A stretch of DNA of 35,663 nucleotides from contig CASGAD010000026.1 in assembly GCA_949299335.1 (NCBI GenBank), positions 1 through 35,663 of the forward strand, given 5' to 3'. The stretch's first letter is position 1; every line of letters begins with the position of its first letter. Origin of the DNA: an uncultured bacterium (GTDB taxonomy: Bacteria; Bacillota_I; Bacilli_A; RFN20; CAG-826). Under the pieces are notes generated by a model. It ran no database searches, was not told the DNA's origin, and was given only the letters and a program-made list of their open reading frames with translations. Made by a program: the position numbers and the translations under genes. Below are positions 1 through 35,663 of this stretch, one piece after another.

Positions 1-138
1 AAACTGTGGCCTGAATTACCTCGAAACAGTCGAACTGTAAATATGAAAATACAGGTACACAGCATAGTTAGATTATACCCGGGGAAAGGAAAAGTTATCT
101 AATCTCTAAATCCGGGTACGATTAGATAATACGTAATT
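1..138 (+). other. Structured upstream region, possible RNA 3' end or operator
   Basis: There is no gene here. The stretch is richer in G+C than the other intergenic regions and carries two interleaved inverted repeats. Bases 76-82 (TACCCGG) pair with 112-118, and bases 95-104 (TTATCTAATC) pair with 120-129, an H-type pseudoknot arrangement. Bases 67-73 can alternatively pair with 97-103, so two mutually exclusive folds exist. Bases 26-38 form a short hairpin (ACAGT-cga-ACTGT). It does not match any RNA family I recognise. It could be the 3' part of a structured RNA cut by the window edge, or DNA-level operators for the ArsR gene. Confidence 0.4.
125..138 (+). promoter_or_regulatory. Putative -10 box of the metal-efflux operon
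   Basis: GATAAT (125-130) or TAATAC (127-132) lies just before the ATG at 139, and no Shine-Dalgarno sequence is present, so a leaderless or near-leaderless transcript is likely. The box sits in the right arm of the 95-104/120-129 inverted repeat, where a bound repressor would block transcription. Confidence 0.4.
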
Positions 139-483
139 ATGAAAGTTGATACACCAATTATTAATAAAGAGATAGTCGAATTAGCCAAAAATAATATTCC
201 AGATGAAACGACAATTTATGCCATCAGCGATTTTTTTAAAATTTTTGGCGATTCAACGAGATTACAAATACTTTGTGCACTTGAGTCCAGTCAAATGTGT
301 GTAGGCGATTTATGTAATGTTCTTGATATTACCAAAAGTGCTGCCTCCCACCAATTAAACATATTAAAAGCGAATAAGTTAGTTAAATATAGAAAAGTTG
401 GTAAAAACGTTGTTTATTCGCTAGATGATGAACACGTTAGCATGATAATTGACACAGCTAAAAAACATTTGGAGGAAAAGTAA
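139..483 (+). CDS. ArsR/SmtB-family metal-sensing repressor
   Basis: This is a winged-helix repressor of the ArsR/SmtB/CzrA family (114 aa), which releases operator DNA when it binds metal. The helix-turn-helix spans about residues 38-80 (GDSTRLQIL, then KSAASHQLNILK). The C-terminal helix has the alpha-5 metal motif D97-x-H99-x10-H110-x2-E113, the zinc site of SmtB/CzrA. The CadC-type alpha-3 Cys-x-Cys motif is only partly kept (C54-V-G, with an extra C59), so zinc or cobalt sensing through alpha-5 is more likely than cadmium/lead sensing through alpha-3. The gene overlaps the next ATG by one base (TAATG) and heads the efflux operon it should autoregulate. No Shine-Dalgarno precedes it. Confidence 0.9.
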   Translation: MKVDTPIINKEIVELAKNNIPDETTIYAISDFFKIFGDSTRLQILCALESSQMCVGDLCNVLDITKSAASHQLNILKANKLVKYRKVGKNVVYSLDDEHVSMIIDTAKKHLEEK

Positions 484-695
484 TGAAACAAATTTACATT
501 ATTAAAGGATTAGACTGCGCAAATTGCGCATTAAATTTAGAAAAAAAGATTTCCAAAATTAATGGCGTTTCGTCATGCAATATTAATTTTTTGGCAGAAA
601 AGATGATTATTGACCTTGATGAAAAATCTATTAACGAAGTCCTTTTAACATGTCAAAACTTTGAAGATGGTGTTCAATTGAAAAGGATAAAATAG
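483..695 (+). CDS. Free-standing heavy-metal-associated (HMA) domain protein
   Basis: This 70-residue protein is a single ferredoxin-like HMA domain with the metal loop G9-L-D-C12-A-N-C15. Such domains bind soft or transition metals through the two cysteines, either as chaperones or as N-terminal modules of P1B ATPases. Its stop is followed after one base by the ATPase gene, which lacks an HMA domain of its own. The usual HMA-ATPase polypeptide therefore appears to be split into two coupled genes. It probably delivers metal to the ATPase or modulates it. Confidence 0.85.
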   Translation: MKQIYIIKGLDCANCALNLEKKISKINGVSSCNINFLAEKMIIDLDEKSINEVLLTCQNFEDGVQLKRIK

Positions 696-696
696 T

Positions 697-2616
697 ATGA
701 GCGAGAAAAAGTTTGATTTTTATCGAATTGGCCTGACTTTAGTAATTGTCGTTATTTTGCTTATTGTACATATTCTATATGGCGATGCTCTAATTAGGGG
801 ATTTAAAGTTAATAACTTAATAATTTTGCCAATAACTTTATTAGCTTACATTTTTATTTCCTTTGATTTATACATAAAATCATTTAAACAAATATCCAAA
901 AAGGATTTTTTTAATGAAATTACTTTAACATTAATCGCCTCAATTGCTGCGTTTGCTATTGGAGAATATGTTGAGGCATTAGCAGTTACATTATTCTTTC
1001 AAATAGGAGAAAAATTTGAAGAATACGCAGTAAATAAAAGTCGAGATTCAATAAAATCAATTATAAATCTTAGACCTGATAAAGTTACTCTTTATAATAA
1101 TGAAATAGAAAAAGTCGTTGATCCTTATGAAGTACAAATAAATGACTTAATAATTGTAAAAAATGGTGAAAGAGTACCCCTTGATGGCGTTGTTTATAAA
1201 GGAAAATCTTCTTTAGATACTTCTTCTATGACCGGGGAAAGTGTGCCTAAAGCAATTAAAGAAGGCGATACAATCATCAGTGGCGTTATAAACCTAGGAT
1301 CTCCACTTATTATTAAAGCTACTAAAGAATTTTATGATTCCACAATGTCTAAAATGCTTGAATTAGTAGAAAACGCTTCTTCTAATAAAGCACCTGTTGA
1401 AAAATTTATTACAAAATTTTCTAAAATTTATACGCCTGTTGTAATTGCTTTAGCATTTTTAATTGCAATAATTCCTCCACTATTTATGGGCTATAATAGT
1501 CCAGATATTTGGTCTCAATATATTAGAATTGGTGCTTCATTTTTAGTTATTTCCTGCCCTTGCGCTTTAGTTTTAAGTGTCCCAATGGCTTATTTTGTAA
1601 GCTTAGGTCAAGCTTCAAAGGTTAATATATTAATAAAAGGAAGTAACTATTTAGATAAATTTCGTAATATTTTTGCAGTGATTTTTGATAAAACTGGAAC
1701 TATTACAAAAGGAAATTTTAAAATTAGCGAAGTATTACCTACAAAAAATCACGATAAAGATGAATTATTAAATTTAGTGAAATATGGTGAATATTACTCT
1801 ACTCATCCAATCGCTAATGCAATATTAAATAATGATAGAGATTACCTTGATAAGACACTAATCAAAGACTATAGAGAGGTTAGTGGAAAAGGAATAATTG
1901 TTAATTATTTGGATAAAGAGTTATTAGTTGGTAATGATAAGTTATTAACTGATAACAATATAAAATTTGAAAAAATCAATACGCCATTTACTATAATCTA
2001 TTGTGCGTATAATCATGAATTTATTGGTTCAATCACTATACGTGATGAAATTAAAGAAAGTAGCAAAGACGCTATTAAATCCATGTATAAAAATGGTGTA
2101 AAAGAAACATATATTTTATCTGGCGATAATTACGATATTTGCTCAAAAGTTGCTGAGGAAGCTGGTATTACTAAGTTTGTCGCTAATTTATTGCCATTAG
2201 ACAAGGTTAATGAACTTCAAAGAATCAAAGATGAAAATAAATCTAAAATTATCGCGTATATTGGTGATGGAATAAACGACGCTCCAAGTTTAACTTTATC
2301 GGATTTAGGCATATCAATGGGAATAAACGGGAGTGATTTAACAATTGAATCTAGTGATGCTGTAATTATGGATGATGATTTGAATAAAGTTAATTATGTT
2401 ATAAAAATCTCTAAAAAGAACCACATTATCGCTTTGGAAAATATCATATTTGCAATTAGTGTAAAAATTATAACTATGATTTTATCTTTAATTCCTAATT
2501 TGCCAATTTCTGGCTATATTATGTGGCTAGCTATTTTTGCGGATGTTGGAGTTACAATTATTTGTGTATTTAACTCATTAAGATTATTAACAAAAAAATA
2601 TATTAAATCAAATTAA
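697..2616 (+). CDS. cadA: P1B-type Zn2+/Cd2+/Pb2+-exporting ATPase
   Basis: This is a membrane ATPase (639 aa) that exports divalent soft metals. Visible motifs are the actuator TGES (179-182), the transport motif C287-P288-C289 in TM6, the phosphorylated D331 in DKTGT, H370-P371 in the nucleotide-binding domain, and GDGINDAP (523-530). The last two TM segments contain K590 and the FADVG motif with D616, which identify the Zn/Cd/Pb subgroup (P1B-2; ZntA/CadA) rather than copper pumps. The N-terminus goes straight into membrane segments with no HMA domain; that domain is encoded separately just upstream. The ArsR-type gene at the head of the operon is the expected regulator. No clear terminator is visible before the convergent gene ending at 2642. 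Confidence 0.93.
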   Translation: MSEKKFDFYRIGLTLVIVVILLIVHILYGDALIRGFKVNNLIILPITLLAYIFISFDLYIKSFKQISKKDFFNEITLTLIASIAAFAIGEYVEALAVTLFFQIGEKFEEYAVNKSRDSIKSIINLRPDKVTLYNNEIEKVVDPYEVQINDLIIVKNGERVPLDGVVYKGKSSLDTSSMTGESVPKAIKEGDTIISGVINLGSPLIIKATKEFYDSTMSKMLELVENASSNKAPVEKFITKFSKIYTPVVIALAFLIAIIPPLFMGYNSPDIWSQYIRIGASFLVISCPCALVLSVPMAYFVSLGQASKVNILIKGSNYLDKFRNIFAVIFDKTGTITKGNFKISEVLPTKNHDKDELLNLVKYGEYYSTHPIANAILNNDRDYLDKTLIKDYREVSGKGIIVNYLDKELLVGNDKLLTDNNIKFEKINTPFTIIYCAYNHEFIGSITIRDEIKESSKDAIKSMYKNGVKETYILSGDNYDICSKVAEEAGITKFVANLLPLDKVNELQRIKDENKSKIIAYIGDGINDAPSLTLSDLGISMGINGSDLTIESSDAVIMDDDLNKVNYVIKISKKNHIIALENIIFAISVKIITMILSLIPNLPISGYIMWLAIFADVGVTIICVFNSLRLLTKKYIKSN

Positions 2617-2641
2617 ACACTGCAAAACCTCTTTATTTTTA

Positions 2642-2779
2642 TTATAAAAAATAAAATACATAGAAAAATATAGTATAAAATAGAAAGAAACTAGCTATAC
2701 CTGTTAATAAATAACAATACCATGGTAAGTTAGAGAACCAACTAAGGAATCTCTTAAAAAAACCTTTTTTATTCTCCAT
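2642..2779 (-). CDS. Small single-pass membrane protein, 45 aa, unknown function
   Basis: I found this reading frame by translating the minus strand. The ATG at 2779 lies inside the last codons of the upstream secreted-protein gene (overlap 2769-2779, ...TTATGGAGAATAA), and the frame ends with TAA at 2642. The product begins with a short basic amphipathic segment (MENKKGFFKRFLSWF), then has one hydrophobic segment rich in aromatic residues (about 20-45) reaching the C-terminus. The overlap suggests translational coupling, so it may act with the secreted protein. No family is recognised. The AT-rich sequence makes a chance frame possible, but start, coupling and amphipathic-plus-TM design argue for a real gene. 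Confidence 0.5.
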   Translation of the reverse strand: MENKKGFFKRFLSWFSNLPWYCYLLTGIASFFLFYTIFFYVFYFL

Positions 2780-3890
2780 AACTAATAGTCTCCTTAATAG
2801 AAGGTACTTTGCCGGATTCAGTATAGCTAAAAACTAAATCACTACTACATATAGTTGGTACATTTCCAACAAGATTAGAAATAACATCATAATCTTCATC
2901 AACGTGCATTTCTTTTATATATAAGTTTTTATCAACTATCAATTTAACACCTGCATTTTTAAATTCAGGCTTTTTCTTCATTTTAGCAATTTGCGAAGCA
3001 TCTCTAGTCGTTGTATAAATATAAGAGGCATAGTTTTCTAATGCATCAACATCCATTAAAAACGTGATTTCATAACCATCGTCAAGTTTATTAATACTAG
3101 TTTTATATTCCGTTGTTTCTTTAGTTTTAGAATTTTTTAAACTGCAAGTTAAATATTCTCCATTAACATCTTTAGCTAAATTATTTTCACTAAAATCATA
3201 GTTAAATGGCTTATATAAAGATAATCCAAAAACGCTAGAATAACTTTTTATTCGATTGCCTTCTTCATCAACATCTTCTTCAGTAGAATTAACTAAATAA
3301 GTTGTTTTAGTAGAAGATTCAAAAGATACATTTGATGCACTACTATTCCCTGCTAATCTAAAATAATCAATGTAATTATCATAAGGTTTAATCAAAGCAG
3401 ATATACCCGCTTCATTATTGAAATTATATGATCTTTCACCAAATGAAGCATTTTTTGAATACGAAACATTCTCTTTAAAATAAAACCCTTCTTTTTTAAT
3501 CCAAGTAGAATTTGTTTCTTGAGCATTAACTATTCCCATTGCATTACTTGATGAAAAGTTGTTAGAAATAACTTTTACATAGTCGTTTTTATAAGTTAAA
3601 AGCTGAGAAACTTCGATTATATCACCTATTTTCAAGTCATTAATCCCTAAAATCGAAGTTACATCTATCGTATTAACATTATTAATATCATTAATTCCTG
3701 CACTTTTTAAAAATTTACTAACTGTATCTAAATTATTTGAAAAAACCACTGGCTCATCAAAGTATGTTTTATTTTCTTGAAGAGGAACTGGTTTAAACAT
3801 CGTGCCTAAAAACCAGCCAGATACACCACCTAATCCACTGGCTGCAACTATTAAAGAAGAAACTAAAATTAATCCTTTTGACTTAAGCAT
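2769..3890 (-). CDS. Secreted or membrane-anchored protein of unknown function
   Basis: This 373-residue protein has an N-terminal hydrophobic segment (about 6-30) after MLKSK, which is either a Sec signal or a membrane anchor. The rest is hydrophilic and rich in Ser, Asn, Tyr and Lys. No lipobox or catalytic motif is seen, and I cannot assign a family. Two cysteines near residues 250 and 350 could form a disulphide outside the cell. A TATAAT at 3903-3908 suggests its own promoter with a short leader containing TTGGA, so it is probably separate from the whiA/XRE genes upstream. The 45-aa membrane gene overlaps its 3' end. Confidence 0.7.
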   Translation of the reverse strand: MLKSKGLILVSSLIVAASGLGGVSGWFLGTMFKPVPLQENKTYFDEPVVFSNNLDTVSKFLKSAGINDINNVNTIDVTSILGINDLKIGDIIEVSQLLTYKNDYVKVISNNFSSSNAMGIVNAQETNSTWIKKEGFYFKENVSYSKNASFGERSYNFNNEAGISALIKPYDNYIDYFRLAGNSSASNVSFESSTKTTYLVNSTEEDVDEEGNRIKSYSSVFGLSLYKPFNYDFSENNLAKDVNGEYLTCSLKNSKTKETTEYKTSINKLDDGYEITFLMDVDALENYASYIYTTTRDASQIAKMKKKPEFKNAGVKLIVDKNLYIKEMHVDEDYDVISNLVGNVPTICSSDLVFSYTESGKVPSIKETISYGE

Positions 3891-3902
3891 ATTTTTCCAA
3901 GC

Positions 3903-3908
3903 AACATT
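3903..3908 (-). promoter_or_regulatory. -10 box for the secreted-protein gene
   Basis: The minus strand reads TATAAT here, 12 nt before a weak TTGGA and the ATG at 3890. It lies beyond the weak hairpin that ends the XRE gene, which suggests an independent transcript. Confidence 0.4.
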
Positions 3909-3940
3909 ATAAAATATATAGTAAAATTAATAAACAAATT

Positions 3941-3955
3941 TCAACAAAGTGTTGA
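3941..3955 (-). terminator. Weak hairpin after the XRE gene
   Basis: Immediately after the XRE stop codon the minus strand has TCAACA-CTT-TGTTGA, a 6-bp stem with a 3-nt loop, followed by AT-rich sequence with interrupted T runs. It may be a weak terminator separating whiA-XRE from the secreted-protein gene. Confidence 0.35.
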
Positions 3956-4192
3956 TTATTTTACATTTCCAATTCCTCTAAATAACTCTTCTAAACTTAT
4001 ATTTAACCCTATTGATATTTTTTCTAGAACTTTTAATGTGGGATTACGCATTCCTCTTTCCATATCACTTAAGTAATTTTTATTTATATTACATTCTAAA
4101 GCTAAATCTTCTTGAGAAAGACCTTTTCTTTTTCTTAAATATTGAATTCTTTTACCAAATTCAAAGTTAATATCAAATTCTTCAAATTTCAT
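3956..4192 (-). CDS. XRE-family (Cro/CI-type) transcriptional regulator
   Basis: This 78-residue protein is almost entirely one helix-turn-helix domain: GKRIQYLRKRKGLSQEDLA, then INKNYLSDMERG, then NPTLKVLEKISIGL (about 12-70). It has no sensor domain, so it is a minimal DNA-binding regulator. Its ATG follows the whiA stop after one base (TGA-T-ATG) and there is no Shine-Dalgarno, so translation is probably coupled to whiA. The 26-bp palindrome at 5147-5172, over the promoter of this transcript, is an obvious candidate operator. That link is inference only. Confidence 0.85.
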   Translation of the reverse strand: MKFEEFDINFEFGKRIQYLRKRKGLSQEDLALECNINKNYLSDMERGMRNPTLKVLEKISIGLNISLEELFRGIGNVK

Positions 4193-4193
4193 A

Positions 4194-5141
4194 TCAAAAA
4201 CTTTCAGCCATTTTTTTAATCTTAATCATTAAATGATTAACATTAGATTTAGAAATTGTTTCCTCTAACTCTTCGCTCAATAGACTTGCTAATTCGTTAT
4301 AATTTGCCTCCGGATTATCAATTCTTAGTTTACATAAAGTTTTTAATTTAATGTTTTGAATATTATCTATACCTAGTTTTTCATCTATTAATTTAATATA
4401 TTCAATTTGTTTATTAGCGATATCTAATGTTTTTTTGAAATTATATGAATCGCAATTCATCAATCTATTGGTTGTATTAGAAAAGTCACGATCCATTCGT
4501 ATGTTTTCGAACTCAATACAAGAATTATTAGCATTTAGAAAGGCTAGAAAATCACTAATTTGATCACTTCTTTTCAAATAAACAACATACTTATTTCTTC
4601 TTTTAATTGTTTTAAAATTAAAAATTGTGCTTTTTATCTTATTAGTCAGTCTTAATATAGATGTTGCATATTCTTCATCATTAAAAGAAAATTCTAAATG
4701 ATAGTTACTTGTATGAGGATCATTGCAACTTCCTGAAGCTAAAAAAGTACCAATTAAGTATCCCCTAACTTTTTCCTCTTTATTATGAAGTTCATAAGGG
4801 ATTTTTGAATTTAATAAATCTACTGGCAAGCCTTTAATAATATCCTCAACACCTGAAACAATATTAATCAAATAAGAAGTTGATTTATATAGTTTCATTA
4901 CTTTTACAAATGAAAAAGAGACAATTGCTCTTGGATAACGTTCTTTTAATAAGCCGTATATAAATTTAGCAATATTTGCATTTTCAGTTTTTAAAGTTAA
5001 CTTCTCTCCGTCATTAGAAAAACTAATTATTCCATTAACCTTGATGAAAGCTGCCAATAAAGATTTAATCTCGCTTTCTTTGTATGTGTTAGTAGTTAAT
5101 TCTTCTTTAATTAACTTAGTAAAACTAATTTTTTCAAGCAT
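4194..5141 (-). CDS. whiA: DNA-binding protein WhiA
   Basis: WhiA is a conserved Gram-positive DNA-binding protein that combines a LAGLIDADG-like domain with a C-terminal helix-turn-helix. It is linked to division and chromosome segregation in Bacillus and to sporulation in Streptomyces. The family start SFTKLIKEEL, the central LAGLIDADG-like region (about 80-210) and the C-terminal helix-turn-helix (LCKLRIDNPEANYNELASLL, then KSNVNHLMIKI) are visible. I chose the ATG at 5141 (315 aa) because the upstream alternative is a GTG at 5156 that adds five non-conserved residues and falls inside a palindrome. The stop codon is TGA. The usual rapZ/yvcK neighbours are absent; an XRE gene follows instead. 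Confidence 0.88.
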   Translation of the reverse strand: MLEKISFTKLIKEELTTNTYKESEIKSLLAAFIKVNGIISFSNDGEKLTLKTENANIAKFIYGLLKERYPRAIVSFSFVKVMKLYKSTSYLINIVSGVEDIIKGLPVDLLNSKIPYELHNKEEKVRGYLIGTFLASGSCNDPHTSNYHLEFSFNDEEYATSILRLTNKIKSTIFNFKTIKRRNKYVVYLKRSDQISDFLAFLNANNSCIEFENIRMDRDFSNTTNRLMNCDSYNFKKTLDIANKQIEYIKLIDEKLGIDNIQNIKLKTLCKLRIDNPEANYNELASLLSEELEETISKSNVNHLMIKIKKMAESF

Positions 5142-5146
5142 AAAAT

Positions 5147-5172
5147 AATAATACACTAATTAGTGTATTATT
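5147..5172. promoter_or_regulatory. 26-bp perfect palindrome over the whiA promoter (candidate operator)
   Basis: The arms 5147-5159 and 5160-5172 are exactly complementary (13 bp each, centre ACTAATTAGT). The palindrome covers the predicted whiA -10 hexamer (TATTAT on the minus strand, 5148-5153), whose end is 6 nt before the whiA ATG. It also lies in the divergent intergenic region shared with the gene at 5230. A dimeric repressor bound here would block whiA and perhaps the divergent gene. Confidence 0.55.
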
Positions 5173-5217
5173 TACATTTATTTTTCGAATGATAATGATA
5201 AATATATGGAAAATAGG

Positions 5218-5223
5218 TAAAAT
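5218..5223 (+). promoter_or_regulatory. -10 box of a leaderless gene (TAAAAT)
   Basis: TAAAAT ends exactly 6 nt before the ATG at 5230, so the start codon coincides with the expected transcription start. No convincing Shine-Dalgarno lies between them. Confidence 0.45.
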
Positions 5224-5229
5224 AATTGC

Positions 5230-6252
5230 ATGGGGTTAAAAGTTACAAAAAGGGATGTCTATAAAGCAATTTTAAAAATTGCTCTTATTATATTTTTCGT
5301 AATTTCATGTTTTAAGCCTTTCTTAACTTTAGATAATAAAAATGTCTATTTAGCTCACTTATTTAATCCTACATCTCATTCTTTTAGTGGAGAAATTGAA
5401 AGTTTATATAGCTATATAGTTCTCACATTTACCTTTATCATTTTATTAACAAATTTCTTACCTAAAACAAAATTTGGAGAAAAAGGAAATATTATTTTAT
5501 TAAGTATTAAGATCTCCATTGTCTTAATTTATATCTTTATAATCATGAATTATTTTAGAGTTATTTATCCTAATTCTTTTAAAGTTGGATTTAATACAAG
5601 TAACCTATTTCCAGGATTATACATATTTATCTTATTTATAATTTTATTTATTATCATTATTACCTTAGATGCATTAGACATTAAGAAAATCTATTTCAAA
5701 AATAAAGAAAGTAATGAAATTATTTCTTCCTCTTCAAAAAAGAAAAAGAATCTTTATATGACTAATAAAGTTCTTTATTATCTTATGACTTTTTCTTTTG
5801 TTTCTTTATTTTTCGTTCCTTTATTTAATAATTACACGAGCTTTATGCCTGAAGAAGGATTTCACGATATTTTAGATAATAGAACTAGCATAGATTATTA
5901 CTTTTTAGCAATGTTTGATAAATCTTTTACCTTAACTTTGCCTAGTGTCATTTTAATTCGGATAGCAATATATTCACCTACTTTAGTTTATTTTAGAAAC
6001 GACAATGCGACTATTTACAAAACATTAGTAATTATGTTCTTTTATATATTTTTAATGGCTTTTGGCGTACTTATTGGAATAAATAACGGCTTTACAATTG
6101 TACCTTTACTAGCTTTAAAACTTAATTATGTTGCTATATTTTTTATTCTTTTGACCTTAGTGTCATCATTAGTAATCTTTTTAAATTCAGTTTTTATTTT
6201 ATTAATAAATAGGAAAGGTGAAAATAAATATGCCGACATTAGCTCTATATAA
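5230..6252 (+). CDS. Multi-pass membrane protein of unknown function
   Basis: The 340-residue product has about eight hydrophobic segments (near 13-30, 60-78, 90-110, 125-148, 180-200, 235-255, 265-285 and 295-325). A short polar, Ser/Lys-rich loop near residues 160-175 separates two halves. No transporter or enzyme signature is recognisable. Its 3' end overlaps the YwaF-like gene by 23 bases, so the two are probably co-translated and may form one membrane complex. The gene is divergent from whiA and shares the palindrome region. Confidence 0.65.
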   Translation: MGLKVTKRDVYKAILKIALIIFFVISCFKPFLTLDNKNVYLAHLFNPTSHSFSGEIESLYSYIVLTFTFIILLTNFLPKTKFGEKGNIILLSIKISIVLIYIFIIMNYFRVIYPNSFKVGFNTSNLFPGLYIFILFIILFIIIITLDALDIKKIYFKNKESNEIISSSSKKKKNLYMTNKVLYYLMTFSFVSLFFVPLFNNYTSFMPEEGFHDILDNRTSIDYYFLAMFDKSFTLTLPSVILIRIAIYSPTLVYFRNDNATIYKTLVIMFFYIFLMAFGVLIGINNGFTIVPLLALKLNYVAIFFILLTLVSSLVIFLNSVFILLINRKGENKYADISSI

Positions 6253-7093
6253 TGATTATCCTTTTCCTGTTCCAATTAATGGGCAATGGACTCCTTGGAA
6301 TCCTTTTATAATAGTATCTACAATTATTTTTGTTCTTTTTATTTTCCCTTTATATTTTTATTTTGGTAAAAAAGCTCGAACTAATAATAAATACAAAACC
6401 CTTGTACCATTTTTTACTGACCTATTTTTGATTTTCACTGAGATCTATAAACAAATCCTAGTAACCTATCATTATAATTGGGAATACCATTATTTCATCT
6501 TTCCTTTTCAATTATGCGCAATGCCTATGTATATATCTTTTTTAATACCTTTTATTAAAAACGATAAAATTAAAGATTCTTTTATATCGTTTATGGCACA
6601 ATACAGTATGATTGGTGGCTTGGCTGTCATTCTTTATCAACAAAGTGTTCTAACTTGGGAAGATTATTCATTAAATGTCCATACAATTATTTGGCATTTA
6701 ATTTTGATTTCAATTGGAGTTTTTAGTGCAACTTATACTAATTTTGGCAACTTTAATTATAAGGAAATGGTCAAAAAATATACCTCAGGATCAATAGTTT
6801 TTGTTATTGTTGTAATAATTGCTGAAATTTTAAATTTATTGATAGTTCTGAATCATGGATATAATGAATATACTGATGGCGGAAATTTATTTTACATCTC
6901 CATGTTCATGTATAACTTAAATATTCCGATTTTAAAAACCATCCTAGCAAAACTAGGATGGTATGTTGGTTTTATCGGTTACACTTTTGTACTTCTACTT
7001 GGTGGATTTGTTTTAAGTAATGTTTATTACTTGATATCAAAAGTAAAAGTAAAGCATTTTAAATCACTCACTTTAAAGAAGAATAATAATTAG
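6230..7093 (+). CDS. ywaF: YwaF/TMEM164-like integral membrane protein
   Basis: This 287-residue protein has about seven TM segments. The pattern FPFQLCAMPMY followed later by HTIIWHLILISIG resembles the YwaF family (TIGR02206; distantly related to eukaryotic TMEM164), in which a membrane-embedded Cys and His are conserved. The biochemical role in bacteria is not established. I prefer the ATG at 6230, which follows AGGAAAGG (6211-6218) at 11 nt, over the GTG at 6218 inside that site. The gene overlaps its upstream neighbour by 23 nt and its convergent neighbour by 26 nt. A minus-strand terminator lies in its coding sequence at 6930-6962. Confidence 0.65.
   Translation: MPTLALYNDYPFPVPINGQWTPWNPFIIVSTIIFVLFIFPLYFYFGKKARTNNKYKTLVPFFTDLFLIFTEIYKQILVTYHYNWEYHYFIFPFQLCAMPMYISFLIPFIKNDKIKDSFISFMAQYSMIGGLAVILYQQSVLTWEDYSLNVHTIIWHLILISIGVFSATYTNFGNFNYKEMVKKYTSGSIVFVIVVIIAEILNLLIVLNHGYNEYTDGGNLFYISMFMYNLNIPILKTILAKLGWYVGFIGYTFVLLLGGFVLSNVYYLISKVKVKHFKSLTLKKNNN
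6930..6962 (-). terminator. Intrinsic terminator of the thioredoxin-like/yitT transcript, inside ywaF
   Basis: Arms 6938-6947 and 6953-6962 (ACCATCCTAG and CTAGGATGGT) form a perfect 10-bp stem with a 5-nt loop. On the minus strand the stem runs into a T tract (complement of 6934-6938, then AAAA). This is where the minus-strand operon starting at yitT should end, within the coding sequence of the opposing gene. Confidence 0.6.
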
Positions 7094-7586
7094 CTATATC
7101 AGTACTGCCAATTAACAAATCTTTAAAGACATTATTTTCGATAATATATAAAGAAGGAACTGCAAAAAAATAAGTTTCTCCAATAGTATTTACTTTATTT
7201 TCTTTCATTTCCTCTATTAATGGTTCACTATCTTGATAACCAACAGTTGTCTTTTTAAATTTTGCTCTATTTATAATGCCCTGAGATGTGGTACTTACAT
7301 CCATATTATAAATAAATACTCTAGTTGAAGCCTTACCTTCACTATATTTGTCTAAATATCTAAATAAATCTTCTTTAATGCTTGTACAATAAGAACAATA
7401 AAGATGATATAACTCTATACAATATGTCCCTTCATAAGAATAAAATTCATCTAATGTTGGCAAATTAAAACTAGCGTAATCATCATAAGTTTTTGTATCA
7501 TAATTTGTTTCTTCTTTTTGGCAAGAACCGGTTAAACAAATTAATGAAAGTAAAAATATGTTTCTAATCAAATTAAGTTTAATAAT
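7068..7586 (-). CDS. Thioredoxin-fold lipoprotein
   Basis: This extracytoplasmic thiol-disulphide protein has an N-terminal hydrophobic signal ending at a lipobox-like LTGSC, a thioredoxin active site LYCSYC (C-S-Y-C) and a downstream cis-proline segment AVPSLYII. The length (about 170 aa) suits a single thioredoxin domain. Start choice is unusual. A strong AGGAGG (7591-7596) lies too far (19 nt) from the TTG at 7571 but is ideally placed for ATT codons at 7586 or 7583, which also give the signal peptide its basic start (IIKLNLIRN). I therefore extend to 7586 with low certainty; the safe minimum is 7068-7571. It is coupled to yitT, whose stop overlaps the Shine-Dalgarno. Confidence 0.75.
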   Translation of the reverse strand: MIKLNLIRNIFLLSLICLTGSCQKEETNYDTKTYDDYASFNLPTLDEFYSYEGTYCIELYHLYCSYCTSIKEDLFRYLDKYSEGKASTRVFIYNMDVSTTSQGIINRAKFKKTTVGYQDSEPLIEEMKENKVNTIGETYFFAVPSLYIIENNVFKDLLIGSTDIANYYSSLK

Positions 7587-7595
7587 GTTACCTCC

Positions 7596-8687
7596 TTATT
7601 TAATAGGCTTTTTATAGAACCTTCCATAAATTTGGTCCATAGGTATAACATTGATAAAAGCATTAGGATCAACACTTTGACAAACTTTTACTACTTTTTT
7701 TGCTTCTTTCTTTCTAACCGAGACATTAACAATATAAATTTTTGAACCTGTATATCCTCCTGCCCCTTCTAAAATCGTACAGCTATGAGGAATATTAGCA
7801 ATTAAGACATTACTTAGATTCTGATTTTTTGTAATAATCTGTATTTCAACTTTCTTATTCTTTACATTAATTGTGTCAACGACCAAAGTTACAAAAATCA
7901 TATAGAAAATCGTAAATAAGAAAATCGTTAAAGCTGTAGCTGGCTCAACTGCTCCCATAGCATGATTTTCAAATTCTGTGTTTAAAGGTACCACCGATAA
8001 AATAGAAAATACTGAAACAGTAATAACATTAAAAAATGCAGACCATTTACCAACTGGGACACTTTTCTTTTCAGAAATATAGTAAGCCACTATATCGGTA
8101 CCTCCAGTAGTAGAATCAATCATGTAAGCTAATACACTAGCCATTCCAGTACATAATGCACCAAAAGTAACTCTAGCAAAAATATCAGATCCAATAGCAT
8201 AAGTTACTTGATTTATAAAATCTGTTGGTTCAGAATTAGGCAATAAAATACCAAAAAGCGACGCAAAAGCGACATTTAAAAATGAATATAGGGCAAATCT
8301 TTTACCGATTTTAAAGAACCCTAATATAAATAAAGGGATATTAACGCCCAAATAAAAACACCAATACGTAATATCATGACTAAGGTTATTAGTTAAATAA
8401 ACGCAGCCACAAATTTTCATTATAGAAATCAAAACTTGGCTAATTCCACTTGCTCCACAGCTTGCTAATGTTTTAATAGATAATCCACTAACAAAATTGC
8501 CTTCTCCACCAATTTGAGCTACTGCATCATAATTAGGCTGAATAAAAGCCTTAAATCCAAATGAAAATATAAAACTCGAAATCACAGTTAATATTAAATA
8601 ATAAGTGTGTTCAAGTATGCTTTTTTGTGTTGGGTGATCGAAGAAATAAGTAATTGTTTTCTTCTTAAGTCGCTTAAAGTAATACAT
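7596..8687 (-). CDS. YitT family membrane protein
   Basis: This 363-residue protein has about five to six N-terminal TM segments (DUF161/YitT region). Typical motifs are the GASGISQ glycine stretch, the NIPLFILGFFKIGKRF segment and STTGGTDIVAYYI. The cytoplasmic C-terminal DUF2179 domain follows (about 285-358, from VEIQIITKN to NVIPMDQIYGRF). The family is common in Bacillota and its substrate is unknown. The gene starts a two-gene operon with the thioredoxin-like lipoprotein. Its TATTAT (8694-8699) lies exactly 6 nt before the ATG and there is no Shine-Dalgarno, so the mRNA is probably leaderless. Confidence 0.88.
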   Translation of the reverse strand: MYYFKRLKKKTITYFFDHPTQKSILEHTYYLILTVISSFIFSFGFKAFIQPNYDAVAQIGGEGNFVSGLSIKTLASCGASGISQVLISIMKICGCVYLTNNLSHDITYWCFYLGVNIPLFILGFFKIGKRFALYSFLNVAFASLFGILLPNSEPTDFINQVTYAIGSDIFARVTFGALCTGMASVLAYMIDSTTGGTDIVAYYISEKKSVPVGKWSAFFNVITVSVFSILSVVPLNTEFENHAMGAVEPATALTIFLFTIFYMIFVTLVVDTINVKNKKVEIQIITKNQNLSNVLIANIPHSCTILEGAGGYTGSKIYIVNVSVRKKEAKKVVKVCQSVDPNAFINVIPMDQIYGRFYKKPIK

Positions 8688-8693
8688 ATCTTT

Positions 8694-8699
8694 ATAATA
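8694..8699 (-). promoter_or_regulatory. -10 box of a leaderless yitT transcript (TATTAT)
   Basis: The minus strand reads TATTAT-AAAGAT-ATG. The hexamer-to-start spacing of 6 nt puts the transcription start at the initiation codon. Confidence 0.45.
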
Positions 8700-8804
8700 T
8701 TATTAATCTTAGCACAAAAAGACAATAATAGAATTTAATTTAAGGAAAAAATGAATAAATGTTAAAACTCCCTAACTTAAAAAGACCTTAATTGTGTTAA
8801 TATT

Positions 8805-8821
8805 TATATACTAAGTATATA
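8805..8821. promoter_or_regulatory. 17-bp palindrome in a divergent intergenic region
   Basis: TATATACT-A-AGTATATA has perfect 8-bp arms around one central base. It lies between yitT (-) and the anchored protein gene (+), about 20 bp upstream of the latter's -35 region. It could bind a dimeric regulator, though its AT-only character makes chance occurrence plausible. Confidence 0.25.
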
Positions 8822-8838
8822 ACTAGCATATTTTTTTG

Positions 8839-8868
8839 TTGTTTTTATTTTTTATTTAGTGATATACT
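8839..8868 (+). promoter_or_regulatory. Promoter with extended -10 for the gene at 8898
   Basis: TTGTTT (8839-8844), an 18-nt spacer and TATACT (8863-8868) preceded by TGA (8860-8862) form an extended -10 promoter. Transcription would start near 8875, giving a leader of about 23 nt that contains AGAAGAGG (8882-8889). Confidence 0.5.
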
Positions 8869-8897
8869 TTTAATTGCATTTAGAAGAGGTAAATTTA

Positions 8898-9797
8898 ATG
8901 GTATTTTTAAAAAAATTAGCGACTCCATTTATTAGTTTATGGAGATGGATTAAAGAAACCGCATGGGTTCAACCACTCTTAATTGTCGGTGTTATATTTG
9001 CTGTAATTTTCTCAATTCCTTCTATTACAAGTTGGGTTAGTAGTTGGGACTTCGGTGATGATACTTATACTTGGTTAGAGAAAAATCAATTATCACTTGA
9101 AGGTATGACTGATCGTGAAATTGAAGGTGAAGCTGCTGACTTCTTTGAAGCATTTAATGACGCACAAGTTCAATGGGCAAATGGTAAAAAAGAGGAAGCA
9201 AGACAAACTTTAAATAAGTATGTCGGAAATACAAATAAAATGTTCTTATACTTTGTCAAAGAAAATGATGCAAGTGCCAATATTAACGATGCTAGTAACT
9301 TACTTGTCTCATCATCATGGCAACAAAAAGTCGTTGATGAAGCTAAAAAACTTTATGGCGATAATTCTCAAAAATATGTTGCTGGAGATTTCAAATATGC
9401 AACAATCTTCACAGATCAAAAAATTGAAGTCGATGATACTGACCATACATACGATGAAAATAGCGCTTACGATTATTTGATTAACAGTGGTGTCTTCTCA
9501 AGTTTCTATGCAACTTTAAATGGTGCATATCAAGATTTCTCTTACTATCAAAATCTTGTTAAAAAAGAATCAGATTCTTCAACTATTGATACATATACTT
9601 CAAACATTGATAACTTCTACGACAAATCAAACTATGATGGCACAATTCCAGCTTTAGTTGTTATTGATTTAACTGATGTTAATACTACTTCAAATATCAT
9701 TACTAACACTGTATTTACATTTGATGGTTCTAATCAATACGAAAGATCAACATTTTTAGCAAATGCTTGGATTTATAACGATCAATTTAAATTATAA
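8898..9797 (+). CDS. Membrane-anchored extracytoplasmic protein, unknown function
   Basis: The product (299 aa) has one hydrophobic segment near residues 19-43, preceded by a basic, Trp-containing stretch. The remainder is acidic, rich in Asp, Asn, Tyr and Ser, contains no cysteine and is probably exposed outside the cell. A late segment, TIPALVVIDLTD, faintly resembles the cis-proline region of a thioredoxin fold, but without active-site cysteines I do not call it one. I use the ATG at 8898, which sits 8 nt after AGAAGAGG, instead of the TTG at 8874. It is monocistronic, with its own promoter and a bidirectional terminator. Confidence 0.7.
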   Translation: MVFLKKLATPFISLWRWIKETAWVQPLLIVGVIFAVIFSIPSITSWVSSWDFGDDTYTWLEKNQLSLEGMTDREIEGEAADFFEAFNDAQVQWANGKKEEARQTLNKYVGNTNKMFLYFVKENDASANINDASNLLVSSSWQQKVVDEAKKLYGDNSQKYVAGDFKYATIFTDQKIEVDDTDHTYDENSAYDYLINSGVFSSFYATLNGAYQDFSYYQNLVKKESDSSTIDTYTSNIDNFYDKSNYDGTIPALVVIDLTDVNTTSNIITNTVFTFDGSNQYERSTFLANAWIYNDQFKL

Positions 9798-9818
9798 AAA
9801 TCAATAAATTATCTATAA

Positions 9819-9851
9819 AAAAGCCTTCCGTAAATTTAACGGAAGGCTTTT
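9819..9851. terminator. Bidirectional intrinsic terminator
   Basis: Arms 9819-9831 and 9839-9851 pair perfectly (AAAAGCCTTCCGT with its complement), with A and T runs at both ends. It serves the plus-strand gene ending at 9797 and the convergent ylbF-rsmD-coaD operon. Confidence 0.85.
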
Positions 9852-9858
9852 ATTAAGC

Positions 9859-10338
9859 TCATTTATTATATTTTTTTGCGTAATTATCAACTACAACTTT
9901 CGGGACTAAAGGCGAGATATCAACTCCACTCCTATATAATTCATCAATTGAACTAGAGGAAATAAAAGTCATTTCTCTATGAGCCATTAAAAAGACCATT
10001 TCGATATCTTTATCTATAAATTCATTTGCTGCGCTTAATGCCCATTCGTACTCAAAATCACTTACTACTCTTAATCCACGAATTAACGCTACAGCTCCAA
10101 CTTTTCTAGCGTATTGAATGGTTAAACCTGGATAAAAATCCACTTTGACATTATTAAATTGTTTTGTAGCAACCTTTAGCATTGCTAATCTTTCTTCAAT
10201 AGTAAAACGACACTCTTTTGATGGGTTAACAGCTAATAAAACGATAACCTCATCAAACAATTTACTAGCTCTAGAAATTATATCAATGTGTCCATTAGTA
10301 ATTGGGTCAAAACTACCAGGATAAATAGCTTTTCTCAT
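9859..10338 (-). CDS. coaD: Phosphopantetheine adenylyltransferase
   Basis: CoaD transfers AMP from ATP to 4'-phosphopantetheine, the penultimate step of coenzyme A synthesis, in the cytoplasm. The nucleotidyltransferase signature GSFDPITNGH (8-17, with T14-N-G-H17) and the C-terminal ISSSSIDELYR motif are both present. The 159-aa length is typical. The ATG directly follows the rsmD stop codon (TAAATG), with AGAGGT just upstream inside rsmD, so the two are coupled. The order ylbF-rsmD-coaD is the same as in Bacillus subtilis (ylbF-ylbH-ylbI region). Confidence 0.97.
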   Translation of the reverse strand: MRKAIYPGSFDPITNGHIDIISRASKLFDEVIVLLAVNPSKECRFTIEERLAMLKVATKQFNNVKVDFYPGLTIQYARKVGAVALIRGLRVVSDFEYEWALSAANEFIDKDIEMVFLMAHREMTFISSSSIDELYRSGVDISPLVPKVVVDNYAKKYNK

Positions 10339-10881
10339 TTAAATACCTCTTAAAATATAAATACTTGATCTTCCATATTTTAACTTTTTTACATTATACT
10401 TGTCTAATAATCTTGAATCTAGTTCATAATCTGTCTCGCAAATAATAATAGAATTATCTTTTAAAATATTAAAAGATAAAATAGTTTCGATAAATTCAAG
10501 ATTTATAATCATTTTATATGGCGGATCTAAAAAGATGATGTCAAATCTAGTCCCTTCTAAGCTTAGCTTTTTTAAAGTTAATAAATAATCATAATTATAT
10601 ACTTTAATATCATTAATATTTAAACTTCTTAAGTTTTCTATAATAATTTTATAAGCTTCTTTAGAAGAATCATTTAAAACGACTTTATTTGCTCCTCTAG
10701 AATAAGCCTCAATCCCAATTGCTCCACTACCACTAAATAAATCTAAAAAAGAAAGATTAGAAATATCTCCAAGACTTGAAAACATTCCTTCTTTAGCAAC
10801 ATCCTTAGTAGACCTAGTAATAGCCATACTTGGTTGCTTTAAAACACGATGCTTATATTTTCCTGCAACAATTCTAATCAT
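10339..10881 (-). CDS. rsmD: 16S rRNA (guanine(966)-N2)-methyltransferase
   Basis: RsmD methylates G966 (E. coli numbering) of 16S rRNA using S-adenosylmethionine. The SAM-binding motif DLFSGSGAIGIEA (47-59) and the catalytic DPPY (119-122) of N2-guanine methyltransferases are clear, and the 180-aa length is typical. The start overlaps the end of ylbF by 8 nt, and coaD follows immediately. Confidence 0.95.
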   Translation of the reverse strand: MIRIVAGKYKHRVLKQPSMAITRSTKDVAKEGMFSSLGDISNLSFLDLFSGSGAIGIEAYSRGANKVVLNDSSKEAYKIIIENLRSLNINDIKVYNYDYLLTLKKLSLEGTRFDIIFLDPPYKMIINLEFIETILSFNILKDNSIIICETDYELDSRLLDKYNVKKLKYGRSSIYILRGI

Positions 10882-11215
10882 TTAAACCTCGAAAAAGAAT
10901 ATTTTCCACTTCTTTCATTAACTCATTAAAATTTTCTAATAAACTTTTATATTCCTTAGTTATTTTTAAATCGTTCAATTTAAAAACGGCTTTACTTAAC
11001 TTTTCCTTAGATTGTAGTACTTCTTTTGAGTTTTTATCAAAGTGCTTTAAATTATCCTCGTAATCCATAATCGCTAAATCTTTTTTATAAGATAATAAAA
11101 TAGCCTCTTTATTATTCTCTAATTCTTTTTCTTTATTATATAAAGATGTATATTTAGAAGAATTTTTAATTAAATCTTTTAACTCTAATATTTTTTCAAT
11201 TAAGGCAAGTTCCAT
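10874..11215 (-). CDS. ylbF: YlbF family protein (Com_YlbF)
   Basis: This 113-residue, mostly helical, charged protein fits the Com_YlbF family. In B. subtilis, YlbF with YmcA and YaaT forms a complex affecting RNA processing (RNase Y) and development. Sequence similarity is modest, and the call leans on the conserved position directly upstream of rsmD and coaD. It starts the operon, and TAGAAT (11222-11227) ends exactly 6 nt before its ATG, with no Shine-Dalgarno. Confidence 0.75.
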   Translation of the reverse strand: MELALIEKILELKDLIKNSSKYTSLYNKEKELENNKEAILLSYKKDLAIMDYEDNLKHFDKNSKEVLQSKEKLSKAVFKLNDLKITKEYKSLLENFNELMKEVENILFRGLND

Positions 11216-11221
11216 ACAAAT

Positions 11222-11227
11222 ATTCTA
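11222..11227 (-). promoter_or_regulatory. -10 box of a leaderless ylbF operon (TAGAAT)
   Basis: The minus strand reads TAGAAT-ATTTGT-ATG. The 6-nt gap implies transcription starting at the initiation codon. Confidence 0.45.
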
Positions 11228-11271
11228 CACACATATCACTATAAAGTTCAAAATAATTAAAAAAGAATGAT

Positions 11272-11285
11272 TGTAAGCGCTTTAA
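11272..11285 (+). promoter_or_regulatory. cre-like site (possible CcpA operator)
   Basis: TGTAAGCGCTTTAA matches the catabolite-responsive consensus TGWAARCGYTWNCW at 13 of 14 positions; only the C near the 3' end differs. It lies between divergent ylbF and def promoters, about 47 bp upstream of the def -10 box. No CcpA gene is present in the window. Confidence 0.4.
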
Positions 11286-11328
11286 TTTACTTTTTTTAAT
11301 ATTTCTTATTAAAACAATTAATTAAAAA

Positions 11329-11337
11329 TGCTAGTAT
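11329..11337 (+). promoter_or_regulatory. Extended -10 of a leaderless def transcript
   Basis: TGC-TAGTAT (hexamer 11332-11337) ends 6 nt before the GTG at 11344. There is no Shine-Dalgarno, so the message should begin at the start codon. Confidence 0.5.
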
Positions 11338-11343
11338 AAACAC

Positions 11344-11895
11344 GTGGAATTATTCAAAATCGTAAAAGATAACAAACCAAGTTTACGCACTAGATGTGAA
11401 TTAATCTCTTTTCCTTTGGAAAAGTCATTAGAGGACAAGCTTCTTGATATGCTTGAGTATTTAAAATTGTCTCAAGATGAAGAATTTTTAAAAAAACACT
11501 CTAATGTTCGCAGTGGCGTAGGATTAGCAGCACCTCAAATTGGAATCAATAAACAAATGATTGCTATTTATTTTACTGATGAAAAAAATGTTGCTCATCA
11601 ATATTGCTTAATTAATCCACGTATAGTTAGCGAATCTATTAAAAAATGTTATCTTGAAAGTGGCGAAGGTTGCCTTAGTGTCGATAAAGAACATAAAGGT
11701 TATGTTTATCGTGCCTACAAAGTTACAGTAAAAGCTTATGATTTATTAGTTAAAGAAAATGTTGAATATGTTTTCACAGGTTTTGCTGCAATTGTTGCTC
11801 AACACGAAATCGACCATCTTAAGGGTATCTTATTTTATGATCATATTGATAAGACTAACCCATTTAAAAAGATACCAGGCGCTATCGCTATCTAA
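11344..11895 (+). CDS. def: Peptide deformylase
   Basis: Deformylase removes the N-formyl group from nascent proteins, a prerequisite for methionine aminopeptidase, whose gene lies in the ribosomal operon here. The three motifs are present: GVGLAAPQIG (58-67), EGCLS with metal ligand C110, and QHEIDHLKG with ligands H154 and H158 and catalytic E155. The 183-aa length and internal insertions fit the Gram-positive type II enzyme. The start is a GTG without a Shine-Dalgarno, directly downstream of a -10 box, so it is predicted to be leaderless. Confidence 0.95.
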   Translation: MELFKIVKDNKPSLRTRCELISFPLEKSLEDKLLDMLEYLKLSQDEEFLKKHSNVRSGVGLAAPQIGINKQMIAIYFTDEKNVAHQYCLINPRIVSESIKKCYLESGEGCLSVDKEHKGYVYRAYKVTVKAYDLLVKENVEYVFTGFAAIVAQHEIDHLKGILFYDHIDKTNPFKKIPGAIAI

Positions 11896-11957
11896 TTAAT
11901 TTACTAATTTAATTATTTCGTATAAAATTAAAACTTAATCACAGGAGATATTTTATA

Positions 11958-13646
11958 ATGCCAGGAAAAAATGTATTAATTAGCCCTATTAAAATTTATG
12001 CATTAGGTGGTTTAGGCGAAGTTGGTAAGAACACTTATTGCATTGAAAGTGAAAATGATTTAATTATTTTAGATGCTGGGGTCAAATTCCCAGAAGATGA
12101 TTTAGTTGGTGTTGACTATGTTATCCCTAACTATTCACACTTAAAAGATAATCAACAAAAAATTAGAGCTTTATTTATTACTCATGGTCACGAAGACCAC
12201 ATCGGTGGTATTCCCTTTTTAGTTAAAACTGTAAAAATCCCTGTAATTTACGCACCAAAATTAGCTGCTGCTTTAATTAGGCAAAAATTAGAAGATCAAA
12301 AAATCAAAGAAAAAATCAAAATTGTTGAATACGATAGTGACACTATCGTTACTGCTGGAGAATTTAAAGTTTCCTTTATTAGAGTCACTCATTCCATTCC
12401 TGATAGTTTTGGAATTTGTGTTGATACAAAAGAAGGTAGAATTGTCGATACCGGTGATTTTAAGATTGATTTAACTCCTGTTGGTCCTGATATTGAAATC
12501 CATAAAATGTCAAAAATTGGTTTAGAGGGAGTCGATTTGTTACTTGCTGATTCAACTAATGCTGAAAAAGATGGTTGGACTCCAAGTGAAAAGAATGTTT
12601 TAGATTCTATTAACGAAATATTTGATAAAGCTAGTGGACGTTTAATTATTTCTACATTCTCTAGTAATATTTCACGTATTCAACAAATTGTTGATTGCAC
12701 TATCAAACATAATAGAAAAATCGTCATTGTCGGTCGTAGTATGATTAATACTGTCGAAATCGCCTTAAAATTTGGCTATATTAAAATACCATCATCAATG
12801 ATTAGAGATATCGATACAATGGGTGATTTAAAAGATTCTGAAACAGTTATTTTATGTACTGGTAGCCAAGGCGAACCAATGGCTGCATTATCAAGAATTG
12901 CTAATGGCACATTCAAAGGATTAAGGATCATTCCAGGCGATACTGTTGTCTTCTCTTCTTCACCAATTCCAGGAAACGGTGTTAGCATTCAAAGAGTTGT
13001 CAACCAATTGACAAGGGCCGGAGCTGATGTTATCACAAGTTCAGTTTTCGTAGATATTCACTCTAGCGGACACCCTTCAAGACAAGAATTAAGAATGAAT
13101 CTTAAATTATATAATCCTAAATATTTTATGCCAGCCCATGGTGAATATCATATGCTTAAATTACATGGCGATATTGCTAGACAACTTGGTATGCCTAAGG
13201 AAAATATCTTTATTTTAGGCAATGGAGATACTTTATTATTAAAAAATCATAAGGTAATTGATGGAGATAGAATCCCAGCTGAAGATGTTTATATTGATGG
13301 TTATGATATAAATGGTGTTTCCACAGCTGTCATTAGAGATAGAAAAATTCTTCAAGATGATGGCATGGTTAGTGTCATGCTAGTTATCGATAGTAAAGCT
13401 TCTAAACTTATGTGTCCTCCAAAAGTTATCACTGTTGGATTTGTTAGTTATGGAAAATACGAAGACCACTTAACTAGACACGCATCAATGCATGTTCAAG
13501 AAGCATTAGATGAATTATTCTCTTCAAAAAAAGTAACATTTAACGATATTAAAAATACATGTAGAAGTGTTGTTTCTAAATACTATTTTAGAAAGACACA
13601 ACGTAATCCAATGATTATTCCTTTAGTCATGAATAAGGTTAGTTAA
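11958..13646 (+). CDS. rnjA: Ribonuclease J (RNase J1 type)
   Basis: RNase J is a metallo-beta-lactamase/beta-CASP nuclease with 5'-3' exonuclease and endonuclease activity, central to mRNA decay and rRNA maturation in Bacillota. The metal motif HGHEDH (76-81), the beta-CASP motifs and late histidines (SSGHPS, PAHGEYHML) are intact, and the 562-aa length matches RNase J1. AGGAGA precedes the ATG at a good distance, so unlike def it has a normal leader. maf starts one base after its stop codon. Confidence 0.96.
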   Translation: MPGKNVLISPIKIYALGGLGEVGKNTYCIESENDLIILDAGVKFPEDDLVGVDYVIPNYSHLKDNQQKIRALFITHGHEDHIGGIPFLVKTVKIPVIYAPKLAAALIRQKLEDQKIKEKIKIVEYDSDTIVTAGEFKVSFIRVTHSIPDSFGICVDTKEGRIVDTGDFKIDLTPVGPDIEIHKMSKIGLEGVDLLLADSTNAEKDGWTPSEKNVLDSINEIFDKASGRLIISTFSSNISRIQQIVDCTIKHNRKIVIVGRSMINTVEIALKFGYIKIPSSMIRDIDTMGDLKDSETVILCTGSQGEPMAALSRIANGTFKGLRIIPGDTVVFSSSPIPGNGVSIQRVVNQLTRAGADVITSSVFVDIHSSGHPSRQELRMNLKLYNPKYFMPAHGEYHMLKLHGDIARQLGMPKENIFILGNGDTLLLKNHKVIDGDRIPAEDVYIDGYDINGVSTAVIRDRKILQDDGMVSVMLVIDSKASKLMCPPKVITVGFVSYGKYEDHLTRHASMHVQEALDELFSSKKVTFNDIKNTCRSVVSKYYFRKTQRNPMIIPLVMNKVS

Positions 13647-13647
13647 G

Positions 13648-14208
13648 ATGATTTATTTAGCTTCTACTTCTCCTCGTAGAATAGAGTTAATTCATAAAAT
13701 CACCAATGATTTTAAAATTATTTCTCCTTCTTTTGATGAGAGCAAATTAGACAAAAATATCGAACATTTATCTCTCTTAGAGAGCTTAAATAAAGCAAAA
13801 TCTGTGCAAAACCTCGTTAATTTTGAGGATTGTATAATTGGCTGCGACACGATTGTGACATATGAGGATCGTATCTTTTTAAAACCAAAAGATTTAGTTG
13901 ACGCATTTAATACTTTAAAGTTTTTATCTAATAAAACACATAAAGTTATTTCAGGCTATACAATCATTTATAAGGGACAAACTATTTCAAAAGAAGTAAC
14001 AACAGAAGTTACTTTTAACAAATTGACTGATGAACAAATTAATCGTTACATCAAAGAAAATAATGTTTTAGATAAAGCCGGGAGTTACGCTATTCAGTTT
14101 GATGAAAACTATCATTTAATTAATAAAATAAAAGGAAGCCTCGATAATGTAATCGGCTTCCCTACTGAACAAATTAAAGAAACATTATTAGAGCTTAAGG
14201 TTATCTAA
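13648..14208 (+). CDS. maf: Maf-like nucleoside triphosphate pyrophosphatase
   Basis: Maf proteins hydrolyse non-canonical or pyrimidine nucleoside triphosphates (dTTP/UTP type) and are linked to septum inhibition in B. subtilis. The N-terminal STSPRR (6-11) and the catalytic aspartate in GCDTIV (D67) are present, and the 186-aa length is typical. It is coupled to rnjA (one-base gap). The 3' end overlaps the convergent EIIB-like gene by 21 bp, and its coding sequence contains a minus-strand terminator at 14122-14161. Confidence 0.92.
   Translation: MIYLASTSPRRIELIHKITNDFKIISPSFDESKLDKNIEHLSLLESLNKAKSVQNLVNFEDCIIGCDTIVTYEDRIFLKPKDLVDAFNTLKFLSNKTHKVISGYTIIYKGQTISKEVTTEVTFNKLTDEQINRYIKENNVLDKAGSYAIQFDENYHLINKIKGSLDNVIGFPTEQIKETLLELKVI
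14122..14161 (-). terminator. Intrinsic terminator of the nadK transcript, inside maf
   Basis: GGAAGCC (14134-14140) pairs with GGCTTCC (14155-14161). Read on the minus strand the stem is followed by TTTTATTTTATT (complement of 14122-14133). No T run follows on the plus strand, so it acts for the minus-strand nadK/EIIB-like operon even though it lies in maf codons. Confidence 0.6.
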
Positions 14209-14577
14209 AGCCTTAAGTTCTTCACTTAAATCTTCTTTAACAAGAATTAACTTATTCTTCATTTCGATGATTCCATCGAAATTTTCTTTTTTTAATGATT
14301 CTTTATCGACTAATGAATAATCTTTTAATTCAAGAGTTAATCTTGAACCTACAAGTTTATAGTTAATAATATTCTCTTTCCCACCAAGGTATTTAAAAAA
14401 ATCATCATCAGATATAGTCAAAGCTTTTTTAGGTTCTTCAACTACTTCATGCTTTCCTTTATTTTTCCTAGTAAAGAAAATAATTAAAAAGACAATAAGT
14501 AAAATTGCTAGAATCGAAATAATTAATATCCATGTAATTTGAACTGGATTTAAATCTAAAGTTATTAAATTAGTCAT
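14188..14577 (-). CDS. Membrane-tethered PTS-EIIB-like protein lacking the phospho-cysteine
   Basis: This 129-residue protein has one N-terminal TM segment (about 14-35), a charged linker and a C-terminal domain resembling glucose-family PTS EIIB. LGGKENI (64-70) is followed by xGSRLTLELKD, which corresponds to the CxTRLRxxxKD of EIIB, and then by a second half ending in a hydrophobic strand. The phosphorylated cysteine is replaced by V76 while R79-L80 is kept, so phosphotransfer is unlikely and a binding or regulatory role is more plausible. It overlaps the nadK stop by a few bases and is co-transcribed with nadK. Function unknown. Confidence 0.65.
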   Translation of the reverse strand: MTNLITLDLNPVQITWILIISILAILLIVFLIIFFTRKNKGKHEVVEEPKKALTISDDDFFKYLGGKENIINYKLVGSRLTLELKDYSLVDKESLKKENFDGIIEMKNKLILVKEDLSEELKALDNLKL

Positions 14578-15346
14578 TTAAAAATGCCTCCCTAGTTTTT
14601 TTAATGTAATTATTACGCTTATTCTTTAAAAATCTAATCTTTTTATTGCTAATTTTAAAAGAAATAGTTCCATCAAAATCTTCTAAATACCAAGACTTAC
14701 AATCATAATATATCCATACATTTGAAGGCTTAATATTGCTAATCGTAATTATTTTATCTTTATTTAATACATATGGAGAATGAATAGATGAATAGAATTT
14801 ATTATTAATTGGGGCTTTTTCAACAAATTGAATCATTTCAATTTCATTATCAACTAAAGCTCCCCCAATAGACCTAGACATTCCGCTTGAGCCTATCGAA
14901 GAAGAAACTAAACAGCCATCACCTTTAATTCTTTCTAAAAAAGTATTATTAATTGAAACATCAAAAGTTAAAGTACTACCTTGAGGGGCTTCTACTCTAA
15001 ATTCATTAATTGCATACGCTTTTATGCCATTTATTTCTGCTTCTAATAAACTAACTTTCTTTTCGAGATGTTTTTCATCAAGTAAATCGTTTAGTAATTC
15101 ATCAACTTCTTTAGTACTATATTCACATAAATAACCTAAATTACCAAAATTGATGTTAGCAAATAATGGGTTAACATCGTAATATTTCTGAATTGACCTT
15201 AAAAATGTTCCATCTCCACCAACACTAATAACTATATCTGGGGATGTTTCTTCATAAGTATATCCATATGAAATTAATTTATTTTTGATTATATTTGCCT
15301 CTTGTTTTGCGTCTTGTTCATCAATTGTTGAAATAAAAAACTTCAT
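14570..15346 (-). CDS. nadK: NAD kinase
   Basis: NAD kinase phosphorylates NAD to NADP. The nucleotide-binding GGDGT (43-47) with the following FLRS, and the glycine/serine-rich DGCLVSSSIGSSGMSRSIGG segment typical of the family, are clear. I use the ATG at 15346 (258 aa), which has AAAGGA 7 nt upstream, not the TTG at 15373. It is transcribed divergently from the CYTH gene and leads a two-gene operon with the EIIB-like protein. Confidence 0.94.
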   Translation of the reverse strand: MKFFISTIDEQDAKQEANIIKNKLISYGYTYEETSPDIVISVGGDGTFLRSIQKYYDVNPLFANINFGNLGYLCEYSTKEVDELLNDLLDEKHLEKKVSLLEAEINGIKAYAINEFRVEAPQGSTLTFDVSINNTFLERIKGDGCLVSSSIGSSGMSRSIGGALVDNEIEMIQFVEKAPINNKFYSSIHSPYVLNKDKIITISNIKPSNVWIYYDCKSWYLEDFDGTISFKISNKKIRFLKNKRNNYIKKTREAFLND

Positions 15347-15408
15347 ACTATAATCCTTTAAAAATGTACTCAATTATTGTATCATATTTTAAAAGGAAGT
15401 TATCAAAT

Positions 15409-15987
15409 ATGGCAACAAATATTGAAATTGAAGCTAAAGTTTTAATCACAAAAGAAGACTACGATAAATTAATGAAAGTTTACGGTAGTCAAAAAGTAGA
15501 TGAATTCGATCAAACAAATTACTACATTGAGAGTAAAAACTTGGATTTGAAAAGATTAGGTGTAGGTTTAAGAATTAGAAAGAAGAATAATTCTTATGTT
15601 ATGACCTTAAAAGCACCTATGAGTGAAGGTTTACTTGAGAAAAATGCTTCTCTCACTGCTGATCAATATAATGCTTTTAAAGAAAAAGGAATTTTCCCAG
15701 ATTGTTCAATCAAAGAATTTGTTAAAATGCTCGGATTTGACCCAGATATGTTAAAAATTAGAGCTCAATTAAAAACTCATAGAATTGAAATACCATTAGA
15801 CGAAGGAAAGCATGTCTTCTCAATTGATAAGAATGAATATAATAAGATTACTGACTATGAGTTAGAAATGAATTCCAATTCATTAATGAGAGCAAAAAAT
15901 AAACTCCAAGAAATTTGTGGAACAAATGGGGTTGCTTACAAAGACAATTTAAGATCAAAGCAAACTAGATGCTTAGAGTCCTTATAA
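15409..15987 (+). CDS. CYTH domain (YjbK-like) protein
   Basis: This 192-residue protein belongs to the CYTH superfamily of triphosphate-binding beta-tunnel enzymes. The hallmark E6-x-E8-x-K10 is at the N-terminus, and further basic and acidic strand motifs (LRIRKK, LKAP, ELE) follow. Gram-positive members resemble YjbK and may hydrolyse or bind triphosphorylated compounds; the substrate cannot be read from the sequence. The ATG at 15409 follows AAGGAAG (15393-15399) and starts exactly at the conserved domain. TATCAT (15380-15385) is a likely -10 box. Confidence 0.85.
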   Translation: MATNIEIEAKVLITKEDYDKLMKVYGSQKVDEFDQTNYYIESKNLDLKRLGVGLRIRKKNNSYVMTLKAPMSEGLLEKNASLTADQYNAFKEKGIFPDCSIKEFVKMLGFDPDMLKIRAQLKTHRIEIPLDEGKHVFSIDKNEYNKITDYELEMNSNSLMRAKNKLQEICGTNGVAYKDNLRSKQTRCLESL

Positions 15988-16016
15988 AAAAGTTCATCCG
16001 AAGATGAACTTTTTTA
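15986..16016. terminator. Bidirectional intrinsic terminator
   Basis: AAAAAGTTCATC-CGAA-GATGAACTTTTT forms a strong stem with a tetraloop and flanking A/T runs. It ends both the CYTH gene and the convergent spx gene. Confidence 0.85.
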
Positions 16017-16023
16017 TTACCTA

Positions 16024-16494
16024 TTATTCATTTGAATTATTCTTTTTAGCTTCCATTTCCTTGATGTATTCAGCAAATCCATCATTACATGCATCGGAAC
16101 AAGATTCTAAATGGTTAGGACATGATGATTTGGCAATTCGTCTAGCTGCTGGAATAAACGAACGAATTTCTTCTTCATTATAGCCAACTTGAATACGTCT
16201 ATCATCAACTACGATAGGACGCTTTAATACACTAGGATTTTTTCTAATAAAATCTATAAGTTCATTAATAGACATATCTTCAATATGAACATTGCCTTCT
16301 TTCATAATGTTACTTCTAGTAGATATAATATCATCGGTTCCATTTTCTGATTTAGCTAAAATCTCTTTTAGCTCTGTTGGATTAAGAACACTAGAAAAAA
16401 TATTCTTTTCTTTGAAAGGAATATTTTGGTCGTTAAACCACTTTTTTACTTTCTTGCAACTAGAGCAACTTGGAGATGTATAAATAACAATCAT
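16024..16494 (-). CDS. spx: Spx-family RNA polymerase-binding redox regulator
   Basis: Spx binds the alpha-subunit C-terminal domain of RNA polymerase and controls thiol-stress genes through a CxxC redox switch. The thioredoxin/ArsC-like fold is clear: YTSPSC10-SS-C13, then GTDDIISTRS, RRPI-like KRPIVVDDRR (R92) and QVGYNEEEIR. At 156 aa it is longer than the usual 130 or so. An added tail carries C125, H128, C132 and C136 (SSCPNHLESCSDAC), which could form a metal site or second redox switch. TATAAT (16501-16506) ends 6 nt before the ATG without a Shine-Dalgarno, implying a leaderless message. Confidence 0.93.
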   Translation of the reverse strand: MIVIYTSPSCSSCKKVKKWFNDQNIPFKEKNIFSSVLNPTELKEILAKSENGTDDIISTRSNIMKEGNVHIEDMSINELIDFIRKNPSVLKRPIVVDDRRIQVGYNEEEIRSFIPAARRIAKSSCPNHLESCSDACNDGFAEYIKEMEAKKNNSNE

Positions 16495-16500
16495 ATTACA

Positions 16501-16506
16501 ATTATA
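16501..16506 (-). promoter_or_regulatory. -10 box of leaderless spx (consensus TATAAT)
   Basis: The minus strand reads TATAAT-TGTAAT-ATG. This is a perfect consensus hexamer ending 6 nt before the start codon. Confidence 0.5.
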
Positions 16507-16821
16507 TATAATTTATTAAATTCTATAAATACTTTTTTAAAAAACATGCTTATAATGCGTGCTTTTTATTGAATTTCATATTCTTTTTCATATAGATGTT
16601 TTGTCTATTTTCGCTTTAATGAAAGAAGAATTGCACGCTTATTTTTTTATTAAGCCATTTTTTATTTACCTAGTAATTTTAGTTAATGAATTAATTAAAT
16701 TAAATTATTTGCTTGTAGTAAATAATTTACTATTGTATAAATTTTATTCGATAGTATCGATATTTTTTGACAGTAATTTCTGAAATCAATAAAAATTTAT
16801 TACTATTTAAACTATATAGTA

Positions 16822-16827
16822 TAAAAT
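16822..16827 (+). promoter_or_regulatory. -10 box of a leaderless small gene (TAAAAT)
   Basis: TAAAAT-AATATC-ATG has the same 6-nt spacing as other units in this window, and no Shine-Dalgarno. TATAGT (16815-16820) is an alternative hexamer with a longer gap. Confidence 0.4.
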
Positions 16828-16833
16828 AATATC

Positions 16834-17106
16834 ATGAAAAAAATTGATTGTGCACTAGCGTTAAAACTACTAAAAAATGATTATGTTCTAGAATCCTTTG
16901 ATAAAACAAATCATTATATTTTTGTTTTAGAAAAAGGAAAAATTCTAGTAAAATCACAAAAATATTCGGTTTTTGTGGACTTTTCAGAATTTTTAAGTAT
17001 TTATAAAGATTTTAATTTTAACTTAATCGAGACAAAGAATGAAGACTATTCTATTGATTTAACTAAAGATAAAGATTTCTACGAAAGATTACAAAAGAAA
17101 CAGTAA
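16834..17106 (+). CDS. Small protein of unknown function
   Basis: This 90-residue soluble protein is rich in Lys, Asp, Phe and Tyr and has no membrane segment. Its layout suggests a short helix followed by beta strands (YIFVLEKGKILVKSQKYSVFVDF), but I recognise no family. It stands alone between spx and the convergent HepT-like gene, whose stop is one base beyond its own. The promoter spacing and start position support a real gene. Confidence 0.55.
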   Translation: MKKIDCALALKLLKNDYVLESFDKTNHYIFVLEKGKILVKSQKYSVFVDFSEFLSIYKDFNFNLIETKNEDYSIDLTKDKDFYERLQKKQ

Positions 17107-17107
17107 T

Positions 17108-17440
17108 CTATTTATTACTAATTAATTGAGAAATTAACATTGGGAAATTATCTTTAACTGTATCAAACATCAATTCGAAGTCGATTTTATCTTGAACAAA
17201 GATGTCATTTTTTAAATCTCTAAGTTCTTCAAAATCAACCATATTGTATTTTTTAACTAAGTCTTCTTCTTCAACAATTCTACTTGATATATCACTAACC
17301 ATTAAAATAACATAGCTTAGTGCATCAAAACGCAATTCGTCGCTAACTAGATCATTACAATCATCGTATTTTTCTAAATACTTTGTACCTTTAATAAGCC
17401 ATCTAACAAGGCCAAAAATTAATTCCTCTTGATAAGTCAT
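17108..17440 (-). CDS. HepT-like (DUF86-type) helical protein, degenerate active site
   Basis: The 110-residue helical protein follows the HepT/DUF86 pattern. There is a central helix, DALSYVILMVSDISSRI, matching the position of xAVLYNLIIIGEAAKRL, then EELRDLKNDIF matching REIIGMRNxLVH, and a final helix DFELMFDTVKDNFPMLISQL matching the family's C-terminal helix. HepT toxins use an R-x4-6-H ribonuclease motif. Here the Arg position is Lys and the His is absent, and no MNT-type antitoxin nucleotidyltransferase is adjacent. It overlaps the HAD phosphatase gene by 4 nt (ATGA), suggesting a coupled, non-toxic role. The family call is by pattern only. Confidence 0.5.
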   Translation of the reverse strand: MTYQEELIFGLVRWLIKGTKYLEKYDDCNDLVSDELRFDALSYVILMVSDISSRIVEEEDLVKKYNMVDFEELRDLKNDIFVQDKIDFELMFDTVKDNFPMLISQLISNK

Positions 17441-18069
17441 AAATAATTTAAAATCTCCTTAAAATCGTCTATATACGCTTTATTTTGCGTTTTATCCATT
17501 TCTTCTTTATCTCCATAGCCATAAGTTAAAATTAAGCAAGGCATAGAAGCATTATTTGCAGTTAATATATCTACAATTGAATCTCCAACATATATTCCAT
17601 TAGTAGACAATAAATCATATTTATTTAATATTTTATTAAGTAAGGTTACATCAGGTTTAGGAGGATAGGCTAAATCTTGGCCTTGAACACATAAAAATTC
17701 GATATCACTTAATAATGCTTTGACTAACTTTTGAATGATGTTATTTGGCTTATTAGAATAAATAATTAAAGGAACACCTCTACTATTTAATTCTTTAAGT
17801 GTTGCCTTAACATTTTTATAAGGTTCACTAACATATTGAGTTTTCTCATAATTATTTAAAAATAGAGAAAACTCTTCATCTTTAAATTCTCTTTTTAAAG
17901 CTTGGCGAAGTAAATTTTTAGCGCCTCGACCAATAAATGTTTTCACTTCCTCTTCTTTATAATTTATATTTAAACCTAGTTCATGAACTGTTTTATTAGT
18001 TGCTAAAGTTAATCCTTTTAATGTATCAATTAATGTTCCATCAAGATCAAATACAACGAATTTTGCCAT
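17437..18069 (-). CDS. HAD-superfamily phosphatase (phosphoglycolate phosphatase-like)
   Basis: This is a subfamily IA HAD hydrolase (210 aa) with motif I DLDGTLIDT, motif II YSNKP, a lysine in PPKPDVT and motif III YVGDSIVDILTA. A helical cap lies between motifs I and II. It resembles Gph/PpaX phosphatases, but the substrate cannot be deduced. The ATG at 18069 follows TTGGAG at a good distance, while the upstream TTG at 18081 lies in the Shine-Dalgarno. Its stop is TGA, overlapping the HepT-like start. A terminator hairpin separates it from rplQ. Confidence 0.85.
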   Translation of the reverse strand: MAKFVVFDLDGTLIDTLKGLTLATNKTVHELGLNINYKEEEVKTFIGRGAKNLLRQALKREFKDEEFSLFLNNYEKTQYVSEPYKNVKATLKELNSRGVPLIIYSNKPNNIIQKLVKALLSDIEFLCVQGQDLAYPPKPDVTLLNKILNKYDLLSTNGIYVGDSIVDILTANNASMPCLILTYGYGDKEEMDKTQNKAYIDDFKEILNYL

Positions 18070-18080
18070 TTTTTTCTCCA

Positions 18081-18117
18081 AATAAAAACCCTCTTAAACA
18101 TTATAGTCTAAGAAGGT
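18081..18117 (-). terminator. Terminator after rplQ, with a TATAAT in its loop
   Basis: On the minus strand ACCTTCTTA (18109-18117) pairs with TAAGAGGGT (18088-18096), followed by TTTTTATTT. It should end the ribosomal operon. The loop contains TATAAT, which could be the -10 box of the downstream phosphatase gene, so terminator and promoter may be superimposed. Confidence 0.65.
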
Positions 18118-18135
18118 CATAAAGTTTAGAATTAA

Positions 18136-18531
18136 TTAATCAGCTAATGTAAGAAGTCTTACAGGAGCATTATCTCCTTTTCTATTAGCTAATTTATAAA
18201 GTTTTAAGTAACCACCATTACGTGCTGCAAATCTCTTTGCTAAATCTGTAAATAATTTATCAAGAGCTTTTGTTTCACCTTCAACATGGTAATTTCTTAA
18301 GACACTTGCAGCTTGTCTACGTGAATGTAAATCACCTTTTTTAGCTAATGTTACTAAGTGGTCAAATTCTTTAATGACATCCTTAACCATGCTTGTTGTA
18401 ACTGTGACTTTTTCAAAAAGGACTAATTCAGTAACAAGGTTTCTAACTTGAGCTTTTTTCTTTGATGAGGTATAAGGGGTCTTAAATCTTACACCACCTT
18501 TACCATGAACATTCTTTCTACCAAATTGCAT
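18136..18531 (-). CDS. rplQ: 50S ribosomal protein L17
   Basis: L17 (131 aa) is a large-subunit protein near the exit tunnel. Family features include GRKNVHGKGGVRFKTPYTSSKKKAQVRNLVTELVLFEKVTVT near the start and the conserved NRKGDNAPVRLLTL end. It is the last gene of the operon, 11 nt after rpoA, and is followed by an intrinsic terminator. The ecfA/ecfT/truA genes that often follow in Bacillota are absent. Confidence 0.97.
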   Translation of the reverse strand: MQFGRKNVHGKGGVRFKTPYTSSKKKAQVRNLVTELVLFEKVTVTTSMVKDVIKEFDHLVTLAKKGDLHSRRQAASVLRNYHVEGETKALDKLFTDLAKRFAARNGGYLKLYKLANRKGDNAPVRLLTLAD

Positions 18532-18542
18532 TCTTATTCTCC

Positions 18543-19520
18543 TTATTCATCTTTGCTATCTTTAAAAGATAATCCTTTTTCAATAAGTTTATCTTTAACT
18601 TCTTTAAGTGATTTCTTACCAAGATTTCTGACTTTCATCATTTCAGCTTCGCTCTTTTGAGTTAATTCTTGGACATTTGCGATACCTGCTCTCTTTAAAC
18701 AGTTATAACTACGGACACTTAAATCGAGATCTTCAATTGTTAAGTTTTCGAATGTTTCTTCAGCTTGAACAACTGGATCTTTGACTAAGCTAACATCGAC
18801 AAATTTATCATCTAAATGTAAGAAGTTTTCAAAATGATTTACAAGAATCTTACTGCTTAATGCAATAGCATCTTCTGGTTTAATTGAACCATTTGTCCAA
18901 ACTTCTAATACTAATTTATCAAAACGTGGATCGTGTCCTACACGAGTTTGTTCAACCTTGTAGTTAACTCTAACGACTGGTGAATAATTACTATCTGTAG
19001 CAATTAATCCAGCGTTAAGACCTAAAGTTTTGTTTTCAGCACTTGTTGCATAGCCTCTTCCGTTTCTAATATGAAGAGTTATATTTAAATGACCACCATT
19101 AGCAATATGAGCAATTACTAATTCTGGGTTTACAACTTCGAGTCCTGTTGGCAATTCTAAATCGCCTGCTTTAAACTCACCCTCACCTTTGTTAATTGAA
19201 ACAGCATAATCTTCTTCGCCAATTGTGTCGCTTCTAAGAACTAAGTCCTTAAGGTTAAGGATGATTTGTGTTAAATCTTCTTCTACACCTGGAAGTGCTG
19301 TAAATTCATGTACTGCACCTTCAACTTCAATTGCGTAGACACTAGTACCTGGTAATGAAGCTAGAAGAACTCTTCTTAAAGCATTGCCAAGAGTTAATCC
19401 AAAGCCTCTTTCGAGTGGTTCAGCAACAACTTTGCAGTAGTTTTCTTTGCTATCAGCAAAAGTTATCTTGAACGAACATTTTTCAAATGGATGAGCAATT
19501 TTTAATTCATTATCAGCCAT
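18543..19520 (-). CDS. rpoA: RNA polymerase alpha subunit
   Basis: The alpha subunit (325 aa) dimerises to nucleate RNA polymerase. The N-terminal domain has the conserved PLERGFGLTLGNALRRVLL stretch, and the C-terminal domain (about 245-320) has the helix-hairpin-helix IEDLDLSVRSYNCLKRAGI that contacts promoters and regulators. Spx, encoded in this window, is expected to bind that C-terminal domain. I use the ATG at 19520, preceded by AAGGAGG, instead of an upstream in-frame start at 19571 that would overlap rpsK. Confidence 0.98.
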   Translation of the reverse strand: MADNELKIAHPFEKCSFKITFADSKENYCKVVAEPLERGFGLTLGNALRRVLLASLPGTSVYAIEVEGAVHEFTALPGVEEDLTQIILNLKDLVLRSDTIGEEDYAVSINKGEGEFKAGDLELPTGLEVVNPELVIAHIANGGHLNITLHIRNGRGYATSAENKTLGLNAGLIATDSNYSPVVRVNYKVEQTRVGHDPRFDKLVLEVWTNGSIKPEDAIALSSKILVNHFENFLHLDDKFVDVSLVKDPVVQAEETFENLTIEDLDLSVRSYNCLKRAGIANVQELTQKSEAEMMKVRNLGKKSLKEVKDKLIEKGLSFKDSKDE

Positions 19521-19540
19521 TATATCATCCTCCTTAAATA

Positions 19541-19930
19541 TTAACCGTGAGTTCTTTTTGGTGGACGGCAACCATTATGTGGAATTGGTGTTGTATCAAT
19601 AATTGAAGTAACTTTTAATCCAGCAAGTTCTAAAGCTCTAACAGCGCTTTCTCTACCTGCACCTGGACCTTTTACGTCGACATCGACAGTTTTAATACCT
19701 TGATCAACAGCAGCTTTTGCAGCAGCTTCAGCAGCACTTTGTGCAGCAAATGGAGTTGATTTTTTAGCTCCTTTGAAACCTAAAACACCACTTGATGACC
19801 ATGCAATTGCATTACCCTTTTCATCAGTAATTGTAACAATAGTATTGTTAAAGGTTGCGTGAATATGAGCGACACCTTTAGTAAAAGATCTTTTAATTTT
19901 CTTTTTACGGGTTGTTTGTTTCTTTGCCAT
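19541..19930 (-). CDS. rpsK: 30S ribosomal protein S11
   Basis: S11 (129 aa) sits on the platform of the small subunit near the E site. The conserved [31 protein letters not shown] and C-terminal [14 protein letters not shown] segments are all present. It lies in the alpha operon between rpsM and rpoA with short gaps and a purine-rich Shine-Dalgarno. Confidence 0.98.
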
Positions 19931-19948
19931 TTTCTTCTACCCCCTTAA

Positions 19949-20323
19949 CTATTTAACTGCTTCTTTCTTATTAGCAATGGTCTTACGTGGACCTTTACGT
20001 GTACGAGCATTTGTTTTTGTTCTTTGGCCTCTTACAGGAAGTCCTTTTCTATGACGAATTCCTCTATAGCAGCCAATTTCTTGAAGACGTTTAATGTTTA
20101 AGAGAACTTCTCTTCTTAAATCACCTTCAACTTTTAAGTGAGCAATTTCAGCTCTAATTCTTGTGATTTCTTCTTCAGTTAAGTCTTTAACTCTCTTGAG
20201 CTCTGGGACTTGTGCTTTCTTTAAAATTTCTTTACTTGTTGTATTTCCAATACCATAGATGTAGGTTAAAGCAACGACTACAACTTTCTCATTTGGAATA
20301 TCAACACCGACAATACGTGCCAT
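19949..20323 (-). CDS. rpsM: 30S ribosomal protein S13
   Basis: S13 (124 aa) lies in the small-subunit head and contacts the P-site tRNA. It starts with [12 protein letters not shown] and has the YIYGIG motif followed by a basic C-terminal tail ([18 protein letters not shown]). Position between rpmJ and rpsK is canonical. Confidence 0.98.
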
Positions 20324-20343
20324 ACTAAAACGAATCCTCCTAA

Positions 20344-20457
20344 TTAACCTTGTCTTTGCTTATGCTTTGGATTTGAACAAATTACCATGACTTTTCCATG
20401 TCTTTTGATAACTTTGCACTTGTCGCAAATAGGTTTTACGGATGGTCTAACTTTCAT
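20344..20457 (-). CDS. rpmJ: 50S ribosomal protein L36
   Basis: This 37-residue gene reads from ATG at 20457 to TAA at 20344 ([19 protein letters not shown]...). It is the zinc-ribbon form with C11, C14, C27 and H32, which in many bacteria is replaced by a zinc-free paralogue under zinc limitation. A Shine-Dalgarno GGAGG lies upstream. Its place between infA and rpsM is canonical. Confidence 0.97.
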
Positions 20458-20475
20458 AAAATTACCTCCAATAGA

Positions 20476-20694
20476 CTACTTGTGTCTAAAAACTATTCTG
20501 CCATTGTTTAAATCATAAGGCGATAATTCGATGGTAACTTTATCACCTGGTAAAATGCGAATGTAATGCATACGGATTTTACCAGAAACAGTGGCATGAA
20601 TTACTACATCGTTTTCTAGCTTTACCTTAAAATTACAATTAGGTAATGCTTCAGTTACTACCGCCTCGACGGTTATTACATCTTGCTTTGCCAT
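20476..20694 (-). CDS. infA: Translation initiation factor IF-1
   Basis: IF-1 (72 aa) is an OB-fold protein that occupies the A site of the 30S subunit during initiation. Typical segments are [45 protein letters not shown] and a final RIVFRHK. It lies 4 nt after map, so the two are probably translationally coupled. Confidence 0.98.
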
Positions 20695-20698
20695 TTAC

Positions 20699-21463
20699 TT
20701 ACTCGTCCCCTTCTTTAAAAGTTAAAAGCTCATAGCCAGTATCAGTCACTACGACCGTATTTTCGTAATGACTACACATTTTACCATCTTTGGTCTTTGT
20801 AGTCCAGCCATCTTTTTCAATAACTAGATCAACTTTTCCTTCATTTACCATTGGTTCAATAGCTAAGACCATTCCTTTTAATAAGATTGGGCCAGTTCCT
20901 TTTTTGCCAACGTTAAATATATAAGGATCTTCATGCATTTCTCTACCTACCCCGTGGCCTGTAAACATATCAGTTAAGGTATATCCTTCGGCTTTAGCGA
21001 TATTTTCAATCACATTAGAAATGTCACCAAGATGGACACCAGGTTTTACTAATTTGACCGCTTCAAAAAAACATTTCTTTGTTGTTTCGACCAATTTAGC
21101 GACGTTAGGAGCAATTTCTCCTACTGGATACGTCCTACAAGCATCAGCGTAATATCCTTTATAAGTTACAACAACATCGTAACTAACTATATCCCCTTCT
21201 TTAAGAATAAGTTTTTTACTAGGAATGCCATGAACTAAAGTATCGTTAACACTAATGCAAATTGCGCCAGGGAATCCTTCATAGCCTTTGCTACTTGGGA
21301 TACCACCTTGAGATCTAATATACTTTTCAGCAATTCGATCTAATTCATAGGTGGATTTTCCAGGAACGGTGTTTTCTTTAAGAACTTTGAAAGTTCCTCT
21401 AACAATATCTCCCGCTTCCCTTATTAATTCAATCTCACGAGGAGATTTAATAATAATTGACAC
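20699..21463 (-). CDS. map: Methionine aminopeptidase, type I
   Basis: Map (254 aa) removes the initiator methionine after deformylation. The metal-site regions are recognisable: the aspartate after EGDIVSYD, YYADACRTY, GHGVGREMHEDP and EPMVNEG. It lacks the N-terminal zinc-finger extension, as usual for bacteria. It sits between adk and infA with 4-5 nt gaps, linking protein maturation to ribosome synthesis. Confidence 0.97.
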   Translation of the reverse strand: MSIIIKSPREIELIREAGDIVRGTFKVLKENTVPGKSTYELDRIAEKYIRSQGGIPSSKGYEGFPGAICISVNDTLVHGIPSKKLILKEGDIVSYDVVVTYKGYYADACRTYPVGEIAPNVAKLVETTKKCFFEAVKLVKPGVHLGDISNVIENIAKAEGYTLTDMFTGHGVGREMHEDPYIFNVGKKGTGPILLKGMVLAIEPMVNEGKVDLVIEKDGWTTKTKDGKMCSHYENTVVVTDTGYELLTFKEGDE

Positions 21464-21468
21464 TACAA

Positions 21469-22116
21469 TTACTCTCCTAAGATTTTTGTAATGTCTTTAC
21501 TTAATTCATCTAAATCTTTAGTGCCATCTACATCGTAAGTAACACCAAGGTTTTTATAATAAGCAATTAATGGCTCAGTCATCTTATGATATTCATGAAG
21601 TCTAGCTTTTAATGTTTCTTCATTATCATCTTTTCTTTGGACTAATTCTCCACCACACAAATCACAAACACCATCAACTTTTGGTTTCATGTTTTTAATG
21701 TGATAAGGAGCGCCACATGCCTTACAAACACGTCTTCCTGAAATTCTATCAACTAAGATAGCTTCAGGAACGACGATATTTATAACATAATTGATTGGTC
21801 TAGATATTTCTTCACCAATGGCTGTTAAAGCTTCTGCTTGAGGAAGTGATCTTGGGAATCCATCTAATAAGAATCCATTTTTACAATCATCAAGAGCTAA
21901 TCTTTCTTTAACAAGACCAATTGTGACATCATCTGGAACAAGTAAGCCTTCTGAAATATATTTACTAGCGAGTTCTCCAAGAGGAGTCTTATTTTTAATA
22001 GCTTCTCTAAACATATCTCCAGTAGAGATATGTGGTATCTTATAAAATGAAGCAATACGTTTTGCGTTTGTTCCTTTACCAGCACCTGGTGGACCCATTA
22101 ATATAATATTTTTCAT
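21469..22116 (-). CDS. adk: Adenylate kinase, zinc-LID type
   Basis: Adenylate kinase (215 aa) interconverts ATP plus AMP and two ADP. The P-loop GPPGAGKGT (8-16), LLDGFPRS (83-90) and a structural zinc site in the LID (C131, C134, C151, C154) are present; four cysteines are typical of Gram-positive enzymes. I use the ATG at 22116; a longer in-frame extension to 22209 would overlap secY and is not conserved. The gap to secY is 4 nt. Confidence 0.97.
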   Translation of the reverse strand: MKNIILMGPPGAGKGTNAKRIASFYKIPHISTGDMFREAIKNKTPLGELASKYISEGLLVPDDVTIGLVKERLALDDCKNGFLLDGFPRSLPQAEALTAIGEEISRPINYVINIVVPEAILVDRISGRRVCKACGAPYHIKNMKPKVDGVCDLCGGELVQRKDDNEETLKARLHEYHKMTEPLIAYYKNLGVTYDVDGTKDLDELSKDITKILGE

Positions 22117-22120
22117 TGAT

Positions 22121-23470
22121 TTACATGCCTCCAATAACTTCATCATAACTCTTACCAGCAATAAGACCATTGATTTGATTGTTAAGCTCAAGAGCAACAC
22201 CAACAACAATGATTAATCCAGTACCACCTAAAGCAAGAGTACTATCATTACCAAATACACCAGATAAGGTTAATACAACAGGTAATGCACTAATAAACGA
22301 TAAACTTAACGCACCAATTAAAGTGACTCTATTTAAAACCTTACTGACATACTTTTCTGTTTCAACACCTGGACGAATTCCAGGGATATAACTACCATTT
22401 TTTTGGAAATTCTCTGCAAGTTGTGCAGGATTTATTTGTAAGTTAGCATAGAAGAATGTAAATGCGAAGACTAATATAATATAGATTATTAATCCCCAAG
22501 GCATATAAACTCCTCCACCCATATAAACTAATTGATTATATTGGAAGACTTTTAGCCACTCAGCATTAGCAGCATCACTTGAAATAAATGTTGCAATGAC
22601 ACTAGGTGCCATTAAGATACTACTAGCGAAGATGACTGGAATAACTCCTGCGCTATTAATTTTAATAGGAAGGAAGCTAGCCTTGCTTAACTTTTCACTA
22701 CCACCGCTACGAGTTGCGTGTTGAACTGGTATCTTTCTTCTACTAAGTTCAATGAAAACAACAAAAGCGATAATAAGTATAAATGATAAAACGTAAAGTA
22801 AGAATTGGAATACACCTTTAGTAGCTTCCATGCTACCATGGTTCCAGCTTGTTAACACCCATCTTTGGAACGCAGTAACAATTTGATTTGGTAAACTACT
22901 AACGATGCCTGCAAAAATAATAACAGATATACCATTACCAATACCTTTTGTTGTTATTTGGTCACCAAGCCACATAACGAGCATTGCTCCCGCAACCATA
23001 ACTGTAATGATATAAGCATATGTTAAGAAGTTTTCTTCCATCGTGAAATTAATCCACGAAGTATTTAATGCAGTTTGAATGATGCCATAAGCTTGAACGG
23101 CAGCAAGCATTAAAGTTAAATATCTTGTTGCCATTTCAATTTTTCTACGCCCATATTGCCCTTGTCTATTTAATTCAGTTAAAGCAGGAAGAACATCCAT
23201 ACTTAATAATTGAATAATAATTTGAGCGGTAATATAAGGTGAAACGCCTAAAGCAAATATCGAGAAATTTTGAAGAGCTCCTCCACCAAGCAAATTCATC
23301 AAAGCGAGAATATTATTGGAATTGGAGTTCAATTGATCAGAGAATTCGCTAGCATCAATTCCTGGAGTAGGAATCGCACAGCCAATTCTAAATACAAACA
23401 AAATCATTATCGTAAAGAATATACGACCAACGACTTCTTTATTTCTAAAAATTTCTACAAATTTCTTCAT
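22121..23470 (-). CDS. secY: Preprotein translocase subunit SecY
   Basis: SecY (449 aa) forms the Sec protein-conducting channel with SecE. Ten TM segments are evident, with conserved TPGID in the first periplasmic loop, the ring-forming hydrophobic residues, and family motifs GIGNGISVIIFAGI, FYANLQINPAQLAENFQKNG and IPGIRPG. It should export the thioredoxin-like lipoprotein and the two anchored unknown proteins in this window. Confidence 0.98.
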   Translation of the reverse strand: MKKFVEIFRNKEVVGRIFFTIMILFVFRIGCAIPTPGIDASEFSDQLNSNSNNILALMNLLGGGALQNFSIFALGVSPYITAQIIIQLLSMDVLPALTELNRQGQYGRRKIEMATRYLTLMLAAVQAYGIIQTALNTSWINFTMEENFLTYAYIITVMVAGAMLVMWLGDQITTKGIGNGISVIIFAGIVSSLPNQIVTAFQRWVLTSWNHGSMEATKGVFQFLLYVLSFILIIAFVVFIELSRRKIPVQHATRSGGSEKLSKASFLPIKINSAGVIPVIFASSILMAPSVIATFISSDAANAEWLKVFQYNQLVYMGGGVYMPWGLIIYIILVFAFTFFYANLQINPAQLAENFQKNGSYIPGIRPGVETEKYVSKVLNRVTLIGALSLSFISALPVVLTLSGVFGNDSTLALGGTGLIIVVGVALELNNQINGLIAGKSYDEVIGGM

Positions 23471-23503
23471 GGGTAAAAGCCTTATTTAAACAACTAATAA
23501 ATA

Positions 23504-23944
23504 TTATTTACTAATTTCGGCTTTTGCGCCACACTTTTCTATTTTTTCTAATGCAGATTTAGAGAATTTTTTAGCTTCGATGGTAACTTTCTTAGTTAAT
23601 TCGCCATTACCTAAGACTTTTAAGCCATCAAATTCTTTTTTAACAAGACCTTTTTCAATTAAGCTTGTGATAGTGACTGTATCGCCATCATTGAATGAAT
23701 TGAAAACGTCTAAGTTAACTACAGCATATTCTTTATGCCCATAGTTTTTGAAACCACGTTTTGGTAATCTACGGAAAAGTGGTAATTGTCCACCTTCGAA
23801 TCCAAGTCTGACTCCACCGCCACTTCTTGAATTTTGTCCTTTATTTCCGGTACCGCCGTTTTTTCCAAGTCCACTTCCGACACCTCTGCAGCGTCTTTTG
23901 CTATCTTTTCTACTTCCGACAGTTGGTTTAAGATTATTTAACAT
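23504..23944 (-). CDS. rplO: 50S ribosomal protein L15
   Basis: L15 (146 aa) starts [21 protein letters not shown], followed by the glycine-rich [15 protein letters not shown] segment that threads into 23S rRNA. I use the ATG at 23944, preceded by AAGGAGG, not an upstream start at 23977. It overlaps the end of rpsE by 11 nt. In most bacteria rpmD (L30) lies between these two genes; here there is no room for it. Confidence 0.97.
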
Positions 23945-24554
23945 CTGCTTTTCCTCCTTCACGTAAGGCCTTAACATCTTTGTAGTTCTTTAAGCTATTA
24001 AGTGCAGCAGTTGTAGCTCTAATAATGTTAATTTTAGTTCTACTTCCGTAAACTTTACTATAAACGTTTTTAATACCTGAAAGTTCAATAATTGCTCTAA
24101 CTGGACCTCCGGCGATAATTCCAGTTCCTTCTGGAGCTGGTTTTAAGAAAACTGTTGTAGCTCCGAATTTACCAATAACTTCGTGTGGAATTGTTCCACC
24201 ATTAACGATGTTAACTGTATATAAATTTCTCTTGGCTTTATCAACGCTCTTCTTAATTGCATCTGGGACTTCGCCACTCTTACCTGTGGAGAAACCAAAT
24301 TTTCCTTTGCCATTTCCGATAACGACAAGGGCGCTAAATTTCATTCTTTTACCACCCTTAACGACTTTTGTAACACGGTTAATAGCAACGACTCTTTCAT
24401 CGTATTCTTTTACAACTTCCTTTTTAGGAGCTCTTGCAAAATTCTTTTTACCTTTGGAGAATTTTTTAGCTTGTGGAGCAGCTTTTTTCTCTTCGCTTGC
24501 TACTGGAGTTGTACCTTCATTAGCAGTGTTTTGAATTTCTTTTTTCTCTTCCAT
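23934..24554 (-). CDS. rpsE: 30S ribosomal protein S5 with a long N-terminal extension
   Basis: S5 contributes to decoding accuracy. The double-stranded RNA-binding and C-terminal domains are normal from about residue 50 ([22 protein letters not shown], then [13 protein letters not shown]). At 206 aa it is about 40 residues longer than B. subtilis S5. The excess is a low-complexity N-terminus rich in Lys, Ala, Glu and Thr. This is one of several tailed ribosomal proteins in this operon. Confidence 0.97.
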
Positions 24555-24565
24555 AAGTTTTCTCC

Positions 24566-24922
24566 TTAGAATTTTAAGCCGTTTTCACGAGCAGCTTCTG
24601 CTAAAGCCTTGACTCTACCATGATAGACATATCCACCTCTATCATAAACGACTGTTTCAATTTTTAATGCTAAGCATTTTTTAGCAATATCAGCACCGAC
24701 GATTTTAGCACCTTCGATGTTGTTACCATTTTTAATATGGAGTTGTTCACTTGAACTTGATGTAAGAGTTACACCCTTAACGTCATCAATAACTTGAACT
24801 TCAATGTTTTTATTTGATCTATAGACACAAAGTCTTGGGCAAGAAGCTGTACCACTAATCTTTTTACGAACACGGATATGTTTTCTTAATCTAATTTCAT
24901 TTCTATCAGTATTTTTAATCAT
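24566..24922 (-). CDS. rplR: 50S ribosomal protein L18
   Basis: L18 (118 aa) binds 5S rRNA. The family start [33 protein letters not shown] and the end [22 protein letters not shown] are canonical. It is placed between rplF and rpsE. Confidence 0.98.
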
Positions 24923-24940
24923 AATACATTTAGCCTCCTA

Positions 24941-25504
24941 TTACTTCTTACCTGCACGTTTACCTTCTTTACGTAAGATGACTTCATCTACATAACGGAT
25001 ACCCTTACCTAAGTAAGGTTCTGGTCTACGTGTTTCTCTAATTAAAGCAGCAGTTTGACCAACTTTGAATTTGTCGCTTCCGCTAACTTCAACATAAGCA
25101 TTGACATCTTTTGATTTTGATTCAATGACTTTAACGGTTACACCATCAAGTGGAGTAATAGTAATTGGATGAGAATATCCGACATGGAGAACAATATCCT
25201 TGCCCTTCATTTCAGCTCTATAACCAATACCAATAATTGCTAATTTTTTAATGAAGCCTTCATGGCAGCCAATGCAAGCATTGTTAATTAATGCTCTAAT
25301 TGTTCCATGCATAGCTTTTGTATTTTTTTCATCGTTAGCTCTTGTGACTTTTAAGATTCCATCTTTAAGTTCACAAGCGATTAATTTTGGATCAAATTCA
25401 ATCTTATCTTCACCGAACTTGCCTTTAATATCAACAAATCCTTCACCAATAGTAATGTTTAATCCCTCTGGAATATGAATGAGTTTATTTCCTATACGTG
25501 ACAT
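24941..25504 (-). CDS. rplF: 50S ribosomal protein L6
   Basis: L6 (187 aa) consists of two related beta-alpha domains and lies near the factor-binding region. It begins SRIGNKLIHIPEG and ends with the conserved PEPYLGKGIRYVDE followed by a basic tail. A GGAGGAGG Shine-Dalgarno precedes the ATG. Confidence 0.98.
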   Translation of the reverse strand: MSRIGNKLIHIPEGLNITIGEGFVDIKGKFGEDKIEFDPKLIACELKDGILKVTRANDEKNTKAMHGTIRALINNACIGCHEGFIKKLAIIGIGYRAEMKGKDIVLHVGYSHPITITPLDGVTVKVIESKSKDVNAYVEVSGSDKFKVGQTAALIRETRRPEPYLGKGIRYVDEVILRKEGKRAGKK

Positions 25505-25519
25505 AAATTCCTCCTCCTA

Positions 25520-25918
25520 TTACCAAACGAAGCAAACTACTTCTCCACCAACGTTAAGTGTTCTAGCACCTTTATCTGTGAGAAGTCCTTTACTAGTTGA
25601 AATGATTGCAATTCCTAAACCTTTTAAGACAAATGGGATATGTTTACTATCAGCAGTAACTCTTAATCCTGGTTTAGAAATTCTCTTTAATCCTGAGATG
25701 ACTTTCTCGCCATTTGGTCCATATTTTAAGACGATGTCGAGTTTTTTATGTCCATCTTTATCTTTACCTTCTTTGTATGAAGTAATGAAGCCTTCATCTA
25801 AAAGGATTTTTGCGATACCAACCTTCATTTTACTTGAAGGCATAGAAACTTTTTCATGATGTAAAGCATTAGCGTTTCTAATTCTTGTAAGCATATCTGC
25901 TATTGGATCTTGATGCAT
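25520..25918 (-). CDS. rpsH: 30S ribosomal protein S8
   Basis: S8 (132 aa) is a primary 16S rRNA binder; in E. coli it also represses the spc operon by binding m[16 protein letters not shown] at the start and the C-terminal [26 protein letters not shown] are canonical. No obvious S8-type mRNA site was recognised nearby. Confidence 0.98.
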
Positions 25919-25936
25919 ATTCTATTCCTCCTAATA

Positions 25937-26122
25937 TTACCATGAAGATTTTTTCATGCCTGGGATCTCACCTTTATAAGCGAGTTCTCTAAGGCAGACT
26001 CTACAAAGACCAAACTTTGAGTAGACTGAGTGAGGTCTTCCACATCTTGAACAACGTGTATATTCTCTGACTTTAAATTTTTGTGGTCTTGCTTGTTTGA
26101 CCTTTAAACTTGTCTTAGCCAT
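25937..26122 (-). CDS. rpsN: 30S ribosomal protein S14, zinc type
   Basis: This 61-residue S14 is the short zinc-binding form with C24, C27, C40 and C43 (CSRCG and CRVC). It lacks the long insertion of the zinc-free form, consistent with a Bacillota primary S14. Confidence 0.98.
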
Positions 26123-26134
26123 ATCCTCTTCTCC

Positions 26135-26752
26135 TTATCTACTAAATGGCATGCCTAATTCTTTTAATAAAGCATGTGCTTCTTCATCAGTTTTGGCTGT
26201 AGTAACGATTACAATATCCATACCTCTGACTTTTTGGACTTTATCGTAGTCGATTTCTGGGAAGATTAATTGTTCTTTAATACCTAAAGTGTAATTTCCT
26301 CTTCCGTCGAAAGCGTTTTTATTAACACCACGGAAGTCTCTAACTCTTGGGAGTGATATTGAGACTAACTTATCGAAGAATTCATACATTCTGATTCCTC
26401 TTAAAGTAACTTTACAACCGATTGGTTCGTCTTGTCTTAATTTGAAAGTTGCAATACTCTTTTTAGCTTTTGTAATAATTGGTTTTTGACCAGTTATTAA
26501 TGCGAGTTCTTCAACAGCTTCTTCAAGTCTCTTTTTATCTTGAGTAGCATCACCAACACCAATGTTGATAACTATTTTTGAAAGATGAGGAACTTGCATA
26601 ACGCTTGTATAACCAAATTGTTTCATTAAGTTAGCTTTAATTTCGTTATTATAAGCGTCTAATAAACGAGTATGATTTACAGGAGTTTTATGTCCCTTAG
26701 AAGTTGCAGCTTCACTTGTCTTTTTAGCTGTAGTTTTCTTTGTTTCTGCCAT
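26135..26752 (-). CDS. rplE: 50S ribosomal protein L5 with an N-terminal extension
   Basis: L5 binds 5S rRNA and contacts P-site tRNA. The core is normal from about residue 27 ([21 protein letters not shown], then [14 protein letters not shown]). A 26-residue Lys/Thr/Ala-rich extension starting [11 protein letters not shown] precedes it, with almost the same opening as L22 of this operon. Total length is 205 aa against about 179 in B. subtilis. Confidence 0.97.
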
Positions 26753-26763
26753 AACTTTTCTCC

Positions 26764-27075
26764 TTACTTAACTTCCTTTTGAGTTTTCTTAATGATTCTT
26801 ACTTTGTTACCATCTTTATCGAATTTGTAACCAAGTCTTGAACCTTTCTTTGTTTTTTCATCGTAAAACATAACTTTTGAAGCATCGATTGGAGCATAGA
26901 TTTCTTGAATGCTTCCTTCTGGATTAACTTGAGTTGGTTTTACATGCTTTTTACGAATATTGACGCCTTCAACGACGACTTTATTTTCTTTAGGTAAAGC
27001 TTTTTGAATTACGCCAACTTTCTTTTTATCTTTTCCAGAGATAACGATTACTTTATCACCTTTTTTAAGTTTCAT
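26764..27075 (-). CDS. rplX: 50S ribosomal protein L24
   Basis: L24 (103 aa) is an assembly-initiating protein with an N-terminal KOW motif ([20 protein letters not shown]). Its length is typical and no tail is added. The gaps to rplN and rplE are 13 and 11 nt. Confidence 0.98.
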
Positions 27076-27088
27076 TTCGTCTACCTCC

Positions 27089-27463
27089 TTATAAGACTTC
27101 TGGTGCTAAAGAGACGATTTTCATAAATCCTTCACCTTTATCACGAAGTTCTCTTGCTACTGGTCCAAAGACACGGGTACCAACTGGTGTCTTATCTTCA
27201 TTAATAATAACGCATGCGTTATCATCAAATCTGATTGTTGAACCATCTTTTCTTTCTAATGGATAACTTGTTCTAACAATAACTGCTTTAACAACATCAC
27301 CTTTTTTAACTTTTGCGTTTGGGATAGCATCTTTAACAGCACATTGAACAACATCACCGACTGAACATGATTTTCTATGGCTTCCACCATAAATTCTGAA
27401 GACTCTGACAACACGAGCACCACTATTATCAGCGACAACTAAATTTGTTTCGACTTGTATCAT
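27089..27463 (-). CDS. rplN: 50S ribosomal protein L14
   Basis: L14 (124 aa) lies at the subunit interface. It has the conserved [16 protein letters not shown] start and the C-terminal [16 protein letters not shown]-like segment. It starts 3 nt after rpsQ. Confidence 0.98.
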
Positions 27464-27466
27464 AGT

Positions 27467-27793
27467 TTATTTAGCCTCCTTGTCTTCGTCTGAAGTTTCA
27501 TGTAAAACTTCCTTTAATTCTTCGCTTTCTTCGACTTTAACTTCTTCAAAAGCTTTTTTGACAACGCTAACGAGTTTGAATCTCTTTAAAGCGCTCATTG
27601 GTCTGCATTCTTCGATAGTAACTACATCTCCGATGTGGGCTAAGCCTTCTTCATCATGAGCATAGTATTTATTTCTGAATTGAACTCTTTTCTTATACTT
27701 AGGATGGTTTCTATAACCTTCAACTAAAACAACGATTGTTTTAGCGCTTCTGTCGCTTACGACTGTTCCAGTAATTCTCTTCTTGTGATCCAT
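27467..27793 (-). CDS. rpsQ: 30S ribosomal protein S17 with an acidic C-terminal tail
   Basis: S17 binds 16S rRNA in the body. The core has RITGTVVSDRSAKTIVVLVEGYRNHPKYKKRV and RPMSALKRFKLV. At 108 aa it exceeds the usual 85 or so, and the extra residues form a Glu/Lys/Asp-rich C-terminus (about 85-108). Confidence 0.97.
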   Translation of the reverse strand: MDHKKRITGTVVSDRSAKTIVVLVEGYRNHPKYKKRVQFRNKYYAHDEEGLAHIGDVVTIEECRPMSALKRFKLVSVVKKAFEEVKVEESEELKEVLHETSDEDKEAK

Positions 27794-27795
27794 AA

Positions 27796-28005
27796 TTACT
27801 TACCTTCTTTAGCCATTCCGAGTTCTCTTTCTTTTAAGACTGTTAAGACACGGGCGATATCTTTACGAACTCTTCTAACTTCCATTAAATCTTCAAGTTG
27901 TCCAACTGCTTTTTTTCTTTTTAAGTTGTATAACTCTTCTTTTAAGGAGTAAATACGATTATTTAATTCTTCAGTTGATAATTCTCTAACATCTTTAATC
28001 TTCAT
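27796..28005 (-). CDS. rpmC: 50S ribosomal protein L29
   Basis: L29 (69 aa) is a two-helix protein near the tunnel exit and a docking site for trigger factor and SRP together with L23. The pattern ELSTEELNNRIYSLKEELYNLK followed by VRRVRKDIARVLTVLKER is canonical. It lies 2 nt from both neighbours. Confidence 0.97.
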   Translation of the reverse strand: MKIKDVRELSTEELNNRIYSLKEELYNLKRKKAVGQLEDLMEVRRVRKDIARVLTVLKERELGMAKEGK

Positions 28006-28007
28006 AA

Positions 28008-28427
28008 CTATTTAACCTCCTTACTTTTCTTAATAATACGTGTTTGAAGTGGGAGTTTATAACTTGCTTGATGGAGAGCTTCCATAGCAACTTCTTCACT
28101 GACACCACCGATTTCAAACATAACTCTATTCTTTTTAACTACTGCAACCCAGTATTCTGGATTACCTTTACCACTACCCATACGAACTTCAGCAGGTTTT
28201 TTAGTCTTTGCTAAGTGTGGGAAGATTCTAATGTAAATTTTACCTTCTCTTTTGGTATATCTTGATAAGACGATACGGCAAGCTTCGATTTGTCTATCAC
28301 TTACCCAATTTCCTGTAACAGCTTGTAATCCATATTCACCAAAGGCAATAGTGTTACCAGCTTTTGATAAACCTTCATATCTAATAATATGAGGACGTCT
28401 ATACTTAACTCTTTTTGGTTGTAACAT
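28008..28427 (-). CDS. rplP: 50S ribosomal protein L16
   Basis: L16 (139 aa) lies near the A site and organises tRNA binding. It begins [13 protein letters not shown] and has [23 protein letters not shown] and [20 protein letters not shown], all conserved. It is tightly packed between rpmC and rpsC with 2-nt gaps. Confidence 0.98.
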
Positions 28428-28429
28428 AA

Positions 28430-29128
28430 CTATTCTCCTTTCTTTGATGCTTTTGCAGGTGTTTCAGGAGTTTCAGGCTTTAATGAGAAGTCTTTAACAC
28501 CACGGCAAATCCAAACTTTAACGCCAAGTTTGCCATAAGTTGTCATAGCTTCTCTGCATGAATAATCAATATCACTTGCTAATGTATTGATTGCCATTGT
28601 TCCTTCTTTATACCATTCACTACGTGCGATATCAGCACCAGCAAGTCTACCGCTGACTTCAGTCTTAATACCTTTTGCTCCAGCTTTTCTAACTTGAGAA
28701 ATTGCTTTCTTTTGAACAATTCTGAAGCTTGCACGAGCTTCGAGTTGAGTTGCAATTTGATCAGCAACGATTCTTGCATCTAAGTATGGTTGCTTGACTT
28801 CTACAACATCGATCTTAACTGTACATTTGAGCATTTTTACTAATGCATCTGTAAGTTTATTAATATTTTCACCTTTTTGACCAATAACGGTTCCAGGTTT
28901 TGCGACAAAGATAATTACTTTAACAAAATATCCTTTATCGTTTTTCTTTCTTTCAATTTCAACGTGAGAAAGTTGAGCATCACGACCAACTTTTTCTTCA
29001 ATGAAATTTCTGATTTTAATATCTTCGGATAAGAAATGTGCATAATCTTTATCGGAAGCGTACCATCTTGAGTTCCAGTTTTTATTTAAACCGATTCTCA
29101 TTCCTACTGGATTAACTTTTTGACCCAT
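28430..29128 (-). CDS. rpsC: 30S ribosomal protein S3
   Basis: S3 (232 aa) lies at the mRNA entry channel. The KH domain is marked by [16 protein letters not shown] and the C-terminal domain by [19 protein letters not shown] short Pro/Thr/Lys-rich tail (about 218-232) extends past the usual end. Confidence 0.98.
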
Positions 29129-29143
29129 TCTCGATTACCTCTC

Positions 29144-29731
29144 TTAATTTCTTTCCTTTACTGTAACGTAGATATTACAGAATCTTTTAACTAAACCGCT
29201 TGCGCTTCCTTTAGCTCTTGGAAGATATCTTCTCATTTTAACGCTGTCACTTGCTTGGATTGAAGCAACGTATAATTTATCAGCGTTCATATTGAAGTTA
29301 TTTGTTGCGTTTGCCATTGCACTCTTGATTAATTTAGAGACAGCATTGCATGCTTTGTGATTAACATTGAATAAGATTTCAAGTGCTTCTTCACAATCTT
29401 TTCCTCTAACTAGATCGATTACTAATCTAGCTTTACGAGGAGTACATTTAACACTGATTGCTTTAGCTTTTGCTTCAGTAACTACAGGCTTTTTAACTTC
29501 AACAACTTCTTTCTTTTCAGCTTTTTTAGTTGTTGTTTTCTTTGTTGTTTTCTTAGCAGTTGTTTTCTTTGATACTTTTACTTCTTCAGTAACAGTTTCA
29601 ACTGGTTTTTCTGCTTTTTTAGCAGTGGTCTTTTTAGGAGCACTGGTCTTTGTAGCAGTTTTCTTAGCAGCTGCTTTTGTTTCAGTAGCTTCGCCTTCTA
29701 CTTTTTTAGTAGTCTTTTTTGTCTCTGCCAT
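29144..29731 (-). CDS. rplV: 50S ribosomal protein L22 with an 85-residue lysine-rich extension
   Basis: L22 lines the exit tunnel. The conserved core begins near residue 86 (EAKAKAISVKCTPRKARLVIDLVRGK) and ends with SASGLVKRFCNIYVTVKE. The 195-aa length is almost double the usual 110 or so. Residues 1-85 are low-complexity Lys/Thr/Ala/Glu with repeated KKTTAKK-like units. The extension is encoded in frame without a stop, and its ATG has a GGAG Shine-Dalgarno, so it is not an artefact of start choice. Confidence 0.97.
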   Translation of the reverse strand: MAETKKTTKKVEGEATETKAAAKKTATKTSAPKKTTAKKAEKPVETVTEEVKVSKKTTAKKTTKKTTTKKAEKKEVVEVKKPVVTEAKAKAISVKCTPRKARLVIDLVRGKDCEEALEILFNVNHKACNAVSKLIKSAMANATNNFNMNADKLYVASIQASDSVKMRRYLPRAKGSASGLVKRFCNIYVTVKERN

Positions 29732-29742
29732 AATACGTCTCC

Positions 29743-30048
29743 TTATTTAATACCAGCTGCTTTCATTGCAGCTGCCTTATCTTCTGCGTTATTTCCAAAG
29801 TGACCTTTGTAGGTTCTTGTTGGAGCAAATTCACCGAGTTTATGACCGACCATATCTTCTGTAACATAAACAGTGATGAATGTATGTCCGTTATAAACAG
29901 CGAAAGTGTGTTCAACGAAATCTGGGAAAATTGTACTTCTTCTTGACCAAGTCTTAATGACTGCTTTTTTGTTTGATGCGTTTAATGCTTGAACTTTTTT
30001 CATTAAGCTTTCATCAACAAATGGTCCCTTTTTTAAACTACGTGCCAT
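29743..30048 (-). CDS. rpsS: 30S ribosomal protein S19
   Basis: S19 (101 aa) lies in the small-subunit head and pairs with S13. It begins [17 protein letters not shown] and contains [22 protein letters not shown] and [16 protein letters not shown]. The C-terminus has a few extra Ala/Lys residues. Confidence 0.98.
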
Positions 30049-30064
30049 TTTCTAACTCCTTTCT

Positions 30065-30898
30065 CTATTTATCATTTACTCTTCTAATAATTAATTTACT
30101 AGAAGCTTTCTTTGCTTTTCTTGTCTTAACGCCAAGAGCTCTCTTACCCCAAGGTGTACGTGGTGCATCTCTACCAACAGGACACTTACCTTCACCACCA
30201 CCGTGTGGGTGATCTGGTGGGTTCATAGCGCTACCTCTAACGGTAGGTCTAACTCCTAACCATCTATTCTTACCAGCTTTACCAAAGTTAAGTAAGCTGT
30301 AATCTTCGTTACCGACAACACCAATCGTTGCTTTACATTCACCTAAGATTTTACGTGTTTCACCACTTTGAAGTCTTACGATGACATATTTTCCTTCTTT
30401 ACCAAGGATTTGAGCTGAACAACCAGCACTTCTACAAAGTTGTCCACCTTTTTTAGGCATCAATTCAACGTTATGAATTAAAGTACCTTCAGGGATGTTC
30501 TTTAAGAGTAATGCGTTACCAACAACAATATCAGTGACATCTCCAGAAACAACTTTATCCCCGACTTTGAGTCCTTTTGGTTGGAGTATGTAACGCTTTT
30601 CACCATCAAAATAACTAATTAATGCGATAAATGCGTTTCTATTTGGATCGTATTCAATTGCTTGAACCTTTCCGACTACTCCATCCTTATTTCTCTTGAA
30701 ATCGATAATTCTATATTTTCTCTTGTTTCCTCCACCAATATGACGAGTGGTAATGACACCTTGTTGATTTCTACCACCAGTCTTCTTGAGTGTAACGAGT
30801 AAACTTTTTTCAGGAGTAGTTTTTGTGATCTCTTCAAAACTTAATGTTGTCATTGCACGTCTTGAAGGAGTATATGGTTTATAATTCTTTACAGACAT
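30065..30898 (-). CDS. rplB: 50S ribosomal protein L2
   Basis: L2 (277 aa) supports the peptidyl-transferase centre. The signature [14 protein letters not shown] and the preceding [17 protein letters not shown] are intact, as is the N-terminal [11 protein letters not shown]. It is preceded by a 31-nt gap after rplW. Confidence 0.98.
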
Positions 30899-30929
30899 TT
30901 TAATAATCTCCTATATATAAGTTTATTTA

Positions 30930-31277
30930 TTATTCACCATAGAGGTTGATTGTTTCGCCTTCTTTAATAGTGACAATAGCTTTTTTAAATCCACTAATAG
31001 TTCCTTTATATCTTGAACCACGAGTTGTGACTTTGCTTGGAACGTTAACAGTGTTTACATTTGTAACTGTAACGCCATAAATTCTTTTAATTGCGTTTCT
31101 AATTTGAACTTTGCTTGCACCTTTTTTAACAATGAAAGTAAATTTGTTATTTTCACTTGTTGCTGTAGCACTTTTTTCAGTGATTAATGGTTCAAGGATT
31201 GTTTCAAAATCAGCGATTGTTGCTTTGTTTGTTTTAACTTCAGGAGTAACTGTAGCAACTTCTTTCTTTCTAGCCAT
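30930..31277 (-). CDS. rplW: 50S ribosomal protein L23
   Basis: L23 (115 aa) surrounds the tunnel exit and binds trigger factor. The core starts around ILEPLITEKS (about 28) and includes TFIVKKGASKVQIRNAIKRIYGV. A roughly 20-residue N-terminal extension (MARKKEVATVTPEVKTNK) adds to the set of tailed proteins here. Confidence 0.97.
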   Translation of the reverse strand: MARKKEVATVTPEVKTNKATIADFETILEPLITEKSATATSENNKFTFIVKKGASKVQIRNAIKRIYGVTVTNVNTVNVPSKVTTRGSRYKGTISGFKKAIVTIKEGETINLYGE

Positions 31278-31292
31278 TACTTAACTTCCTCC

Positions 31293-31925
31293 CTATTTAT
31301 TTCCATTTAATGAAGCTTCAATACGTTTGACATCTTCTTTAGAAACAATAACTTTTTCGTTATTGAGAAGATCATAAACGCTAATGTTTCCAACACATCT
31401 TAAGGTAACATTGCTTACGTTATTTGCACCTTGGAGAAGTAATGGATCTTCACTTACGATAAGTGTTTTGACATCTTCAGCTTTAAATGTAGCAAGTAAT
31501 TTAATAACTTCTTTTGTTTTTCCGCTAACTGTTAAGTTGTCGAGAACAATTAAGTTTTTCTTTGTCTTTAAGCTGAATGCGCTCTTTAATGCTAGTGCAT
31601 GAGCTTTCTTGTTTTGTTTGATTTTGAAGTTTTGTTCTCCTGTAGGACCGAAGACTGTACCGCCTCCAACCCAAATAGGTGATCTTGTGGAACCTGCTCT
31701 TGCTCTTCCGGTCCCTTTTTGCCTAAATGGTTTCTTTCCTCCACCTGAGACCTCAAATCTTTTCTTTGTCTTTGCAGTTGCTTGTCTAGCATTTGCTTGT
31801 GATGTTAAGACAGCATCGAACATAACTTGGTTATGTGCTTCAACACCGAATACATCTTTGCTTAAGCTAACAGAACCAACTTCGGAACCATCTTGGGAAT
31901 AGACTTTAACTTTTAAATCCGCCAT
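31293..31925 (-). CDS. rplD: 50S ribosomal protein L4
   Basis: L4 (210 aa) has a globular domain and a long loop reaching the exit tunnel (RQKGTGRARAGSTRSPIWVGGGTVFGP). In E. coli L4 represses the S10 operon via the leader RNA; the structured leader before rpsJ makes a similar question reasonable here. Confidence 0.98.
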   Translation of the reverse strand: MADLKVKVYSQDGSEVGSVSLSKDVFGVEAHNQVMFDAVLTSQANARQATAKTKKRFEVSGGGKKPFRQKGTGRARAGSTRSPIWVGGGTVFGPTGEQNFKIKQNKKAHALALKSAFSLKTKKNLIVLDNLTVSGKTKEVIKLLATFKAEDVKTLIVSEDPLLLQGANNVSNVTLRCVGNISVYDLLNNEKVIVSKEDVKRIEASLNGNK

Positions 31926-31942
31926 AATTTTCTCCCTTCTAG

Positions 31943-32635
31943 TTATTTAGTTTCTGCTGATGCAACACTTCTATCGATAACTGGTTTAACAGTTGTCTTT
32001 TGAAGAGCTGGCTTAACAGCACTTCTAATTTTAACAATTGATTTCTTTGGTCCTGGGATTCCACCTCTTACTAAGATGTAATTCTTATCTGCATCAACTT
32101 TAACAACAATTTGATTTAAGACTGTTGCACTTTGATTTCCCATATGACCTGACATTTTCTTACCTGGAATAACACGGTTGTTGCATCTACCATTGTTAGC
32201 AAATGAACCTTGTCCTCTATGATATCCAGATCCATGTCCTTTAGGTCCGATTGCGTGGCCCCATCTCTTAATGACACCAGCATAACCTCTACCTTTACTT
32301 GTTCCAATGACATCGATTATGTCACCAGCTTTGAATAAATCTGCTTTGATTTCGTTACCTACTTCAAATCCGATCATTTCATCACCCTTTAATTCGTATA
32401 AGAATTGTTTTGGAGTGACATTGGCCTTTTGGAAAATTCCTTTTTCAGCTTTGTTTAATAATCTTTCTTTCTTATCTTCATAACCGATTTGAATTGCTTC
32501 ATATCCGTCATGTTCTTTTGTTTTCTTTAAGGTAACTACATTTGGTAAGACTTCAACGACTGTGACAGCATACATTGTTCCATCTTCAGTGTAGACTTGA
32601 GTCATACCCATTTTTCTACCGATGATTTCTTTCAT
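31943..32635 (-). CDS. rplC: 50S ribosomal protein L3
   Basis: L3 (230 aa) lies beneath the peptidyl-transferase centre. GRKMGMTQVYTEDG at the start, the FxSxxKGRGYAGVIKRW-like segment (GTSKGRGYAGVIKRWG) and GKKMSGHMGN are conserved. The last 20 or so residues form a non-conserved Lys/Thr/Val/Ala tail. Confidence 0.98.
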   Translation of the reverse strand: MKEIIGRKMGMTQVYTEDGTMYAVTVVEVLPNVVTLKKTKEHDGYEAIQIGYEDKKERLLNKAEKGIFQKANVTPKQFLYELKGDEMIGFEVGNEIKADLFKAGDIIDVIGTSKGRGYAGVIKRWGHAIGPKGHGSGYHRGQGSFANNGRCNNRVIPGKKMSGHMGNQSATVLNQIVVKVDADKNYILVRGGIPGPKKSIVKIRSAVKPALQKTTVKPVIDRSVASAETK

Positions 32636-32649
32636 TCGTCTTACCCTCC

Positions 32650-32961
32650 TTATAATTTGATATCGATATCAACACCACTTGGAAGATCTAATCTTCTAAG
32701 AGCATCGATTGTATCGCTGTTTGGATTGACAATATCAATGATTCTCTTATGTGTTCTGATTTCGAATTGTTCACGAGCATCTTTATATTTATGGACAGCT
32801 CTTAAGATTGTGTAGACTTGTTTTTCCGTTGGTAGTGGAATAGGTCCTACTACACTAGCACCTGTCTTAGTGATTGCATTTACAATTTTGCTAACGCTCA
32901 TATCAAGAACTTTGTGATCGTAAGCTTGTAAACGAACTCTAATTTTTTTAACCTTTGCCAT
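32650..32961 (-). CDS. rpsJ: 30S ribosomal protein S10
   Basis: S10 (103 aa) is the first gene of the operon and in other bacteria also partners NusB in antitermination. [31 protein letters not shown] and the [11 protein letters not shown] end are canonical. I use the ATG at 32961, which has AAAGGAGC upstream, rather than a start at 32982. Confidence 0.98.
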
Positions 32962-33075
32962 GAATTCGCTCCTTTCGTACATATGCCTACCTGCTCCACA
33001 CGAATTACCTGACCACCATCATGACAACGCTTATGGGTGTATCAGCAACCTCGCATTTCAACGCTTTCCGTAAGC
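32962..33075 (-). ncRNA. Structured 5' leader of the ribosomal protein operon
   Basis: From the predicted start near 33075 to rpsJ the transcript has about 114 nt, which is GC-rich for this genome. The main hairpin pairs 33036-33045 with 33009-33017 (CUGA/UCAG and CACC/GGUG on either side of a small bulge). A smaller GCGU-UGAA-AUGC hairpin lies 5' of it. The Shine-Dalgarno AAAGGAG follows. It may be an autoregulatory leader bound by a ribosomal protein; I cannot match it to a named leader family. Confidence 0.5.
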
Positions 33076-33081
33076 CTTAAT

Positions 33082-33111
33082 ATAATACTATATATAGATA
33101 AATATAGTCAA
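33082..33111 (-). promoter_or_regulatory. Promoter of the rpsJ-rplQ operon
   Basis: On the minus strand TTGACT (33106-33111), an 18-nt spacer and TATTAT (33082-33087) form a near-consensus sigma-A promoter. It is stronger in its -35 element than most promoters in the window, as expected for a ribosomal operon. Confidence 0.7.
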
Positions 33112-33400
33112 GCGTTTTTTTAACATTTTTTTCTATTTTTTAAAAGTGCAAAAACATACGATTAAATCCACACTTTTTAATAATTTAAACCATAGTTTTT
33201 GACTAAGTTAACACTAGTTTATTAGTTATTTTTACCTATTTCAAGATAATTCTAAAAAATCCTTAAAATTTAATTCTTTTGTTCTTTTTTTGTTAAAAAA
33301 ATTAAAATTTGATGTCAAGAATTTATTAAAATATTTGGAAAATTAAGTATTGGTTTTTCTAAGAATATAAATGCCATTTTTTATTTGCATTTAATGAAAT
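33112..33400. other. AT-rich intergenic region between queH and the ribosomal promoter
   Basis: I see no gene in these 289 bases. A weak hairpin (AAATGC...GCATTT, 33369-33392) with a poor T tail follows queH and may end its transcript. TTGACA-like matches occur in AT-rich sequence but have no clear partner -10 box leading to a gene. Confidence 0.4.
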
Positions 33401-34030
33401 TTACTTATTAAAACTGAATTCACAACCACAATAATCTTGACGATAAGTATTAAATCTTTTTGAGATATCAACACCTATGTCTTGACCGTTATTCTTTTTA
33501 AAATCTGTAGGTATAAAAATTACTTTTTTTGAATATTTCTCCTCAAGGGCTTTCCCTGCTTCATTAATAAAATCAACATCTTTATTACGTGAAACAGTCA
33601 TGATGGTTGTAACATAAGGAAAATTATTATTTAACGCAAAAATAAAGGCTCTATCGATTCTTTTTGCAATACATATTTTACATCTATTTTGCCCTTCTTT
33701 TTCATTAGCGTAAGGGAGAATATCTTTTTTAAATTCATCATAGTTATATACATCCGTAATAATTTTAATGTTCGATTTAAGCTTTCCATTTAAAAAATTT
33801 ACATAGCGAGTCAAAGCATTTAAACGCATTGAATACTCTTCAAAAGGATAAATATTAGAGTTTGAAAAATATATAGTAATATCAAATAAATCGATTAAAA
33901 AAGGCAAAGGAAAAGATGAACAAGCTCCACAACAAACATGAAGTAATAATTTAGGTAATTCCCCTTCTTTATAACTCTTTTTTATTTCGTGATAAGTTTT
34001 TAAAAATTCTAAATAATAATTCTCTTTCAT
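33401..34030 (-). CDS. queH: Epoxyqueuosine reductase QueH
   Basis: QueH (209 aa, formerly DUF208) reduces epoxyqueuosine to queuosine in tRNA, the last step of queuosine synthesis, without cobalamin. The cysteine motifs HVCCGACSS (C33, C34, C37), NRCKIC (C117, C120) and YCGC (C201, C203), which bind an iron-sulphur cluster and a second metal, are all present. No other queuosine gene is nearby, so the organism may salvage a precursor; that is inference. TATAAT (minus strand, 34041-34046) lies 10 nt before the ATG, giving at most a very short leader. Confidence 0.92.
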   Translation of the reverse strand: MKENYYLEFLKTYHEIKKSYKEGELPKLLLHVCCGACSSFPLPFLIDLFDITIYFSNSNIYPFEEYSMRLNALTRYVNFLNGKLKSNIKIITDVYNYDEFKKDILPYANEKEGQNRCKICIAKRIDRAFIFALNNNFPYVTTIMTVSRNKDVDFINEAGKALEEKYSKKVIFIPTDFKKNNGQDIGVDISKRFNTYRQDYCGCEFSFNK

Positions 34031-34088
34031 ATTAATTCGTATTATAGCAAATAAACGATCGAATTATTGAAATATTGGTTAAAATGCA

Positions 34089-34094
34089 TAAAAT
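34089..34094 (+). promoter_or_regulatory. -10 box of a near-leaderless glycosyltransferase gene (TAAAAT)
   Basis: TAAAAT ends 7 nt before the ATG at 34102, with no Shine-Dalgarno. The spacing is within one base of the six-nucleotide pattern seen elsewhere. Confidence 0.4.
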
Positions 34095-34101
34095 ATAAAG
34101 T

Positions 34102-35376
34102 ATGGATTTTAACTTATACTTAATATATGGGTACATAGCATTAATAGCACTACTATTACTTATATTTATATTTTTTTCATATTACATTAAGTTTTTTAAA
34201 GCATCTTCTAAAAAAGATCGCACTTTAGCTGATGGTAAAGTTAATTATAATTTCGCAATATTAATTCCTGCTAGAAACGAATCTAAAGTCATTTCTAATA
34301 TTTTAGAATCTTTAAAAAATCAAAGTTATGATAAATCTAACTATAAAGTTTTTGTAATCACAGAAAAAGAAGATGATAAATCAAATCCAATTGCTTTAAG
34401 TTATGGATTTAATTATATAGTTAGACAAGACATCGAAAATAAAAGAACAAAAGGATTTGCTTTAAAAGAAGGCTATGACTACTTGATTAAAAACAAGGTT
34501 GATTTTGATGCCATAGTTATTTTAGATGCTGATAATATAGTCGATTCAAAATATTTAGAAGAATTAAATAAACTTAAAAACGAAGGTCACCAAGTTGGAG
34601 TAGGAAAGCGTTATTCGACTAATACTAATTCTTCTATTATTAGTGCTTCTAGTGGATTATTGTTCTCATTCCAAGCCAATTTTGTGAATAAAGCTAGAAC
34701 TGAGTTATTTAAAAAATTTGCAATAAACGGGACAGGATATTATGTCGATAAAAAATTAATTGAAGACGCTGGAGGTTGGATATTTTTAGGTTTAACTGAA
34801 GACGTGGAATTAACTAGATATTGTTATTATCATGGGGTTGATATGGGATATAATCCAAACGCAATTTTTTATGATGAACAACCTCTTGATTATAAAACTA
34901 TGCATAAGCAACATGTTCGTTGGATTTGGGGCTATTTTAATAAAAATACTTTAATTCCTTTTAAAAAAGGTGGTGTTAAATATTCTAAAACCTCTTTTTT
35001 AGCTATGCTTGAATATCGTTTATCTATGGGGCTATTTATTTTCTTTGAAGCAGCTTTTGCATTACATGTAATTTATTCATTAATTATGAGTATAGTTGCT
35101 TTTAGTTATGGGAATATTCAATATGCACTAATCAACTTATGTATTGTTTTAATAGAAATTATTTTCATGTTTGCAATTTGTTCAATTGCTAATTTAATTG
35201 AACTAATAATTGTTAATAATAAAATTAACGCAACTAAAAAAATGAAAGTTAAACTAGTTGTTTTTGGATTCATTTTTTGGTCAGACTTCTTCTTTAGTTT
35301 ATTAGATGGCTTCTTCCATCCAAAAAAACGTTATACTTGGGAAAAAATTAAACATACTGGTGATTTAGAACTCTAA
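34102..35376 (+). CDS. Membrane glycosyltransferase, family 2 (GT-A)
   Basis: This 424-residue enzyme has one N-terminal TM segment (about 7-32), a cytoplasmic GT-A domain and three C-terminal TM segments (about 305-335, 340-372, 385-410). Catalytic features are IPARNES (55-61), DAD (142-144), TED (232-234) and Q270-HVRW (270-274), as in processive or lipid-linked GT2 enzymes of the IcaA/hyaluronan-synthase/cellulose-synthase type. It probably transfers a sugar to a surface polysaccharide or glycolipid. Donor and acceptor cannot be read from the sequence, and there are no polysaccharide neighbours to help. Confidence 0.88.
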   Translation: MDFNLYLIYGYIALIALLLLIFIFFSYYIKFFKASSKKDRTLADGKVNYNFAILIPARNESKVISNILESLKNQSYDKSNYKVFVITEKEDDKSNPIALSYGFNYIVRQDIENKRTKGFALKEGYDYLIKNKVDFDAIVILDADNIVDSKYLEELNKLKNEGHQVGVGKRYSTNTNSSIISASSGLLFSFQANFVNKARTELFKKFAINGTGYYVDKKLIEDAGGWIFLGLTEDVELTRYCYYHGVDMGYNPNAIFYDEQPLDYKTMHKQHVRWIWGYFNKNTLIPFKKGGVKYSKTSFLAMLEYRLSMGLFIFFEAAFALHVIYSLIMSIVAFSYGNIQYALINLCIVLIEIIFMFAICSIANLIELIIVNNKINATKKMKVKLVVFGFIFWSDFFFSLLDGFFHPKKRYTWEKIKHTGDLEL

Positions 35377-35460
35377 TTTTAATAAATAAGTTAAGTTTTG
35401 TAGGTTTTTTTATTAAATTTATATAAAATTTTGCTTATGAAATTTAATTATTAAGCAACA

Positions 35461-35516
35461 AAAAAGGGGCTGTTGAATAACTAAGATTTAAAAGGTTATC
35501 AGCAGCCTTTTTGTTT
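35461..35516. terminator. Bidirectional terminator, possible IS end
   Basis: GGCTGTTGAATAAC (35468-35481) pairs with GTTATCAGCAGCC (35495-35507), with one G-U pair and one bulge. AAAAA lies before it and TTTTTGTTTTTT after it. It can end glycosyltransferase transcripts. The GGGGCTGTTGA start resembles the outer ends of some insertion sequences, so it may mark an element boundary. Confidence 0.65.
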
Positions 35517-35522
35517 TTTCAT

Positions 35523-35557
35523 AAAAAACGCCAATTTGCGATATTTTATTGGCGTTT
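35523..35557 (-). terminator. Minus-strand intrinsic terminator
   Basis: AAACGCCAAT (35526-35535) pairs perfectly with ATTGGCGTTT (35548-35557). On the minus strand the stem runs into TTTTTTAT, so it would stop antisense transcription coming from the right. Confidence 0.5.
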
Positions 35558-35564
35558 ATATAAT
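35536..35564 (+). promoter_or_regulatory. Promoter of the truncated gene at the right edge
   Basis: TTGCGA (35536-35541), a 17-nt spacer and TATAAT (35559-35564) form a good sigma-A promoter. The predicted start near 35571 lies in the loop of the next hairpin. Confidence 0.55.
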
Positions 35565-35590
35565 AATCTTTGCTTAGGAGATTATTATAT
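35558..35590 (+). promoter_or_regulatory. Start-codon hairpin sequestering the Shine-Dalgarno
   Basis: Perfect 12-bp arms, 35558-35569 and 35579-35590, flank a 9-nt loop; AGGAG (35576-35580) spans loop and stem, and the ATG follows at 35591. Transcripts from the local promoter begin inside the loop and cannot form the stem, while read-through transcripts can. Confidence 0.55.
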
Positions 35591-35663
35591 ATGGGTTATT
35601 TTACCACAACTCAGCTATTTTTGGATATTCCTACACGAATAGATGTTAAGGAGAGCCAAAAAA
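35591..35663 (+). CDS. Truncated 5' end of an unidentified gene, possibly a transposase
   Basis: The frame from ATG 35591 has 24 codons before the window ends (MGYFTTTQLFLDIPTRIDVK...). It has a good Shine-Dalgarno (AGGAG) and promoter. The product cannot be identified from so little. The flanking IS-like terminator, the anti-read-through hairpin and the abrupt end of the sequence fit an insertion-sequence transposase, but this is inference. Confidence 0.45.
   Translation, partial: MGYFTTTQLFLDIPTRIDVKESQK

Follow-up and report, generated by a model that had tools for sequence, protein, structure and literature searches.

The analysed window, a stretch of 35,663 nt from the genome of an uncultured bacterium, contains a gene for a small membrane protein with an EIIB-like domain. 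From the left to the right, we delineated the following features at this locus:

13648..14208, (+) strand: gene for a Maf protein (PF02545), convergent neighbour of the EIIB-like gene.
14188..14577, (-) strand: TM and Cys-less EIIB-like protein of 129 aa (ORF with ATG start, PF00367, homologues, dN/dS).
14203..14409, (-) strand: EIIB-like cytosolic domain, residues 57-125 (PF00367, profile, AF2 model, structure match).
14350..14352, (-) strand: codon of Val76, which aligns with the phospho-cysteine of E. coli EIIB.
14476..14538, (-) strand: transmembrane helix, residues about 14-34, predicted N-out/C-in (hydropathy, AF2 helix, charge bias).
14570..15346, (-) strand: nadK, encoding NAD kinase, upstream of the EIIB-like gene (NF003424, E = 7.5e-49).
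15364..15987, (+) strand: divergent gene for a CYTH-domain protein, between spx and nadK (PF01928).
16024..16494, (-) strand: spx with a Cys-rich C-terminal extension, part of a conserved spx-nadK-EIIB neighbourhood (NF002459, E = 5.6e-50).

The first 8 nt of the EIIB-like ORF are also the last 8 nt of nadK, and at its far end the ORF shares 21 nt with the convergent maf gene. Compared with its closest relative, the gene shows a dN/dS of 0.149, indicating purifying selection and hence a real, constrained gene. The Cys-rich extension of the Spx-like protein reads CPNHLESCSDAC, and varied versions of it are found in the congeners at L080, L083, L087 and L088. Ubiquitin matches from one search were discarded as repeat artefacts.

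As a single sequence, the protein matches PF00367 in residues 61-91 with an E-value of 2.3e-5 and 24.1 bits, below the curated Pfam cut-off of 27 bits, with NCBIfam PTS IIBC models matching there as well. When 28 family members were combined into a profile, it hit the solved E. coli EIIB-Glc structures with an E-value of 4.6e-11. The AlphaFold2 (AF2) model (pLDDT 82) has an N-terminal helix at residues 11-40, and its first structure matches are EIIB (3bp8 chain C, E = 3e-5, rmsd 1.8 Å over 72 columns, target-normalised TM 0.83). By profile and structure, the EIIB alpha/beta fold is present. All 28 family members carry a higher net charge on the C-side of the TM segment than on the N-side, which according to the positive-inside rule places the EIIB domain in the cytosol. 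Together with hydropathy, these results bear out the sequence-only reading of a membrane-tethered EIIB-like domain in which a single TM segment stands in place of EIIC.

That reading had also recognised the LGGKENI and SRL motifs and a valine, Val76, in place of the phospho-acceptor cysteine, which the alignment to E. coli EIIB confirmed. We extended this alignment to 100 family members and true PTS EIIBs. The cysteine is missing in 98 of the 100, a descriptive figure as the set contains a few near-duplicates, and its column is unconserved, filled mostly by K, T, N, E, V, S, R, Q or D. Two glycines (100% and 93%), an Asn (100%) and, in most sequences, the first Arg (79%) are conserved; most have lost the second Arg of the EIIB "RLR" motif. 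The only two sequences with the cysteine, from L123 (family f24) and L124 (f25), are distant members from other families, whose genomes also have YajC and HPr. True PTS EIIBs recovered by the same search in a Mycoplasma-like family retain it. The window protein resembles the EIIB domain of PtsG/EIICB-Glc in its fold and its GG-x-x-N-I and TRL/SRL motifs but differs in lacking the phospho-cysteine, the second Arg and any EIIC part, in having a single TM segment, and in a genome without HPr.

This genome, of 1.42 Mb and 98.3% complete, yielded one EIIB-like match, the window protein itself. Searches covering HPr and EIIB found neither HPr nor another EIIB, and HPr was likewise not found in 24 of the 25 congeners searched. 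The phosphate donor chain, HPr at least, is thus missing from the protein's own genome, and ordinary PTS phosphotransfer is very unlikely for a protein in a 98%-complete genome of this content. The retained fold and first Arg could still suit a working stand-alone EIIB phosphocarrier using another acceptor residue. We regard this as extremely improbable, since in the 100-sequence alignment neither the Cys column nor its surroundings contain a conserved nucleophile and the organism has no detected HPr or other EIIB. That the domain is a non-catalytic adaptor, as first proposed from the sequence, is well supported by the cysteine loss and the absence of HPr, and is probably correct. Of the two outcomes named beforehand as refuting the sequence-only reading, a lack of profile similarity to EIIB did not occur, and homologues with the cysteine hardly did.

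To place the protein, we searched the class and found a profile match in 334 of 395 genomes, some of these matches being real PTS proteins. Among 40 loci from 12 other families, most proteins have the same short architecture of a TM segment and a Cys-less domain; those of f24 and f25 have the cysteine, and those of f14 (L095-L097) are 219-242 aa long, with several predicted TM segments before the Cys-less domain and HPr as the next gene. The window protein is therefore part of a wide Bacilli family of TM and EIIB proteins and not a one-off, with relatives in many Bacilli of reduced genome. Across Bacilli and mycoplasma-like genomes, this delimits a broad family of EIIB proteins that are anchored in the membrane and phosphorylation-dead. 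An annotation based on PF00367 would call its members PTS components, and many of their genomes are without detectable HPr.

The spx-nadK-EIIB order recurs in the Mycoplasma-like family f29 (L186, L190-L192, L195, L197). The L195 locus, at 156 kb, presumably corresponds to MG_127-MG_129 of Mycoplasma genitalium. M. genitalium MG_129, in the same gene order, is thus a probable family member. Compared through L195, whose match to M. genitalium is an assumed one, the window protein and MG_129/MPN268 (M. genitalium/M. pneumoniae) are both small Cys-less proteins with one N-terminal TM segment and an EIIB-like domain, encoded downstream of spx and nadK. MG_129 has already been described as an orphan EIIB (PMC13047044), so that the non-catalytic membrane form, initially taken as uncharacterised, is not quite new. 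M. genitalium has no single EIIA or EIIC but, unlike the window organism, in which none was detected, has HPr (PtsH, MG_041; PMC13047044).

The proximity to nadK had suggested a sensor or adaptor functionally coupled to NAD kinase. The 8-nt overlap speaks for such a coupling, as does the spx-nadK-EIIB arrangement, shared between the order of the window organism and the Mycoplasma-like family, and the nadK neighbourhood is conserved within the window's own family and order. The survey of nadK neighbourhoods confirmed this recurrent synteny but also showed that either gene can occur without the other. In nine genomes from four genera (L015, L064, L065, L066, L070, L074, L076, L077, L078), the EIIB-like and CYTH genes lie side by side, leaving no space for a nadK, and NadK was not detected elsewhere in these genomes with NF003424, a model that can miss divergent NadKs. 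L063 and L071 (f3 g40) were left out of this count, as their EIIB-CYTH gap of more than 800 bp could hold a divergent nadK. Conversely, nine congeners, each at least 90% complete (G002, G003, G006, G009, G013, G017, G021, G022, G023), have nadK, and the EIIB-like gene was not found in them; nadK adjoins maf with nothing between in the five loci read of these nine. All nine fall in two clades of the FtsY and Ffh trees. The missing match in G024 (74% complete) is probably due to incompleteness, because G024 lies within the gene-bearing clade of these trees. The EIIB-like gene has been lost more than once and hence is not essential everywhere. Furthermore, no nadK lies within about 4 kb of the EIIB-like gene in f14, f16, f17, f23, f27 and f28, and in four other families HPr adjoins the gene. 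We therefore rejected functional coupling, which is quite improbable and not supported by these data, and consider NAD kinase a neighbour by conserved synteny. At L064, L065, L066, L070, L074 and L076-L078, NAD kinase is undetected (NF003424) and nadK is cleanly absent from the locus. Among these genomes, G076 and G105 are about 100% complete.

Other families place the gene differently. It follows ruvA-ruvB-queA in f16 and ruvB-queA-tgt in f27, the neighbours being named by eye and length, and the slot after ruvAB-queA(-tgt) is occupied by the EIIB-like gene in L100-L103 and L125-L127. In Bacillus, yajC sits in this slot. The protein could accordingly have taken over the slot and role of YajC as an accessory of the Sec translocon, and YajC exceeded the cut-off in just 25 of the 395 class genomes, few of which have the single-TM Cys-less form. 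On the other hand, congeners without the EIIB-like gene are also without YajC. Because the distribution tracks phylogeny, the complementarity is weak evidence. PF02699 (YajC) is not among the Pfam matches of the window protein, and its own genome gave no YajC match. We consider a YajC replacement unlikely and set it aside as suggested by position but phylogenetically confounded.

A second recurrent neighbour is HPr. In 12 genomes of four families, f14 (L095-L097), f16 (L100-L102), f27 (L125-L127) and f28 (L128, L129, L227), HPr is the next gene downstream on the same strand, overlapping or within 51 nt. The flanking genes differ between these families, indicating that the EIIB-HPr pair is kept as a unit. 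The genomes of f14, L128 and L129 have no HPr besides the paired one, and those of f16 and f27 have one more; the genome of L227 is not part of this count. His15 is intact in 10 of the 12 and replaced by Gln in 2, while Ser46 is intact in all 12. Crh is an HPr-like regulator with Gln15. In L128 and L227 (f28), a Crh-like Gln15 HPr is encoded directly downstream of a Cys-less EIIB-like gene, so that neither partner can carry PTS phosphate. The window protein resembles Crh, which works in regulation, in being a PTS domain without its phospho-acceptor; Crh differs in being soluble and a different PTS domain.

From these pairs, the protein could be read as a receptor at the membrane that binds HPr or P-Ser-HPr and that persists in the HPr-less window lineage as a relic or in a new use. 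Adjoining HPr genes in differing gene contexts, the invariant Ser46 and the Gln15 variants favour this possibility. It is, however, doubtful, as the protein is kept without a detected HPr gene in the window genus, in f17 (6 of 6) and in f12 (2 of 2), and the gene is under purifying selection in the HPr-less window genus. HPr therefore cannot be the general partner.

We infer instead that the window protein is probably a non-catalytic membrane docking module. A single N-terminal helix would keep the dead EIIB domain at the cytosolic side of the membrane, where the domain would serve for protein docking rather than as a phosphocarrier. That an EIIB can offer a docking site at the membrane has a precedent in dephosphorylated EIICB-Glc, which sequesters Mlc (PMC3901232). 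The protein could likewise sequester a transcription factor or small regulator at the membrane, as EIICB-Glc does in recruiting Mlc and SgrT (PMC3901232), and among solved structures the EIIB of the Mlc/EIIB complex is its nearest match. Phosphorylation could not act as a switch on a domain that stays dephosphorylated, though, and no regulator gene is a conserved neighbour in the loci examined, which leaves sequestration with a low probability.

For the docking module, the leading candidate client is FtsY, the SRP receptor, a tentative assignment that we hold somewhat less likely than its alternatives combined. MG_129 was predicted to bind FtsY with a size-corrected ipTM of 0.496 in a pooled AlphaFold3 study from 2026, in which MG_129 and PtsH would bind FtsY at separate sites (PMC13047044). 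The same work cites one FtsY-MPN268 crosslink, spanning 33.4 Å in the model (PMC13047044). Experimentally, this published crosslink alone points to a partner, and its span is long; with the prediction, it makes FtsY a candidate contact of MG_129-type proteins. FtsY is present in 59 of 59 relatives searched and can therefore serve lineages without HPr or nadK. The HPr gene beside the EIIB-like gene in 12 genomes agrees with HPr in the predicted MG_129-FtsY complex.

The raw FtsY/Ffh divergence ratio is higher in species without the gene. With outgroups as a control, Ffh proved accelerated too and FtsY not specifically so in the gene-losing species, and we dropped this rate test as support. No compensation was seen at the FtsY N-terminus, which stays amphipathic whether or not a species has the gene. 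In the loci examined, the EIIB-like gene does not adjoin ftsY, and none of the 16 loci scanned has an SRP RNA beside it.

The window protein may help to hold or position FtsY at the membrane, as SR-beta does in eukaryotes. Where HPr persists, the same complex may also bind HPr, or HPr phosphorylated at Ser, and so be tied to carbon status. Eukaryotic SR-beta is a GTPase. The analogy is functional only: both are small membrane-anchored proteins, the one proposed here to hold the SRP receptor, but the folds are unrelated and the FtsY contact of the window protein is putative. The prokaryotic SRP receptor has been described as lacking an SR-beta subunit (PMC2780400). For the combined reading of a phosphorylation-dead EIIB as a membrane docking module, with FtsY as leading candidate client and HPr as a possible ligand in some lineages, we see about even chances. 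That reduced-genome Bacilli possess a dead-EIIB subunit of the SRP receptor, which would anchor or position FtsY in the manner of SR-beta with HPr as metabolic input in some of them, is conceivable though unlikely. Taken with the published FtsY prediction, the EIIB-HPr gene pairs suggest that PTS-derived domains are connected with protein targeting.

The distant members at L123 (f24) and L124 (f25) are membrane-anchored stand-alone EIIB proteins that retain the catalytic cysteine. By eye, the gene preceding that of L123 is DAK2-domain-like, and an NYN-like gene lies two genes past that of L124.
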